A stretch of 40,188 nucleotides of DNA from a virus, in the IMG/VR virus record IMGVR_UViG_3300009545_000041, positions 1-40,188 of that record; one strand, given 5' to 3'. Made by a program: the position numbers and the translations under genes. Of the stretch, positions 1 to 40,188 are shown in pieces. The first letter of the stretch is position 1; each line of letters begins with the position of its first letter. The notes beneath the pieces were generated by a model. The model saw nothing but the letters and a program-made list of their open reading frames with translations. It was not told the DNA's origin and searched no databases.

Positions 1-180
1 GGTCACATCCTGCAGAGTGGTGTTGGAGGCGGCCAGGAGCTGGTTGGCGGTCGTCCGGGAGAAGAGGCCGGCGACAGCGGTGTCCGTGGCGGAGAAGCCG
101 GACTGTTCGTTGCCGGCGCCGTCGGCAGGGTCGCCGGCACTGGCGTAAGGGATTCCGTAAACAGCGGTAGCGCCTGCCAT
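1..180 (-). CDS. Minor tail or structural protein, N-terminal part
   Basis: An ATG start at 180 opens a reading frame that runs off the left edge, so only the first 60 codons are seen. The visible N terminus begins MAGATAVYGIPYASAG and is Gly, Ala and Asp rich, without a signal peptide or membrane segment. The gene follows two minor tail genes in the same leftward operon, 8 bases after the stop-to-start gap at 189. Position alone suggests a minor tail or host-contact structural protein; no family is recognised. Confidence 0.6.
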   Translation of the reverse strand, partial: MAGATAVYGIPYASAGDPADGAGNEQSGFSATDTAVAGLFSRTTANQLLAASNTTLQDVT

Positions 181-188
181 GTCTGCTC

Positions 189-1319
189 CTAGCCGATTCC
201 ACCGGGCTGCTGAGCCCGGAAGCTGATGTTCATGCTCCCATCCACGCCGGTCAGCGGGAGGGTGAAGTCCGAGATGATCTGGACCGAAGAGGTGCGGGCC
301 CTTCCCGACGGTTCATGGCCGATAAGCGTCAGGGCATCCCCGAGTTCCAGTGAGGCATCCGGGATGCAGTTAACCCTCCAGACCTGGGTCAACGCCTTCG
401 ACTGACGCAGATAGGAGCGGGCGATCTGTTGGGCCTGAGATGGTGAGGTGATCGTCTGCACCGATATCTGCTGGGATTGGGTCCCGAACTTGCCGCCGAT
501 ATAGGTAGGCGATGTGGGATCTCCGTCCGAAGCGGAGCCGTAGACCGGCGTGGAACCGTCGGTGCGCTCTCCCACGACATAGATCTGGTTTGCGACTCCG
601 GCTCGAGAGAATCCGTAATTCCATGCGTTCAGTGTTCCGCCCTGACCGTCGGTGAGCGTCAACAGTGACGGGGAGTCGTCGTCCCAGGCGATGGTCCGCA
701 TTACGAAATCTCCGTTGGCCAACGGGTACCAGTACATGTTCGCCGCATTGGCCAGCTGATCGCAGGCCGCCGCCCGGTCCACCTGCCACACCAGATTCGG
801 CGTACGGGCCGAGGTGCTGTCGAAGGTCCCGAAGGTGGCGTCCGGGATGGCCTGCTTGATCAATTCGACGAACTGCGTGGTGATGAACTGATCGATGTTC
901 GACTGGCGGGGGGTGGGGAACAGCGCTCCCGCGATGTCTCCGGCGCGGTCGACGGCGTTGAGGGTGACATCTCCGTTACTGCCAAGACCGATGTCGTTGA
1001 TGCGGCCGAAGAAGACCTGCCATTCGTACTGAGGGCCACCGAATCCTTCGATGCCCTTGAAGATTTTCAGCTGGTTCCCCGCCGGATAGAGGAGGTCGTC
1101 GGAGGTGTCCGGAAAGAGGTTGGGAGTGACGCCGATCTGAACGGTCCTGGCCACCCGGGATGCCAGTGTGGCCGAGACGGAGCCGGAGACGATTGGAAGC
1201 CCGGCATCCCCGTAGCCGTCGATACGAGCACCCTGACTCCACACCTCCACTCGGCAGGTCGGCTTGTGCGGACCGGCCAGCAGGGAACGGTAGAGGCCGT
1301 CGAGTCCACCGGAGAGCAT
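189..1319 (-). CDS. Minor tail protein (DUF5047-like)
   Basis: A 376-residue protein directly downstream of another minor tail gene, with only 1 base between them. The first 70 residues (CRVEVWSQGARI followed by a strand-rich segment with LPIVSGSVSATLASR) resemble the start of DUF5047-type minor tail proteins of actinobacteriophages; this match is from memory and not searched. The rest is beta-rich with a baseplate-hub character. No catalytic motif is visible. It probably sits at the distal tail tip with the 326-residue neighbour. Confidence 0.65.
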   Translation of the reverse strand: MLSGGLDGLYRSLLAGPHKPTCRVEVWSQGARIDGYGDAGLPIVSGSVSATLASRVARTVQIGVTPNLFPDTSDDLLYPAGNQLKIFKGIEGFGGPQYEWQVFFGRINDIGLGSNGDVTLNAVDRAGDIAGALFPTPRQSNIDQFITTQFVELIKQAIPDATFGTFDSTSARTPNLVWQVDRAAACDQLANAANMYWYPLANGDFVMRTIAWDDDSPSLLTLTDGQGGTLNAWNYGFSRAGVANQIYVVGERTDGSTPVYGSASDGDPTSPTYIGGKFGTQSQQISVQTITSPSQAQQIARSYLRQSKALTQVWRVNCIPDASLELGDALTLIGHEPSGRARTSSVQIISDFTLPLTGVDGSMNISFRAQQPGGIG

Positions 1320-1320
1320 G

Positions 1321-2301
1321 TCAGCGACCCTCCAGTAGATCTTCCCAGGTACGGCCGCCGGAGTTCACAGCCGACCAGCTGGCGAAATCGGTCAATACCT
1401 GAGCCCAGGTTCGGTATCCGGGGTCGCTGCCCACCAGTGAGCCGTCCCCGTAGAGGAGCCGCTGCCAGGTGACACCGGCCGCAGTGGCATCGGCATAGGT
1501 GTTGTACAGGCCGCCGTTTTCCACACAGAGATCGATCCATCGGGTTCCGAGAACCCCGAAGCCCAGTCCGGCCGGTCGATCCACCACCACATAGGGCAGT
1601 GACATCAGCGTCCACTGCCGGGCATAGTTCCGTGAGACCCGACTGACTGGAACATCCCCAACGGAGATGTAACGGCTGTTGTAACCATATTTGGCCGGCA
1701 GATCCAGTAGCAGGACGGTCCCGTTGGCCAAGAGGTCGAGCATCAGGTCCCGATCGTCGAAGGTGCGACAGATCAGGTTCAGGGCCGATGTCCTCGGCCC
1801 TCGGACATAGACCTGCGGTACCGGCGTGGAGCGGTCGTTGACCGTGGCGTTCACGGTCTGGCTGGCCAACGTCTCATCGTCCATGCTCCGGAAGAAGATG
1901 CCCTCGCCGGGGATGCATTCCGGAAGTGGAGCGTTTGTGCCCAGCGTGACCCTGCGGTTGTTGGCCGGGTAAAGAGGGTCGCGCAGCCAGATGGAGCCAC
2001 CGGCCTGCAGGATGACCTCGCTGGAGGTGGCGGTGAGGGCGGAACCGGAAAGGGCGTCGGTGCGGTAGGTCAGGGAAACGTCGAACGGGGCCTCCGTGTC
2101 ATAGATGACCGCCAGCCCCCCTGACAGCTCCATGTAGTCACCGGAGGCATCGGTCGAGGTGTTCGGACGCACCACGGTCTCCGTGCCGTCGGCGGCGATC
2201 CTGACGACCCGGGCGAAGGTGACGGCCGGCGTGGCCGACCAGTTGATGGTCAGCAGTACATATCCGGCGGCCGGCACGGGGGTGGCGATGATGTCGGGCA
2301 T
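1321..2301 (-). CDS. Minor tail protein
   Basis: A 326-residue protein immediately downstream of the tape measure gene; its ATG shares a base with that gene's stop. In siphoviruses the gene after the tape measure usually encodes the distal tail protein or another baseplate protein, and that is the inferred role. The first 90 residues look like an Ig-like beta domain, and residues 110-250 contain the string of short beta segments expected of a tail-tip protein. No enzyme motif was seen. Confidence 0.65.
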   Translation of the reverse strand: MPDIIATPVPAAGYVLLTINWSATPAVTFARVVRIAADGTETVVRPNTSTDASGDYMELSGGLAVIYDTEAPFDVSLTYRTDALSGSALTATSSEVILQAGGSIWLRDPLYPANNRRVTLGTNAPLPECIPGEGIFFRSMDDETLASQTVNATVNDRSTPVPQVYVRGPRTSALNLICRTFDDRDLMLDLLANGTVLLLDLPAKYGYNSRYISVGDVPVSRVSRNYARQWTLMSLPYVVVDRPAGLGFGVLGTRWIDLCVENGGLYNTYADATAAGVTWQRLLYGDGSLVGSDPGYRTWAQVLTDFASWSAVNSGGRTWEDLLEGR

Positions 2302-5081
2302 CAGGCGGTCCTAGCTCCGAAGGCCAGCTGGCGGGCGGTGTTGTCGTTGGCCACGGAGACCCGGGTGTCCACGATGTCGGTCAACTCCCGCTGTCCGATG
2401 TAGACCTTGACGTCGACGTTCGGCACCGATGAGTGAAGGTCCAGCCTGCCGAGGAGTCCGGACTCGCTGAGCAGTTCACGAGCCCTGGCCGCGTCATTGG
2501 TCGGTAGCACCACTTCGGGACCGGCCTCGGCCAGCAGGGCCAACGTCGGGTGCTGTAGGAAGGCACCCCGGGCAAGCTTCGGGATGTGCGGTATCCCGCC
2601 GGGGATGAAGTGGCCGACCTTGTCGATACCCTCGTTCAGCTTCCCGATCACATAGTTGATCTTGTCCTTGAGGAAGCCGAAGATGGTGTCGGAAATCGAA
2701 TGGATCAACTTGCCCGGGTGAGAAAGGCCGTTCAGGAATCCGGTGACCAGCTTGATACCGCTGGCCACCAGCTTGGCGGTGAAGGACTCGATGCGGTGTG
2801 GCAGGTCCTTGACGAAACCGACGATCTTGTCGAAGGTGCCGGTCACGGTGTCGATGGCGGTGTCGAAGGCCTCCTTGAAGACGTGCTTGATCGTCCTTCC
2901 CAGCGAGGACAGTCCGGCGGCGATCTTGCCGGGGATCTCGTGGGCCCGATCGATCATCTTGGCCGTGAAGTCGCTGACCCCGTCGACCACCTTGTCCCAC
3001 TCGTCGGCCAGGAAGCGCTTGAGCTTGTCGCCCAGGTTTCCGATGGCCGAGACGATCTTTCCGGGAAGCTTCGTGAAGGCGAAGATGACTAGGCCGATGC
3101 CGATGCCGATCGCGATCAGCACGGCGTCGAACGCCTTCTTGATGGCCTTCTTGAGCAGCTTCTCCAGGTTCTCCGGGAGGTGGGTGAAGAAGTCGCCGAT
3201 CTTGCCGAACCACTTCGGGATCGTCTTGGTGAAGAAGTCCGCGATATCCCCGCCGACCTTCTCGAAGAACTTGCCCACCTTGCCGGCGATCTTGCCGAGG
3301 GCGTCGAACTCCTGAACCGCCATCGAGGCGAACTGGCTGACAAACGGGATGATGAACTCGCTGAAAAGCTTGTTGAGCGGCCTCAGGATGAAGTTCAGCG
3401 CCATCAGGGCCGGCACCAGGACGGCATTGATGACGGCGGCGATGATCGGCAGGACGGTGGCGAATATCTGCAGGGCGGCGATCGTCTGCGCCGACAGCAG
3501 ATCGACGATGAGAATCGCCAACTGGCCGAGGACCGGAAGGAGCTCCTTGATCGTCGGGGCAAGATCGACGAGTGTGAGGGCAAGCGTCTCGAAGAGGTCG
3601 ATCAAGACCTTCGAGACCTCCGGGGTGATCTGCTTGAACACATCGGCCAGGACCTGGGCGAAGATGACAAGAACCGGCGAAAGTGCATCGATCGCCTTCT
3701 GTAGGCTGGGCAGCACCGGGATCAGGGCATCCGCGATCGCCTGCGTAATGACGGTCAATGGCGGCGTCAGCAGGGTCAAGACCTTGACCAGCTCACCGCC
3801 GAATAGCTTGACCAGCTGGGATACCAGTGGCAGCAGCGGCTTGACGATGGCCGAGATCGAGCCGAAGAAGGTATTGAAGACCTGGAAGAAGGCGGTCAGG
3901 GCACCGGACTTGTCCAGCTCCTTGAAGATGCCGGCCAGCTCCTGGAAGAACGAGATCAAGGTGTTGCCGCCACCGGCCTTGGCTCCGGCGTCGAGCAGGG
4001 AGCCGACGATGCTCAGCAGCGAGCCGGCAAGCTTCAACAGTTGATCCCCGGCGACCAGGGCGTCATCGAAGAACTTTTTCAGGGAGCCGTTCGCCGCCGC
4101 CTTAGAGATGAATGCGGCGAACCTCGCCGACACCTTCTCCAGGCCGCCACCAAGGCTTTCCAGCAGAGGACCGGCCACCTTTCCGATCTGCAGAAGGGCG
4201 GTGATGAAGTTGCTGAGGATGGGGCCGAGATGGGTCAGGGTGTCGTCGAAGCTCAGCAGAATGTCATTGACGAGCCCGATTCCCTTGCCGCCGAGGAGGG
4301 TGTTTCCGGCCTGGGCCAGCTGTCCGCCGAGGGTGTAGGCGATAGCCCCGAGGCTGTAGTTGAGCGTGGTCAGGGCCTTGTTGACCGTCCCCAGGGTCAG
4401 GTCGTTGAAGGATGCGAAGAAGGAGCCCTGGAGCTGAATCTTCAAGTCGTGCAAGGCGGGCTTGATGGCCAGCAGGTTCTTCACGAACTTCTGGGTGCTC
4501 GGAGCAAGCTCCGCCATGTCCTTGTTGAACTGGGCGACATCGGTGGTGGATTCCTTGACGATCGCACTGAGGCCACCGAAGGAGACCTTCAAGATGCCGA
4601 TGGCGGCGGCGCCACCGATGGCGGCCGGGACCAGGGCGGCCAGGATTCCGACGGCCGGGGCCAACGTTCCGGCCAACTGGATGGCGGCCGGAGCGGCGGC
4701 GGCGATCCAGGCGCCGATGGTCTTGATCCAGGCCGGAGCCAGCAGCCTTCCCAGGTTGGAGATGCGTCCCCTGGTCTTCTTCTCGACCGAGTCCCCGATG
4801 GCGTCACCCATCTTCTCGCCGACCTCATGGCCGATCCTCTGACCCTCGGAGACGAACTTTCCCCTCTCGTCGCGCAACCGACCGGAGGCGTCACGGATGA
4901 AGGACTTGCCGAATCCGTCGCCGGCCCGTGATCCGGCCTTGTCCGCAGCCTTGACGATTCCGTCGAAGTCGTTGCTCTTCTCGACCTCTTCGGCGCCCTT
5001 CTTGACTCCAGCCTCGATCTCGGGCGCGACCTTATCGGTGTTCGCGTGGACGTCGATGTACGCGTCTCCGAGGGATTGCAC
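2301..5081 (-). CDS. Tape measure protein
   Basis: At 926 residues this is the longest protein in the window. It sets tail length and is ejected with the DNA. Evidence: position after the tail assembly chaperone pair; an N-terminal charged, helical segment; long runs of hydrophobic and amphipathic helices; a strongly hydrophobic stretch around residues 120-175; and another around residue 650 (IGIGIGLVIFAF). The C terminus carries a segment AEAGPEVVLP often seen near the end of tape measure proteins. The start used is GTG at 5081. The length would predict a tail of roughly 140 nm by the usual 1.5 angstrom per residue rule. Confidence 0.93.
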   Translation of the reverse strand: MQSLGDAYIDVHANTDKVAPEIEAGVKKGAEEVEKSNDFDGIVKAADKAGSRAGDGFGKSFIRDASGRLRDERGKFVSEGQRIGHEVGEKMGDAIGDSVEKKTRGRISNLGRLLAPAWIKTIGAWIAAAAPAAIQLAGTLAPAVGILAALVPAAIGGAAAIGILKVSFGGLSAIVKESTTDVAQFNKDMAELAPSTQKFVKNLLAIKPALHDLKIQLQGSFFASFNDLTLGTVNKALTTLNYSLGAIAYTLGGQLAQAGNTLLGGKGIGLVNDILLSFDDTLTHLGPILSNFITALLQIGKVAGPLLESLGGGLEKVSARFAAFISKAAANGSLKKFFDDALVAGDQLLKLAGSLLSIVGSLLDAGAKAGGGNTLISFFQELAGIFKELDKSGALTAFFQVFNTFFGSISAIVKPLLPLVSQLVKLFGGELVKVLTLLTPPLTVITQAIADALIPVLPSLQKAIDALSPVLVIFAQVLADVFKQITPEVSKVLIDLFETLALTLVDLAPTIKELLPVLGQLAILIVDLLSAQTIAALQIFATVLPIIAAVINAVLVPALMALNFILRPLNKLFSEFIIPFVSQFASMAVQEFDALGKIAGKVGKFFEKVGGDIADFFTKTIPKWFGKIGDFFTHLPENLEKLLKKAIKKAFDAVLIAIGIGIGLVIFAFTKLPGKIVSAIGNLGDKLKRFLADEWDKVVDGVSDFTAKMIDRAHEIPGKIAAGLSSLGRTIKHVFKEAFDTAIDTVTGTFDKIVGFVKDLPHRIESFTAKLVASGIKLVTGFLNGLSHPGKLIHSISDTIFGFLKDKINYVIGKLNEGIDKVGHFIPGGIPHIPKLARGAFLQHPTLALLAEAGPEVVLPTNDAARARELLSESGLLGRLDLHSSVPNVDVKVYIGQRELTDIVDTRVSVANDNTARQLAFGARTA

Positions 5082-5117
5082 ATGCCCATCGTAGAGGCAT
5101 AACGGCCCGAAACGATC

Positions 5118-5648
5118 TCAGCCGAGCATGGACAGGAACGCCTCGGACTCCTCTTCCTCGTCGAGGTGTTCAATCGAGGGCGGCATATCCATGTCGGCTT
5201 GGAACTTCAACCGCTCATCGGGGTCGTCGATGTGCTCGATATGCTGGAAATAGACCGCATCCACCCAGGCCGCAAGTGGGATCGTCTGCCCGTCCACGCC
5301 GGCCATGACCAGGCGTCCATTCACCCTTGACCAACGATGGATGTCGGATGCGGCATAGGCCATCAGCTTGAGCGCCCACCACCAGGGACGTCCGGCGGCA
5401 TTGCTCAGGACGTCATGCCCGGCCTCTTCGAGCTCCGTGAACGCGATCTTCCCCTGTCCCAGAAGATCCAGAATCCGGTCCTCGTCGTCCTCGTCAAGCC
5501 AGCCGGGGATGACCGCGCTGATATCCGTGGTGGTCAACAGTTCAATCCAGTCGGCGGCCGAGCGGCCCCTCATCTCGTACTCGACGCCGCCAAGGGTCAC
5601 ATAGACACTGCGGATTCCGAGGCTGGCCGTCGGGTCAACGGTTACCAC
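5118..5648 (-). CDS. Tail assembly chaperone, downstream part (T-like)
   Basis: A 176-residue frame beginning with GTG at 5648 and overlapping the upstream chaperone by 14 bases in a different frame. It contains GRPWWWALKLM near residue 85, a Trp-rich pattern typical of actinophage tail assembly chaperones, and an acidic C terminus (EHLDEEEESEAF). In many tailed phages this part is made as a frameshift extension of the upstream chaperone. Here the frame is open upstream only as far as a TAG at 5661-5663, so a switch would have to happen within about 24 bases; separate initiation at the GTG is equally possible. Confidence 0.75.
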   Translation of the reverse strand: MVTVDPTASLGIRSVYVTLGGVEYEMRGRSAADWIELLTTTDISAVIPGWLDEDDEDRILDLLGQGKIAFTELEEAGHDVLSNAAGRPWWWALKLMAYAASDIHRWSRVNGRLVMAGVDGQTIPLAAWVDAVYFQHIEHIDDPDERLKFQADMDMPPSIEHLDEEEESEAFLSMLG

Positions 5649-5985
5649 TGCGGACTCGGCCTACCGGGACGGACTTCCTGGCCGGCTTGGACTGCTCGGG
5701 CTCGGCGTTGATGCCGTCCAGGACGCCGATGAAATCGTCGAGGCCGATGGAGGTGTCGACAAGACCGTCCTCCAGCCAATCGCGGTCGGCTTCCACCGTG
5801 ACCATCTTGTCGATCACGTCGAGGATGAGGCCGACGGCCTCAAGGGCTCCGGAACCGCCCCTCTTGGCCCGTCGGGCGGCCAGGGCGATGACGGCCATCT
5901 GGCCCTCGGAGGGTGCGTTGAATCCGATCTCACGTTCACCGAACATCACGGTGAACGGCAGCAGCGCTTCGGTCTTCTTCTCCAT
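5635..5985 (-). CDS. Tail assembly chaperone, upstream part (G-like)
   Basis: A 116-residue protein located just before the tape measure region, the usual place of the G-type tail assembly chaperone. It helps the tape measure protein stay soluble and polymerise the tail. Residues 25-60 (GQMAVIALAARRAKRGG) form the helical core seen in this group, and the C terminus is basic (KPARKSVPVGRVR). The tail end overlaps the start of the second chaperone, an arrangement that often indicates programmed frameshifting. Confidence 0.75.
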   Translation of the reverse strand: MEKKTEALLPFTVMFGEREIGFNAPSEGQMAVIALAARRAKRGGSGALEAVGLILDVIDKMVTVEADRDWLEDGLVDTSIGLDDFIGVLDGINAEPEQSKPARKSVPVGRVRSGNR

Positions 5986-5994
5986 GCCGAGAGC

Positions 5995-6441
5995 TTACAG
6001 CGGCGGTGTCGGCTTGACCTTGAATCCGTTCCGGGCCGCGACGATCCTCATCGGGATGGTCAGGAAGTAGGACCCCTTGGTGGCCGGATGCCAGACCAGC
6101 GGGAAGTAGGCGTACACCCCGCCGAAGCGCTTCCAGCGGAACTTCATGACCTTGAAGTTCTTCGCCCTGATCCAGTGAGCCTTGGTGCCGTTGTGGACAG
6201 CCTCGGCATATGGAGCGGTATTGCCCACCACTCCGAATGGACCGCTCTTGCGCTCCCTGACCCGGTAGAACATCTTCGAGGCGAGATGTCCGGTCGGTGG
6301 ATAGGTCAGAGCGGGGTTACCGGCCCTTGGCCACTTTTGCGCGAGCTCCTTTGTTTCCTTGCACATCTTCGTCACCGGAGGTGTCGCCAGCCGGGAGGCC
6401 GTCGCCGCCACCGTCAGGTGATTGATCCTCACCTTCGCCAT
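5995..6441 (-). CDS. Head-tail joining / tail completion protein (HK97 gp10-like)
   Basis: A 148-residue basic protein. Residues 75-100 (YAEAVHNGTKAHWIRA) match the YxxxVExGTxxH pattern of HK97 gp10-like neck and tail-completion proteins, and it lies just before the chaperone genes as expected. The ATG at 6441 has a strong ribosome binding site (GGGAGAG, 6 bases away). Its first 125 bases overlap the preceding gene in another frame; a later start at the Met of MCKETKEL would shorten this to about 50 bases, but the binding site favours the long form. Confidence 0.7.
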   Translation of the reverse strand: MAKVRINHLTVAATASRLATPPVTKMCKETKELAQKWPRAGNPALTYPPTGHLASKMFYRVRERKSGPFGVVGNTAPYAEAVHNGTKAHWIRAKNFKVMKFRWKRFGGVYAYFPLVWHPATKGSYFLTIPMRIVAARNGFKVKPTPPL

Positions 6442-6646
6442 TGATCTCTCCCATCCGTTCGGTGCTGTCGATGCCAGGCATCTCGAGGACGATCGTCTCG
6501 GGACCGACGTCTATCGCCGTGACATCGGACAGCATTCCGGCCACCACCAGCTTCTCAACACCCGTGTCGGCTTCCGTATCGTAGGTGAAGATCAGACCCT
6601 TGGGCATGCCGTTGAAGGCGAAGTTGGTCTTGACGGTTCGGATCAT
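6317..6646 (-). CDS. Small neck or tail protein of unknown function
   Basis: A 109-residue protein starting MIRTVKTNFAF at 6646 with GGAG 7 bases upstream. A longer open frame upstream is only the antisense shadow of the next gene. Residues 1-60 look like a compact beta fold; residues 66-109 are a Gly, Asp, Glu rich tail ending in a basic patch (KGARAKVAKGR). The tail is encoded where the gene overlaps the 148-residue neighbour. It starts with a 4-base ATGA overlap with the preceding gene. Likely a head-tail interface protein by context only. Confidence 0.6.
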   Translation of the reverse strand: MIRTVKTNFAFNGMPKGLIFTYDTEADTGVEKLVVAGMLSDVTAIDVGPETIVLEMPGIDSTERMGEINGEGEDQSPDGGGDGLPAGDTSGDEDVQGNKGARAKVAKGR

Positions 6647-7167
6647 GAACAGTCTCCACATCCGGCGATCTGGTGGGTGATGTTGATGGTTCCCAGCAGG
6701 CAGGCTCCCTGTGGCCCTGTTGGCGTCCATGCTCCGATCAGCATGGCGTCCAGCGGGTAGAAATTCCGGAAGCAGCAGGCCGCCTTCATCAGCGAGGTCA
6801 TGTCGACCATCTGCTGCTGGAAGGCCGTCAGCCATTCCGCCGCCGTGGGGACATGCTGGACGGACCCTATAGGCGCACACCGCATGATGCCGACCTCGTA
6901 GACGACCCCAAGGGCTTGCTGCTGGCAGGGGATGGCCTGCGTATCGGGGGCCGGGAAGTCCTGGAAGGACGGGTAGACGGTGGAGACCCGGACATAGGCG
7001 GTGCCGCAGCGGCAGAGATCCTCGAATTCGGAGATGTCCTCGCCGGCCTGGTTCCCGGGCAGAAACTGGATCTTCTGCGGTGGATTTTCGGCAGCCTGTA
7101 CCGCCACCGTCAGGCAGGCCAGAAGCTGCACTGAGGCGTTGTACGGGTCAATCGCGCCGCCGGCCAT
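6643..7167 (-). CDS. Head-tail connector / tail terminator-like protein
   Basis: A 174-residue protein with ten cysteines, several paired (LCRCG, AACCF, GCGDCS). It sits between the adaptor/lysin genes and the gp10-like gene, so a stopper or tail terminator role is the best contextual guess. The middle segment LGVVYEVGIMRCAP resembles segments of actinophage connector proteins, from memory. The high cysteine content is shared with the adaptor at 8091-8864 and suggests metal binding or disulfides in the particle. Confidence 0.6.
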   Translation of the reverse strand: MAGGAIDPYNASVQLLACLTVAVQAAENPPQKIQFLPGNQAGEDISEFEDLCRCGTAYVRVSTVYPSFQDFPAPDTQAIPCQQQALGVVYEVGIMRCAPIGSVQHVPTAAEWLTAFQQQMVDMTSLMKAACCFRNFYPLDAMLIGAWTPTGPQGACLLGTINITHQIAGCGDCS

Positions 7168-7170
7168 GGA

Positions 7171-8094
7171 TCAGCCCGTCGTCGGCGGGTTGTCGTAGTT
7201 CAGGGTAAAGGTCGTGGAGGTCCGATCGAGGGCCTTGCCGACCTCCTCGGCGATGACCTGACGGAGGGCTTCCATATCGATGGAGCCTGCGGTGCCGGGA
7301 GGAAGGGCGGCGATGGCGGCCAGGATCTGGTCGGCCTTGTCGGATGCGGCGGTGGCGTCACGGGAGGCGATTGCCAGCTCCGAGCCGGCCGAGAGCTCCG
7401 GGTTTCCGGTCGAACCGGCAGTGTGCCAGACCTTGTTCTCGATCTCGGCTGCGGTGGGTGCGGTCATGTCTTGATTGTCCTTCGTCCAGAAAGCGGAAAG
7501 ATCCTTGGCTCGGTCCAGATCGGTGTCGTGGCCACCGATGCTCACGCCGTTGTGGTACTGCTGCACATCAGCCCTGATGTCCCAGCCGGAGTCATTCGGG
7601 TTGGCCCGCATCTGGGCGATCGTGGTGCCGGCCGTCGACCACGCATAGGTCTGCCAGAAGTGGTCCGCCAACTTCTTGTCGGCGAAGTACTTGATCGTCC
7701 TCTTGCCGCCGTATACGCCGGATGTCGTCACACCCTCACGGAATGCGGTCCCGTATGGACCGACCAGAGACTCGAGCTGCTGTGCGGTGGCATTGAAGTC
7801 GACCGTGAATCCGATCGGCCTGGAGTCCGGGAAACCGATTGCTCGGGCCTGTCGACGAGCCTCGATTCCATCCGGGATTCCGCCGGCTCGACCCGAAAGG
7901 GACCTCTCCCGGGTTGTCTCCCACACCAGCCCGACGGCGATACCGGCATCAAGGTAGGCCAGACACTCATCCCTGGTCAGGTTCTTCAAGACGTCATGGC
8001 TGACGTAGCCGACGATGAAGTGCTTCCCGGCCGCGACCACCTGGGCCGGTGTGGGCCTGCTCCAGGCCGCGTCGATCCCCTCGATCCAGGTCAT
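7171..8094 (-). CDS. Lysin with Rv2525c-like (DUF1906) glycoside hydrolase domain
   Basis: A 307-residue protein. Residues 4-205 form a DUF1906 / Rv2525c-like TIM-barrel hydrolase domain: GIDAAW at the start, HFIVGYVSHD, and FTVDFNATA with an acidic residue on a barrel strand. This family cleaves or remodels peptidoglycan-linked glycans in Actinobacteria. Residues 210-307 lack a recognised wall-binding domain and contain a helical segment. No signal peptide is seen. The gene overlaps the adaptor gene by 4 bases and is inside the neck cluster, so it may be an endolysin or a virion-associated lysin. Confidence 0.8.
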   Translation of the reverse strand: MTWIEGIDAAWSRPTPAQVVAAGKHFIVGYVSHDVLKNLTRDECLAYLDAGIAVGLVWETTRERSLSGRAGGIPDGIEARRQARAIGFPDSRPIGFTVDFNATAQQLESLVGPYGTAFREGVTTSGVYGGKRTIKYFADKKLADHFWQTYAWSTAGTTIAQMRANPNDSGWDIRADVQQYHNGVSIGGHDTDLDRAKDLSAFWTKDNQDMTAPTAAEIENKVWHTAGSTGNPELSAGSELAIASRDATAASDKADQILAAIAALPPGTAGSIDMEALRQVIAEEVGKALDRTSTTFTLNYDNPPTTG

Positions 8095-8864
8095 GATGTG
8101 GTCACCCGGTTCACCATGGTGTCCGGCGAGTAGACCCGAAGGCGATGGGTGAGCCCGGCCGGATTGAAGCTACGAATCACCTGGTCCACCTCCACCAGAC
8201 CGGTATACCCATTCCTGAGAAGGGTATCCACGTCGACCATGGAGATGCTCACACCCTGGCGAATCAACTGGGTCACCCGGCCGGGAAGGCGACATTCACC
8301 ACCGACGCAAGCCTTAGCGAACTCGCAGGCTAGAGAACCCCCGGCGATGAGGACGGAGTTCGGGACGGGGTCTCCCCGGAAGTAGGTGACATCCCAGGTT
8401 CCGGCCAGACCAGCCGCCAGGTTGTAGTCCTGGCAGACCGGCCAACGATCTCCATCCTGGCGTACGAGCCATTGACCATCATCGACCCGGTAAGCGGCGG
8501 GGTCGATGACGATCCCATCGACTCGAACCTCAGAGACTCCAGCGACAGGGCCCGGCAGCCAGGCCTGAGTGAACGGTAGGGGTTCACAGCAGCACCTTCC
8601 GACGCAGCCGCAACCAGCGTTGTACCACTGTCCGTTGAAGATGTAAGGCCAAAAACTGCCATCGCTCCACCATACCCCGAGGCCGTTGTACTGGTTGTTG
8701 AAGCAGGGACGCACGGTAACCGGGCAGACCCCGAACTGCCGGCCGGTCGCGGCCCACATGACGTCGGTGGCCCACTGTGAGGCACGGGTCTGCACGGCCG
8801 GATCGAAGGCGTCCCAGCCGGAGCAGCATCCGGTGTCGAGGGTCCAGACGCAGGGGCTACTCAT
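8091..8864 (-). CDS. Head-to-tail adaptor protein, cysteine-rich
   Basis: A 257-residue protein that fits the actinophage head-to-tail adaptor pattern: WTLDTGCC near the N terminus, then helices with ATDVMWAATGRQFG and a VCPVTVRPC strand. It would sit under the portal and help close the head. It has about 14 cysteines, including GCGCVGRCCC around residues 84-92, far above normal for a cytoplasmic protein. It overlaps the lysin gene by 4 bases (ATGA). Family assignment is from recalled patterns. Confidence 0.7.
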   Translation of the reverse strand: MSSPCVWTLDTGCCSGWDAFDPAVQTRASQWATDVMWAATGRQFGVCPVTVRPCFNNQYNGLGVWWSDGSFWPYIFNGQWYNAGCGCVGRCCCEPLPFTQAWLPGPVAGVSEVRVDGIVIDPAAYRVDDGQWLVRQDGDRWPVCQDYNLAAGLAGTWDVTYFRGDPVPNSVLIAGGSLACEFAKACVGGECRLPGRVTQLIRQGVSISMVDVDTLLRNGYTGLVEVDQVIRSFNPAGLTHRLRVYSPDTMVNRVTTS

Positions 8865-10243
8865 ATGTCCTCATCTTCCGTGCCGGGGATGCGAGCAATG
8901 CAGCAGGTCGTCCGGAACTCCTCACCAGTACAGCATGCCCCACGGGCCGGCGTAATCCGAGCGGAGATCACCTGACCGAATGCCTCTTCGGAGTCGATCG
9001 ACGGCGGATGCAGGGTGATCGTACTGGCCGGCGTCAGAGCCCGGGGAAGCCCGAAGGACTCGGTCGAGGGGATCGAGGCCGGGGAGAGGGTGACCGAGGC
9101 CGATGCCGAAGGCGTCGGAACCGCCTCGGCCGTCAGGATGCTTCCCGGGTTGCGGGTCGCCGATCCCGGGGAATCCTGCGGAGTTCCGAAAGTCTCCGAG
9201 GTCGGGATGGAGGCCGGTGAGAGGGTGGCGCGGCCGGGAGTCTCCGTCGGAGTTCCGAAGGCCTCGGCCGTTGCGATGGAGGCCGGCGAGAGGAGAACCG
9301 CTCCCGGCTGTGAAGCGGCAGCCCCGAAGGCTTGAGCCGAAGGAACCGAGGCGGGGGAGAGGATGACCGCGCCCGGAAGGTCGAATGGCGTCCCGAAAGC
9401 CTCAGCGCTGGCGATGGAGGCCGGAGAACGGGTCACCCGGCCTGGCTGGGACTGGGGGGTTCCGAATGCCTCGGCCGAGGTGATCGAGGTCAGCGTGATG
9501 GTGACCCGGCCCGGCTGAGATACCGGCGTCCCGAAGGACTCCGTGCTGGCGATCGATGCCGGGCTGAGGGTCTGGACCTGGGCGCCGGGATAGTTGACGT
9601 TGGAGACCGCGAAGTCGTCCATCCATTCGGCGGGCAGCGACGCGATGGCCACGACCTGGCCGAAGTTGATGGCGTCGATATTGGTGACCGACCCCATGTT
9701 CTGGCCGGTGGTGGACAGAGTCCCATTGGCGACCGGAGTGGAGCTATCGGCCACGAACAGCTTGACCTCACCAGCCCCGGTGGTGGTGCCGTTGCCGGGA
9801 GTGCAGAAGCCCTCCACCCGGTTCCACTGCGAGAAGGTGAAGGCGGCCGTCATGGTGGAGATCAGGGAGTTGCTAGTGTTGCGGAGCTGCAAATGACGGG
9901 TGTCATCGAAGGTGACCCGCAACGCCTGGACGGTGTCGGTGGTTCCACGCAGCCGGCATAGCGACGGGTTGGTGGCCGCGACGATGGAATCGATCCAGAA
10001 GTAGATCCGAAACCACCAGGTCCCCGAGGCCGTCAGGGTCCATGTCATCGACGAGGTGGCCGACGAGGTGGTGGAGATCTTTACCGACTGGGTGCCGTGG
10101 GCGGCATGGGTGTTGTCCGAGATGAGGACAGCACCGGTCGATGAGGTCGAGTTGAAGGCATCCCCGGATGAGCCGCCGGAGTTGGCGCTGGTGACAGTGT
10201 TGCCGTTGGGGATGCCGTTAACGATGTTCAGCTTCGACGCCAT
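8861..10243 (-). CDS. Virion protein with LamG-like domain and nine tandem repeats
   Basis: A 460-residue protein. Residues 30-220 look like a concanavalin A/LamG-type beta sandwich (WFRIYFWID, FSQWNRVEGFC, WMDDFAVSNV). Residues 226-430 are nine tandem copies of a 20-25 residue unit with the core LSPASIASAEAFGTP followed by PGxVT. The C terminus is Cys-rich (GACCTG, TTCCIA). The gene has a strong GAGGGGG ribosome site. Such repeats with a carbohydrate-binding fold suggest a surface decoration or adhesion protein. It is between the major tail gene and the neck genes. Confidence 0.7.
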   Translation of the reverse strand: MASKLNIVNGIPNGNTVTSANSGGSSGDAFNSTSSTGAVLISDNTHAAHGTQSVKISTTSSATSSMTWTLTASGTWWFRIYFWIDSIVAATNPSLCRLRGTTDTVQALRVTFDDTRHLQLRNTSNSLISTMTAAFTFSQWNRVEGFCTPGNGTTTGAGEVKLFVADSSTPVANGTLSTTGQNMGSVTNIDAINFGQVVAIASLPAEWMDDFAVSNVNYPGAQVQTLSPASIASTESFGTPVSQPGRVTITLTSITSAEAFGTPQSQPGRVTRSPASIASAEAFGTPFDLPGAVILSPASVPSAQAFGAAASQPGAVLLSPASIATAEAFGTPTETPGRATLSPASIPTSETFGTPQDSPGSATRNPGSILTAEAVPTPSASASVTLSPASIPSTESFGLPRALTPASTITLHPPSIDSEEAFGQVISARITPARGACCTGEEFRTTCCIARIPGTEDEDI

Positions 10244-10244
10244 G

Positions 10245-10334
10245 TCACACCCCCTCGGTTATGGTGGTCGCCATGACGTATGGGGATTGGGCGATGCCGT
10301 TGCTCCCGGCCGGCGAACCCTGGATGAGAGCCAT
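10245..10334 (-). CDS. Possible 29-residue small protein
   Basis: A 29-codon frame (begins MALIQGSPAGSNG) fills the otherwise empty space between two structural genes. Its stop lies 1 base before the ATG of the 460-residue protein, and the ribosome site of that gene lies within its last codons. The upstream ribosome site is weak. It may be real and translationally coupled, or only a leader. No family is recognised. Confidence 0.35.
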   Translation of the reverse strand: MALIQGSPAGSNGIAQSPYVMATTITEGV

Positions 10335-10362
10335 CGACCCGATCACCGGCGAGTCGGTCGAG

Positions 10363-10764
10363 TCAGAGCTTGAAGATCTTGCTGGCGCCACTGCTCCAGG
10401 CGATGACGATATCGCCACCATTGGTGAGCTGCGGAAATCCGGTGACGGTGTCCCAGAGGGCGATGAGTCGGCTGGTTCCGGCGACCCCGGTGTCCTGGTA
10501 CATGACGAGCTGAGTGATGGTGGACCCTGACGCCACAGCCGTGAAGGTCACATCGTCGGCGTCGAAAACGCCTGCCGTCGTGGTCTTGGTGGTCAGGTTC
10601 GCCGAGGTGGCAATGACACCGGAGACCGAGCTGAAAAACTGATCCGTGGCCAGGTTGGGGACATAGGCCGAGGAGACCGCGACGACCTTGATGTTGTCGG
10701 TGGGCATGTTGATCTCGGCCTTGAGGTAGCTCTCCCGGCCCTTGTCGTACAACGCGTTACTCAT
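10363..10764 (-). CDS. Minor structural protein
   Basis: A 133-residue protein beginning MSNALYDKGRESYLKAEI. The motif YDKGRExxLxxxI followed by IKVVAVSSAYVPNLATDQF recurs in small proteins encoded in phage structural modules (recalled, not searched). The rest is beta-rich with many Thr, Ser and Ala. Function is unknown; location between the major tail protein and the LamG-like protein suggests a decoration or tail-associated role. Confidence 0.6.
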   Translation of the reverse strand: MSNALYDKGRESYLKAEINMPTDNIKVVAVSSAYVPNLATDQFFSSVSGVIATSANLTTKTTTAGVFDADDVTFTAVASGSTITQLVMYQDTGVAGTSRLIALWDTVTGFPQLTNGGDIVIAWSSGASKIFKL

Positions 10765-10783
10765 TGGCTAACCTGTCTCATGC

Positions 10784-10789
10784 TAGGTT
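10784..10789 (+). promoter_or_regulatory. Extended -10 box for the HNH gene
   Basis: TGC followed by TAGGTT forms an extended -10 element six bases before the ATG of the HNH gene. No convincing -35 is seen. With the usual spacing, transcription would start at or next to the A of the ATG, giving a leaderless mRNA, which actinobacteria translate well. Confidence 0.4.
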
Positions 10790-10795
10790 TGCTAA

Positions 10796-11242
10796 ATGAC
10801 GAGATACCGATGGGTCAGACTGAGGAACCATCCCCTGCAGCCTGAAGCCCACTGGAAGACAGTGCCAAGGCATCGCCTTGTGCTCTGGGACAAGATTGGC
10901 CCGGGTCCACATCGGTGTCACACCTGTGACACTCAGGTGAACTGGGGCAGCGGCACCGGAAAAGGAGTTCTGGTGGTGGATCACCTGGACAACGATTCCG
11001 GCAACAACGCTCCGGACAACCTGGAGCCAAGCTGCCATGGCTGCAACTGCCGACGTGGACATCCACACAACATCAAGCCAGGCGAGACCTGGGCTTACAT
11101 GACTGGAAGTCCGATTCGACATAGAGCCGAAGAGCGCATCTGTCCTTGCGGAACCAGCTTCTTGTTCATCTCCGCTGACAAGCGCCCAGGCAGGGGTCGC
11201 TTCTGTTCGCGCAGTTGCGCTCGCAAGAAGTGGTCTGCCTAA
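10796..11242 (+). CDS. HNH endonuclease
   Basis: A 148-residue protein on the strand opposite to its neighbours. Residues 40-90 contain CHTCD, then VVDHLDNDSGNNAPDNLEP and CHGCN: the His-Asn-His nuclease core with two zinc-binding CxxC pairs. A second cysteine cluster (CPCG about residue 115, FCSRSC about residue 140) forms a C-terminal zinc-finger-like module. This looks like a free-standing homing endonuclease inserted between the major tail gene and the next structural gene. It is followed by a strong hairpin shared with the convergent gene. Confidence 0.85.
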   Translation: MTRYRWVRLRNHPLQPEAHWKTVPRHRLVLWDKIGPGPHRCHTCDTQVNWGSGTGKGVLVVDHLDNDSGNNAPDNLEPSCHGCNCRRGHPHNIKPGETWAYMTGSPIRHRAEERICPCGTSFLFISADKRPGRGRFCSRSCARKKWSA

Positions 11243-11279
11243 CGCGTTCGCCACGGTGTGTCCGATCTATCTGAGATCC

Positions 11280-11316
11280 GACCGGCTGGGAGCTGATAAC
11301 CAGATCCCAGCCGGTC
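11280..11316. terminator. Hairpin between convergent genes
   Basis: A perfect 12-bp inverted repeat (GACCGGCTGGGA at 11280-11291 with TCCCAGCCGGTC at 11305-11316, 13-base loop) lies between the ends of the HNH gene (+) and the major tail gene (-). No long T-run follows on either strand, so it may be a bidirectional terminator or an mRNA-stabilising hairpin. Confidence 0.65.
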
Positions 11317-11324
11317 CTCACTTG

Positions 11325-12254
11325 TCAGGTGGTGGTGACCGTCGTGGTCGACGGAGCGGTGGAGAAGTCCATCGGGCCGGAGGTGATCGTGAAGGTCGCG
11401 GCGGTCGCGTAGGTGTGGGTCGCGGTCAGGGCCGGGGTGGTGATCTCCACGACCGTGCCGTCACCCCAGTCCACATAGAGCGGGAACGTCGGAGCGGGTG
11501 CGACATGGAAGGTCAGGGTCGCGGCCTTCACCACGGCGGCGGCCGTCATCGACAGGCCCGGGACCGGGCCACAGCCACATGCGGCGGTCGGGGGAGCCAG
11601 ATTGACCAGCTGCGCCCGTCGATGCGTATTCGCACCGATGGCCGTCAGCATCGGGCCGGGAAAGCCCTGGTTGGTACCGGACTGATTGGTCAGGACGTTA
11701 TACGGGCCGACACCCCACGGGCTGTTGGCATTGGTACGCCCGGTGACCGTGAAGTTGGCGGCGCCGTTCTGCAGGGTCACATCGCCGATGGTGCCCTCGG
11801 TCACCCACGGCGCCAGGAAGTATCCGTAGTTGACCAGGCCGTCGGTGCAGGCGTTGGAGCCGCCGATACGGGTCCAGGTTTCCAGGGCGAAGTTCACCGT
11901 GTTGACCGAGCCCACGGCGGTGTCCCAGCCGACCACATTGGGGGTATCCGCGTCATCGAGGACGAGGGGTTCGCCGGACATGATCGACAAGAGCTGCGGG
12001 TCGACGTTGCAGAAGATCACGGTGATGTTGATCCACTTGAGGATCGGCGGAGCGGTGTCGGTGATACACGGCTGGGCGTCGGCGTTCAGGGCGAAGTAGT
12101 CCTGACGGGCCTCATACTCAGGAGCCTGGGCGACCGAGATCAGGCCGCTGGAGGTCACCTGAGCGCAGGCCCCGGTCTGGACAACGCCACAAGCGTCGAG
12201 CTGGGTCACGCGGACAGCCGGGACCCGAAAGACGGTGAAGCACTCAGAAGCCAC
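11325..12254 (-). CDS. Major tail protein with C-terminal PKD-like domain
   Basis: A 309-residue protein forming the tail tube. Residues 1-205 match the actinophage major tail protein pattern: FTVFRVPAVRVTQLDACG, a central NITVIFCNVDP, FALETWTRIGG, and SPWGVGPYNV. Residues 215-309 are an added PKD/Ig-like domain (YVDWGDGTVVEITT, then THTYATAATFTITS) expected to decorate the tail surface. The gene lies upstream of the neck genes rather than between the tail terminator and the chaperones, which is unusual. Confidence 0.85.
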   Translation of the reverse strand: MASECFTVFRVPAVRVTQLDACGVVQTGACAQVTSSGLISVAQAPEYEARQDYFALNADAQPCITDTAPPILKWINITVIFCNVDPQLLSIMSGEPLVLDDADTPNVVGWDTAVGSVNTVNFALETWTRIGGSNACTDGLVNYGYFLAPWVTEGTIGDVTLQNGAANFTVTGRTNANSPWGVGPYNVLTNQSGTNQGFPGPMLTAIGANTHRRAQLVNLAPPTAACGCGPVPGLSMTAAAVVKAATLTFHVAPAPTFPLYVDWGDGTVVEITTPALTATHTYATAATFTITSGPMDFSTAPSTTTVTTT

Positions 12255-12265
12255 TTTGGGTCCCC

Positions 12266-12532
12266 TTAACTATCGATCTTCTTCGGACGGCCGGGCTTGC
12301 GCTTTACCGGCGTCTGAACCTTGTCGTCCGTGTCTTCGGCGTCCTCGGCGCCCGTTTCCTGCTTGACCTTGAGAGCCTTGAGGTAAAGCTCGTACAGGTA
12401 GTCCGGCACCACGAAGGCGATTCCGTTGCTGCCATCCGAGGTGGTCTGGACGTGATTTGGGTCTTCGGCCAGGCCGAGCAGGAGCTGGGTATGGCCAGCC
12501 AGATCCTCGCGGCCTGGATCTACGAGCGCCAT
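12266..12532 (-). CDS. Small virion-module protein with AT-hook-like tail
   Basis: An 88-residue protein, start at MALVDPGRE; the frame upstream is the shadow of the preceding gene, and its ATG sits next to that gene's stop. Residues 40-60 (AFVVPDYLYELYLKALK) are helical. The C terminus RKPGRPKK matches the AT-hook core GRP flanked by basic residues, so it may contact DNA or simply be a basic tail. Located between an unassigned virion gene and the major tail gene. Confidence 0.6.
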   Translation of the reverse strand: MALVDPGREDLAGHTQLLLGLAEDPNHVQTTSDGSNGIAFVVPDYLYELYLKALKVKQETGAEDAEDTDDKVQTPVKRKPGRPKKIDS

Positions 12533-12533
12533 G

Positions 12534-13358
12534 TCAGGCTCCAAGGGTGATATCGACGGAGGCGTTGAAGCAGTCGTAGGCCACGACATACTCACGCTCG
12601 GCGTACATCCTGACCTGGTTGGTCACCTTGTCGATCGAGGCACCCCATGGGGACACGAAGATGTCCGAGGAGCGCCAGATCGACATCTGGCCGGTGATGT
12701 ACCAGAAGCTGTGTCCGGCGGCCGGGGCGGTTCCGGTCGGGCCTACGTTCGCGTAGTCGCCGAAGGAGACGGCGGTGCCCATCTTGGTCCGCCAGACCTG
12801 ACCGTCCTTGTAGACGTGACCATCGATCATGACCCTCGCCTCATCGGCGATCGGGATGTGGATGATCCCCGTCGGCCCGTACTGGTGGTACAGCCAGCCC
12901 TCCAGGGAGCCGATGGCCGCCGAGACGCTGGTGACCGCCGTGAGCGCCGTTCCGGCCGGGGTGTTGTTGGCCAGGCTCGGGGCCTGGGCGAATGTCCCGG
13001 CCGAGAAGATCTGTTCGACCACGGCCTGCTCGCCGGCCTGGAGCTTGGCCGTGACGAGCTGATCCCAGTCACGCTCCATGAACGGCAGGGTGCCGCACAG
13101 GAATGAGGCGATCACCACGAATGGGGTTCCGGTGATCGTGGTCAGGCCGTCGGTGAACGTCTTGGTGTCGAGATCCGGGATGCAGTTGACCTCGTAGCCA
13201 CCCGGCAGGGAGCACAACGGAGTCGTGTAGAACAGACCACCCATCTTGGCGTGGTCCGGAAGCTGCAGCGGACCGTTGGCCGCAGTGAAGAGGCCGTAGC
13301 GCTGCTGGTTCGGGTTGGGGTCGGCCGTCAGTAGTACCGGCGGGATGACTGCAACCAT
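12534..13358 (-). CDS. Virion protein of unknown role (capsid-associated)
   Basis: A 274-residue protein directly after the major capsid gene, with a strong AAGGAGG ribosome site. It begins MVAVIPPVLLTADPNPNQQ and contains a central helical part around EQAVVEQIFSAG and late beta strands ending in ASVDITLGA. The overall organisation recalls a second HK97-like or decoration protein, but no family can be named. Its high expression position next to the capsid gene supports a structural role. Confidence 0.6.
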   Translation of the reverse strand: MVAVIPPVLLTADPNPNQQRYGLFTAANGPLQLPDHAKMGGLFYTTPLCSLPGGYEVNCIPDLDTKTFTDGLTTITGTPFVVIASFLCGTLPFMERDWDQLVTAKLQAGEQAVVEQIFSAGTFAQAPSLANNTPAGTALTAVTSVSAAIGSLEGWLYHQYGPTGIIHIPIADEARVMIDGHVYKDGQVWRTKMGTAVSFGDYANVGPTGTAPAAGHSFWYITGQMSIWRSSDIFVSPWGASIDKVTNQVRMYAEREYVVAYDCFNASVDITLGA

Positions 13359-13369
13359 CAGGTCTTCCT

Positions 13370-13431
13370 CCTTTCGTCAGATCTGTGGCTTGGGGGCCGG
13401 GCCGAAGTCCGGCCCCCTGTCCAACGAAAGG
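13370..13431 (-). promoter_or_regulatory. Nested hairpin at the ribosome site after the capsid gene
   Basis: Between the capsid stop and the next start there is an inner 9-bp inverted repeat (GGGGGCCGG 13392-13400 with CCGGCCCCC 13409-13417) inside an outer 8-bp one (CCTTTCGT 13370-13377 with ACGAAAGG 13424-13431). Read on the minus strand, the arm at 13370-13377 is ACGAAAGG and runs into the AAGGAGG ribosome site of the 274-residue gene. It may act as partial terminator, stabiliser or translation control. Confidence 0.55.
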
Positions 13432-15105
13432 TCAGCAGGTGATCGTGTTCGTGCTGGTGCGCTGAGCACCCGACTCACCGGACGGGCAGATGTTGACGGT
13501 GTAGGCACGCGACACCGGGCACATCTTGATCATCGCCCAGCCGGTCTCCGTGAACAGCTGCGTCACCTGGTTGACGACCAGCTTGGTGCTGTCGTAGACC
13601 GAGTTCAGCGTGATGACGTCGGATACCGCCGCCACCCAGGTGCCGGCCGGGTAGACCGTGAACACCAGCGAGGTCGGAAGAGCCGTGATCGGGGTGTCCG
13701 CGCCGGGGCCGACGCCGGCCGAGGAGAACGCGTCCTGCCAGTCGTAGACGAAGTCCACGGTGGCGCCACGGGCCGCGAACCACGAGGAGATCGCCGAATC
13801 CATCAGGTTCGGGTCGTCGGTGGCGTTGCGACGCGACCAGTCGGCCCGCATCTGGGCGAGGACCCAGAAGGGCATCTTGACCTCAAGGGTCGCCGAGCGG
13901 GAGAGCCGCAGGCGGTACTTGACGTCGGTGATGGCCAGATCCACGGCCGCCATGATCTGGGTGACCACGGTGCCATCACCCGCGAAGGTGCCCAGCCCCG
14001 TCAGATCCACCGCAGTCGAGCCGGTGACCACGGCCGCCATCTGCAGCATGCCGATCTGGTGGGCCGAAGCCGCCAGCGCACCACGGATGAAGGTCGCCAC
14101 GAACTCCGGGTAGGCCCGGTTCTGCAGGATGTTTCCGGTCAGGCAGAGGCCGGTCACGCCGAGGCGGTGATCGGTGAAGGACGGGCAGGGGATCTCCAGG
14201 CAGGTCTTGGTGGTACCGGAGATGACCTGGGCCTCGGTGAGGTTGAAGTAACCGGTACCGTCACCGAAGATCGAATCGAATTCGATGCCGGTGTTGCTGC
14301 GGATACCACCACGTGGGGCCTGGACCTCGGGGAAGCTCGGAATGCCGTCCATAGTGATCTGCAGACAGGTGTCGTAGATCGTGGTCGACGGGGAACACCA
14401 ACCGGTCGCGGCCGTCAGGGACTGGCCGGGCTCGATCCGGTTGGAGGCCAGCAGCGAACCGCCCGGAAGGCGTGCCTCCGAACGTACGGCATCGAGGACT
14501 TCCTGGTCGGACTCCTGGCCGAACACCCGCATCTCCTGCGGGTAGTCACGGCGGATGACCGCCACGCCATGTGAACCCTGGGCGTTGGCGCCGAGGCCGT
14601 GGTAGCCGGCCGAGCGGGCCATGAACGCCTCGGCGACCTGAGTGAGGTCGAGCGTCTGGCCGGTGGCGAAGTTCGGGACATCGGCGGCGGCGATCAGCGA
14701 GCCGTACACCGGCTGGGAACCGGCGGGAACGACCTCGGATGGAAGAGTGCCGCCAGCGGCGATATCGGCGAGCGTCGGGATGATGACCGGTTCCACGGCG
14801 GGAACGACGGCCGCGACGACAGGCTCGACGACAGGCTCGACGATCGGCTCCGGCTCGACGACCGGCGGGGCGGTGGCAGCGGCGAGACGGGCAGCACGGC
14901 CGGCACGGGCGTCAAGTTCCGCCTGGGCGTCAAGGTCGAACTGCTGGAGGTCCTCGATGTCGGTGATGACATCCTCGCCGAAGGAGTCGAGGTTCGCACT
15001 CGCGAAGGTGGTCAGCTCCGTGAACTCGGTCCGAGCCGCAGTACGGAGGTCGTTGATTGCCGCGACCGTCAACTGAGTGAGGTCCGCTGGGCGGATGAAC
15101 TTCAT
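13432..15105 (-). CDS. Major capsid protein with N-terminal scaffold-like region
   Basis: A 557-residue protein starting MKFIRPADL at 15105, preceded by GGGAAGG six bases upstream; an in-frame TTG five codons earlier is less likely. Residues 1-80 are a helical, charged scaffold (delta-domain) candidate, followed by a Pro/Val/Glu linker (about residues 80-110, with repeated EPVVEPVV), then the large HK97-like capsid domain. Position after the protease and portal supports the call. The capsid domain has several cysteines (CLQI, CLEIPCP, GLCLTG). Confidence 0.82.
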   Translation of the reverse strand: MKFIRPADLTQLTVAAINDLRTAARTEFTELTTFASANLDSFGEDVITDIEDLQQFDLDAQAELDARAGRAARLAAATAPPVVEPEPIVEPVVEPVVAAVVPAVEPVIIPTLADIAAGGTLPSEVVPAGSQPVYGSLIAAADVPNFATGQTLDLTQVAEAFMARSAGYHGLGANAQGSHGVAVIRRDYPQEMRVFGQESDQEVLDAVRSEARLPGGSLLASNRIEPGQSLTAATGWCSPSTTIYDTCLQITMDGIPSFPEVQAPRGGIRSNTGIEFDSIFGDGTGYFNLTEAQVISGTTKTCLEIPCPSFTDHRLGVTGLCLTGNILQNRAYPEFVATFIRGALAASAHQIGMLQMAAVVTGSTAVDLTGLGTFAGDGTVVTQIMAAVDLAITDVKYRLRLSRSATLEVKMPFWVLAQMRADWSRRNATDDPNLMDSAISSWFAARGATVDFVYDWQDAFSSAGVGPGADTPITALPTSLVFTVYPAGTWVAAVSDVITLNSVYDSTKLVVNQVTQLFTETGWAMIKMCPVSRAYTVNICPSGESGAQRTSTNTITC

Positions 15106-15208
15106 GTGGGGCCTTCCCAAAGGAGACGTGTATGTCCTTCGATCCGGCCCACAGCCAGCAACCTATGTGTAGTTCAAGTATTCGCAGGTCTTCCACCCGC
15201 TGAGACGC

Positions 15209-15236
15209 AGTGTAGATCTATTCGGGGCAAAAACAA
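15209..15236 (-). promoter_or_regulatory. Candidate promoter for the capsid gene
   Basis: On the minus strand TTGTTT (15236-15231) and TACACT (15214-15209) are separated by 16 bases, directly after a terminator and about 105 bases upstream of the capsid start. This would give the capsid gene its own high-level transcript. The match is fair, not strong. Confidence 0.35.
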
Positions 15237-15268
15237 ACGGACCCGCATCGAAGGCGAGTCCGTTTGCC
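15228..15268 (-). terminator. Rho-independent terminator upstream of the capsid gene
   Basis: CAAACGGAC (15234-15242) pairs with GTCCGTTTG (15258-15266) and the minus strand continues into TTTTTG. It would end or attenuate transcripts coming from the packaging and portal genes before the capsid gene. Confidence 0.7.
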
Positions 15269-15304
15269 TGGTAGCGGGTTACCCGCACCTGAGTTCAGTG
15301 TGGC

Positions 15305-15709
15305 TCAGACGACCGGCGGGCCAGGATCGGCCGCTCGCTGGTTCTCCACGAGGGTGGTCAGCTGCTGCGCTCGCGCCTGCAGGTCGGCCGTCACGGCGGC
15401 CAGGGCCGCCGGGTCCCTGCCGGCAGCGGTGAGTGCCGCCGCCACATCGGTGAGGAAGGTGGCCTGTTCGTCCACCAGGGTGGTGACCGAGTCGCCAAGT
15501 ACGACATCGGCCGCCTGAAGGTCTTCGAGGGCAGTCACGATCTTGTGCTCCATTCGTTCAAATGCCCGCATGATGCTGACATCGGATTTCCGGTTGTTCA
15601 GATGGGCGACGATCAGGTGCGCGTCGGCCGAGTGAAACGCTACGGCAATCAATACCCCGTCGCGATAGATGCCATGCTGATCGGCACCGATTCGCCAGGA
15701 AAGGCTCAT
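15305..15709 (-). CDS. Coiled-coil protein of unknown function
   Basis: A 134-residue protein starting MSLSWRIG at 15709; a GTG two codons earlier overlaps the preceding stop and is an alternative. Residues 45-125 are a long amphipathic helix with regular hydrophobic spacing (LEDLQAADVVLGD, LTDVAAALTAAG). It lies between the protease and capsid genes, where scaffold proteins are often found, but the length and sequence do not identify it. Confidence 0.6.
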   Translation of the reverse strand: MSLSWRIGADQHGIYRDGVLIAVAFHSADAHLIVAHLNNRKSDVSIMRAFERMEHKIVTALEDLQAADVVLGDSVTTLVDEQATFLTDVAAALTAAGRDPAALAAVTADLQARAQQLTTLVENQRAADPGPPVV

Positions 15710-15711
15710 GA

Positions 15712-15858
15712 TCACTTCTTCTTCCTGGTTCCGCCGCCGGCCCGGGTGATCTCGATGACCGCGTTCATCTCACCGATCACATCCTTGGTGGTCCCGTCCG
15801 GAAGGGTCACCGTCCAGACCGTGTTGTCGGGGGTCTGATTTCCGCAACAACCAGCCAT
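15712..15858 (-). CDS. 48-residue small protein
   Basis: A 48-codon frame starting MAGCCGNQTPDNT, with a basic end (GGGTRKKK). It fits tightly: 1 base after the preceding stop and just before the following start. It contains a CC pair near its N terminus, and the segment TVWTVTLPDGTTKDV looks like a small beta hairpin. Small proteins at this site occur in related structural modules; function is unknown. Confidence 0.6.
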   Translation of the reverse strand: MAGCCGNQTPDNTVWTVTLPDGTTKDVIGEMNAVIEITRAGGGTRKKK

Positions 15859-15859
15859 G

Positions 15860-16135
15860 TCAGCTCTCCTTCGCGTCCGGGATGGCCGCATCCATGACGA
15901 CCATGTTGTCGACCTTGACGTAGGTATCCAGGTAGGACTCCCCCTGGTCGCCGTTGTACGTGACTTCGTAGTACTTGCCGTCCGGCAGTGTGGTGCTCAA
16001 CAGGGCCTTCCAGTTCTGGAGGGTCTTGCTGAACCAGACGACGTAGACCTCGTAGTCGACCGGCGGGTCACTCTTATCCAAGGTCTGATCGACATGGCAT
16101 CGAACGATCCACTTGGCCTTGCCCTGATAGTCCAT
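15860..16135 (-). CDS. Small structural-module protein
   Basis: A 91-residue acidic protein (starts MDYQGKAKW, contains DGKYYEVTYNGDQGESYLD). It follows the protease gene directly. It appears to be one compact alpha/beta domain without cysteine clusters or membrane segments. No named family is assigned. Confidence 0.65.
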   Translation of the reverse strand: MDYQGKAKWIVRCHVDQTLDKSDPPVDYEVYVVWFSKTLQNWKALLSTTLPDGKYYEVTYNGDQGESYLDTYVKVDNMVVMDAAIPDAKES

Positions 16136-18232
16136 CTACTCCCCCATCAACTTGGCGAGCCGACCGACCCGCCCCATCTGTTCCCTGGCCACCACTGTCG
16201 CCAGACGTTCCGTGCGGCGCTCTCGAGCCTGAACCTCATCGGCCACTGCGGCGACGGTTACCGGCTCGGACTCCTCTTCCACTTGTTCGGCATCCGCGAT
16301 CAGCACCGAAGCCGCGGGCGATTCGTCACTGACCATGCCGGCCGCCACCATCGAAAACTGAACGCCGTTGACGACCTCGGTCACAGGGAAACCCGGGCTG
16401 TTGACAGCGAGTGCCGCGATGAGCTCAAGTCCGCCTGTCTCCTGGCAGTAACGCCAGTCACCCGACAGAGGGGAGCGGCGCAACTCGGCCACCCGAGCTG
16501 GATCGAGGCCTGCCACCAGAGAACCCGCAACCCAATCGCCATAGCCGTCACGCCCGGCTCGCACGATCGCAACCACTGTTCCGGTGTGATCGTAGTGTTC
16601 GACGGCAGCTCGCATAGCAAGCGACGTTCCGGCGTGACCGGTGCCGAGGGTGATCTTCCCAACCGCGATCCGTTCTCCATTGGCGCAGACTACATCGCCC
16701 TGGTGGAAGCGGGCATATTCGGTCTTGGAGTCCGGAAGGGTGATGCATACGTTGGAATACCCGGTGTGACACACCCCCAGCTGGCCGAGGTGACCGTAGA
16801 CCCGACCCTCGTCAGTGATCTTGAGGCGTGTCGGCCCGGCCAACTTCGGGTCGTAGAACCATTCGGCCGGAGGAGCGAGTGGGCCTCCGCCGGCAACCAG
16901 ACCGTCCATGGCCATCTGGCTCTCACTCCCGTGGATCTTCTTCATCAGGCTCTGAATGGTGGACACCAGCCTGGCCTTGTCCTCGGCCGGGATGTCGGCC
17001 GAGGAGGCCCTGGCTGCGGCATTTCGGACGGCAGCCGGAACGATGGTGAGCTTTCCGTCGATCGGCATGGCGATCGGGAACTTGAAGGAGCCCTTCTGGA
17101 CCGGTTCCGAGGAGTCCTTGTAGAGGAAGGCCGACCCGTACTTGCCCATGTCTTCGCCGGCCCAGGAATCCAGAGCCCGTAGTGCCGCACCCTTGTCCCA
17201 GGCCCGGGAGTCATCGGCGACCGGCAGCCCCCATGAGGTCTTGATGGTGAACTCGGTTTCCAATTCAGCCTCCCAGGTGTCCAGCCCCTGGATCTCCTCG
17301 ATGGCCAGGGCCCTCGTCGTCGCTCCCTGGTTCCACGGCGGCTCCAGGTCGTCATTGAATGCTTCGCTCATCGCCTTGTAGATGTTGTTGATGACCGGAA
17401 CCAGGCGGGCCTTCTCCTCCGAGGAGACGGCGGGGAGTCCGCCATGGGCTCCGTTGATCAACGCAGCACCAGCGTAGATGGCGTGGTATATGATCGTCAG
17501 CTTCCCGCCGATGATGTCACCGACCGGGAGGCGGTACGCGTTGTAGTCGGCCGGGTCTTTCGTCGGGTCCATCCACAGGAAAGCACGCTTCTGCTTGGCC
17601 GCATCGAAATGGTCGGTGCCGATTCCGGACCAGGCGGCGATCCTCTTGATGGCGTCATCGGCCTTGAAGATCGAGTCCCGTTGGGCGATGGGCAACCCTT
17701 CCCAGCCGGAGGCATTGACGGCGGCCGTCAGGGCTTCCTCTTCGGCATCGTCGTACTCCTCGACCGTCCAAGCCGAGGCGGTGAGGGTCTGATAGTCCTC
17801 GGCCACATCGAGGCGCTGATCGGCGAAGGCGGGAATGGAGACAAGGGTGGCGGCCATGATCTGACCGGTGAGGATGTGCAGGTATGGGTCGCCGTTGTCG
17901 TCGATGGCGTACTCGGCCGAAAAGTTGGTCTTGTCCAGGTCCAACGACGGGCCATTGATGCCCAGCTTCGCCTTCTCCATCGCGGGGATGACCATCGGCT
18001 CGACATTCGGGGAGAGGAAGCGGCCGAAGCCGGTGATCCGGTCACCGGCAAGGTTGATCCCGTCGATCGAGGCCACATCGATGGCCCCGGTATGTCCGGC
18101 CCCGCTGACCGGCTGATACCGCAACGGGAGCGGAAGAGAGCGGGTGGTCACACCGCCAACCTTGAACATCCGGCGGTCACCGGTCATCACGCCATAGGAA
18201 GCGAGAGGGCCACGCCAGCGGTATGCCATCAT
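16136..18232 (-). CDS. Capsid maturation protease with duplicated internal domain
   Basis: About 698 residues; start chosen at the ATGA overlap with the MuF-like gene (18232), the next ATG at 18229 being equally placed behind GGAGG. Residues 25-145 match prohead protease organisation (ITGFGRFLSPNVEP, INGPSLDLD, AATLVSIPAFADQRL). Residues about 176-289 and 334-435 are two diverged copies of one domain, each ending in an EEKARLV or EDKARLV helix. The last 230 residues are another alpha/beta part and a basic helical tail. It is much longer than simple proteases and probably also forms scaffold contacts. Confidence 0.75.
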   Translation of the reverse strand: MMAYRWRGPLASYGVMTGDRRMFKVGGVTTRSLPLPLRYQPVSGAGHTGAIDVASIDGINLAGDRITGFGRFLSPNVEPMVIPAMEKAKLGINGPSLDLDKTNFSAEYAIDDNGDPYLHILTGQIMAATLVSIPAFADQRLDVAEDYQTLTASAWTVEEYDDAEEEALTAAVNASGWEGLPIAQRDSIFKADDAIKRIAAWSGIGTDHFDAAKQKRAFLWMDPTKDPADYNAYRLPVGDIIGGKLTIIYHAIYAGAALINGAHGGLPAVSSEEKARLVPVINNIYKAMSEAFNDDLEPPWNQGATTRALAIEEIQGLDTWEAELETEFTIKTSWGLPVADDSRAWDKGAALRALDSWAGEDMGKYGSAFLYKDSSEPVQKGSFKFPIAMPIDGKLTIVPAAVRNAAARASSADIPAEDKARLVSTIQSLMKKIHGSESQMAMDGLVAGGGPLAPPAEWFYDPKLAGPTRLKITDEGRVYGHLGQLGVCHTGYSNVCITLPDSKTEYARFHQGDVVCANGERIAVGKITLGTGHAGTSLAMRAAVEHYDHTGTVVAIVRAGRDGYGDWVAGSLVAGLDPARVAELRRSPLSGDWRYCQETGGLELIAALAVNSPGFPVTEVVNGVQFSMVAAGMVSDESPAASVLIADAEQVEEESEPVTVAAVADEVQARERRTERLATVVAREQMGRVGRLAKLMGE

Positions 18233-18951
18233 GCCTCCACGAGCTTCATAGAACACCTACAGCTGACGACTTCGCCGGCCGGTGCGGACGGGTCACCGGG
18301 GAACAGCATGGGGGAATCTCCCACCATGAAGTATGAGGCCACCGGCACTCGCTGGCCGTCCGCCCGTTCATGAGTCTCCCGGACGCGATCATCCTTGCGG
18401 GCTACCCATTCTTTCAGTAATGGCCGATCCGAACGAGCCTGCAGCATCAACATCGCCGCCTGAGAGCCGGCGTTGGCCATCGAATGTACCGAGGTGACCG
18501 CGATGACCTTGGCCCGATTTGGCCAGTACGCGGAACCCGTGACCTCCAACATCTTCTGAACGGCCTGGGCGATCGTCTCCGGCGAGGCTCCCATGGAGAC
18601 AGCCCTGGTGATCTCCTCCTGGATCATCTTCGACGTCTCATCCGGGATTCCCCGCAGCAGGTTACGGACCAGGGCAAGCTGGTCGAAGACGAACTGTTCC
18701 TGACCGGTATATGGCCTGCTGGTCGTCTCCGACCAGCCAAGCCTCGCCGCCTTCGTCATGTCCGGGACCAGGCTGTTGACGACCTGATCCCAGAGGGGCT
18801 GAGTCTGGTGGACGGCCGTGGGGTCCGGGCGTCCCCGGAATCTGTTCCACGTGGTCATCACGGCATCACTGACCCGGCGTAGCCAGCCGGTCATCCCGGC
18901 CAGGATTCGCCTCGTCAGCGGCTCCTCCATGGATGACCTGCTGTCAGCCAT
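18229..18951 (-). CDS. MuF-like minor capsid protein
   Basis: A 240-residue protein downstream of the portal. The C-terminal part has the MuF signature: KVIAVTSVHSMANAG, then KDDRVRETHERADGQRVP and a closing GEVVSCRCSMKLV. These proteins bind the portal inside the head and are often ejected. It overlaps the portal gene by 8 bases and the protease by 4, so the three are translationally coupled. No toxin domain is fused at its end. Confidence 0.82.
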   Translation of the reverse strand: MADSRSSMEEPLTRRILAGMTGWLRRVSDAVMTTWNRFRGRPDPTAVHQTQPLWDQVVNSLVPDMTKAARLGWSETTSRPYTGQEQFVFDQLALVRNLLRGIPDETSKMIQEEITRAVSMGASPETIAQAVQKMLEVTGSAYWPNRAKVIAVTSVHSMANAGSQAAMLMLQARSDRPLLKEWVARKDDRVRETHERADGQRVPVASYFMVGDSPMLFPGDPSAPAGEVVSCRCSMKLVEA

Positions 18952-20782
18952 CGACCAGACCCTTGTCCCTCAACGTGTTGAGGAGGTCATCGCTGTGATG
19001 TGCCCGGCCGGAGAGGATCAGAGAGCGGCAGTAGCCGTCGAGAACCGTGGTCAACTCATCGGCGTCCATGCCGACCAGTTCGGCCAGGGCGGCCATATGC
19101 GTCCACGCCCCGGCCAGGGCCTTGTCGACCTGATCGGTCGAGGACACCCGGATCTTGGTGTGCAGCTCATGCTTCGGAGTGTCCGGGAATCGATGGGTGC
19201 GGTCCATGATCCGACCTCCGGCCAGCTCAAGGGCTCGACGCACGATCATGTCGGCCGAGGCGACCAGGGCAAGTCCGGCCGGAGTGACCGAGGCGGTGAT
19301 GCCCGGCTTCGCCGGGGGTTCGGCCGGACGTTCCGGGAGGGTTCCGATGGCGTTCTTCGGCAGAGCTCCGGACCCCGGAGGCGGCGGAGGCGGCGGTGGA
19401 GTGACGGCATCCGGCGGAAGCATCTTCTCGGTGATGCCGATCAGTTCCCGCACCTTCGCCGACTGGAAGACCGTCGGGTCGCGCAGCATCAGCTCCTCAA
19501 GGAACAGCGCCGTCGACTCCTCGATCGACATCGCCTCGTCCTCGCGGAAGAAGCCGGCCTCACGAACGGCCGCACCCGAAAGCAGCTTCTCCTTGAAGAG
19601 GTTGATGGCATCGGTGAGACGGTTGGGACGGGTGACGATCCCGGAGGTGTCATACCAGACAACGAACTTCTTCGGGTCCTTGCCCAGCTTGGCCGCCGCC
19701 GGCTTGAGCCAACCCTGAGTCAGGCCGTCACACATCCTGGTCAGCAGCGGCTCTACGTTGATCTTGATGGTCTGGTCGGTGATATTCCAGCTCGACCAGT
19801 GGTTGGTGGCCCCTGTCCCCTTGAGCACCTCGGGCGGGAAGTCCATACCGTAGGCGAATCGGTTGACCGCCTCCTCGCGGAGGTCCTTGGCCTCCTTGGA
19901 CAGCTCGGAGGCGAAGTTGACCAGCTGGATCTTGCCGAGATACTCCCCCGGGATCTCGGCGATCATCGGAAGGACGCCAGCCGCCGAGCCCTCGCCCTTG
20001 AGACTTGCCTCGCCGGCCTGGGCCAGCTTGGCCATCAGGGTGTCGGAGGCGCTGACATTCTCGGCGGCGTCCGGGAAGTCCATGTCGTCCGGGATGAACA
20101 GCAGACCGGCCGACACCAGCCGGGAGTCGATCTGGCTGAACACATAGCGGGTCAGTCGTTCGATCTCGATCAGAATGTTCATCACGCCACGAGCCGGGCA
20201 GTCGGCGTACCAGACCCGGCGAGGATGCGGAGTCCACACCCGGATCAGCAGATCCACGTTGTCGATCAACTGCATCTGGCCGGCACCGTAGTCGTACATC
20301 ACACCGCCGGCCCAACGGGTCAGTTCGGATGGAGTAACGACATACCACTTGTCCTCGCCGTCCTCACGTCCGGAGCGTCCGACGATGTAGAACTCACCGG
20401 CCACCGTCAGGTTCACGCCCATCAGGCGCAACTGCTCGGATTGACCGGCCGGGCCGCCCAGTAGTGTCGCCTCCAGTGCCCGCATCTGCGGGTCCTCGGA
20501 GCGGGCCGCCACCTCACCGTGCTCGTCCAGCTCGTAGATGCCGATGGTCGCCCGAGAGCAGGCGTTTGCCACCCAGTTGGCCCCGAAGTGAAACTCGCCC
20601 ACGATGTCATAGAGCCGCCACAGCTCACGCTGCCAAGCCTCGTCACGGCCGAGGTTGTATCCCCGCCAGGACAGCAAATTTTTGTAGTCGACGTTGACGG
20701 ATGAGGCGATCAGACTGCGGGGGTTCGGGGGCTTCTTCGCCTCCTCGACGGCCTGGGTGCGATTCCAGGGTGCCTTGGCCAC
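18944..20782 (-). CDS. Portal protein
   Basis: A 612-residue protein between terminase and MuF-like genes. It forms the dodecameric DNA channel. Evidence: order of genes, length typical of portals, N-terminal wing with DIVGEFHFGANWVANACS, a stem region near VNRFAYGMDFPPEVLKGTGATNHW, and a Pro-rich linker (PPPPPPPPG) near residue 475 leading to a helical C terminus. Start is GTG at 20782 behind GGGGGA. The stop of the DUF1360-like gene is next to it. Confidence 0.85.
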   Translation of the reverse strand: MAKAPWNRTQAVEEAKKPPNPRSLIASSVNVDYKNLLSWRGYNLGRDEAWQRELWRLYDIVGEFHFGANWVANACSRATIGIYELDEHGEVAARSEDPQMRALEATLLGGPAGQSEQLRLMGVNLTVAGEFYIVGRSGREDGEDKWYVVTPSELTRWAGGVMYDYGAGQMQLIDNVDLLIRVWTPHPRRVWYADCPARGVMNILIEIERLTRYVFSQIDSRLVSAGLLFIPDDMDFPDAAENVSASDTLMAKLAQAGEASLKGEGSAAGVLPMIAEIPGEYLGKIQLVNFASELSKEAKDLREEAVNRFAYGMDFPPEVLKGTGATNHWSSWNITDQTIKINVEPLLTRMCDGLTQGWLKPAAAKLGKDPKKFVVWYDTSGIVTRPNRLTDAINLFKEKLLSGAAVREAGFFREDEAMSIEESTALFLEELMLRDPTVFQSAKVRELIGITEKMLPPDAVTPPPPPPPPGSGALPKNAIGTLPERPAEPPAKPGITASVTPAGLALVASADMIVRRALELAGGRIMDRTHRFPDTPKHELHTKIRVSSTDQVDKALAGAWTHMAALAELVGMDADELTTVLDGYCRSLILSGRAHHSDDLLNTLRDKGLVDG

Positions 20783-20783
20783 G

Positions 20784-21080
20784 TCAGTCCCCCTGATCGA
20801 TCTTGCTCAGCAGGCCGACGATCTGCGATAGGGCCAAGGCCGTACACACCATCACGAAGATCGGATTCCGGCCGAAGAACCACCACAGCGGAGAGGCCCC
20901 GATGGCCACCCACATACCTACACACCAGGGACAATGAACGGCGAAGGTCCACTTCCCCTGATCGCCATTGCGCCGTAGTACCCAGGCCCGCAACGGATGG
21001 CCGATCTTGTCGGAGACGACCAGCCGTGTCACCCGGGCCACAGCCAGGGCCAGCAGCAGGAACGTGAAGGCGTTGGGCAC
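20784..21080 (-). CDS. DUF1360-like membrane protein
   Basis: A 98-residue protein starting at GTG 21080 (PNAFTFLLLALAVARVTRLVV). Pattern: an N-terminal transmembrane helix, VTRLVVSDKIGHPLR, HCPWCVGMWVAIG (CPWCxGxW motif) and two more hydrophobic helices (residues 55-90). This matches DUF1360 membrane proteins common in actinophages and bacilli. Function unknown; a holin-like role is possible but unsupported. The upstream part of the open frame is shadow of terL. Confidence 0.65.
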   Translation of the reverse strand: MPNAFTFLLLALAVARVTRLVVSDKIGHPLRAWVLRRNGDQGKWTFAVHCPWCVGMWVAIGASPLWWFFGRNPIFVMVCTALALSQIVGLLSKIDQGD

Positions 21081-21117
21081 GCCAATAGCATATGCGCAAG
21101 ATCTGCACCAGAGCCGC

Positions 21118-22542
21118 TCAGCCGAAGTAACTGCCCTCGAAGTCGGTGGGGACATACAACGGCTGGCCGACCGGACTCGCCATCCGCATGACCTTCTTCT
21201 CCGCGAGCATGAGGTGGCGGCAGGCGTGCACCAATGCGTCAAGACGGTCCGGAGAGTCCTTGGCCGAGGTGAAGTCGTAGTTGACGAGCTGGTCCTCCAG
21301 GAATCGGAAGACCCCCACGTGATGGACCTTGTTCTGCTGGTAGCGCATTGCCACGGGCTCGGCCCTGGTCTTCTTGCCCAGCTTGGAGTCGACGGACTTC
21401 ATCGGCGGGGAGGTCCCCTCCGGAAACAATCCCTGACCGACCAGCTCCATGTAGGCGTCCCGCATGACCTGGGCCATCCAGGCCTTGCCGAGGTTGTTCT
21501 CGTAGATCATGAAGTCGGCGCCGTACTGGGCGACCACATTCCAGCAGTGGAGCGCCGCCGCCCGGCCGGTCATGACGCAGGACTGATCGGCCAGCACGTA
21601 ATGGTGGTTGTCCTTGGTCCGGGCGACTACGACGACACCCATCTCGTCTTCCTCGCCGGTGAGGTTCGGGTCCACGCCGACCACGATGGCCACGATCTCG
21701 TCGGGGCATGAATCCACCCGATTCCGTTCGATGTCCGTGGCGCTGAACAGTGAGTTGTCGAACAGGTCGAGCATTTCGCCGTAGAGCTCCTGGCGACCGA
21801 TGGCGGTTCCCTCGTAGCGGGTCTTCAACTCGTTGACCACGATGGAGCTCAAGTTGGCCGAGTTCTCGAAGGTGCTTCCGCGCACGATGCTGACCGAGCC
21901 GTCCTCGCGCTTGAGCCATTCCCGGATCAGCTCGATCGGCTTCGGGGTGGTGGTGACGAAGCAGCGTGGATGATCACCGTAAAGATCCGCCCGCAGGGAC
22001 GGCATGATGCCGTTGTACCAGGACTCGCGAGGCTTCTTCCACTTGGCGATCTCATCCAGCCAGGCCCCGGATGCGTTATAGCCTCGACCGACGTCCTCGG
22101 AGTCCGCACCCTCGCAGTAGATCTTCGTCCCCTCGGCCATGATGACCATCGGCTTCGGTGACTTGATGTAGCGGTACTTGATCCCCCGTCGGTCGAGCAC
22201 CCTCAGAATCCCGGCCGGTCCCTCCAGGCAGATGAGCCTCGCATCGGACAGTGTCTCCGCGATCACCAGCCATTCCGTCGGAGTTCCGGACTTGTCGAAC
22301 GGATGCAGCTGAGTTCGCTCGACCAGCCACTCCGAGCCGGCCATCGACTTACCCCAGCCACGACCGGCGAGAGCCAGGTGAACCAGCCAATCCCCTTCGG
22401 GCGGAATCTGTTCCGGCCGGGAGGTCCACCACCATTCATTGCGGGCCACCTCCCTCAGCAACCACTCCGGCTGCTCCCTGATCCAGGCGTCACGCACCTC
22501 CTTGGGCTGGAGGGCGAGGCGCTCTTTCAGGGACAACGTCAT
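21118..22542 (-). CDS. terL: Terminase large subunit
   Basis: A 474-residue packaging motor and nuclease, start MTLSLKERL at 22542. Walker A is GRGWGKS at residues 60-66, Walker B WLDE at 161-164, coupling motif TTTPKP at about 197-202. The nuclease domain starts near VVGVDPN (about 288-293). A TACGAT box lies seven bases before the ATG, so the mRNA may be leaderless; an upstream in-frame ATG (MKNRITPGG) has no ribosome site. No small terminase is found next to it on this strand. Confidence 0.93.
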   Translation of the reverse strand: MTLSLKERLALQPKEVRDAWIREQPEWLLREVARNEWWWTSRPEQIPPEGDWLVHLALAGRGWGKSMAGSEWLVERTQLHPFDKSGTPTEWLVIAETLSDARLICLEGPAGILRVLDRRGIKYRYIKSPKPMVIMAEGTKIYCEGADSEDVGRGYNASGAWLDEIAKWKKPRESWYNGIMPSLRADLYGDHPRCFVTTTPKPIELIREWLKREDGSVSIVRGSTFENSANLSSIVVNELKTRYEGTAIGRQELYGEMLDLFDNSLFSATDIERNRVDSCPDEIVAIVVGVDPNLTGEEDEMGVVVVARTKDNHHYVLADQSCVMTGRAAALHCWNVVAQYGADFMIYENNLGKAWMAQVMRDAYMELVGQGLFPEGTSPPMKSVDSKLGKKTRAEPVAMRYQQNKVHHVGVFRFLEDQLVNYDFTSAKDSPDRLDALVHACRHLMLAEKKVMRMASPVGQPLYVPTDFEGSYFG

Positions 22543-22549
22543 GCTTAAG

Positions 22550-22555
22550 ATCGTA
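22550..22555 (-). promoter_or_regulatory. -10 box of the leftward virion operon
   Basis: TACGAT on the minus strand (22555-22550) ends seven bases before the terL ATG. The -35 region is poor. If used, transcription of the whole leftward virion module would begin at the terL start codon. It is divergent from the promoter at 22569-22598. Confidence 0.4.
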
Positions 22556-22568
22556 AAGGGATTGAGGG

Positions 22569-22598
22569 TTGACGCCCCCCCGCCGGGGGTGATACGGT
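22569..22598 (+). promoter_or_regulatory. Promoter with G/C palindrome in its spacer (P1)
   Basis: TTGACG (22569-22574), an 18-base spacer, and TGA-TACGGT (extended -10, 22593-22598). The spacer contains a C-run, CGCC, then GGGGG directly before TGA-TACGGT. It would drive the plus-strand RNA region, with a start next to the ATG at 22604. The same spacer layout appears at 25640 and 40133. Confidence 0.6.
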
Positions 22599-22603
22599 TC
22601 TTC

Positions 22604-23041
22604 ATGTCAGCCGAGGCGCCCTGGATAACTTCCCCTCGTGCTGTGTTCAACCCCCTGGCAAGCCGGGCCGTCATCCAGATCAAGGGCTCTGGACCGGTCA
22701 CACGGCAGCCGGGGGGTTTCAAGGCCGTCTGCGCCCGAAATCGGAGGCAAACTCCGACTATCAGACAAGAGCGGCTGCCGGGGAAGACACGGATCGACCT
22801 GAAGGACCTGGAAGTGCTGATGCAGGGTCTAGACAGTCCTCGGAGTACCTGTCCGAGGCCTCTCCTCCAGGAAGTGATGTGCTGGCAGTGGTCGGTGGGG
22901 CAGATCCATCGACGGCCGCAAGGCGGTAACGCACGTGAAAGGGTCGCCCGGCAGGTATGCATGCCTGACCGGTTAACGCCCGCGAGTAGCGGTGACACTG
23001 GCCTTGGCGCCCACGGCATCACCAGTGGGGGCTCGTCGTGA
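22604..23041 (+). CDS. Possible leaderless protein of unknown function
   Basis: A 145-codon frame starting MSAEAPWITSPRAVF six bases after a good -10 box. It has no ribosome site, as expected for a leaderless mRNA. Third codon positions are GC-rich in parts (for example the stretch coding TRIDLKDLEVLMQGLD), which supports coding, but the last 11 bases overlap a tRNA-like gene and no family is recognised. It could instead be an untranslated structured leader. Confidence 0.35.
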   Translation: MSAEAPWITSPRAVFNPLASRAVIQIKGSGPVTRQPGGFKAVCARNRRQTPTIRQERLPGKTRIDLKDLEVLMQGLDSPRSTCPRPLLQEVMCWQWSVGQIHRRPQGGNARERVARQVCMPDRLTPASSGDTGLGAHGITSGGSS

Positions 23042-23150
23042 CCGAGTGGCTTAAGGTGACTGGCCTAGCGCGGGACCTTGCGCGGAAGCCGGTGGAGGTA
23101 AGGCAGAGGCCCGGCCTTATCTTCCGTGGGTTCGAATCCCACCGATGAAC
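23032..23150 (+). tRNA. Class II (Ser-type) tRNA-like gene with expanded anticodon loop
   Basis: Acceptor strands 23032-23038 and 23143-23149 pair at six of seven positions (C1.A72 mismatch). The D arm ACC-GAGTGGCTTAA-GGT is Ser-like, the T arm GTGGG-TTCGAAT-CCCAC is perfect, and there is an unusually long variable arm of about 32 bases. The anticodon stem ACTGGC/GCCGGT closes a 23-base loop instead of 7; the extra bases contain a GCGC...GCGC hairpin. No Ser anticodon remains by simple removal of the insert, so decoding ability is doubtful. Confidence 0.55.
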
Positions 23151-23330
23151 AACGCCGTCTAGCTAGCGGCGCCAGATGGTGGACTCGCCTAGTGATCGGA
23201 CGAGAATGAAGCCATCGATGGTTGTGCCCAGTGGTCACCTGGGCCGTGATGCGCTACCGGATAGGGTCCGGGGAGGGCGTCCTGTTGTCCAACGACCACG
23301 GGAACCTGGAGCAGAGCCAGGGCATCGCAC
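23151..23330 (+). other. Structured non-coding stretch, function unknown
   Basis: About 180 bases without a supported gene. It contains a hairpin at its start (CGCCG...CGGCG around 23153-23171), a D-arm-like CTCG-loop-CGAG element near 23183-23203, and a hairpin GCCCAG-loop-CTGGGC near 23227-23245. No T arm is associated with the D-like arm, so no tRNA is called. Confidence 0.4.
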
Positions 23331-23480
23331 GCATGAGGTCTGGTGCGACAGGTTCGGATGCTTCTCCTGTCAATAGGGTGGTTGCGGGTTCGAGTCCCGT
23401 CCCTATGGCCAAAAGCCTGTGGGTAGCTCAACCGGCAGAGCACCCTGTTCCCGAGCCGACCTTGATCTCAGACCTCATGC
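23331..23480 (+). ncRNA. Circularly permuted tRNA-like element in an inverted repeat
   Basis: The outer ends GCATGAGGTCTG (23331-23342) and CAGACCTCATGC (23469-23480) are exact reverse complements; one more G.T pair extends the helix. Inside, a tRNA 3' half comes first (TAGGG, TGGTT, T arm GCGGG-TTCGAGT-CCCGT, CCCTATG, then GCCA) and a 5' half follows (CTGTGGG, TA, D arm GCTC-GAGC, A, CCCTG, TT). The anticodon stem CCCTG/TAGGG forms only between the two halves in permuted order. The acceptor strands pair at just four of seven positions, which is the main weakness. A hairpin GACAGG/CCTGTC precedes the 3' half. Confidence 0.5.
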
Positions 23481-23486
23481 AGCTTG

Positions 23487-23577
23487 GCCCCCGTAGCTCA
23501 ATTCGGCAGAGCAACGGCAGGTGAGGGCGCCCCTTGGTCCTGACCGTGTGTTGGCGGTTCAAATCCGCCCGGGGGCC
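23487..23577 (+). tRNA. Lys-type tRNA body with a rod-like anticodon arm
   Basis: Acceptor GCCCCCG/CGGGGGC (7 of 7), D arm GCTC/GAGC, T arm GGCGG-TTCAAAT-CCGCC and variable GTGTT are all normal and resemble phage tRNA-Lys. The anticodon stem ACGG/CCGT continues into CAGG/CCTG and AGGG/CCCT, so the normal 7-base loop is replaced by 24 bases. No anticodon can be assigned. It may be an intron-like insertion or a deliberately non-decoding tRNA mimic. Confidence 0.65.
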
Positions 23578-23669
23578 CGATGCACCACCCGGAGTTGATC
23601 GCTTCGGGGACGGGCACCCTGATCGACGCCACGGTGCTGGCAGGGATTGAATCCCGGGGGGTCCACCAA

Positions 23670-23781
23670 GGGTCGGTAACTCAATTGGCAGAGTCCTCGC
23701 CCACCTGGATCCATGGGACTGCATGGAGGCAAAAGGTGGGAGTCGACCGGGGAGATGGAGGTTCGAATCCTCCCCGGCCCT
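23670..23781 (+). tRNA. tRNA body with a 39-base expansion of the anticodon loop
   Basis: Acceptor GGGTCGG/CCGGCCC pairs fully with one G.T, D arm ACTC/GAGT, T arm GGAGG-TTCGAAT-CCTCC. The anticodon loop region (23701-23746) holds 46 bases, including a 7-bp hairpin CCCACCT (23700-23706)/AGGTGGG (23734-23740) with an inner CCATG/CATGG. Removing the hairpin exactly leaves a 7-base loop AGTCGAC on a 5-bp stem, but without U33. Anticodon not assignable. The frame that crosses it is not a gene. Confidence 0.65.
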
Positions 23782-23878
23782 CGTGAAACGTACCGAAACG
23801 GGCGCCACCTACTAATCAGGGAGAAGAAGGCCCCCTTACTACACCTGTACCTGCAATCCATCTACCACGGGAGGACAG

Positions 23879-24352
23879 ATGCTCGTAGATCTTCCGAGTC
23901 AGGTTTCGGGCTACACCAGCGATCCGATGATGGAGATGCTGGCCCGCATGACGGACGGAAATGCCAAGCCGGAACGCCTCGATCAGGGCGTGTACGTCAC
24001 CCATCTCAACTTCAACCACGAGCTGCGATCGGCTGGCCTGCTGCTGAGCATGTACCCGTTCAGCGCTTGGGAGAGCGACAAGGAGTACGACCCCTCAGCG
24101 CCTGACGATTACGGGGTGTGCGACAACTACCACCAGATCATCGCCAGGTGGTGGGAGCAGCTCAACGTTCCGGACCGGAGGTTCGTCATCTGCCTCACGC
24201 AGATCCGCAAGGACCAGCAGTCACCGGAGGGCGGCTGGCGCTGGCACAAGTGGGGTCCGTACATCGGAACCGGGAAGCCGCAGTGTGAGTACCTGTACGA
24301 CGAGCCCGATATCCAGGAAGTCTTCTGCTTCCACATTCTTGAGCTGAGGTAA
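23879..24352 (+). CDS. Protein of unknown function in the tRNA region
   Basis: A 157-residue protein with a strong GGAGG ribosome site five bases before the ATG. It is Trp and Tyr rich (WRWHKWGPYIG, NYHQIIARWWEQLNVPDRRFV) and ends with EVFCFHILELR. Sequence looks like a globular cytoplasmic domain; no signal peptide or membrane helix. It is followed 14 bases later by a 56-residue gene, so they probably share a transcript. No family is recognised. Confidence 0.75.
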   Translation: MLVDLPSQVSGYTSDPMMEMLARMTDGNAKPERLDQGVYVTHLNFNHELRSAGLLLSMYPFSAWESDKEYDPSAPDDYGVCDNYHQIIARWWEQLNVPDRRFVICLTQIRKDQQSPEGGWRWHKWGPYIGTGKPQCEYLYDEPDIQEVFCFHILELR

Positions 24353-24366
24353 GCAAGAGGAGAGCC

Positions 24367-24537
24367 ATGGACATGATCGAAGAGGACGTCATCAAAACGC
24401 TCGACGAGATGGAAGAGAAAGATCCTGAGGTGGCGCACCATCAGGCCGATGGACTTCTTCTCCAACTGGTTCACCCGGAAGTTCGTGCGGCCTATGAACG
24501 CCTGATTGACAGATGTTCTTGGTGGGCTTCGACCTAG
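24367..24537 (+). CDS. Small acidic helical protein
   Basis: A 56-residue protein, start MDMIEEDVIK, behind GAGGAG. It is predicted to be helical with an acidic N-terminal half and ends in SWWAST. It is packed between the 157-residue gene and the tRNA-Arg, six bases before the tRNA begins. No family is recognised. Confidence 0.65.
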   Translation: MDMIEEDVIKTLDEMEEKDPEVAHHQADGLLLQLVHPEVRAAYERLIDRCSWWAST

Positions 24538-24543
24538 ATCCAA

Positions 24544-24616
24544 CCCGTAGTAGCTCAACGGATAGAGCGGGCTCTTCCTAGGGGCCTTGTTGGGAGTTCG
24601 ACTCTCTCCTACGGGA
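24544..24616 (+). tRNA. tRNA-Arg (CCT)
   Basis: A canonical 73-base tRNA: acceptor CCCGTAG/CTACGGG, D arm GCTC/GAGC, anticodon stem GGCTC/GGGCC, loop TTCCTAG with anticodon CCT at 24577-24579 (reads AGG), variable TTGTT, T arm GGGAG-TTCGACT-CTCTC. No CCA is encoded; A73 is followed by CG. AGG is a rare Arg codon in GC-rich hosts, so it may support phage genes. Confidence 0.93.
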
Positions 24617-24621
24617 CGCAA

Positions 24622-24784
24622 GGGGACGTAGCTCAGTTGGATAGAGCATGGGACCTCTCACTGAAACGGGGTTATCGACCGTGACTGCCTCTAGCTGGAT
24701 GTTTAGGCCACTACGCAGGACGCACGCCGAAAGGCTTCAGGTGGGAGCATCCACGGGTCGGCTGTTCGAATCAGCCCGTCTCCA
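24622..24784 (+). tRNA. tRNA body with an 88-base insertion in the anticodon loop
   Basis: Acceptor GGGGACG/CGTCTCC (one G.T), D arm GCTC/GAGC, T arm GGCTG-TTCGAAT-CAGCC; the body resembles phage tRNA-Met or -Ile. Between TGGGA and TCCA lie about 95 bases closed by CTCTCAC (24655-24661)/GTGGGAG (24741-24747). Inside are hairpins ACGG/CCGT, GCCT/AGGC and a GCC-GAAA-GGC tetraloop. Too small for a group I intron. Anticodon not assignable. It ends two bases before tRNA-His. Confidence 0.65.
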
Positions 24785-24786
24785 CG

Positions 24787-24858
24787 GTGGCTATGGCTCA
24801 ACGGTTAGAGCGCTGGCCTGTGGTGCCAGAGATCCGGGTTCGATTCCCGGTAGTCACA
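24787..24858 (+). tRNA. tRNA-His (GTG)
   Basis: A canonical tRNA: acceptor GTGGCTA/TAGTCAC, D arm GCTC/GAGC, anticodon stem CTGGC/GCCAG, loop CTGTGGT with anticodon GTG at 24820-24822, T arm CCGGG-TTCGATT-CCCGG. A G at 24786 could serve as the extra G-1 of tRNA-His. A73 is followed by CG and no CCA is encoded. Confidence 0.93.
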
Positions 24859-24890
24859 CGTCAGGTCTAGTCAACCTGTCCGGTCCAGCA

Positions 24891-24911
24891 TGTGAGTCTG
24901 ACTAACTCACA
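24891..24911 (+). other. Isolated anticodon-arm-like hairpin
   Basis: TGTGAGT (24891-24897) and ACTCACA (24905-24911) form a perfect 7-bp stem with a 7-base loop CTGACTA, which has U at the second position and GAC where an anticodon would be. No acceptor, D or T arm was found around it. The rest of 24859-24982 holds no other recognisable element. Confidence 0.4.
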
Positions 24912-24982
24912 ACGCCAAGGAACGCCGTCATGGGCGCATCGGTATCCCGAATGTGGGTCAGCCGGATGAGACGCGGACGGAA

Positions 24983-25047
24983 GCGGCTGTAACTCAGTAG
25001 AAGAGTCCCGGATACCGGAGTCGGGGGTGCGAATCCTCCCAGCCGCA
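24983..25047 (+). tRNA. tRNA-like gene with a shrunken anticodon arm
   Basis: Acceptor GCGGCTG/CAGCCGC pairs fully; D stem ACTC/GAGT with a short 7-base loop lacking GG; T stem GGGGG/CCTCC with loop TGCGAAT. Only 15 bases separate position 26 from the T stem instead of about 22. They fold as CCGG-ATA-CCGG, a 4-bp stem with 3-base loop, so no normal anticodon exists. Probably non-decoding or decayed. Confidence 0.55.
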
Positions 25048-25076
25048 CGATAAGCATCGACAAGAGGAGGATCACC

Positions 25077-25448
25077 TTGAACGTTGAGATCAAGAGGCGC
25101 TGGGTCGAGGCCCTGCGCAGCGGGCGATACCGGCAGGGAAGGCAGGTCCTGGTCGAGCCGGACCACATCCTCGGGGATGCTTTCTGTTGCCTCGGCGTGC
25201 TCTGCGAGATCGCCGTCCAGGATGGCGTGATCGTTCGCGGTGGGCAATGGTACCGGGACCCGAAAGATCCCATGGATGAAAACTGTGTCGCCCTCCCGAT
25301 GGCCGTACTCAAGTGGTCCGAGCTTCCCACCGAAGGGCACTGCGCCAGCGAGGTGGTCCTCGGCAAAGATATCTATCTGACCACGCTGAACGATGACCGC
25401 AAGTACGACTTCAATCAGATCGCCGACGTGATCGAGAAGTCCCTATAA
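25077..25448 (+). CDS. CCLGVLC-family small phage protein
   Basis: A 123-residue protein with a TTG start at 25077, six bases after AGGAGG. Pattern: WVEALRSGRYRQG near the N terminus, AFCCLGVLCEIA in the middle, and a C-terminal helix FNQIADVIEKSL. Two more proteins in the window (35317-35703 and 36104-36505) share every one of these blocks in the same order. The family is known to me only as recurrent phage proteins of unknown function. Follows the tRNA array on the same strand. Confidence 0.75.
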   Translation: MNVEIKRRWVEALRSGRYRQGRQVLVEPDHILGDAFCCLGVLCEIAVQDGVIVRGGQWYRDPKDPMDENCVALPMAVLKWSELPTEGHCASEVVLGKDIYLTTLNDDRKYDFNQIADVIEKSL

Positions 25449-25610
25449 GCCAGCGGGCGAGGCATCGGGGGTGAGGTTAGGCTCTTTCCTCCTATGACCC
25501 AAAGGGCTCCCGGCTCCGATTCCTACTCGGCAGGCCATGGATTACCTGTGCACTCGCCCGCGTCAGCATTGCAGGTCCGTGATCTCGGGTGGCCCTAGAT
25601 CCGGACCGGA

Positions 25611-25648
25611 AGGGGCCCCCGTGGGGATGCGGGGGCCTCTTCTTATCC
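25611..25648 (+). terminator. Rho-independent terminator after the RNA region
   Basis: AGGGGCCCCCG (25611-25621) pairs with CGGGGGCCTCT (25630-25640) over an 8-base loop and is followed by TCTTAT. It would end the transcript carrying tRNAs and the 123-residue gene. The bases 25449-25610 hold no supported gene. Confidence 0.65.
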
Positions 25649-25668
25649 CTCCCCGGGGGTGCTATGAT
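25640..25668 (+). promoter_or_regulatory. Promoter with G/C palindrome in its spacer (P3)
   Basis: TTCTTA (25640-25645), 17-base spacer, and TGC-TATGAT (extended -10, 25663-25668). The spacer carries CTCCCCGGGGG immediately before TGC. It begins inside the preceding terminator and drives the regulator and nuclease genes. Confidence 0.6.
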
Positions 25669-25690
25669 CTGGAGGACAGAATGGAGCGCC

Positions 25691-26125
25691 ATGGAACTCT
25701 CGTTCAAGGATGCGGCAGCCGGAGGGCGGGAATTCCTCAGTGACGGCTACCTGGAAGAACTGCGAAAGCATTTCAGTCTCAGCTACACCAGGATGGCGAC
25801 ATACCTGCACACCAACTCCAGGACGTTGAAGCGCTGGATGGCCGAGCCGGGCTTCGCGGCGAACATCCATGACACGACTGCGGCGAGGATCGGGCAGTTC
25901 GCGTACGACCTCATCATGAAGATCAAGGAATTCCGCGAGCAGGGCGTCGAGGTGAACGATCTCTACCCGTTGTCGCTGCTGGCCGGTCAGCTGGGTCGTT
26001 CGGTGACCTCGCCGAGTTTTCAGCGGATGTGTCAGTCCGGGGAAATAACCTGCTACGACATGGATTTCCTGGGCGTCTACATCCCGGTGTCCCAGGTCGA
26101 TCAGCTGAGGAAGGCCAAGCGGTGA
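25691..26125 (+). CDS. DNA-binding regulator with two HTH-like regions
   Basis: A 144-residue protein, start MELSFKDAA at 25691 behind GGAG. Residues 30-55 (LSYTRMATYLHTNSRTLKRWM) look like a helix-turn-helix; residues 90-135 (LAGQLGRSVTSPSFQRMCQ, then YIPVSQVDQLRKAKR) look like a second, excisionase/MerR-type winged helix. It lies right behind promoter P3 whose spacer holds a palindrome, so autoregulation is an attractive guess. Its stop overlaps the nuclease GTG start by 4 bases. Confidence 0.65.
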   Translation: MELSFKDAAAGGREFLSDGYLEELRKHFSLSYTRMATYLHTNSRTLKRWMAEPGFAANIHDTTAARIGQFAYDLIMKIKEFREQGVEVNDLYPLSLLAGQLGRSVTSPSFQRMCQSGEITCYDMDFLGVYIPVSQVDQLRKAKR

Positions 26126-27981
26126 GGTGTCGGATCTGCGGAACCATGCTCGACGCGGTGCTCGTCGATGTCGGCCTGGATAAGCACCCCGGATGTCAGG
26201 AGGACCTGGAGCGTCAGCTCGCTCAGCGCAACGAGGAACTGAAAACACAGCTTCTCGAGATAATCACCTGGGCCGACCGCAATTCCGCCCGGTCAAAACA
26301 GCTGGCCATCGGGCCATCTGAGATCGGACAGACCTGCGACCAACGGATGGCCCGGACTCTGGCAGCGATGCCGCAGATCAACTTCCGGTTCGACCCATGG
26401 GCCGGGATCGTCGGCACCGGCATCCACTCCTGGATGCAGAAGGCCGTCGACCGATTCATGAAGGAAACTCGGGGCTTCACCGGAACCAACTGGGTTACCG
26501 AGACCAGGGTCCACGCGGACGATGTCATCTCCGGCTGCTCCGACCTGTACACCGGCGATGTCGTCGACTACAAGGCCCAACCGCTGGATGAGCCTGTCCT
26601 GACGCCCAATGGCTGGAAGGTCATGGCCGCCCTATCAATCGGCGACGAGGTCATCGGATCGGACGGCAAACCCACGAAGGTGATCGGGGTCTTCCCGCAA
26701 GGCGTGAAGGAGGTGTTCAAGGTGACCACGCGCGACGGTGGTTCCACGCGGGCAACCGCCGAACATCTCTGGACCATCACCCATTGGGCTGGTGGCAAGG
26801 AAGCAGTGGGAGTCCGAACCACCGAATGGCTGAAAGAGCGAACCCACCGCAAGGGCTTCACCTTGAAGCTGCCGCGACTCGCCCCGGTGGTCTTCGAGAG
26901 CCAGGTTGATTTGGACGTGGACCCCTACACGCTTGGCCTTCTCCTCGGAGACGGCGGCATGTCCGGAGACTCGGTCAGGTTCACCAACGCCAACGGCCTA
27001 GAGAAGTTCCTGCGCTTCAAGGTGACTGGCGGCAACGGGCAGTTCAACGTCCATGATGCGGTCGGTCCGATGCGTGTCCTTGGCTTGATGGGCAAGCTCT
27101 CCGTGAACAAGTTCATCCCCTGGCAGTACCTGATGGCCTCCCCGGAGGACCGCTTGGCCCTACTTCAAGGGCTGATGGACACCGACGGGTCTGTGCATCG
27201 TTGCAACGCCAAGTTCAGCACCAGCTCGGACTTTCTGGCTCGCGATGTCCGCTTCCTGGTTGAAAGCCTGGGCGGCAAGGTTCATGACTTCAAGGATTCA
27301 GCTCTCCGGGAAGGCGCCACACGGCTCGCCCATTTAATGAGCATCAAGCTTCCGGCCGGCATGTGCCCTTTCCGTGCGGACATCGCCATAAAGAAGGGTC
27401 GCTGGGCCGAGGGAAGCCACGATGCTCGTCGGGTAGTCCAATCCGTCGAACCCGACGGTGAGGTTCCCACTATGTGCATCGCGGTGGAAGCCGAGGACAA
27501 CCTGTACGTCACGAAGAACTTCCTGCTGACACACAACTCGGCCGCCGCCGACAAGATCAAGAAGATGAGCCTGGGCGACATCTCGCTCATCCCGATGAGT
27601 TATCGGGTGCAGGGGCATATCTACGGACTCGGCAACATCCGAGCCGGCCGGAGGGTTCGGGACATCGTCCTGGTGTTCCTGCCCCGCAACGGCCTCATCA
27701 CCAACATGTTCATCCACCGGGAGCCCTACAACGAGTTGATCGCCTTCAAGGCCCTGGATCGGATGTACACCATCGTCGACCGCATGAACGAGCTGCAGCT
27801 GCCGGAAAGGGCGGCCAACTGGCCGCAGATCGTCAAGGAGCCCGGCCCCGGTTGCTGGTACTGCCCGTTCTTCAAGCCCGGCACCAAGGACGACCTTCCG
27901 GATGCCACCGGCTGCCCCGGCAATACCGACGCCAAGACGAACATGGAGAAGTCCCTGAAGGAATGGGATGGACTCCTCTAG
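26122..27981 (+). CDS. Cas4/RecB-like nuclease interrupted by an intein
   Basis: A 619-residue precursor with GTG start overlapping the previous stop (GTGA). Exteins total 298 residues. An N-terminal CxxC...HxxC cluster (residues 3-25) precedes the PD-(D/E)xK fold: SEIGQTC (C72), H102, SGCSDLY (D141) and VVDYK (149-151). C578, C581 and C598 with C72 would form a Cas4/AddB-type iron-sulfur cluster. An intein occupies residues 152-472. The mature enzyme is likely a DNA end-processing exonuclease for recombination or replication. Confidence 0.85.
   Translation: MRCRICGTMLDAVLVDVGLDKHPGCQEDLERQLAQRNEELKTQLLEIITWADRNSARSKQLAIGPSEIGQTCDQRMARTLAAMPQINFRFDPWAGIVGTGIHSWMQKAVDRFMKETRGFTGTNWVTETRVHADDVISGCSDLYTGDVVDYKAQPLDEPVLTPNGWKVMAALSIGDEVIGSDGKPTKVIGVFPQGVKEVFKVTTRDGGSTRATAEHLWTITHWAGGKEAVGVRTTEWLKERTHRKGFTLKLPRLAPVVFESQVDLDVDPYTLGLLLGDGGMSGDSVRFTNANGLEKFLRFKVTGGNGQFNVHDAVGPMRVLGLMGKLSVNKFIPWQYLMASPEDRLALLQGLMDTDGSVHRCNAKFSTSSDFLARDVRFLVESLGGKVHDFKDSALREGATRLAHLMSIKLPAGMCPFRADIAIKKGRWAEGSHDARRVVQSVEPDGEVPTMCIAVEAEDNLYVTKNFLLTHNSAAADKIKKMSLGDISLIPMSYRVQGHIYGLGNIRAGRRVRDIVLVFLPRNGLITNMFIHREPYNELIAFKALDRMYTIVDRMNELQLPERAANWPQIVKEPGPGCWYCPFFKPGTKDDLPDATGCPGNTDAKTNMEKSLKEWDGLL
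26575..27537 (+). mobile_element. LAGLIDADG intein (Ala1 type) in the nuclease
   Basis: A 321-residue intein. It starts with Ala (AQPLDEPVLTPNGW) instead of Cys or Ser, has splicing block B around TRATAEHLW, and ends NFLLTHN before Ser+1. Two LAGLIDADG motifs are visible: YTLGLLLGDGGM and ALLQGLMDTDG. It sits right after the active-site Lys of VVDYK, so splicing restores VVDYKSAAAD. Ala1 inteins splice through the class 2 route (direct attack by Ser+1). Confidence 0.92.
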
Positions 27982-27993
27982 GAGGGAAGGATC

Positions 27994-28350
27994 ATGCGAG
28001 ACCACGACAAGCTGAAGCTCCTGGAATCCATGCCGGATACGGCCACATTGGCCGACTGGCGTGCTGAGGTCGAACGCCAAGAGGCCGAACCGGACATCAG
28101 GACACTGAGGTTTGGCCAGCGGGTCAGGACCGTCGGGGGCAACGTCACCGGGCGCTACCTGGGCTACTACGCCGGCAAGCACCTCGTCGGCTGGGTTAGC
28201 GCAATGAGCAATGACCTGTGCGTCGGGGAAGTGGCGGGCGGGATCCCACATGCCAGCCTTCCGGTTCCCTCCGACGATGCGCTCAGCGGCATGTGCGCTG
28301 GGCTGTCCAGCGGATTCGTGAGCCATCGCCTTGGAGCCAAGTGCTCATGA
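27994..28350 (+). CDS. Small protein of unknown function
   Basis: A 118-residue protein with a strong GGAGGGAAGG site. N-terminal 35 residues are helical and charged; residues 40-75 form a beta-rich part (FGQRVRTVGGNVTGRYLGYY) that could be an SH3-like fold. It overlaps the next gene by ATGA. No family is recognised. Confidence 0.7.
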   Translation: MRDHDKLKLLESMPDTATLADWRAEVERQEAEPDIRTLRFGQRVRTVGGNVTGRYLGYYAGKHLVGWVSAMSNDLCVGEVAGGIPHASLPVPSDDALSGMCAGLSSGFVSHRLGAKCS

Positions 28351-28745
28351 ACTCGATCATGCACGCCAAGTCGGCCGCCTCGAAGTGGGGCGGGACCTGG
28401 CAGGACTACATCAACATTGAGGAGTTCATCGACTCCTCGAAGAAGCTCCTCGGGGACGTGCGGCACCGATCCGTGTACCACCACACCGAAGGTGTGTGGC
28501 TCTGCCAGCAAATCTTCGGTCGGACCATCTGGGTCGAGAAGAAGACGGTCGAGGGCCTCATCGAGGTCCCGGTCAGGCTCATCGCGGAGCGGCACATCAT
28601 CGAGGACCTCGGTTGGCTCCCAAGCCCGGCCGACTACATCAAGAACATGCCGATCGAGAGCTGGATGTCCGGAAGCCGGCGTAAAAAACTGCCCCTGAGT
28701 CACATCCTCAAGGGCGAGCAGGAGAAGGAGATCGAAGCAGCATGA
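28347..28745 (+). CDS. DUF6915-like protein
   Basis: A 132-residue protein starting MNSIMHAKSAASKWGG at the ATGA overlap. The pattern HAxxSAxxxGG, YINIEEFIDSSKKLLGDV, RHRSVYHHTEGVW and QQIFGRTI matches what I recall as DUF6915, a widespread phage family of unknown role rich in His. The conserved His pairs could bind metal. It overlaps the following gene by 4 bases. Confidence 0.7.
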   Translation: MNSIMHAKSAASKWGGTWQDYINIEEFIDSSKKLLGDVRHRSVYHHTEGVWLCQQIFGRTIWVEKKTVEGLIEVPVRLIAERHIIEDLGWLPSPADYIKNMPIESWMSGSRRKKLPLSHILKGEQEKEIEAA

Positions 28746-29308
28746 CCGACGACATCAAGCGCAACTTCCTGGGAATCCCGATCATCGGAACCCCGATGGC
28801 CGGCTCGACCCGGGTGGACCAGTACACCCAGGAGGCCTTCGAGGAGATCGTCAAGACCCTCCTCGACGACGAGTTCTTCGTGGACTTCGGCTGGGCCCAG
28901 TACACCCCGTACTTCAACGACGGTGATCCCTGCGAGTTCAGCGCCAGCGGCTTCTGGGTCCGCACCGTCAAGGACGTGAAGCTGCCGACCGGGCCGTTCG
29001 CCTTCCAGGAGCCGGACGAGGACGAAGAGGAGCTGGACTTCGAGGACGTCAACAACTTCGAGTTCGACAGCCACCCAACCCTTGGCGAGCTGACGTACCC
29101 GGACGGCTACTGGACGGCCGACGGCTCGACCCGGAAGCCCGGCGTCTACGTCGGCGACGACGAGCACCACTACCGGGTGGCCCGCGACATGACCCTGGCC
29201 ATTGAGGGTGGCCACTTCGAGAATGTCCTGCTGGATCTCTTCGGGGATCACTGCCAGGTCAAGGTGAGCCGGACCGGCATCACCATCCACGAGTACTCGC
29301 ACGACTAG
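28742..29308 (+). CDS. Conserved phage protein of unknown function
   Basis: A 188-residue acidic protein. The segment FEEIVKTLLDDEFFVDFGW and following AQYTPYFNDGDPCEFS recurs in many unrelated phages (recalled). A strongly acidic stretch (DEDEEELDFEDVN) follows around residue 95. It belongs to a coupled run of genes with 4-base overlaps. Confidence 0.75.
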   Translation: MTDDIKRNFLGIPIIGTPMAGSTRVDQYTQEAFEEIVKTLLDDEFFVDFGWAQYTPYFNDGDPCEFSASGFWVRTVKDVKLPTGPFAFQEPDEDEEELDFEDVNNFEFDSHPTLGELTYPDGYWTADGSTRKPGVYVGDDEHHYRVARDMTLAIEGGHFENVLLDLFGDHCQVKVSRTGITIHEYSHD

Positions 29309-29326
29309 AAGGAGGAGAAGGATCAC

Positions 29327-30244
29327 ATGGGACTGTTCATCTTCATGGCCATCATTGGCCTGCTCGGCATCATCGCCCTCGTCATCGGCATCCGAATGAG
29401 CGCCAAGCTCAAGCGTGATGACCATTCGATCCGAGACGAGGACGACTACCTGATCGGCAAGCGCATCGCCTACGGCGTGGCGACAGCCTTCCTGGCTATC
29501 AGCCTGATCGTCATCGGCTTCAGTAGCTACACCATCGTGCCGGCCCGGAACCTCGGTGTTCCGGTCAGCCTGGGTCAGCCGGGCGACGTGGTCAACAACG
29601 GCTTCCACGTCATCGCTCCGTGGGCCAGCGTCGAGACCTTCGACGCCACCGTGAAGACCCTGACGGTCGACCAGGCGGTTCGGCTGGGCAACGGCGGCAC
29701 GGCCACGGTCGACGCCTCCATCCAGTGGCAGATCGACCCGACCAAGAACAACTTCCTGTCGCTCTACCGGCAGTACCGCACCTTCGACAACATCCAGGCC
29801 AACGTGATTCAGCGTGACTTCGCGTCGGCCCTCAACGACGTCTTCGAGGCCTTCAATCCGCTGGCCGTGGTGGATGCCAACGGTCAGATCGCGGTCCAGA
29901 TGTCCGACCTCGCGGTTAAGGTGCTCGACGAGATGAAGACGGCCGTCCCGGTCGGCCTGATCGTCAGCAACCCGAAGATCCTGCCCCCGAAGTACTCGGC
30001 CGAGATCGAGAAGCAGATCGGCAACATGATCAACGCGACGACGGCCACCCGCATCGCGGAACAGCAGAAGAAGACGGCCGAACTCATCAAGCAGGCCAAC
30101 GACCTGCTGGCCAGTGGCAATCTGTCGCCGGGCGTCCTCTACCAGAACTGCCTGACGATGGTTGAGAAGATGGGGGCCAACCTCCCTCCGGCCTTCTCGT
30201 GTGGTGCTCCGGGCGCCAACGTGGTCATCGCGACCGCGAAGTAA
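29327..30244 (+). CDS. SPFH/prohibitin-like membrane protein
   Basis: A 305-residue protein with AGGAGGAG upstream. Two N-terminal transmembrane helices (about residues 3-24 and 48-70) precede an SPFH domain: YTIVPARNLGVPVSLGQPG, FHVIAPWASVETFD, TVDASIQWQID. A long helical part (AEIEKQIGNMINATTATRIAEQQKKTAELIKQ) follows, as in prohibitins and stomatins. Such phage proteins probably form membrane rings or platforms; a role in protecting the infected membrane or replication site is possible but not shown. Confidence 0.85.
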   Translation: MGLFIFMAIIGLLGIIALVIGIRMSAKLKRDDHSIRDEDDYLIGKRIAYGVATAFLAISLIVIGFSSYTIVPARNLGVPVSLGQPGDVVNNGFHVIAPWASVETFDATVKTLTVDQAVRLGNGGTATVDASIQWQIDPTKNNFLSLYRQYRTFDNIQANVIQRDFASALNDVFEAFNPLAVVDANGQIAVQMSDLAVKVLDEMKTAVPVGLIVSNPKILPPKYSAEIEKQIGNMINATTATRIAEQQKKTAELIKQANDLLASGNLSPGVLYQNCLTMVEKMGANLPPAFSCGAPGANVVIATAK

Positions 30245-30293
30245 CCAAGGTAATTACAGGGCCCTACGGGGCAAATGAAAGGAAATAGGGAAC

Positions 30294-30929
30294 ATGTCTC
30301 AACCAACGCAGGAAGTCTGGGACCCCGACGAGTGGATGTCAGGCGGCAGCAAGACCCGAGCGGCCCGCTTCGGTGCCGTCCAGGAGGGTCAGTCGCCGGT
30401 CCCCGGCTCAGTCGAGGGCGGTGTCGTCCTCAGCAAGAAGATGGTCCAGCAGACCGTCTACAACCCGGCCGACCCCACTCTGCACGGCAAGCCGAAGGTC
30501 TACGAGAACTCCGGGAAGCCGATGCTGCAGATGGTCGTCACGGTCCAGACCGACCAGCGGCTCGACGAGGACGATGACGGCAAGCGGGCCATCTTCGTCA
30601 AGGGCAACATGAAGTACGCCATCCAGGATGCCCTGGGCAAGGTGGGGGCTCCCAACGTCGAGATCGGCGGAGTCCTGAAGGTCCGCTTCAAGGAGCAGGT
30701 CTTCGAGAAGGGCTTCAAGAAGAACATCTTCGAGGCCTGGTTCCAGCGACCGGCCGCCGTCGAGGCGGACAACTGGATGACGGCCCCGGTGTCGTCCCAG
30801 CCGGCCTCCGCCCCGCAGAGCCAGCCTCAGCCGGCCACCGCGAACCAGTCGACCCTGGACAAGATCCGCGCCGGGACGGCCGAACACCAGCGCTCGCTTC
30901 GTAACGACTACGACGAGCCGCCGTTTTAA
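30294..30929 (+). CDS. ssb: Single-stranded DNA-binding-like protein
   Basis: A 211-residue protein. Residues 40-150 form a beta-rich OB-fold candidate (MLQMVVTVQTDQRL, KRAIFVKGNMKYAIQDAL, LKVRFKEQV). Residues 155-195 are a Gln/Pro/Ala-rich linker, and the end YDEPPF is the acidic tip with which SSB proteins bind partners. It lies between SPFH and the primase-helicase, consistent with replication. The OB fold itself is diverged, so identity rests on tail and context. Confidence 0.7.
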   Translation: MSQPTQEVWDPDEWMSGGSKTRAARFGAVQEGQSPVPGSVEGGVVLSKKMVQQTVYNPADPTLHGKPKVYENSGKPMLQMVVTVQTDQRLDEDDDGKRAIFVKGNMKYAIQDALGKVGAPNVEIGGVLKVRFKEQVFEKGFKKNIFEAWFQRPAAVEADNWMTAPVSSQPASAPQSQPQPATANQSTLDKIRAGTAEHQRSLRNDYDEPPF

Positions 30930-30938
30930 CAGGTGAAC

Positions 30939-30978
30939 AACGAACGGCCCCTCTGATTCGGAGGGGCCGTTCGTTTCG
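30939..30978 (+). terminator. Strong terminator hairpin after ssb
   Basis: A perfect 15-bp inverted repeat, AACGAACGGCCCCTC (30939-30953) and GAGGGGCCGTTCGTT (30961-30975), 7-base loop, followed by TCGT. It separates ssb from the primase-helicase leader. Confidence 0.75.
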
Positions 30979-30999
30979 TACAGGAGAGGAAGGATCACG

Positions 31000-31107
31000 A
31001 TGTCCGCGAGAGCACCGCTACCCGTAGGAAGGATCAGTCCCTACGCCGTTCAGCCTACCGGATCTTTAGGCGGCAGCGGTACGCTCGTTAGACCACGCTG
31101 GGGATAA
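31000..31107 (+). CDS. Possible 35-residue leader peptide
   Basis: A short frame starting MSARAPLPVGRISPY six bases after a very strong site (GGAGAGGAAGG). It overlaps a hairpin CGTAGG/CCTACG around 31023-31045. It could be a true microprotein or a regulatory leader of the primase-helicase. Confidence 0.4.
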   Translation: MSARAPLPVGRISPYAVQPTGSLGGSGTLVRPRWG

Positions 31108-31125
31108 GAGATCTTGGAAATGAAA

Positions 31126-31150
31126 GAGGACCCCCGCCACAGGGGTCCTC
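31126..31150. terminator. Hairpin in the primase-helicase leader
   Basis: GAGGACCCC (31126-31134) pairs with GGGGTCCTC (31142-31150). Only on the minus strand is it followed by a T-rich run (TTTCATTT), so it may stop antisense transcription, or act as an attenuator on the plus strand. Confidence 0.5.
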
Positions 31151-31172
31151 AATCCGTGCCAACCACAAACGC

Positions 31173-33392
31173 ATGAATGTAGGTGTAATGGTAGCCAAGG
31201 CCGGGACTTCCGACAACCTCACCGCCGCACTGGAGTGGCTTTCCGCAGGTTGCAGTGTCATCCCGATCCGCGCCGATGGATCGAAGAAGCCGGCCATTGA
31301 GTGGAAGAAGTACCAGTCCCAGCGGCCGACCGAAGCCGAGGTCCGTCGCTGGTGGTCGAGCAACCCGGAGTACGGGATCGCCGTCATCACCGGGGCCGTC
31401 TCGGGCGGCCTGGAGATGACCGAGCTGGAGGCCCGCGCCACCGATGGTGAGCACTTCGACAAGATCCAGGAGGTGGCCGATGTCGAATTCGACAACTGGG
31501 ACAAGTGGGTTCTCGGGCACAGGACATATGCCGAACACACCCCTTCTGGGGGAATTCACCTTCTTTATCGAGTTGGGGACGGCACAGTTCCTGGCAACAC
31601 TAAGATTGCCAATAACGTCAGTAACGAATGTCTCGCCGAGACCCGAGGTGAGGGCGGCTACGTAATCGTCGCCCCGACCGGCGGCAAGGTCCACGCGACC
31701 GGCGAGGACTGGAGGGCCATCAACGGCTGCCTACCCCGGGGAATCCAGACGATTCCGTTCAGCCTCCGCAATGAGCTGCACAACGTCCTCAAGACGGCCC
31801 TTGACGAGCGACCGCCGGCCGCGGTTCTTCCGTCACGTGAGGCTCCGCAGTACACGGCCATGACGCCGGCCCATCGTGCCTTGTCGGACTTCGAGAGTCC
31901 CGGCAACCACTACGAGCGGGTCACCTCCTGGGCGGACATCCTGGAACCGCACGGCTGGACTTTCAGCCACCATCAGGGCAGCGAAGACTTCTGGGTCCGC
32001 CCCGGCAAGGACCCGAAGCTGGGCCACTCGGCCTCCACGGGATATGCCGCCGACCGTGACCGTATGTACGTCTTCTCCTCCTCGGCAGGCCTCCCGATCG
32101 AGCAGTCTCTGACGAAGTTCTACGTCTACACGGAGCTGAACCACAACGGTGACTTCGTTGCGGCGGCAACTACCCTTCGCCGGCTCGGATATGGGGCAGA
32201 CCGTCCAAATCCGTACGAGGATGAAAATTGGGATGCCCTGATGGGGCCGCCCGAGCAGGAACAACGGTCTGAGAAGCCCGCTGCGGCCTCAGGGTCGGGA
32301 GAGCCTGGTAAGAGGAAGCTCCGCGCTCGCTTCCTGAATACCTTCACGATGCAGCGGGTCAAGTGGGTGTGGCAGGACCGCATCCCTCTCGGCGAGATAA
32401 CCCTTGTGGCGGGGAGGGAAGGGACAGGAAAGTCAACCATCCTGGCAAAGTGGGCGGCCGAAATAACCACGGGTCGGATGCCGGGTGAGTTCTTCGGCCG
32501 TCCTCGCCGGGTCATCTATATCGCCGCCGAGGACTCCTGGGAGAAGACGATCTATCCCCGCCTTGTGGCGGCCGGTGCCGATCCCAGCATGATTATCAGC
32601 ATCGATCTTGATCCAGAGTGCGGGGATTTCGGGTCACCGGAGTTCCCGGTGGACTGCCTGGAACTGGAGAGGATGATCAAGGAATACGACGTCGGCGTGG
32701 TCATGTTCGACCCACTCCTGTCGAACATCTCCCCCAAGATCGACGTCAACAAGAACCGCGAGCTTCGACAGGCCCTTGAGCCACTTCGCAAGGTGGCCGA
32801 GCGAACCGAGTCCGCGATTATCGGGCTTTCCCACATGAACAAGTCGACCGGGACAGATGTCTCGTCCAAGCTGGTCGGATCTCGAGCCTTCACCGAAGTG
32901 GCCAGGGCAATCATCAGCGTGGCCAAAGCTCCAAGGGAGAAGTCGGGAGACGAGGAAGAGGAATTCTTCGGCCAGGATCAGGAGTTCATCCTGGATCAGG
33001 AGAAGAACAACCTAGGCGCCTGCAACTTCCCGGGCATCACCTATCGGATCGTCACCGCGACCATGCCGGCCATCGGCAATCCGAGCGAACTCATCACCAC
33101 CAATAGGGTGGAGTTCACCGGGGAAACCCGCATGACCGTGCAGGAGATCCTGAACGGAACCGGCAAGGACGACAAAGAAGACAACCTTGACCGAGTGGTT
33201 GCTTACGTCGAGAAGCAGTTCTCCAGGAACAGCCTTCTGGTGAGCCCATCAGAAGTAAAGACAGCCCTCGGGTTGCTGGAGAATTCCACCTATTCGGCCC
33301 TCAGCCGAGCGGTTGGAAAGGGCAGGCTGTCCAGTCCTCGTCGAGGTCTTTATGGACCGCCAGGAGCTATCGGTGGGGGTCTGCGAGAATGA
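31173..33392 (+). CDS. Primase-polymerase / RepA-like helicase
   Basis: A 739-residue replication protein. Residues 15-200 are a Prim-Pol domain (ALEWLSAGCSVIPIRADG, YGIAVITG, HTPSGGIHLLYRV, GGYVIVAPTG). Residues 390-620 are a RecA/RepA-type ATPase with Walker A GREGTGKST (residues 414-422), VIYIAAED, and Walker B VGVVMFDP. The last 60 residues look like a winged helix. A Met 15 bases further in (31188) is an alternative start; neither has a good ribosome site. It would prime and unwind phage DNA. Confidence 0.88.
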   Translation: MNVGVMVAKAGTSDNLTAALEWLSAGCSVIPIRADGSKKPAIEWKKYQSQRPTEAEVRRWWSSNPEYGIAVITGAVSGGLEMTELEARATDGEHFDKIQEVADVEFDNWDKWVLGHRTYAEHTPSGGIHLLYRVGDGTVPGNTKIANNVSNECLAETRGEGGYVIVAPTGGKVHATGEDWRAINGCLPRGIQTIPFSLRNELHNVLKTALDERPPAAVLPSREAPQYTAMTPAHRALSDFESPGNHYERVTSWADILEPHGWTFSHHQGSEDFWVRPGKDPKLGHSASTGYAADRDRMYVFSSSAGLPIEQSLTKFYVYTELNHNGDFVAAATTLRRLGYGADRPNPYEDENWDALMGPPEQEQRSEKPAAASGSGEPGKRKLRARFLNTFTMQRVKWVWQDRIPLGEITLVAGREGTGKSTILAKWAAEITTGRMPGEFFGRPRRVIYIAAEDSWEKTIYPRLVAAGADPSMIISIDLDPECGDFGSPEFPVDCLELERMIKEYDVGVVMFDPLLSNISPKIDVNKNRELRQALEPLRKVAERTESAIIGLSHMNKSTGTDVSSKLVGSRAFTEVARAIISVAKAPREKSGDEEEEFFGQDQEFILDQEKNNLGACNFPGITYRIVTATMPAIGNPSELITTNRVEFTGETRMTVQEILNGTGKDDKEDNLDRVVAYVEKQFSRNSLLVSPSEVKTALGLLENSTYSALSRAVGKGRLSSPRRGLYGPPGAIGGGLRE

Positions 33393-33550
33393 GGCTCATC
33401 TTCTGGCGCCGTAAGTCCGAGCCGCTGAAGCACGCCTGGGGTAGTTCCTACTGGTGCCTGAGCTGCGGTGTCTACTGGTGGTCCACGGAGCCCGAGGAGT
33501 CCTACGGGGAGTGCCCCGGATACTCCGAGGACGATGACGACGAGGACTAG
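33389..33550 (+). CDS. Small zinc-ribbon-like protein
   Basis: A 53-residue protein with ATGA overlap to the helicase gene. It contains YWCLSCGVYWW, a third Cys in GECPGY, and a very acidic tail (EDDDDED). It could bind zinc as a half ribbon. Its end overlaps the convergent deaminase gene by 4 bases. Unknown role; probably replication-linked by coupling. Confidence 0.65.
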   Translation: MRLIFWRRKSEPLKHAWGSSYWCLSCGVYWWSTEPEESYGECPGYSEDDDDED

Positions 33551-34083
33551 CCCATCCAGCTCCGGCTAGCCGTCGGTCCCTGCTGACCCTGGTACCGGGA
33601 GCCCAGCCCGTCCGAGCCATAGGGCTTCCGGGCCGGGGACTTGAGCTCGAAGACGCAGAGCTGGGCGATGAGCATCCCCGGGGTCAGCATGATCGGGGAG
33701 TTGTTGACGTTCGACAGCTCCAAGGTGATCTGACCCCGGAAGCCCGGGTCGATGAAGCCTGCGGTGGAGTGGACCATGAGTCCGAGCCGGCCAAGGCTGC
33801 TCTTGCCCTCCACACGGGCCGCATACTCGTCACAGAGGCCAATGGTCTCGATGGTGTTGGCCAGCACGAACATCCCAGGGGCCAGCGGCCAGCTCTCCCC
33901 CTGGGGGATCATCAGCTGATTGGTGTTGGTCGGATTCTTCGGCCAGATCCGGGGCTGATACCCGAAGATCAGAATCGTGTCGCTGAGGCTCAGGTCGATC
34001 GAGGCCGGCTGCATCACGCCGGGCGGATTGACCACCAGGCAGCCGGAGTCCATCGCTGCTTGCAGATCCCCATCGGAAAGCAT
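33547..34083 (-). CDS. dcd: dCTP deaminase (bifunctional dCTP deaminase/dUTPase type)
   Basis: A 178-residue enzyme, start MLSDGDLQ (a second ATG one codon upstream is possible). Signature: GKSSLGRLGLMVHSTAGF, IDPGFRGQITLELSN with the catalytic Glu in TLEL, and YQGQQGPTASRS at the end. The HSTAGFIDPGF form is the one I recall from mycobacterial bifunctional Dcd, which makes dUMP directly from dCTP. It supplies dUMP for dTTP synthesis and supports an actinobacterial host. Confidence 0.92.
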   Translation of the reverse strand: MLSDGDLQAAMDSGCLVVNPPGVMQPASIDLSLSDTILIFGYQPRIWPKNPTNTNQLMIPQGESWPLAPGMFVLANTIETIGLCDEYAARVEGKSSLGRLGLMVHSTAGFIDPGFRGQITLELSNVNNSPIMLTPGMLIAQLCVFELKSPARKPYGSDGLGSRYQGQQGPTASRSWMG

Positions 34084-34102
34084 CATCCTGCGAGGCTAGC
34101 AA

Positions 34103-34126
34103 GGTGTTCGGTCAATACCGAACACC
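34103..34126. promoter_or_regulatory. Perfect 10-bp inverted repeat upstream of dcd
   Basis: GGTGTTCGGT (34103-34112), CAAT, ACCGAACACC (34117-34126) lies about 20 bases before the dcd start and after the stop of the preceding gene. GTGTTCGG occurs again at 34158-34165. It could be an operator for dcd or a hairpin that reduces read-through. Confidence 0.5.
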
Positions 34127-34132
34127 GAACAC

Positions 34133-34417
34133 TCAGCACGGGCAGTGCTTGGTCCTGGAGTGTTCGGGGTTGGGGAAGTGGCCGGTGGCCCTCTTCTCCA
34201 GGTTGGCGCAGAGACCCTTGAGCTCGGTCACCGGCATCTTGCCGGCCGTGGCCTTCCCGACATGGGTCAGACAGCGACAGAAGGCACAGGGCTCGGCCCA
34301 GCGGATCTTCGCTGCACCCTTGCCGGTGGTCCAATATGCCCGAAGGCGTTCGGTGTCACCGGGATGGGCGATCTCGCCACCGGACGCCGTGACGGCGATA
34401 CGGTCCTGGATCGTCAT
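34133..34417 (-). CDS. Conserved actinophage protein of unknown function
   Basis: A 94-residue protein, start MTIQDRIAV at 34417 behind AGGAG. The pattern LRAYWTTGKGAAKIRW, FCRCL, KGLCANLEKRATG, and a Cys-rich end (KHCPC) matches a family often seen in actinophages, usually without assigned function. The cysteines and histidines may bind metal. Confidence 0.75.
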   Translation of the reverse strand: MTIQDRIAVTASGGEIAHPGDTERLRAYWTTGKGAAKIRWAEPCAFCRCLTHVGKATAGKMPVTELKGLCANLEKRATGHFPNPEHSRTKHCPC

Positions 34418-34432
34418 ATCCACTCCTATGCT

Positions 34433-34477
34433 CCACGGCCGGGGGAGCGGATGGGGGCGCTGCGACCCCGGCCGTGG
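34433..34477 (-). terminator. 12-bp hairpin between the virion-like gene and its neighbour
   Basis: CCACGGCCGGGG (34433-34444) and CCCCGGCCGTGG (34466-34477) are perfect inverted repeats with a 21-base loop. No T-run follows, so termination may be partial; it may also stabilise the upstream mRNA. Confidence 0.5.
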
Positions 34478-34494
34478 GGTATCTAGATCCTAGA

Positions 34495-35022
34495 TCAGGA
34501 CACGAACACCAGGGGCACGACCAGCGAGGCCGCCGGAGTGGCGATGGTGGCCGGCGCCACACCCAGAAGACCGGACCCGGACGTAACCGCCAGGCCCTTA
34601 TCCCCGGTCAGGATGCCCGCGTTATTGAGCAGACCAGCGGCCTGGGCCGGCGCGGACAGCAGGGTGGGAACCGTGGTCGCGGTGAAGTTGATGCCGATCC
34701 AGTAGATGCCGGACACCGCGATAGTCACGGGAGCTGCGAGGGCCTTGGTGACCAGGGTGTTGGCACCCAGAGCCGTGGTGGTCTGGTCGGCGGTCTGGGC
34801 GACCTTGGCCGGAGTGGCTGCGGCCGAGTAGAGGGCGAACCACCAGTGGGTGGGAGTGCCGGCAGCCGTGGTGGCCGACACGACGGAGATGTTGCTGATC
34901 TTCTGGCCGGCTCCCAGCTTGAAGGAGACCGAGGTCATGACACCGGAGGTCAGGGCCGCACCGTTGGCAGTCGCCAGGTAGCGGTAGTCGGTGAGATCAC
35001 CGATGTTGGGAACGAAGGGCAT
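34495..35022 (-). CDS. Virion-like beta-structured protein outside the structural module
   Basis: A 175-residue protein starting MPFVPNIGDL at 35022 (TTG and GTG codons lie just upstream). It is Ala, Thr, Val and Gly rich, with ISNISVVSATTAAGTPTHW and GIYWIGINFTATTVPTL, a pattern I associate with phage decoration, fibre or minor tail proteins. It sits in the small-gene early operon, has its own flanking hairpin and 73 bases of upstream space. Confidence 0.55.
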   Translation of the reverse strand: MPFVPNIGDLTDYRYLATANGAALTSGVMTSVSFKLGAGQKISNISVVSATTAAGTPTHWWFALYSAAATPAKVAQTADQTTTALGANTLVTKALAAPVTIAVSGIYWIGINFTATTVPTLLSAPAQAAGLLNNAGILTGDKGLAVTSGSGLLGVAPATIATPAASLVVPLVFVS

Positions 35023-35095
35023 GTCAGACACCAATCTGGGCGATGCCGGCCGCAGTCCCAGCCGGTCACCGCCCAGAGTAGATCAATCTGCGTAC

Positions 35096-35317
35096 TTAGT
35101 CCGCCACTCGCCAGGCGACCGCAGACTCTTCGACCAGATAGGTCGTGATGGCGTGGAACTTGTTCAGCTGACGAACCCGACGCTTCCCCATCCGCTCAGC
35201 CTGGTTCGCTTCCGTGTACGGGCCATAGGTCTGTAGCTCGTTACGGGCATTGGGCCAGGTCACGTTGACCACCACCCGGAAGACGGTGTTGTTGTCGTGC
35301 TCCATCTCGCGAGCCAT
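35096..35317 (-). CDS. Small basic protein
   Basis: A 73-residue protein starting at an ATGA overlap with the preceding gene. It combines a short beta part (TVFRVVVNVTWPNA) and a helix with KRRVRQLNKF. No family is recognised. Confidence 0.65.
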   Translation of the reverse strand: MAREMEHDNNTVFRVVVNVTWPNARNELQTYGPYTEANQAERMGKRRVRQLNKFHAITTYLVEESAVAWRVAD

Positions 35318-35703
35318 CAGAGCTCCTCCACATGCTCCCGGATGATCGCCGCGATCTCGGGGAACGAATCCCCGTTGTCGTTGTGGATCATCAGAGAGTC
35401 GATCGAGCCGGGGCCGAAATCACCGCTAGCGGAATCCATTCCGGCCCACTCGGTGACACAATCCGGAAGGTTGGCTCCATTGGTGCCGAAGTTCCAGCCA
35501 CCGAGTCCCGGAAGGGCGTTCTCCTGAGCCGCCCCGAAGGGGGTCTTCACCCCCGCCTTGTTTGCCAGGTCGCAGAGAACGCCGAGGCAGCAGTACTTTG
35601 GCGGCCCCGAGGAAGGGTGATGCAGTACCAGGTGACCCTTGCCCTGCTCATACAGGCCGGACTCCAGGGCCAATGCCCAGATCTCGGCGATCTCCGGCTT
35701 CAC
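35317..35703 (-). CDS. CCLGVLC-family small phage protein (copy 2)
   Basis: A 128-residue paralogue of the 25077 and 36104 proteins: WALALESGLYEQGKG, YCCLGVLCDLA, a Trp in VTEWAG, IHNDNGDSFPEIAAIIREH. The double Cys and the C-terminal aspartate/helix block are conserved. It overlaps both neighbours by 4 or fewer bases. Unknown function. Confidence 0.75.
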   Translation of the reverse strand: MKPEIAEIWALALESGLYEQGKGHLVLHHPSSGPPKYCCLGVLCDLANKAGVKTPFGAAQENALPGLGGWNFGTNGANLPDCVTEWAGMDSASGDFGPGSIDSLMIHNDNGDSFPEIAAIIREHVEEL

Positions 35704-36107
35704 AGCTCGATCCCGGTGACCCTGGTGACGTGGGCCTTGAAGAGTTCGAACTTCTCCCGCGTCTTCGCCAGCGGGCCAGAGGCGTCATGGGTGCAGAAGA
35801 AGACCCGGTCCTCAAAGCGCTCACCGTCGCCGGAACGACGGCCGTCGAAGCCGAGAACCTTGAGGGCCTCGACCGGGATATCCAACCGCTCGATGTCCTT
35901 CCAGGACTTCCCGGACGCCAGCAGGATGTGGCCGGCCAGGCAAGCCATGGTCCCGCACGGCGGGTCTCCTTCCTCGGGCATCTCCATCGGGTTGCCCTCG
36001 TCGTCCCAGTACGTCAGGAACTCCTCCTGGCCCCAGCTGTTCAGGTGATCCTGGGCGTGCTGGATGCCGGCCTTGAGGGCCTCGGGGTTCGGTACGTCGA
36101 TGGTCAC
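35700..36107 (-). CDS. Cys-containing small phage protein
   Basis: A 135-residue protein with CGTMACLAGHILLASG in the middle and a C-terminal basic helix. The Cys-x3-Cys-Leu-Ala-Gly block resembles a group of small phage proteins with CGTxxCxAG. It is sandwiched between two CCLGV paralogues with 4-base overlaps, which suggests a functional link. Confidence 0.7.
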   Translation of the reverse strand: MTIDVPNPEALKAGIQHAQDHLNSWGQEEFLTYWDDEGNPMEMPEEGDPPCGTMACLAGHILLASGKSWKDIERLDIPVEALKVLGFDGRRSGDGERFEDRVFFCTHDASGPLAKTREKFELFKAHVTRVTGIEL

Positions 36108-36505
36108 AGCGACTCCCAGTTCTCACGGATGACACGGGCGATTTCATTGAAGTCGGCTTCCTCGCTGTCGTTCATGCCCATCAGCGAGGCGAAACCGTCG
36201 ACCATCCCGGGATGGCCGTCCCCATCGAAGACACCGCCGGAAGTCTTGAAGCCGAACCATGACTGCACCCTGTGCGTCATTCCGCAGGCTTCACCGTCGA
36301 ACTCGACAACCCCGCGCGAATCGATCTCCTCGGACAGGTCGATCCCATTTCCCTGGGCCAACCGAGTGGCCACCCCGAGGCAGCAGTTCCGCACCGACTC
36401 GGTGCCGTCCTCATTCCGGATGTGGCGCTCCAGGACCTTGAAACCCTGGATGTACCGACCGGACTCCAGGGCCTCGGCCAGCAGTAATGCCCGTTCATGA
36501 TTCAT
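36104..36505 (-). CDS. CCLGV-family small phage protein (copy 3)
   Basis: A 133-residue protein starting MNHERALLLAEALESG at 36505. It has the family blocks ALESGRYIQGFKVL, NCCLGVATRLAQG, VQSWFGF and DFNEIARVIRENW. The longer upstream frame is antisense to a likely plus-strand gene and is not used. The ribosome site GGAAGG is 11 bases away, a little far. Confidence 0.72.
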   Translation of the reverse strand: MNHERALLLAEALESGRYIQGFKVLERHIRNEDGTESVRNCCLGVATRLAQGNGIDLSEEIDSRGVVEFDGEACGMTHRVQSWFGFKTSGGVFDGDGHPGMVDGFASLMGMNDSEEADFNEIARVIRENWESL

Positions 36506-36899
36506 GTGCGTGTGATCCTTCCTCGATGGGTATCTGGTCATCATGACCACTACCTTTGACCTGTTGTTCTTCCTGCTCGCGGCCGTCCTTTTCGGGATCG
36601 CGGTCTTCAACATCCCGTTCCAGGTGAAGCTCATCGCCGCCGGGCTCTGCAGCTTCACCATCCCATCCGTCCTGGCCGCCGCTCACGTCCACTGAGAAGC
36701 CAGGATCGCCGACCTCCGGGTAGGCCACCACCGCATCCACGGACTCGGGGCGGATATAGACCAGGAAGCCGCTGCCCACCTCCTCGATATAGCCCCAGCT
36801 GAAACCAGTTACGTCGCCCAGATCGTTCTTCTTGACCTCGAATCGTGTGACATGAACCGTCACGGTTTTCCCCGTACTCAGTGTGAGCTCGACTCGCAT
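36495..36899 (-). CDS. Small protein with low-complexity acidic tail
   Basis: A 134-residue frame starting MRVELTLSTGKTVTVHV. The first 70 residues look like a folded beta domain (FSWGYIEEVGSGFLVYIRPESVD). Residues 72-134 are hydrophilic low complexity (DGREQEEQQVKG) and have poor GC at third codon positions. That part is antisense to a plus-strand frame with good codon use, so the tail may be a passive read-through. Confidence 0.55.
   Translation of the reverse strand: MRVELTLSTGKTVTVHVTRFEVKKNDLGDVTGFSWGYIEEVGSGFLVYIRPESVDAVVAYPEVGDPGFSVDVSGGQDGWDGEAAEPGGDELHLERDVEDRDPEKDGREQEEQQVKGSGHDDQIPIEEGSHAHES
36543..36695 (+). CDS. Small membrane protein antisense to a minus-strand gene
   Basis: A 50-residue frame (starts MTTTFDLLFFLLAAVLFGI) with two transmembrane helices (about residues 6-22 and 28-46). 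About 46 of 50 third codon positions are G or C, while the antisense frame is poor. The form resembles a common family of tiny two-helix phage membrane proteins (FNIPFQVKLIAAGL block). No strong ribosome site is seen, and it would need a plus-strand promoter in a leftward region. Confidence 0.5.
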   Translation: MTTTFDLLFFLLAAVLFGIAVFNIPFQVKLIAAGLCSFTIPSVLAAAHVH

Positions 36900-36906
36900 G
36901 TGACAC

Positions 36907-37179
36907 TCAGTTCCTCTCCTGCATTTCGTTCTCGTAGTCCTCGCGGCGCTGCAGCTCCAGTTCGAGCTGCCGGACCCTCCACTCCAGCCGGGCGATCCTG
37001 GACTCCTGGGTCTCGGTTCTCCTGCAGCCGTAGCTCTCAAGGATCTCATCGCTCAGAGGCCACCACGGAGACAGGGAATGGAGGCGATACCACTGCATGC
37101 CCCGCTCAAGTTTGACCTCGAAGCCGGCAGTGAGCTCATCCATGCTCCATTGGTACTGCGGCTCCGGTTCCTGATCCAT
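36907..37179 (-). CDS. Small protein with C-terminal coiled coil
   Basis: A 90-residue protein starting MDQEPEPQYQ; its ATG overlaps the preceding stop (TGATG). Residues 60-85 are a heptad-like helix (ESRIARLEWRVRQLELELQ). N-terminal half has WYRLHSLSPWWPL. Unknown function. Confidence 0.65.
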   Translation of the reverse strand: MDQEPEPQYQWSMDELTAGFEVKLERGMQWYRLHSLSPWWPLSDEILESYGCRRTETQESRIARLEWRVRQLELELQRREDYENEMQERN

Positions 37180-37277
37180 CAGAAGCCGTAGAAGCCGGAG
37201 TATCCAAGGAAGACGACACCCATGAAGATCAGGCTCACCGGTGCCGCCACCCTGCAGAAGTCCTGGATGATCTTCAT
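37179..37277 (-). CDS. 32-residue membrane peptide
   Basis: A tiny frame (MKIIQDFCRVAAPVSLIF...) with one transmembrane helix (about residues 10-28). It is bounded by an ATGA overlap upstream and a TGATG overlap downstream, which strongly suggests real translation. Unknown function. Confidence 0.6.
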   Translation of the reverse strand: MKIIQDFCRVAAPVSLIFMGVVFLGYSGFYGF

Positions 37278-37507
37278 CGCCGATCGACCAACTTTCGGAC
37301 CCGGTTCGGGTTGATACCGGTGCCCTCCTGGATCTCCTGGGGCGTATGCTCCCTGGCCAGTTCGCGGATCTCATCGGATCGCATCTGGGCGAGCACGGCG
37401 GGGACCTGCTGACCGTAGAACTCGATGAGGCTGGCCATCGTGACCACCCTTTCCATCGGAGTCAGACCCTCAAGGTCCTTCTCGCTCAACTCATTGAGAT
37501 CGTGCAT
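37274..37507 (-). CDS. Small HTH-like protein
   Basis: A 77-residue helical protein. The last 35 residues (EIRELAREHTPQEIQEGTG followed by INPNRVRKLVDRR) look like a helix-turn-helix for DNA binding. Could be a small regulator of the operon. Family not identified. Confidence 0.65.
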   Translation of the reverse strand: MHDLNELSEKDLEGLTPMERVVTMASLIEFYGQQVPAVLAQMRSDEIRELAREHTPQEIQEGTGINPNRVRKLVDRR

Positions 37508-37510
37508 GTG

Positions 37511-37783
37511 TCACTCCTCCTGGACTTTCTTCTGGACTTTCTTCTGGATCTCTTCGTATTGCTCGGGCGTCACGACGAGGTACTTCTCGCCGACCTTTCC
37601 GGCCATGGAAGCCTGACCGGCGAAGAAGGCATGCCGCCAGATCATCTCGACCCACGACCGGATCTGAACGTGGTTGTTGCTGATCAAGTCCTCCACGGAT
37701 TCACCCGGCTTCGGACTGATCGACAACACCCGCTCGATCATGCGCACATACATCTCAGTCTCAGGCGGGGGCTCGATTGTCAT
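37511..37783 (-). CDS. Small helical protein
   Basis: A 90-residue protein starting MTIEPPPETEM five bases after AGGAG (three nearby ATGs; this one is best placed). Central part VEMIWRHAFFAGQAS; the end repeats QKKVQKKVQEE. It overlaps the preceding gene by 23 bases. Unknown function. Confidence 0.65.
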   Translation of the reverse strand: MTIEPPPETEMYVRMIERVLSISPKPGESVEDLISNNHVQIRSWVEMIWRHAFFAGQASMAGKVGEKYLVVTPEQYEEIQKKVQKKVQEE

Positions 37784-37994
37784 CATCACTCCTAACATCG
37801 CCGTCCCGGACCTCGTTGATCATCTCCAGGAAGCACCTCTGGCAGTTGCACTCGCCTGCGCCCGCAGTCTCCCGGAACCAGTCATGAACCCAGTCCAGCG
37901 TGGAGGTCACGATGGTCCTCAGGTTCTCCGGTTCCGGGACCCCGAAGTACTTCAAATCCCTCTTCACGAAGGCAAGGACTGACGGTTCACTCAT
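37761..37994 (-). CDS. Small Cys-containing protein
   Basis: A 77-residue protein with CNCQRC near residue 50, a possible metal site, and an acidic tail (DGDVRSDDDN). It overlaps neighbours on both sides. No family recognised. Confidence 0.65.
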   Translation of the reverse strand: MSEPSVLAFVKRDLKYFGVPEPENLRTIVTSTLDWVHDWFRETAGAGECNCQRCFLEMINEVRDGDVRSDDDNRAPA

Positions 37995-38148
37995 CGATCT
38001 TCACCCCATTCTGGTCGGCGTGCATCAGCCGCAGGGTCTCCTCGGTGGGCCAGCCGTACCGGTTCCAGAGATTGAACAGAAACCTCGCCACCCGAAACAT
38101 CCCGTAGCCGGTGTTCACGACGATCTCGTCATCGGCCGGATCAGTCAT
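37987..38148 (-). CDS. Small protein of unknown function
   Basis: A 53-residue protein starting MTDPADDEIV. It contains FRVARFLFNLWNRYGWPTEE, an amphipathic helix. Overlaps the preceding and following genes by a few bases. Unknown. Confidence 0.6.
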   Translation of the reverse strand: MTDPADDEIVVNTGYGMFRVARFLFNLWNRYGWPTEETLRLMHADQNGVKIDE

Positions 38149-38542
38149 CTCCGCCAACCCCCAGGGCCCCCTTGGCCCGCTCAATGATCCGGGTGAGAGT
38201 GACGATCCTGCGCTCCTCGCTCATCTGATCCGGATTCGAGTCGTCCATCGAGGCCAGCCACATCGCGAACTGTTCCAGCCGGTCAGCGGATGCCTGCAGC
38301 TCGTCGTAACGGTTGCGAAGATCCTTAACCTCATTGAAGGCGAGAATCGGGATGTCCGGTATCAGGACTCCGTACAGCGGACATGACTCGTAGTCCATGG
38401 GGTCCGCGCCGGTCCACTTGTAGATCTCCCAGAAGGTGCCACGATAAGCGTTGACCAGGTCATGGTCGAGCTTGGCCTGAGCCTTCGGGTAAAGATCCAT
38501 CTGCAAGGAGGCCATCATCTGATTCCAGGTCTCGTCATCCAT
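38141..38542 (-). CDS. Helical protein of unknown function
   Basis: A 133-residue protein, ATG 38542 in a TGATG junction (a GTG one codon earlier is also possible). N-terminal half is Trp/Tyr-rich (FWEIYKWTGADPMDYES); residues 70-130 form long helices (VKDLRNRYDELQASADRLE). Unknown function. Confidence 0.65.
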   Translation of the reverse strand: MDDETWNQMMASLQMDLYPKAQAKLDHDLVNAYRGTFWEIYKWTGADPMDYESCPLYGVLIPDIPILAFNEVKDLRNRYDELQASADRLEQFAMWLASMDDSNPDQMSEERRIVTLTRIIERAKGALGVGGDD

Positions 38543-38850
38543 CACGGTGCGATCCCCTCATCCCAGAAGTAGCCCTCATCGCAGTCATCGGTATCCTCGG
38601 CGTCACCTCCGTGATGGAGCGAGCAATCCGGAGAGCCGCACGACTCGTATTGGCGGACCCATTCCTCGTAGTCATCGCCGGTCAGGGCACGAACCATCTG
38701 GTCGATGATCCACTGCTTGTGATGGGCTCCGTCTACATTGCTGGCCTTCTCCAGGGCCTCCTCGATGGCGTAGCTCTGTTTCAACGCCAGGTCATGGAAG
38801 TAGACGAGCCTCTCCTGGATGGTCATCGGCTCAGGCCGGTTCGGACCCAT
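38542..38850 (-). CDS. Small acidic Cys/His-containing protein
   Basis: A 102-residue protein. Helical N-terminal part (IQERLVYFHDLALKQSYAIE), then CGSPDCSLHHGG, a possible zinc site, and an acidic tail (EDTDDCDEGYFWDEG). ATG adjoins the preceding TAG. Unknown. Confidence 0.65.
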   Translation of the reverse strand: MGPNRPEPMTIQERLVYFHDLALKQSYAIEEALEKASNVDGAHHKQWIIDQMVRALTGDDYEEWVRQYESCGSPDCSLHHGGDAEDTDDCDEGYFWDEGIAP

Positions 38851-39078
38851 CTAGCCCTCCTCCTCATTCGGCTCGACGCCGCAGGCCGCAAAGGCGGCCA
38901 CGATCTCCGGGTAGTCCAGGAACTCCCCAAGGGATTCGCCCTCGGTGTCCCAGCCACGTTCCTGCAGCGGACCGATCAGGGTCCAACAGATCATGTACAG
39001 GACATGGCCCGGAACGTTCAGTTGGATTAGCGCATTAGCGACCGGGTCGAAGACCTCACCGCCGCTGGCCCATCCCAT
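38851..39078 (-). CDS. Small protein of unknown function
   Basis: A 75-residue protein, start MGWASGGEVF at a TGATG junction. Contains LYMICWTLIGPLQERGW and an acidic end (EPNEEEG). Unknown function. Confidence 0.62.
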   Translation of the reverse strand: MGWASGGEVFDPVANALIQLNVPGHVLYMICWTLIGPLQERGWDTEGESLGEFLDYPEIVAAFAACGVEPNEEEG

Positions 39079-39296
39079 CACTTGCTCCCCGAAGACGCCT
39101 GCACGGCGAACATCAGCCGGGTGGCGTAGGCGATGAGGACGCAGGACCAATAGCCTGCGGTGGGGATGGCCGGAATCCAGCCGTGTGCCGCCCCTATGCC
39201 CAGCATCAGGATGGAGCCGTTCAGGAAGGCCGCAGCCGCCCCGATTACCGCGACCGAGACGATGCCGGCCACAGCCTTACCGATGAACTCGAACAT
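39078..39296 (-). CDS. Small two-helix membrane protein
   Basis: A 72-residue protein behind AGGAGAGG. Two hydrophobic helices (about residues 8-35 and 42-65: AVAGIVSVAVIGAAAAFL and YWSCVLIAYATRLMFAV). Might be holin-like by size, but it lies far from the lysin in an early operon. Function unknown. Confidence 0.65.
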   Translation of the reverse strand: MFEFIGKAVAGIVSVAVIGAAAAFLNGSILMLGIGAAHGWIPAIPTAGYWSCVLIAYATRLMFAVQASSGSK

Positions 39297-39308
39297 GTTG
39301 ATCCTCTC

Positions 39309-39467
39309 CTAGTACTCGTAGAACGCTTGTTCGTCGTCTTCCTGGACACCGGCATGCCAACCATCGCTATGGCCGACGGCATAAGCCTTGGCCAGCAATT
39401 CCCACTGATCATCCGGGATGGCCCAGACGTCAACGCCGATGTTGATCAATGCCTGGCGGACATCCAT
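39309..39467 (-). CDS. Small protein with AYxxGxxDGW motif
   Basis: A 52-residue protein starting MDVRQALINIG at a TGATG junction. It contains AYAVGHSDGWHAG, a motif repeated twice in the 120-residue protein encoded just upstream. Acidic C terminus. Function unknown. Confidence 0.62.
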   Translation of the reverse strand: MDVRQALINIGVDVWAIPDDQWELLAKAYAVGHSDGWHAGVQEDDEQAFYEY

Positions 39468-39829
39468 CAGCCGATCGCCCTCTCGGACTCCGCGCCGACG
39501 TGGTAACCGTCGCCATGTCCGCGCCAGTACTCGTCGGACATCAGGTCCTCGATCATCCCGACCAACTTGAGGTGCAGATCCCCGGTGGCCGCATTGCCCA
39601 GCGCCTGCCAGAGAGCCTCGCGCTGCTTCTGATCCATCATCCCGTCTCCCCCTCGTCGTTCAGGCCACGCCCGGTAGAAGTCCCCATAGCCGTCAGCACG
39701 GCCCTCGTCGTATGCCTGGTCCAAGCAGGCCTCGGCCCACTCGACGATGCGGAGGCGGAGCTCGTCCCCGACACCGCTGCCGGCGAGGATCTCAGCCAGC
39801 CGAGCGCTCTGGTCCGCGTTGGTCTCCAT
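39467..39829 (-). CDS. Protein with two DGY-type repeats
   Basis: A 120-residue protein starting METNADQSAR six bases after AGGAGG. It holds two related segments, AYDEGRADGYGDFY and YWRGHGDGYHVGAE, each after a helix. An internal Met (MMDQKQREAL) with its own GGGGGAG site could give a shorter second product. Unknown function. Confidence 0.65.
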   Translation of the reverse strand: METNADQSARLAEILAGSGVGDELRLRIVEWAEACLDQAYDEGRADGYGDFYRAWPERRGGDGMMDQKQREALWQALGNAATGDLHLKLVGMIEDLMSDEYWRGHGDGYHVGAESERAIG

Positions 39830-39860
39830 CCTGGTCCTCCTCTCGGCCGACGCATATACG

Positions 39861-40097
39861 TCATCGGCCGGCATGGACGGCCTCACCGTTCCTGGCCGAG
39901 GGGTGATAGTCCACCCATTGCTGGTCGACCCAGAGGGTGCGGAAGTGGTTGCCGTCCGCATCGTAGAACTGGATCATGGCCCGGCGTGGGGGTTCCCCCT
40001 CGAACACCTGGATGGCGATCCTGTGCGCGCTCAGCACCCGCTGATACACCGTCCCGTCGGCCGCGACAGCGTTGATCTCCACGCTCTCCTCCCCCAT
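39861..40097 (-). CDS. First gene of the right-hand operon, unknown function
   Basis: A 78-residue protein, ATG 40097 behind AGGAGGGG. Beta-rich (TVYQRVLSAHRIAIQVFEG, AMIQFYDADGNHF) with a short Trp-rich end. It lies 35 bases after the promoter at 40133-40162. No family recognised. Confidence 0.65.
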   Translation of the reverse strand: MGEESVEINAVAADGTVYQRVLSAHRIAIQVFEGEPPRRAMIQFYDADGNHFRTLWVDQQWVDYHPSARNGEAVHAGR

Positions 40098-40132
40098 CAC
40101 CCCTCCTCGACTCGCATCTCATCCGTCCCCAC

Positions 40133-40162
40133 ACTCTACCCCCCCGGGGGGGTACAACGCAA
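40133..40162 (-). promoter_or_regulatory. Promoter with C7G7 palindrome in its spacer (P2)
   Basis: On the minus strand TTGCGT (40162-40157), 18-base spacer, TAGAGT (40138-40133). The spacer holds CCCCCCCGGGGGGG directly before the -10. It drives the leftward operon of small genes from the right edge of the window. The last 26 bases of the window hold nothing recognised. Confidence 0.6.
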
Positions 40163-40188
40163 GCAAAGACATCCATCCCGGCGGGGAA

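Follow-up and report, generated by a model that had tools for sequence, protein, structure and literature searches.

tRNA bodies with rebuilt anticodon arms in a viral tRNA array: probable scaffolds for non-decoding RNAs

An array of tRNA genes at positions 23032-25047 of a viral DNA fragment contains four well-scoring tRNA bodies whose anticodon arms are either expanded (by 17, 39, or 88 nucleotides) or shrunken, and a fifth, weaker body (expanded by 16). These abnormal elements are probably non-decoding RNAs scaffolded on tRNA, where a cargo RNA would replace or enlarge the anticodon arm, or where the arm has been shortened. Comparison of the sequences shows that the bodies are intact, that the same cargo is found in different bodies, and that no consistent anticodon is kept. 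Further, the cargo is conserved and covaries in two families from cultured phages and, more thinly, in elements 3 and 4 of the array. We infer the remaining parts of the scaffold reading, these being transcription, tRNA-type processing, and the target of the cargo. For elements 1, 2, and 5, the reading is extended by analogy only.

The window, by which we mean the whole stretch of DNA that was analyzed, is a 40,188-bp fragment of an IMG/VR virus. It was compared with terminase-related viral contigs, whose loci carry L numbers here. Its portal protein is ~33% identical to those of Actinoplanes, Microbacterium, and Arthrobacter phages, making the virus actinobacteriophage-like. The array is flanked by a leftward terminase gene (21118-22542, Pfam Terminase_6N) and by rightward genes. 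Searched against cultured phages, the array DNA returned only tRNA and Y RNA fragments and short, chance-like matches; a terminase-based search for a host in species genomes did not find a relative. A separately assembled relative (L003/L022), about 80% identical, has the same element 3, the same Y RNA, and the same Arg tRNA. An assembly artefact is therefore an unlikely source of the array.

The first-pass annotation held that only tRNA-Arg(CCT) and tRNA-His(GTG) are normal here. Both are indeed ordinary (Table 1), and the array also holds a Y RNA that had gone unnoticed. The spacer that follows element 2 folds no better than shuffled sequence (z 0.06).

Table 1. Members of the array and associated features, with the evidence for each (R1 is a custom tRNA model built from related phages).
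Feature	Positions	Strand	Evidence
Element 1, weak type-II tRNA-like body	23032..23150	+	Body finder score 42; ARAGORN -i
Y RNA (YrlA-like)	23331..23480	+	RF02553 34.5 bits (under the gathering score of 69); model R2 107.7 bits (the window Y RNA is itself an R2 training sequence); fold z -4.36; covariation in alignment A5
Element 2, tRNA body (7/7, 4/4, 5/5)	23487..23577	+	RF00005 47.7 bits; body score 49; fold z -2.35
Spacer	23583..23669	+	Near-identity to L003 by blastn, where it comes after the element 3 orthologue
Element 3, tRNA body	23670..23781	+	Model R1 48.5 bits; free-anticodon body search
tRNA-Arg(CCT), normal	24544..24616	+	ARAGORN; RF00005 51.5 bits; L003 identical at 88/89 nt
Element 4, tRNA body	24622..24784	+	RF00005 37.2 bits; body score 48
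Conserved motif GACGCACGCCGAAAGGCTTCAG	24719..24740	+	Inside element 4 insert; 21/22 nt in common with L070 insert
tRNA-His(GTG), normal	24787..24858	+	ARAGORN; RF00005 71.1 bits
Element 5, tRNA body	24983..25047	+	RF00005 46.3 bits

Elements 2, 3, and 4 each have a 7-bp acceptor stem, a D arm, and a T arm with a TTCRA loop. Between nucleotide 26 and the T stem, however, they carry 40, 62, and 112 nucleotides, respectively, where a normal tRNA has 22-23. In element 2, the 17 extra nucleotides make the anticodon arm a single long hairpin. In element 3, the arm is 39 nucleotides larger, with an outer stem (CCCACCT/AGGTGGG) and an inner stem (TCCATG/CATGGA). Element 4 carries an insert of ~88 nucleotides within the arm. 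Element 5 has a T loop of TGCGA and an anticodon arm with only a 4-bp stem and a 3-nt loop; its positional counterpart in the relative is a tRNA of normal size with the anticodon TCA (L022 7662-7734, minus strand). These measurements reproduce the three larger expansions and the shrunken arm first described. Nowhere in elements 1-5 is there a 5-bp anticodon stem with a 7-nt loop and U33. Some abnormal members are merely shortened and not expanded, and these the cargo idea leaves unexplained.

The first-pass annotation counted five good bodies. Covariance-model searching bears this out for four, RF00005 matching elements 2, 4, and 5, and R1 matching element 3. Element 1 is weaker, having a 6-bp acceptor stem (6/7), a 3-bp D stem (3/4), and a T stem paired at 5/5 in the body finder, with no Rfam match even at E<=10. 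It has a long variable arm and a 23-nt anticodon loop that contains a CGCG hairpin. The extra bases were also said to fold into hairpins of their own. They do so in silico, but the fold energy is clearly better than that of shuffled sequences in just two cases, element 2 (z -2.35) and element 3 (z -1.93); elements 1 and 4 show no such clear advantage (z about -0.87).

G3-U70 together with A73 is the identity signal for alanine. Element 4 has both, and might therefore be charged without an anticodon.

Bodies of this type are not confined to the window. A search that left the anticodon region unconstrained, while demanding at least 6/7 pairs in the acceptor, at least 3/4 in the D stem, and 5/5 in the T stem with a TTCRA loop, gave 128 matches in 875 kb, mostly ordinary tRNAs. 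One shuffle gave 2 matches, and eight further shuffles of 0.86 Mb (6.9 Mb) gave none with a score of at least 45. Three abnormal bodies in the window alone score 48-49. Scores of at least 44 are reached by 17 abnormal bodies in the window and in L022, L023, L033, L044, L048, L053, and L070, a count made after exclusion by hand and leaving out low-score long-range pairings (41-43). Several bodies classed as abnormal (L028 13706, L066 18468 and 19811, and several in L144) are in fact ordinary tRNAs whose D or anticodon stems pair atypically. Large arrays in relatives and other phages (L028/L066, Phabba) are almost wholly canonical.

Phage tRNAs are, of course, quickly gained and lost, and a pseudogene might lose its anticodon arm first. 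Such turnover would suit the normal-size arm of the element 5 counterpart in L003, and would also suit the way the set of abnormal elements varies from contig to contig. The bodies, however, are no worse paired than those of normal tRNAs. Perfect pairing is found in 8 of the 17 abnormal bodies against 10 of 56 canonical bodies in the same contigs (Fisher p = 0.02, a descriptive value for counts chosen after inspection). In nearly all cases, the 3' trailer past the discriminator base starts with C, as in normal tRNAs.

Nor do the inserts change as decaying sequence would. The orthologue of element 3 in the relative (L022:8392-8504, minus strand) keeps 33 of 33 pairs, and all seven substitutions at paired sites preserve pairing, among them a double change from T-A to C-G within the insert. 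Random placement retains all pairs in 1-2% of trials (P about 0.01-0.02). GACGCACGCCGAAAGGCTYCAG is common to the insert of element 4 and that of a second tRNA body, perfect in all other respects (L070:6377-6535, minus strand), from a phage with about 65% identity in the terminase. The longest exact match is 18 nucleotides, against a maximum of 11 in 5000 shuffles. Among viral contigs, 24 stretches resemble the element 4 motif; only in L070's own contig does one lie in a tRNA context, the others being apparently due to chance. Conservation in elements 3 and 4 is thus a comparison of two sequences each. For elements 1, 2, and 5, no orthologue with the same arm was found, and most inserts in the window lineage are not shared between phages.

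Stronger covariation comes from cultured phages. Streptomyces phage Jay2Jay, searched as a control, has two unannotated expanded bodies, and these lead to two comparable families in the cluster BE Streptomyces phages, most members being unannotated. Family A (Jay2Jay 87949-88074) has matches in 70 Streptomyces phage records. Across 15 representatives, its acceptor and T stems covary, and a near-invariant core flanks an outer hairpin that has itself been exchanged in two of the 15. By eye, this core appears to hold two GAA/AGUA strand pairs that resemble loop-E motifs. It occurs in 92 stretches of viral contigs, and where such a stretch lies within a tRNA body, it seems to belong to this same family of Streptomyces phages.

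Family B (Jay2Jay 100926-101062) has covarying hairpins that are found in at least three different tRNA bodies, with acceptors GCCTGCG, GGGCCCA, and GCCGGGG and with differing D stems. Compared with Jay2Jay, identity in the body falls as low as 26-33 of ~64 columns, while the insert remains identical at 43-46 of 57-58. In all six viral contigs that have the motif, it lies inside a tRNA body. In shuffle controls, which ignore relatedness and use alignments partly fitted to structures derived by eye, family A has 98.9% of its cells paired and 34 double-change cells against 11.7 in shuffles (reached in 0/500), and the insert of family B, taken alone, has both-side changes in 8 of 20 pairs and a covariation of 0.450 against 0.208 (0/500). 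Because the hairpins of family B recur in different tRNA bodies, they support the use of the body as a scaffold. Of the options raised at first, including regulatory hairpins carried by tRNA bodies, carriage of hairpins is thus the best supported, above all by this family.

Taken with the compensatory changes, conservation across 70 phage records makes turnover difficult to defend for element 3 and for families A and B, and supports the doubt first cast on simple decay. Elements 1, 2, and 5 could still be by-products of fast tRNA turnover. As an account of the whole set, we regard turnover as unlikely.

The inserts had also been proposed to be small introns, excised from the anticodon loop by some unidentified activity. 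A mobile intron would, of course, also produce the pattern of family B, where one insert sits in different bodies. ARAGORN can draw introns in such sequences, and family A carries the label tRNA-Thr or tRNA-Tyr from two annotators. Excision should, however, restore a single anticodon among orthologues, and it does not do so for element 3 or for either family. The anticodons implied by ARAGORN for 15 orthologues of family A are GCT, GCG, GGT, GTG, GCA, TCT, and GAA, with none in one orthologue; for element 3, the window copy would read TCG and the L003 copy CGC. The insert of family A (72-78 nucleotides) leaves no anticodon stem. No group I or II intron was matched in Rfam at E<=10 (window) or E<=5, no bulge-helix-bulge was seen in the inspected arms (folds being judged by eye), and 18 records yielded no RtcB gene, although the host might supply a ligase. 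Because the implied anticodons change between orthologues and neither group I/II introns nor a bulge-helix-bulge was found, introns are very improbable.

Another early suggestion was that the elements are bait for anticodon nucleases. Phage tRNAs with mutations in the anticodon loop are known to evade these enzymes (PMC10264068). Those tRNAs resemble the elements here in coming from phage genes and in having an anticodon loop unlike that of the host, but they keep an altered decoding loop, and the main text of that paper mentions no insertions or introns. Bait of this kind is made less plausible here because the structure that the nucleases read is missing. The elements may instead be non-decoding mimics that sequester or withstand a host defence enzyme reading the tRNA body, the acceptor, or the CCA end. 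This is possible, since the body and 3' trailer are retained while the anticodon is dispensed with; phage tRNAs have a known or proposed role against defences that target tRNA (PMC10264068, PMC11555353), and effectors that cleave the tail exist (PMC12851939). A decoy would leave the conserved, covarying cargo unexplained, however, and we hold it to be a minority prospect.

The Y RNA suggests a further partner. A 12-bp closing stem (23331-23342/23469-23480), putatively Ro-binding, encloses a permuted tRNA-like core with a T arm, an acceptor-like stem that covaries, and a D arm, and the whole folds far better than shuffles. A permuted-tRNA gene once considered at 23374-23449 is superseded by this reading. 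Close matches are found in mycobacteriophage Phabba, in a 164,602-bp relative, and in terminase relatives. No Ro60/rsr gene lies within the 40-kb fragment; in relatives, one is found beside the homologous Y RNA or in the same genome. TROVE (Ro60) genes are present in 12 of 33 records searched, usually with the Y RNA just upstream on the same strand in the contigs examined, and further apart in Phabba and Jay2Jay. Earlier reports describe TROVE in jumbo phages and, in mycobacteriophages, RO60-like proteins (PMC7824862, PMC12363180).

The abnormal elements might then be clients or partners of a Ro60-Y RNA particle, given that the Y RNA sits in their array and that Ro, a Y RNA, and the two expanded families all occur in Jay2Jay. 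Three contigs of 55-57 kb with several abnormal bodies each (L023, L053, L070), however, have no TROVE match or strong Y RNA, and a Ro-binding motif was not seen by eye in the inserts. These three contigs leave a direct connection with Ro weakly supported, and we think a Ro60 particle quite improbable as the explanation. The Y RNA/YrlA type (RF02553) likewise mimics a tRNA and carries a long stem where the anticodon stem would be, but it is circularly permuted with a closed acceptor, whereas in elements 1-5 the parts follow one another as in a normal tRNA and the acceptor end is open.

For the scaffold reading, the kept acceptor stem, D arm, and T arm would presumably provide for tRNA-like cutting, a CCA end, and stabilization. 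In place of the anticodon arm, or grown out of it, there would be a distinct RNA domain, the cargo, which would presumably bind a protein or RNA partner during infection; in other cases the arm would be shortened. Nature offers one partial analogy in tmRNA (ssrA), which joins a tRNA-like acceptor and T end to a large RNA domain at the place of the anticodon arm. The elements differ in having a normal D arm, in being 65-163 nucleotides long, and in occurring several to a phage; the window contains no Rfam covariance or ARAGORN match to tmRNA, and no resume ORF was identified there. Another comes from engineering. In the engineered tRNA scaffold, a cargo RNA is stabilized by being built into a tRNA body at the anticodon arm. 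The elements here share that placement, but they are natural, and their cargo is under selection. A description of such elements was not found in the open-access literature searched.

Arrays of phage tRNAs are now read as aids to translation or as insurance against nucleases. If some members are non-decoding scaffolds, tRNA counts and analyses of codon compensation are affected, and a new set of phage RNAs is at hand. The Streptomyces families sit in cultured phages, where transcription, processing, charging, and the phenotype of a knock-out can be tested directly. Because conserved RNAs built alike are found in these well-studied viruses, some annotated phage tRNAs are probably RNAs of another kind, with no part in translation. 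The chances are about even that actinobacterial phages have a general class of tRNA chimeras, with the body serving as scaffold and maturation signal and the anticodon arm holding an exchangeable, conserved effector RNA. If so, such chimeras have gone unnoticed, or have been entered as tRNAs under arbitrary anticodons.

Y RNAs, tRNA mimics resembling YrlA, occur in the window's array, in L022 (from a separately assembled relative about 80% identical to it), and in contigs of L031, L033, L034, L037, L044, L046, L063 and L066. In most of the Y RNA contigs compared, a TROVE (Ro60) gene lies directly downstream on the same strand. It is absent from the window and L022, two fragments that both carry the Y RNA.

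Positions of Y RNAs and of family A elements
Feature	Sequence	Coordinates	Strand
Y RNA	Window	23331-23480	+
Y RNA	L022	8664-8766	-
Family A element	Streptomyces phage Sushi23	87224-87350	
Family A element	Streptomyces phage Mildred21	85973-86079	

Where the window has a tRNA body with a 4-bp/3-nt anticodon arm, L022 has a tRNA of normal size, anticodon TCA (UGA), at 7662-7734(-). The relative has additional tRNA-like elements at L022 8227-8299(-) and in the reverse-complemented stretch 7388-7455 of L003; one has a 4-bp arm with a 4-nt loop, and the other resembles a tRNA lacking the D arm. At L053 6817-6913(-), an additional hairpin sits in the D loop of a tRNA-like body, not in its anticodon arm.

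The non-coding block at 22720-22923 of the window, about 83% identical to L003, is apparently structured, and has no Rfam match. The ORF at 26029-27981 matches an exonuclease family; LAGLIDADG and Hint-like domains, also matched, suggest that it contains an intein.

Annotation of family A, where a proposed cargo RNA takes the place of the anticodon arm, was compared in Sushi23 and Mildred21 (loci L150, L158), among others. The same element is labelled tRNA-Thr in one of the two phage records and tRNA-Tyr in the other; elsewhere, it is unannotated or inside an annotated ORF.

What the first reader, a model, noticed from the sequence alone, without database searches (positions are those of the whole stretch)
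23331..23480. Circularly permuted tRNA-like element enclosed in a 12-13 bp inverted repeat
A T-arm half with encoded GCCA precedes a D-arm half; the anticodon stem CCCTG/TAGGG forms only across the permuted order, and the outer flanks GCATGAGGTCTG/CAGACCTCATGC are exact complements. A second pairing GGTTCGG/CCGAGCC lies inside. This is the layout of permuted tRNA genes of some algae and archaea, not expected in a phage. The acceptor pairing is only 4 of 7, with a CAAAA loop joining the strands, so it may be a closed tRNA-like RNA rather than a functional tRNA.
Basis: partly seen in the sequence, partly recalled or inferred. Interest (0 to 1): 0.72.

Follow-up and report, generated by a model that had tools for sequence, protein, structure and literature searches.

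The report
Phage Y RNA mimicking a tRNA
The odd "inside-out tRNA" in this phage is a Y RNA, a small RNA built like a re-ordered, closed tRNA on a long stem that normally docks on the bacterial Ro60 ring protein; here it sits in a phage record that shows no Ro gene of its own, so the phage may be using it on the host's RNA-handling machinery.

Summary
In detail: T-arm half before D-arm half, exact 12-bp outer inverted repeat (23331-23342/23469-23480), inner helix GGTTCGG/CCGAGCC. It is not a permuted tRNA gene. It is a bacterial Y RNA, whose effector module is a circularly permuted, closed tRNA mimic. Evidence: match to Rfam YrlA (34.5 bits, E 4e-5; sister phage 40.6 bits, E 3e-6). A covariance model built only from 25 viral Y RNAs lying beside Ro60 (TROVE) genes, without this element, scores it at 109.6 bits (E 2e-29); the best tandem-tRNA control gives 47. 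The same RNA lies directly upstream of Ro genes at 76 of 80 actinobacterial loci. The Ro-stem motif GGUGCG(A)CAGG / CCGACCUUGAUCUC is nearly identical to that of Ro-linked Y RNAs. The acceptor strand is closed by a loop, so it cannot be charged as it stands. Two features stand out: no Ro gene in this 40-kb record or four sister contigs (all possibly fragments), and an anticodon-arm-like hairpin (CUNNNAA loop), typical of the actinobacterial branch but absent from the Rfam consensus. Ro binding and function are inferred. Most likely it docks on the host's Ro60 (Rsr) ring and presents a tRNA mimic.

The parts
23331..23480 (+). Whole Y RNA element (closed, circularly permuted tRNA mimic on a Ro-type stem)
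   Evidence: R1 model 109.6 bits over 23337-23478, E 1.9e-29; Rfam YrlA 34.5 bits over 23374-23449; fold z -5.25
23331..23342 (+). Basal stem, 5' strand GCATGAGGTCTG (exact complement of 23469-23480)
   Evidence: sequence; pair probabilities 0.98-1.0; the equivalent family helix covaries (helix 1)
23342..23352 (+). Inferred Ro-binding site, 5' strand GGUGCGACAGG; 23346-23348 CGA pairs with 23462-23464 UUG
   Evidence: near-identical GGTGCGCAGG in Y RNAs beside Ro genes; pairing probability 0.67-0.77; protein binding inferred
23351..23357 (+). Upper Ro stem, 5' strand GGTTCGG (pairs with 23451-23457)
   Evidence: pair probability ~0.7; 6 of 7 pairs of the equivalent family helix show two-sided changes (helix 2)
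23362..23378 (+). Anticodon-arm-like hairpin TTCTC-CTGTCAA-TAGGG (pseudo-anticodon GUC); innermost C.U mismatch here, intact with GUU in L006; in single-sequence folding TAGGG pairs with CCCTG 23443-23447 instead
23384..23400 (+). T-arm GCGGG-TTCGAGT-CCCGT
   Evidence: sequence; invariant family columns and covarying closing pair
23401..23423 (+). Acceptor-stem mimic closed as a hairpin: CCC-UAU-GGC [CAAAA] GCC-UGU-GGG
   Evidence: pair probabilities 0.88-0.99; CGTCC-GCAA-GGACG in L006; equivalent family hairpin strongly covarying (helix 5)
23426..23441 (+). D-arm GCTC-AACCGGCA-GAGC
   Evidence: sequence; invariant in the family
23442..23447 (+). A26 plus 5' strand of the anticodon stem (CCCTG), pairing back to 23374-23379 across the permutation
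   Evidence: pair probability ~1; family columns 48-118 and 49-117 show two-sided changes
23451..23457 (+). Upper Ro stem, 3' strand CCGAGCC
23456..23469 (+). Inferred Ro-binding site, 3' strand CCGACCTTGATCTC, identical to that of several Ro-linked Y RNAs (e.g. L080, L123, L126, L170, L185, L242)
23469..23480 (+). Basal stem, 3' strand CAGACCTCATGC

Best explanation
The element is a phage-encoded Y RNA of the actinobacterial Ro60/Y RNA family. Shown by sequence and comparison: its ends form a long stem with the conserved stem motif of Y RNAs that lie beside Ro genes, and its upper part is a complete tRNA cloverleaf in permuted order (anticodon arm, T-arm, hairpin-closed acceptor, D-arm). Inferred: transcribed with the neighbouring tRNA array, it binds a Ro60-type ring (Rsr). 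As no Ro gene is seen in this record, that ring would be the host's, whose own Y RNA genes are of the same family. The tRNA-shaped module then gates or tethers the ring's partners (PNPase in the known RYPER complex) or occupies tRNA-binding or tRNA-cutting enzymes, so the phage redirects host RNA decay or protects its tRNAs.
For: Rfam YrlA matches in window, sister phage L006 and more weakly L008, with no YrlA match at E<=5 in six tRNA-dense phage loci. Model R1, from 25 viral Y RNAs within 1.5 kb of a Ro gene and with window and L006 left out, scores window 109.6 and L006 112.7 bits against <=47.3 for tandem-tRNA controls. Real covariation in that family: 141 two-sided cells against 48+/-5 in shuffles, 0/500. 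Permuted order plus a long enclosing stem goes with an adjacent Ro gene in IMG/VR: 30 of 45 against 15 of 97, Fisher p = 2.9e-9. 76 of 80 actinobacterial Ro loci have such an RNA within 600 nt upstream, median 47 nt. Genuine Ro-linked actinobacterial Y RNAs score only 32-47 bits with RF02553, the same range as the window, so the sub-gathering score is expected. Ro-site motif nearly identical. Known biology: Y RNA tethers Rsr to PNPase (PMC7790460, PMC8394870).
Against: No TROVE/Ro gene in the record or in four sister contigs, so the usual genetic link is missing here; but the records may be fragments (an ORF runs off the left end). RF02553 score is below Rfam's gathering score of 69. Single-sequence folding does not favour the cloverleaf. 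The window copy has a mismatch in the anticodon-arm hairpin and a 3x3 internal loop in the acceptor hairpin, which could be early decay. No expression, Ro binding or effector data. The host is not known.
Confidence: 0.9

Rival explanations
1. A true permuted tRNA gene (red/green algal or archaeal type): 3' half before 5' half, spliced at a bulge-helix-bulge and trimmed by RNase P/Z into a chargeable tRNA.
For: T-half precedes D-half; the CCCTG/TAGGG stem forms across the permutation with pair probability ~1; an encoded GCCA lies after the T-arm.
Against: The acceptor is a closed hairpin; L006 has only 5 bp closed by GCAA and no CCA. No splicing endonuclease or RNA ligase found among tested window proteins. 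The element fits the Ro-linked Y RNA model end to end.
Confidence: 0.03
2. Chance juxtaposition or remnants of two tandem tRNA genes (3' half of one, 5' half of the next).
For: It lies inside a tRNA array; tandem tRNAs do give weak YrlA-like matches in control genomes.
Against: The linker is too short and self-paired; flanks form long helices with the conserved Ro-site motif; conserved at 91% column identity in L006 with a re-made acceptor hairpin; score 109.6 against <=47.3 for tandem-tRNA controls; fold z -5.25.
Confidence: 0.02
3. A Y RNA that has lost its Ro partner and now works alone as a tRNA decoy, for example a competitive substrate or inhibitor of host anticodon nucleases or tRNA-binding factors.
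For: No Ro gene seen; anticodon-arm-like loops with conserved CU..AA and a variable middle triplet in the family; competitive inhibition of an anticodon nuclease by YrlA has been suggested as a possibility (PMC7790460); phage tRNAs are proposed to evade tRNA-targeting defences through anticodon-loop changes (PMC10264068).
Against: The Ro-site motif is still conserved here, unexpected if Ro binding had been lost; the motif is partly altered in L006 (CTGATC for CTTGATC); no nuclease data.
Confidence: 0.2
4. The phage does carry its own Ro gene in a part of the genome missing from this record, making this an ordinary phage Ro-Y RNA pair.
For: The record may be incomplete; in some viral contigs Ro lies beyond the fetched locus (L193, L144, L103).
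Against: Ro genes normally follow the Y RNA at once (median 47 nt in genomes); here the next 2 kb hold tRNAs and an unrelated ORF; the 54-kb and 47-kb relatives also lack TROVE.
Confidence: 0.25

Closest known systems
Bacterial YrlA / Y RNA (Rfam RF02553; Rsr-PNPase 'RYPER' tether)
   Same: Permuted tRNA-like effector module with T-arm, hairpin-closed acceptor and D-arm on a long stem made by the two ends
   Different: Extra anticodon-arm-like hairpin, absent from the RF02553 consensus structure; scores 34.5 bits against a gathering score of 69; no Ro gene in the record
Actinobacterial chromosomal and phage Y RNAs directly upstream of Ro (TROVE) genes
   Same: Same length, Ro-stem motif, anticodon-like hairpin and closed acceptor; full-length match to their model (109.6 bits)
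   Different: No adjacent Ro gene; one C.U mismatch in the anticodon-like stem; longer acceptor hairpin with a 3x3 internal loop
Permuted tRNA genes of red/green algae and Thermofilum (from general knowledge)
   Same: 3' half encoded before 5' half; anticodon-stem pairs across the permutation
   Different: Acceptor closed by a 4-5-nt loop, no CCA end in the sister, no splicing machinery found, member of another RNA family
tRNA-like domain of tmRNA / permuted tmRNA
   Same: tRNA mimicry in a larger RNA
   Different: No tmRNA match at this place; no free acceptor end; no tag ORF sought or evident

Membership tests
Bacterial Y RNA (YrlA type) | tRNA-like module in permuted order T-arm, closed acceptor hairpin, D-arm | tested here: met
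   alignment
Bacterial Y RNA (YrlA type) | Long stem formed by 5' and 3' ends enclosing the module | tested here: met
   12 + 7 bp; covarying in the family
Bacterial Y RNA (YrlA type) | Conserved Ro-stem motif | tested here: met
   GGUGCG(A)CAGG / CCGACCUUGAUCUC as in Ro-linked Y RNAs; actual protein binding not testable here
Bacterial Y RNA (YrlA type) | Rfam RF02553 score at or above gathering (69 bits) | tested here: not met
   34.5 bits; but 0 of 10 Ro-linked actinobacterial loci reach it either (best 47.3), so the threshold does not cover this branch and is not treated as a defining feature
Bacterial Y RNA (YrlA type) | Ro60/TROVE gene nearby (usual, not strictly defining) | tested here: not met
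   no TROVE in the record or in four sister contigs; records may be fragments
Bacterial Y RNA (YrlA type) | Binds Rsr and an effector such as PNPase | not testable with these tools
   needs biochemistry
Actinobacterial Ro-linked Y RNA branch | Full-length match to a model made from Ro-linked members only | tested here: met
   109.6 bits, positions 1-141 of 141
Permuted tRNA gene | Seven-pair acceptor stem with a free, CCA-bearing 3' end after linker removal | tested here: not met
   acceptor pairs 4 of 7 in that register; 5-bp stem closed by GCAA in L006
Permuted tRNA gene | Bulge-helix-bulge splice site and splicing endonuclease/ligase | tested here: inconclusive
   no such enzyme among 20 window proteins scanned; host enzymes unknown; BHB not scored formally

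The most novel reading that the evidence does not exclude
A phage carries an orphan Y RNA, without its own Ro, that acts in trans on the host's Rsr; and the actinobacterial Y RNA branch to which it belongs mimics the entire tRNA, including an anticodon loop with conserved CU..AA and a variable triplet (GUU, GCU, CCU, CUU, GUC and others). Y RNAs would then present selectable 'anticodons', for instance as baits for anticodon nucleases or anticodon-reading enzymes.
Probability: 0.3. Interest if true: 0.65.

Novelty: new member of a known kind. Interest (0 to 1): 0.42.

Why it matters
It turns an apparent eukaryote/archaeal-style oddity into a Y RNA, and shows that phages, and nearly all of the actinobacterial Ro loci sampled, carry a Y RNA branch that Rfam's threshold misses. 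If the orphan status holds, the phage would be manipulating host Ro60 RNPs with an RNA alone, a simple system for asking what bacterial Ro60 does during infection. The anticodon-like loop with a variable triplet makes the idea that Y RNAs act as baits for tRNA-cutting enzymes directly testable.

Tried and rejected
Permuted tRNA gene: rejected on the closed acceptor and Y RNA membership. Tandem tRNA halves: rejected with controls. Intron-containing tRNA for this element: ARAGORN with introns does not call it. Exact DNA patterns from the element found only the sister contig. The ORF 23879-24352 used as bait brought unrelated phages; the ORF at 25077 brought none. The scan with the 14-mer CCGACCTTGATCTC is mostly chance matches, and only a few (L080, L242, L261) were real Y RNAs. 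L008 has weaker, partly local hits (33-35 bits), so its orthology is unresolved. The first Fisher table included duplicate loci and was replaced by the de-duplicated one. The anticodon-arm counts use a simple pattern rule and a few are mis-phased. The key Y RNA papers (Chen 2014; Sim and Wolin 2018) are not in the library, so whether the anticodon-like arm was described before could not be checked.

Full report
Observation. The window is a whole 40,188-base virus record. The feature is present as described: T-arm half, short linker, D-arm half, enclosed by an exact 12-bp inverted repeat, with a second helix GGTTCGG/CCGAGCC inside. The segment folds with z = -5.25 against dinucleotide shuffles. 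The acceptor is best read as a closed hairpin, CCC-UAU-GGC [CAAAA] GCC-UGU-GGG. A sister contig (L006, 91% terminase identity) has the same element at 91% column identity; there the acceptor is CGTCC [GCAA] GGACG. So in both phages the acceptor strand is closed by a small loop.

What it is. Searched without thresholds, Rfam gives YrlA (RF02553, bacterial Y RNA) at 34.5 bits, E 4.2e-5 in the window, 40.6 bits full-length in L006 and 34 bits in L008. YrlA is itself a permuted tRNA mimic. Because a tRNA followed by another tRNA can imitate this order (weak hits in 13 of 14 control genomes), I ran controls: six tRNA-dense phage loci gave no YrlA match at E<=5.

Independent family model. A DNA search found the same permuted order in isolated phages. 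In Gordonia phages Cashline and Neville, Streptomyces phage Quantum and Caulobacter phage CcrColossus it lies just upstream of genes annotated as Ro-like or TROVE, and Gordonia phage Sixama carries a Ro-like gene about 1.3 kb away in the same tRNA array. A pattern scan of IMG/VR gave many more. After removing duplicates, loci whose flanks form a long enclosing stem (>=25 pairs) have a Ro gene within 1.5 kb in 30 of 45 cases against 15 of 97 for the rest (Fisher p = 2.9e-9). I aligned 25 Ro-linked viral members, leaving out window and L006, and built model R1. It scores L006 at 112.7 and the window at 109.6 bits (E 2e-29), while the best tandem-tRNA control reaches 47.3 bits. Covariation in the training alignment is strong: 141 two-sided cells against 48 +/- 5 in shuffles, 0 of 500, and slid controls fail.

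The host side. A scan of bacterial genomes with a viral-contig Ro protein (100% identical to one in Streptomyces sp. NRRL F-5135) returned 80 actinobacterial loci (Streptomyces, Amycolatopsis, Nocardia, Nocardiopsis and others). R1 finds a Y RNA of at least about 56 bits within 600 nt upstream of Ro in 76 of the 80, median distance 47 nt, same strand. The window's score lies in the middle of this set. Ten of these loci score only 32-47 bits with RF02553, so the window's sub-gathering Rfam score is normal for the actinobacterial branch.

Anatomy. The Ro-stem motif of this branch, GGUGCGCAGG on the 5' side and CCGACCUUGAUCUC on the 3' side, appears in the window as GGUGCGACAGG and CCGACCUUGAUCUC. 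From my own knowledge it resembles the classical Ro site of vertebrate Y RNAs (GGU, bulge, CGA opposite UUG-ACC): here GGU-G-CGA opposite UUG-AUC. Above it come an anticodon-arm-like hairpin (CU NNN AA loop), variable loop, T-arm, closed acceptor and D-arm. The anticodon stem is split: outer pairs form across the permutation and inner pairs locally, both with two-sided changes. By a simple rule 36 of 49 viral-type and 66 of 95 mainly chromosomal members have such an arm, with U33 (required by the rule) and mostly A37/A38, and a variable triplet; GUU is commonest. The window has GUC, with a mismatch in the local stem. The RF02553 consensus structure shows no such hairpin, and a review describes YrlA as mimicking the D, T and acceptor arms (PMC8394870).

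Caveats. Thermodynamic folding of the single sequence prefers T-arm/D-arm mispairing; the cloverleaf rests on conservation and covariation. Ro binding, effector binding and expression are inferred. The host was not identified.

Orphan status. No TROVE domain is found in the record or in four sister contigs, two of them 47 and 54 kb; tblastn with four Ro proteins also found none in the window. The records may be fragments, so a Ro gene elsewhere in the genome remains possible.

How it most likely works. In the known system Y RNA tethers the Ro60 orthologue Rsr to PNPase and directs it to structured RNA (PMC7790460, PMC8394870). The most economical reading is that the phage RNA, made with the tRNA array, loads onto host Rsr and presents a tRNA-shaped module, altering access of Rsr or PNPase to RNA during infection. 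A bait role against anticodon nucleases is a live alternative: the authors of PMC7790460 suggest competitive inhibition, and PMC10264068 argues that phage tRNAs evade tRNA-cutting defences through the anticodon loop.

Verdict. A real, well-conserved RNA, correctly spotted but mis-filed: a new member of a known kind, with two interesting departures (no Ro gene seen; anticodon-like arm) that deserve tests.

Noticed in passing
window 23670-23782 and L006 4319-4432 (minus): tRNA-like gene with a ~41-42-nt insert at the anticodon loop; the insert hairpin is conserved in the sister phage with a compensatory change (UCCAUG/CAUGGA to UCCACG/CGUGGA), so the insert itself looks functional.
   Followed up: partly
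window 23031-23151, 23487-23578, 24622-24785: Further tRNA-like genes called only when anticodon-loop inserts are allowed (26, 19 and 72 nt); too short for group I introns and no splicing enzyme seen.
   Followed up: partly
window 24983-25047; L006 4155-4227 (minus): tRNA genes with normal acceptor, D and T arms but an anticodon loop reduced to 3 or 4 nt, which could not decode.
   Followed up: partly
L006 about 4577-4506 (minus): tRNA-like element without a D-arm and with an 18-nt anticodon loop, at the position where the window has the 23487 tRNA.
   Followed up: no
window about 23577-23668; L006 about 4320-4226 (minus): A ~90-nt element (GATGCACCAC...GGGGGGTCCACCA) highly conserved in sequence but placed before the insert-bearing tRNA in the window and after it in the sister; T-loop-like GGGATTGAATCCC inside; identity unknown.
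   Followed up: no
window 26029-27981: Probable intein: Hint and LAGLIDADG matches inserted in an exonuclease-like protein.
   Followed up: no
L051 6331-6458, 7141-7270; L053 1734-1866: ARAGORN calls tRNAs with 45-53-nt anticodon-loop inserts in large phage contigs too.
   Followed up: no
L064, L132, L142, L145, L109: Many viral Ro loci carry two tandem Y RNAs with different loops.
   Followed up: partly
L063 (Mycobacterium phage MalagasyRose) 540-604: Permuted tRNA-like order close to odd 'tRNA-OTHER' and 'tRNA-Pyl' calls, with no TROVE gene in the 54-kb complete genome; another possible orphan.
   Followed up: partly
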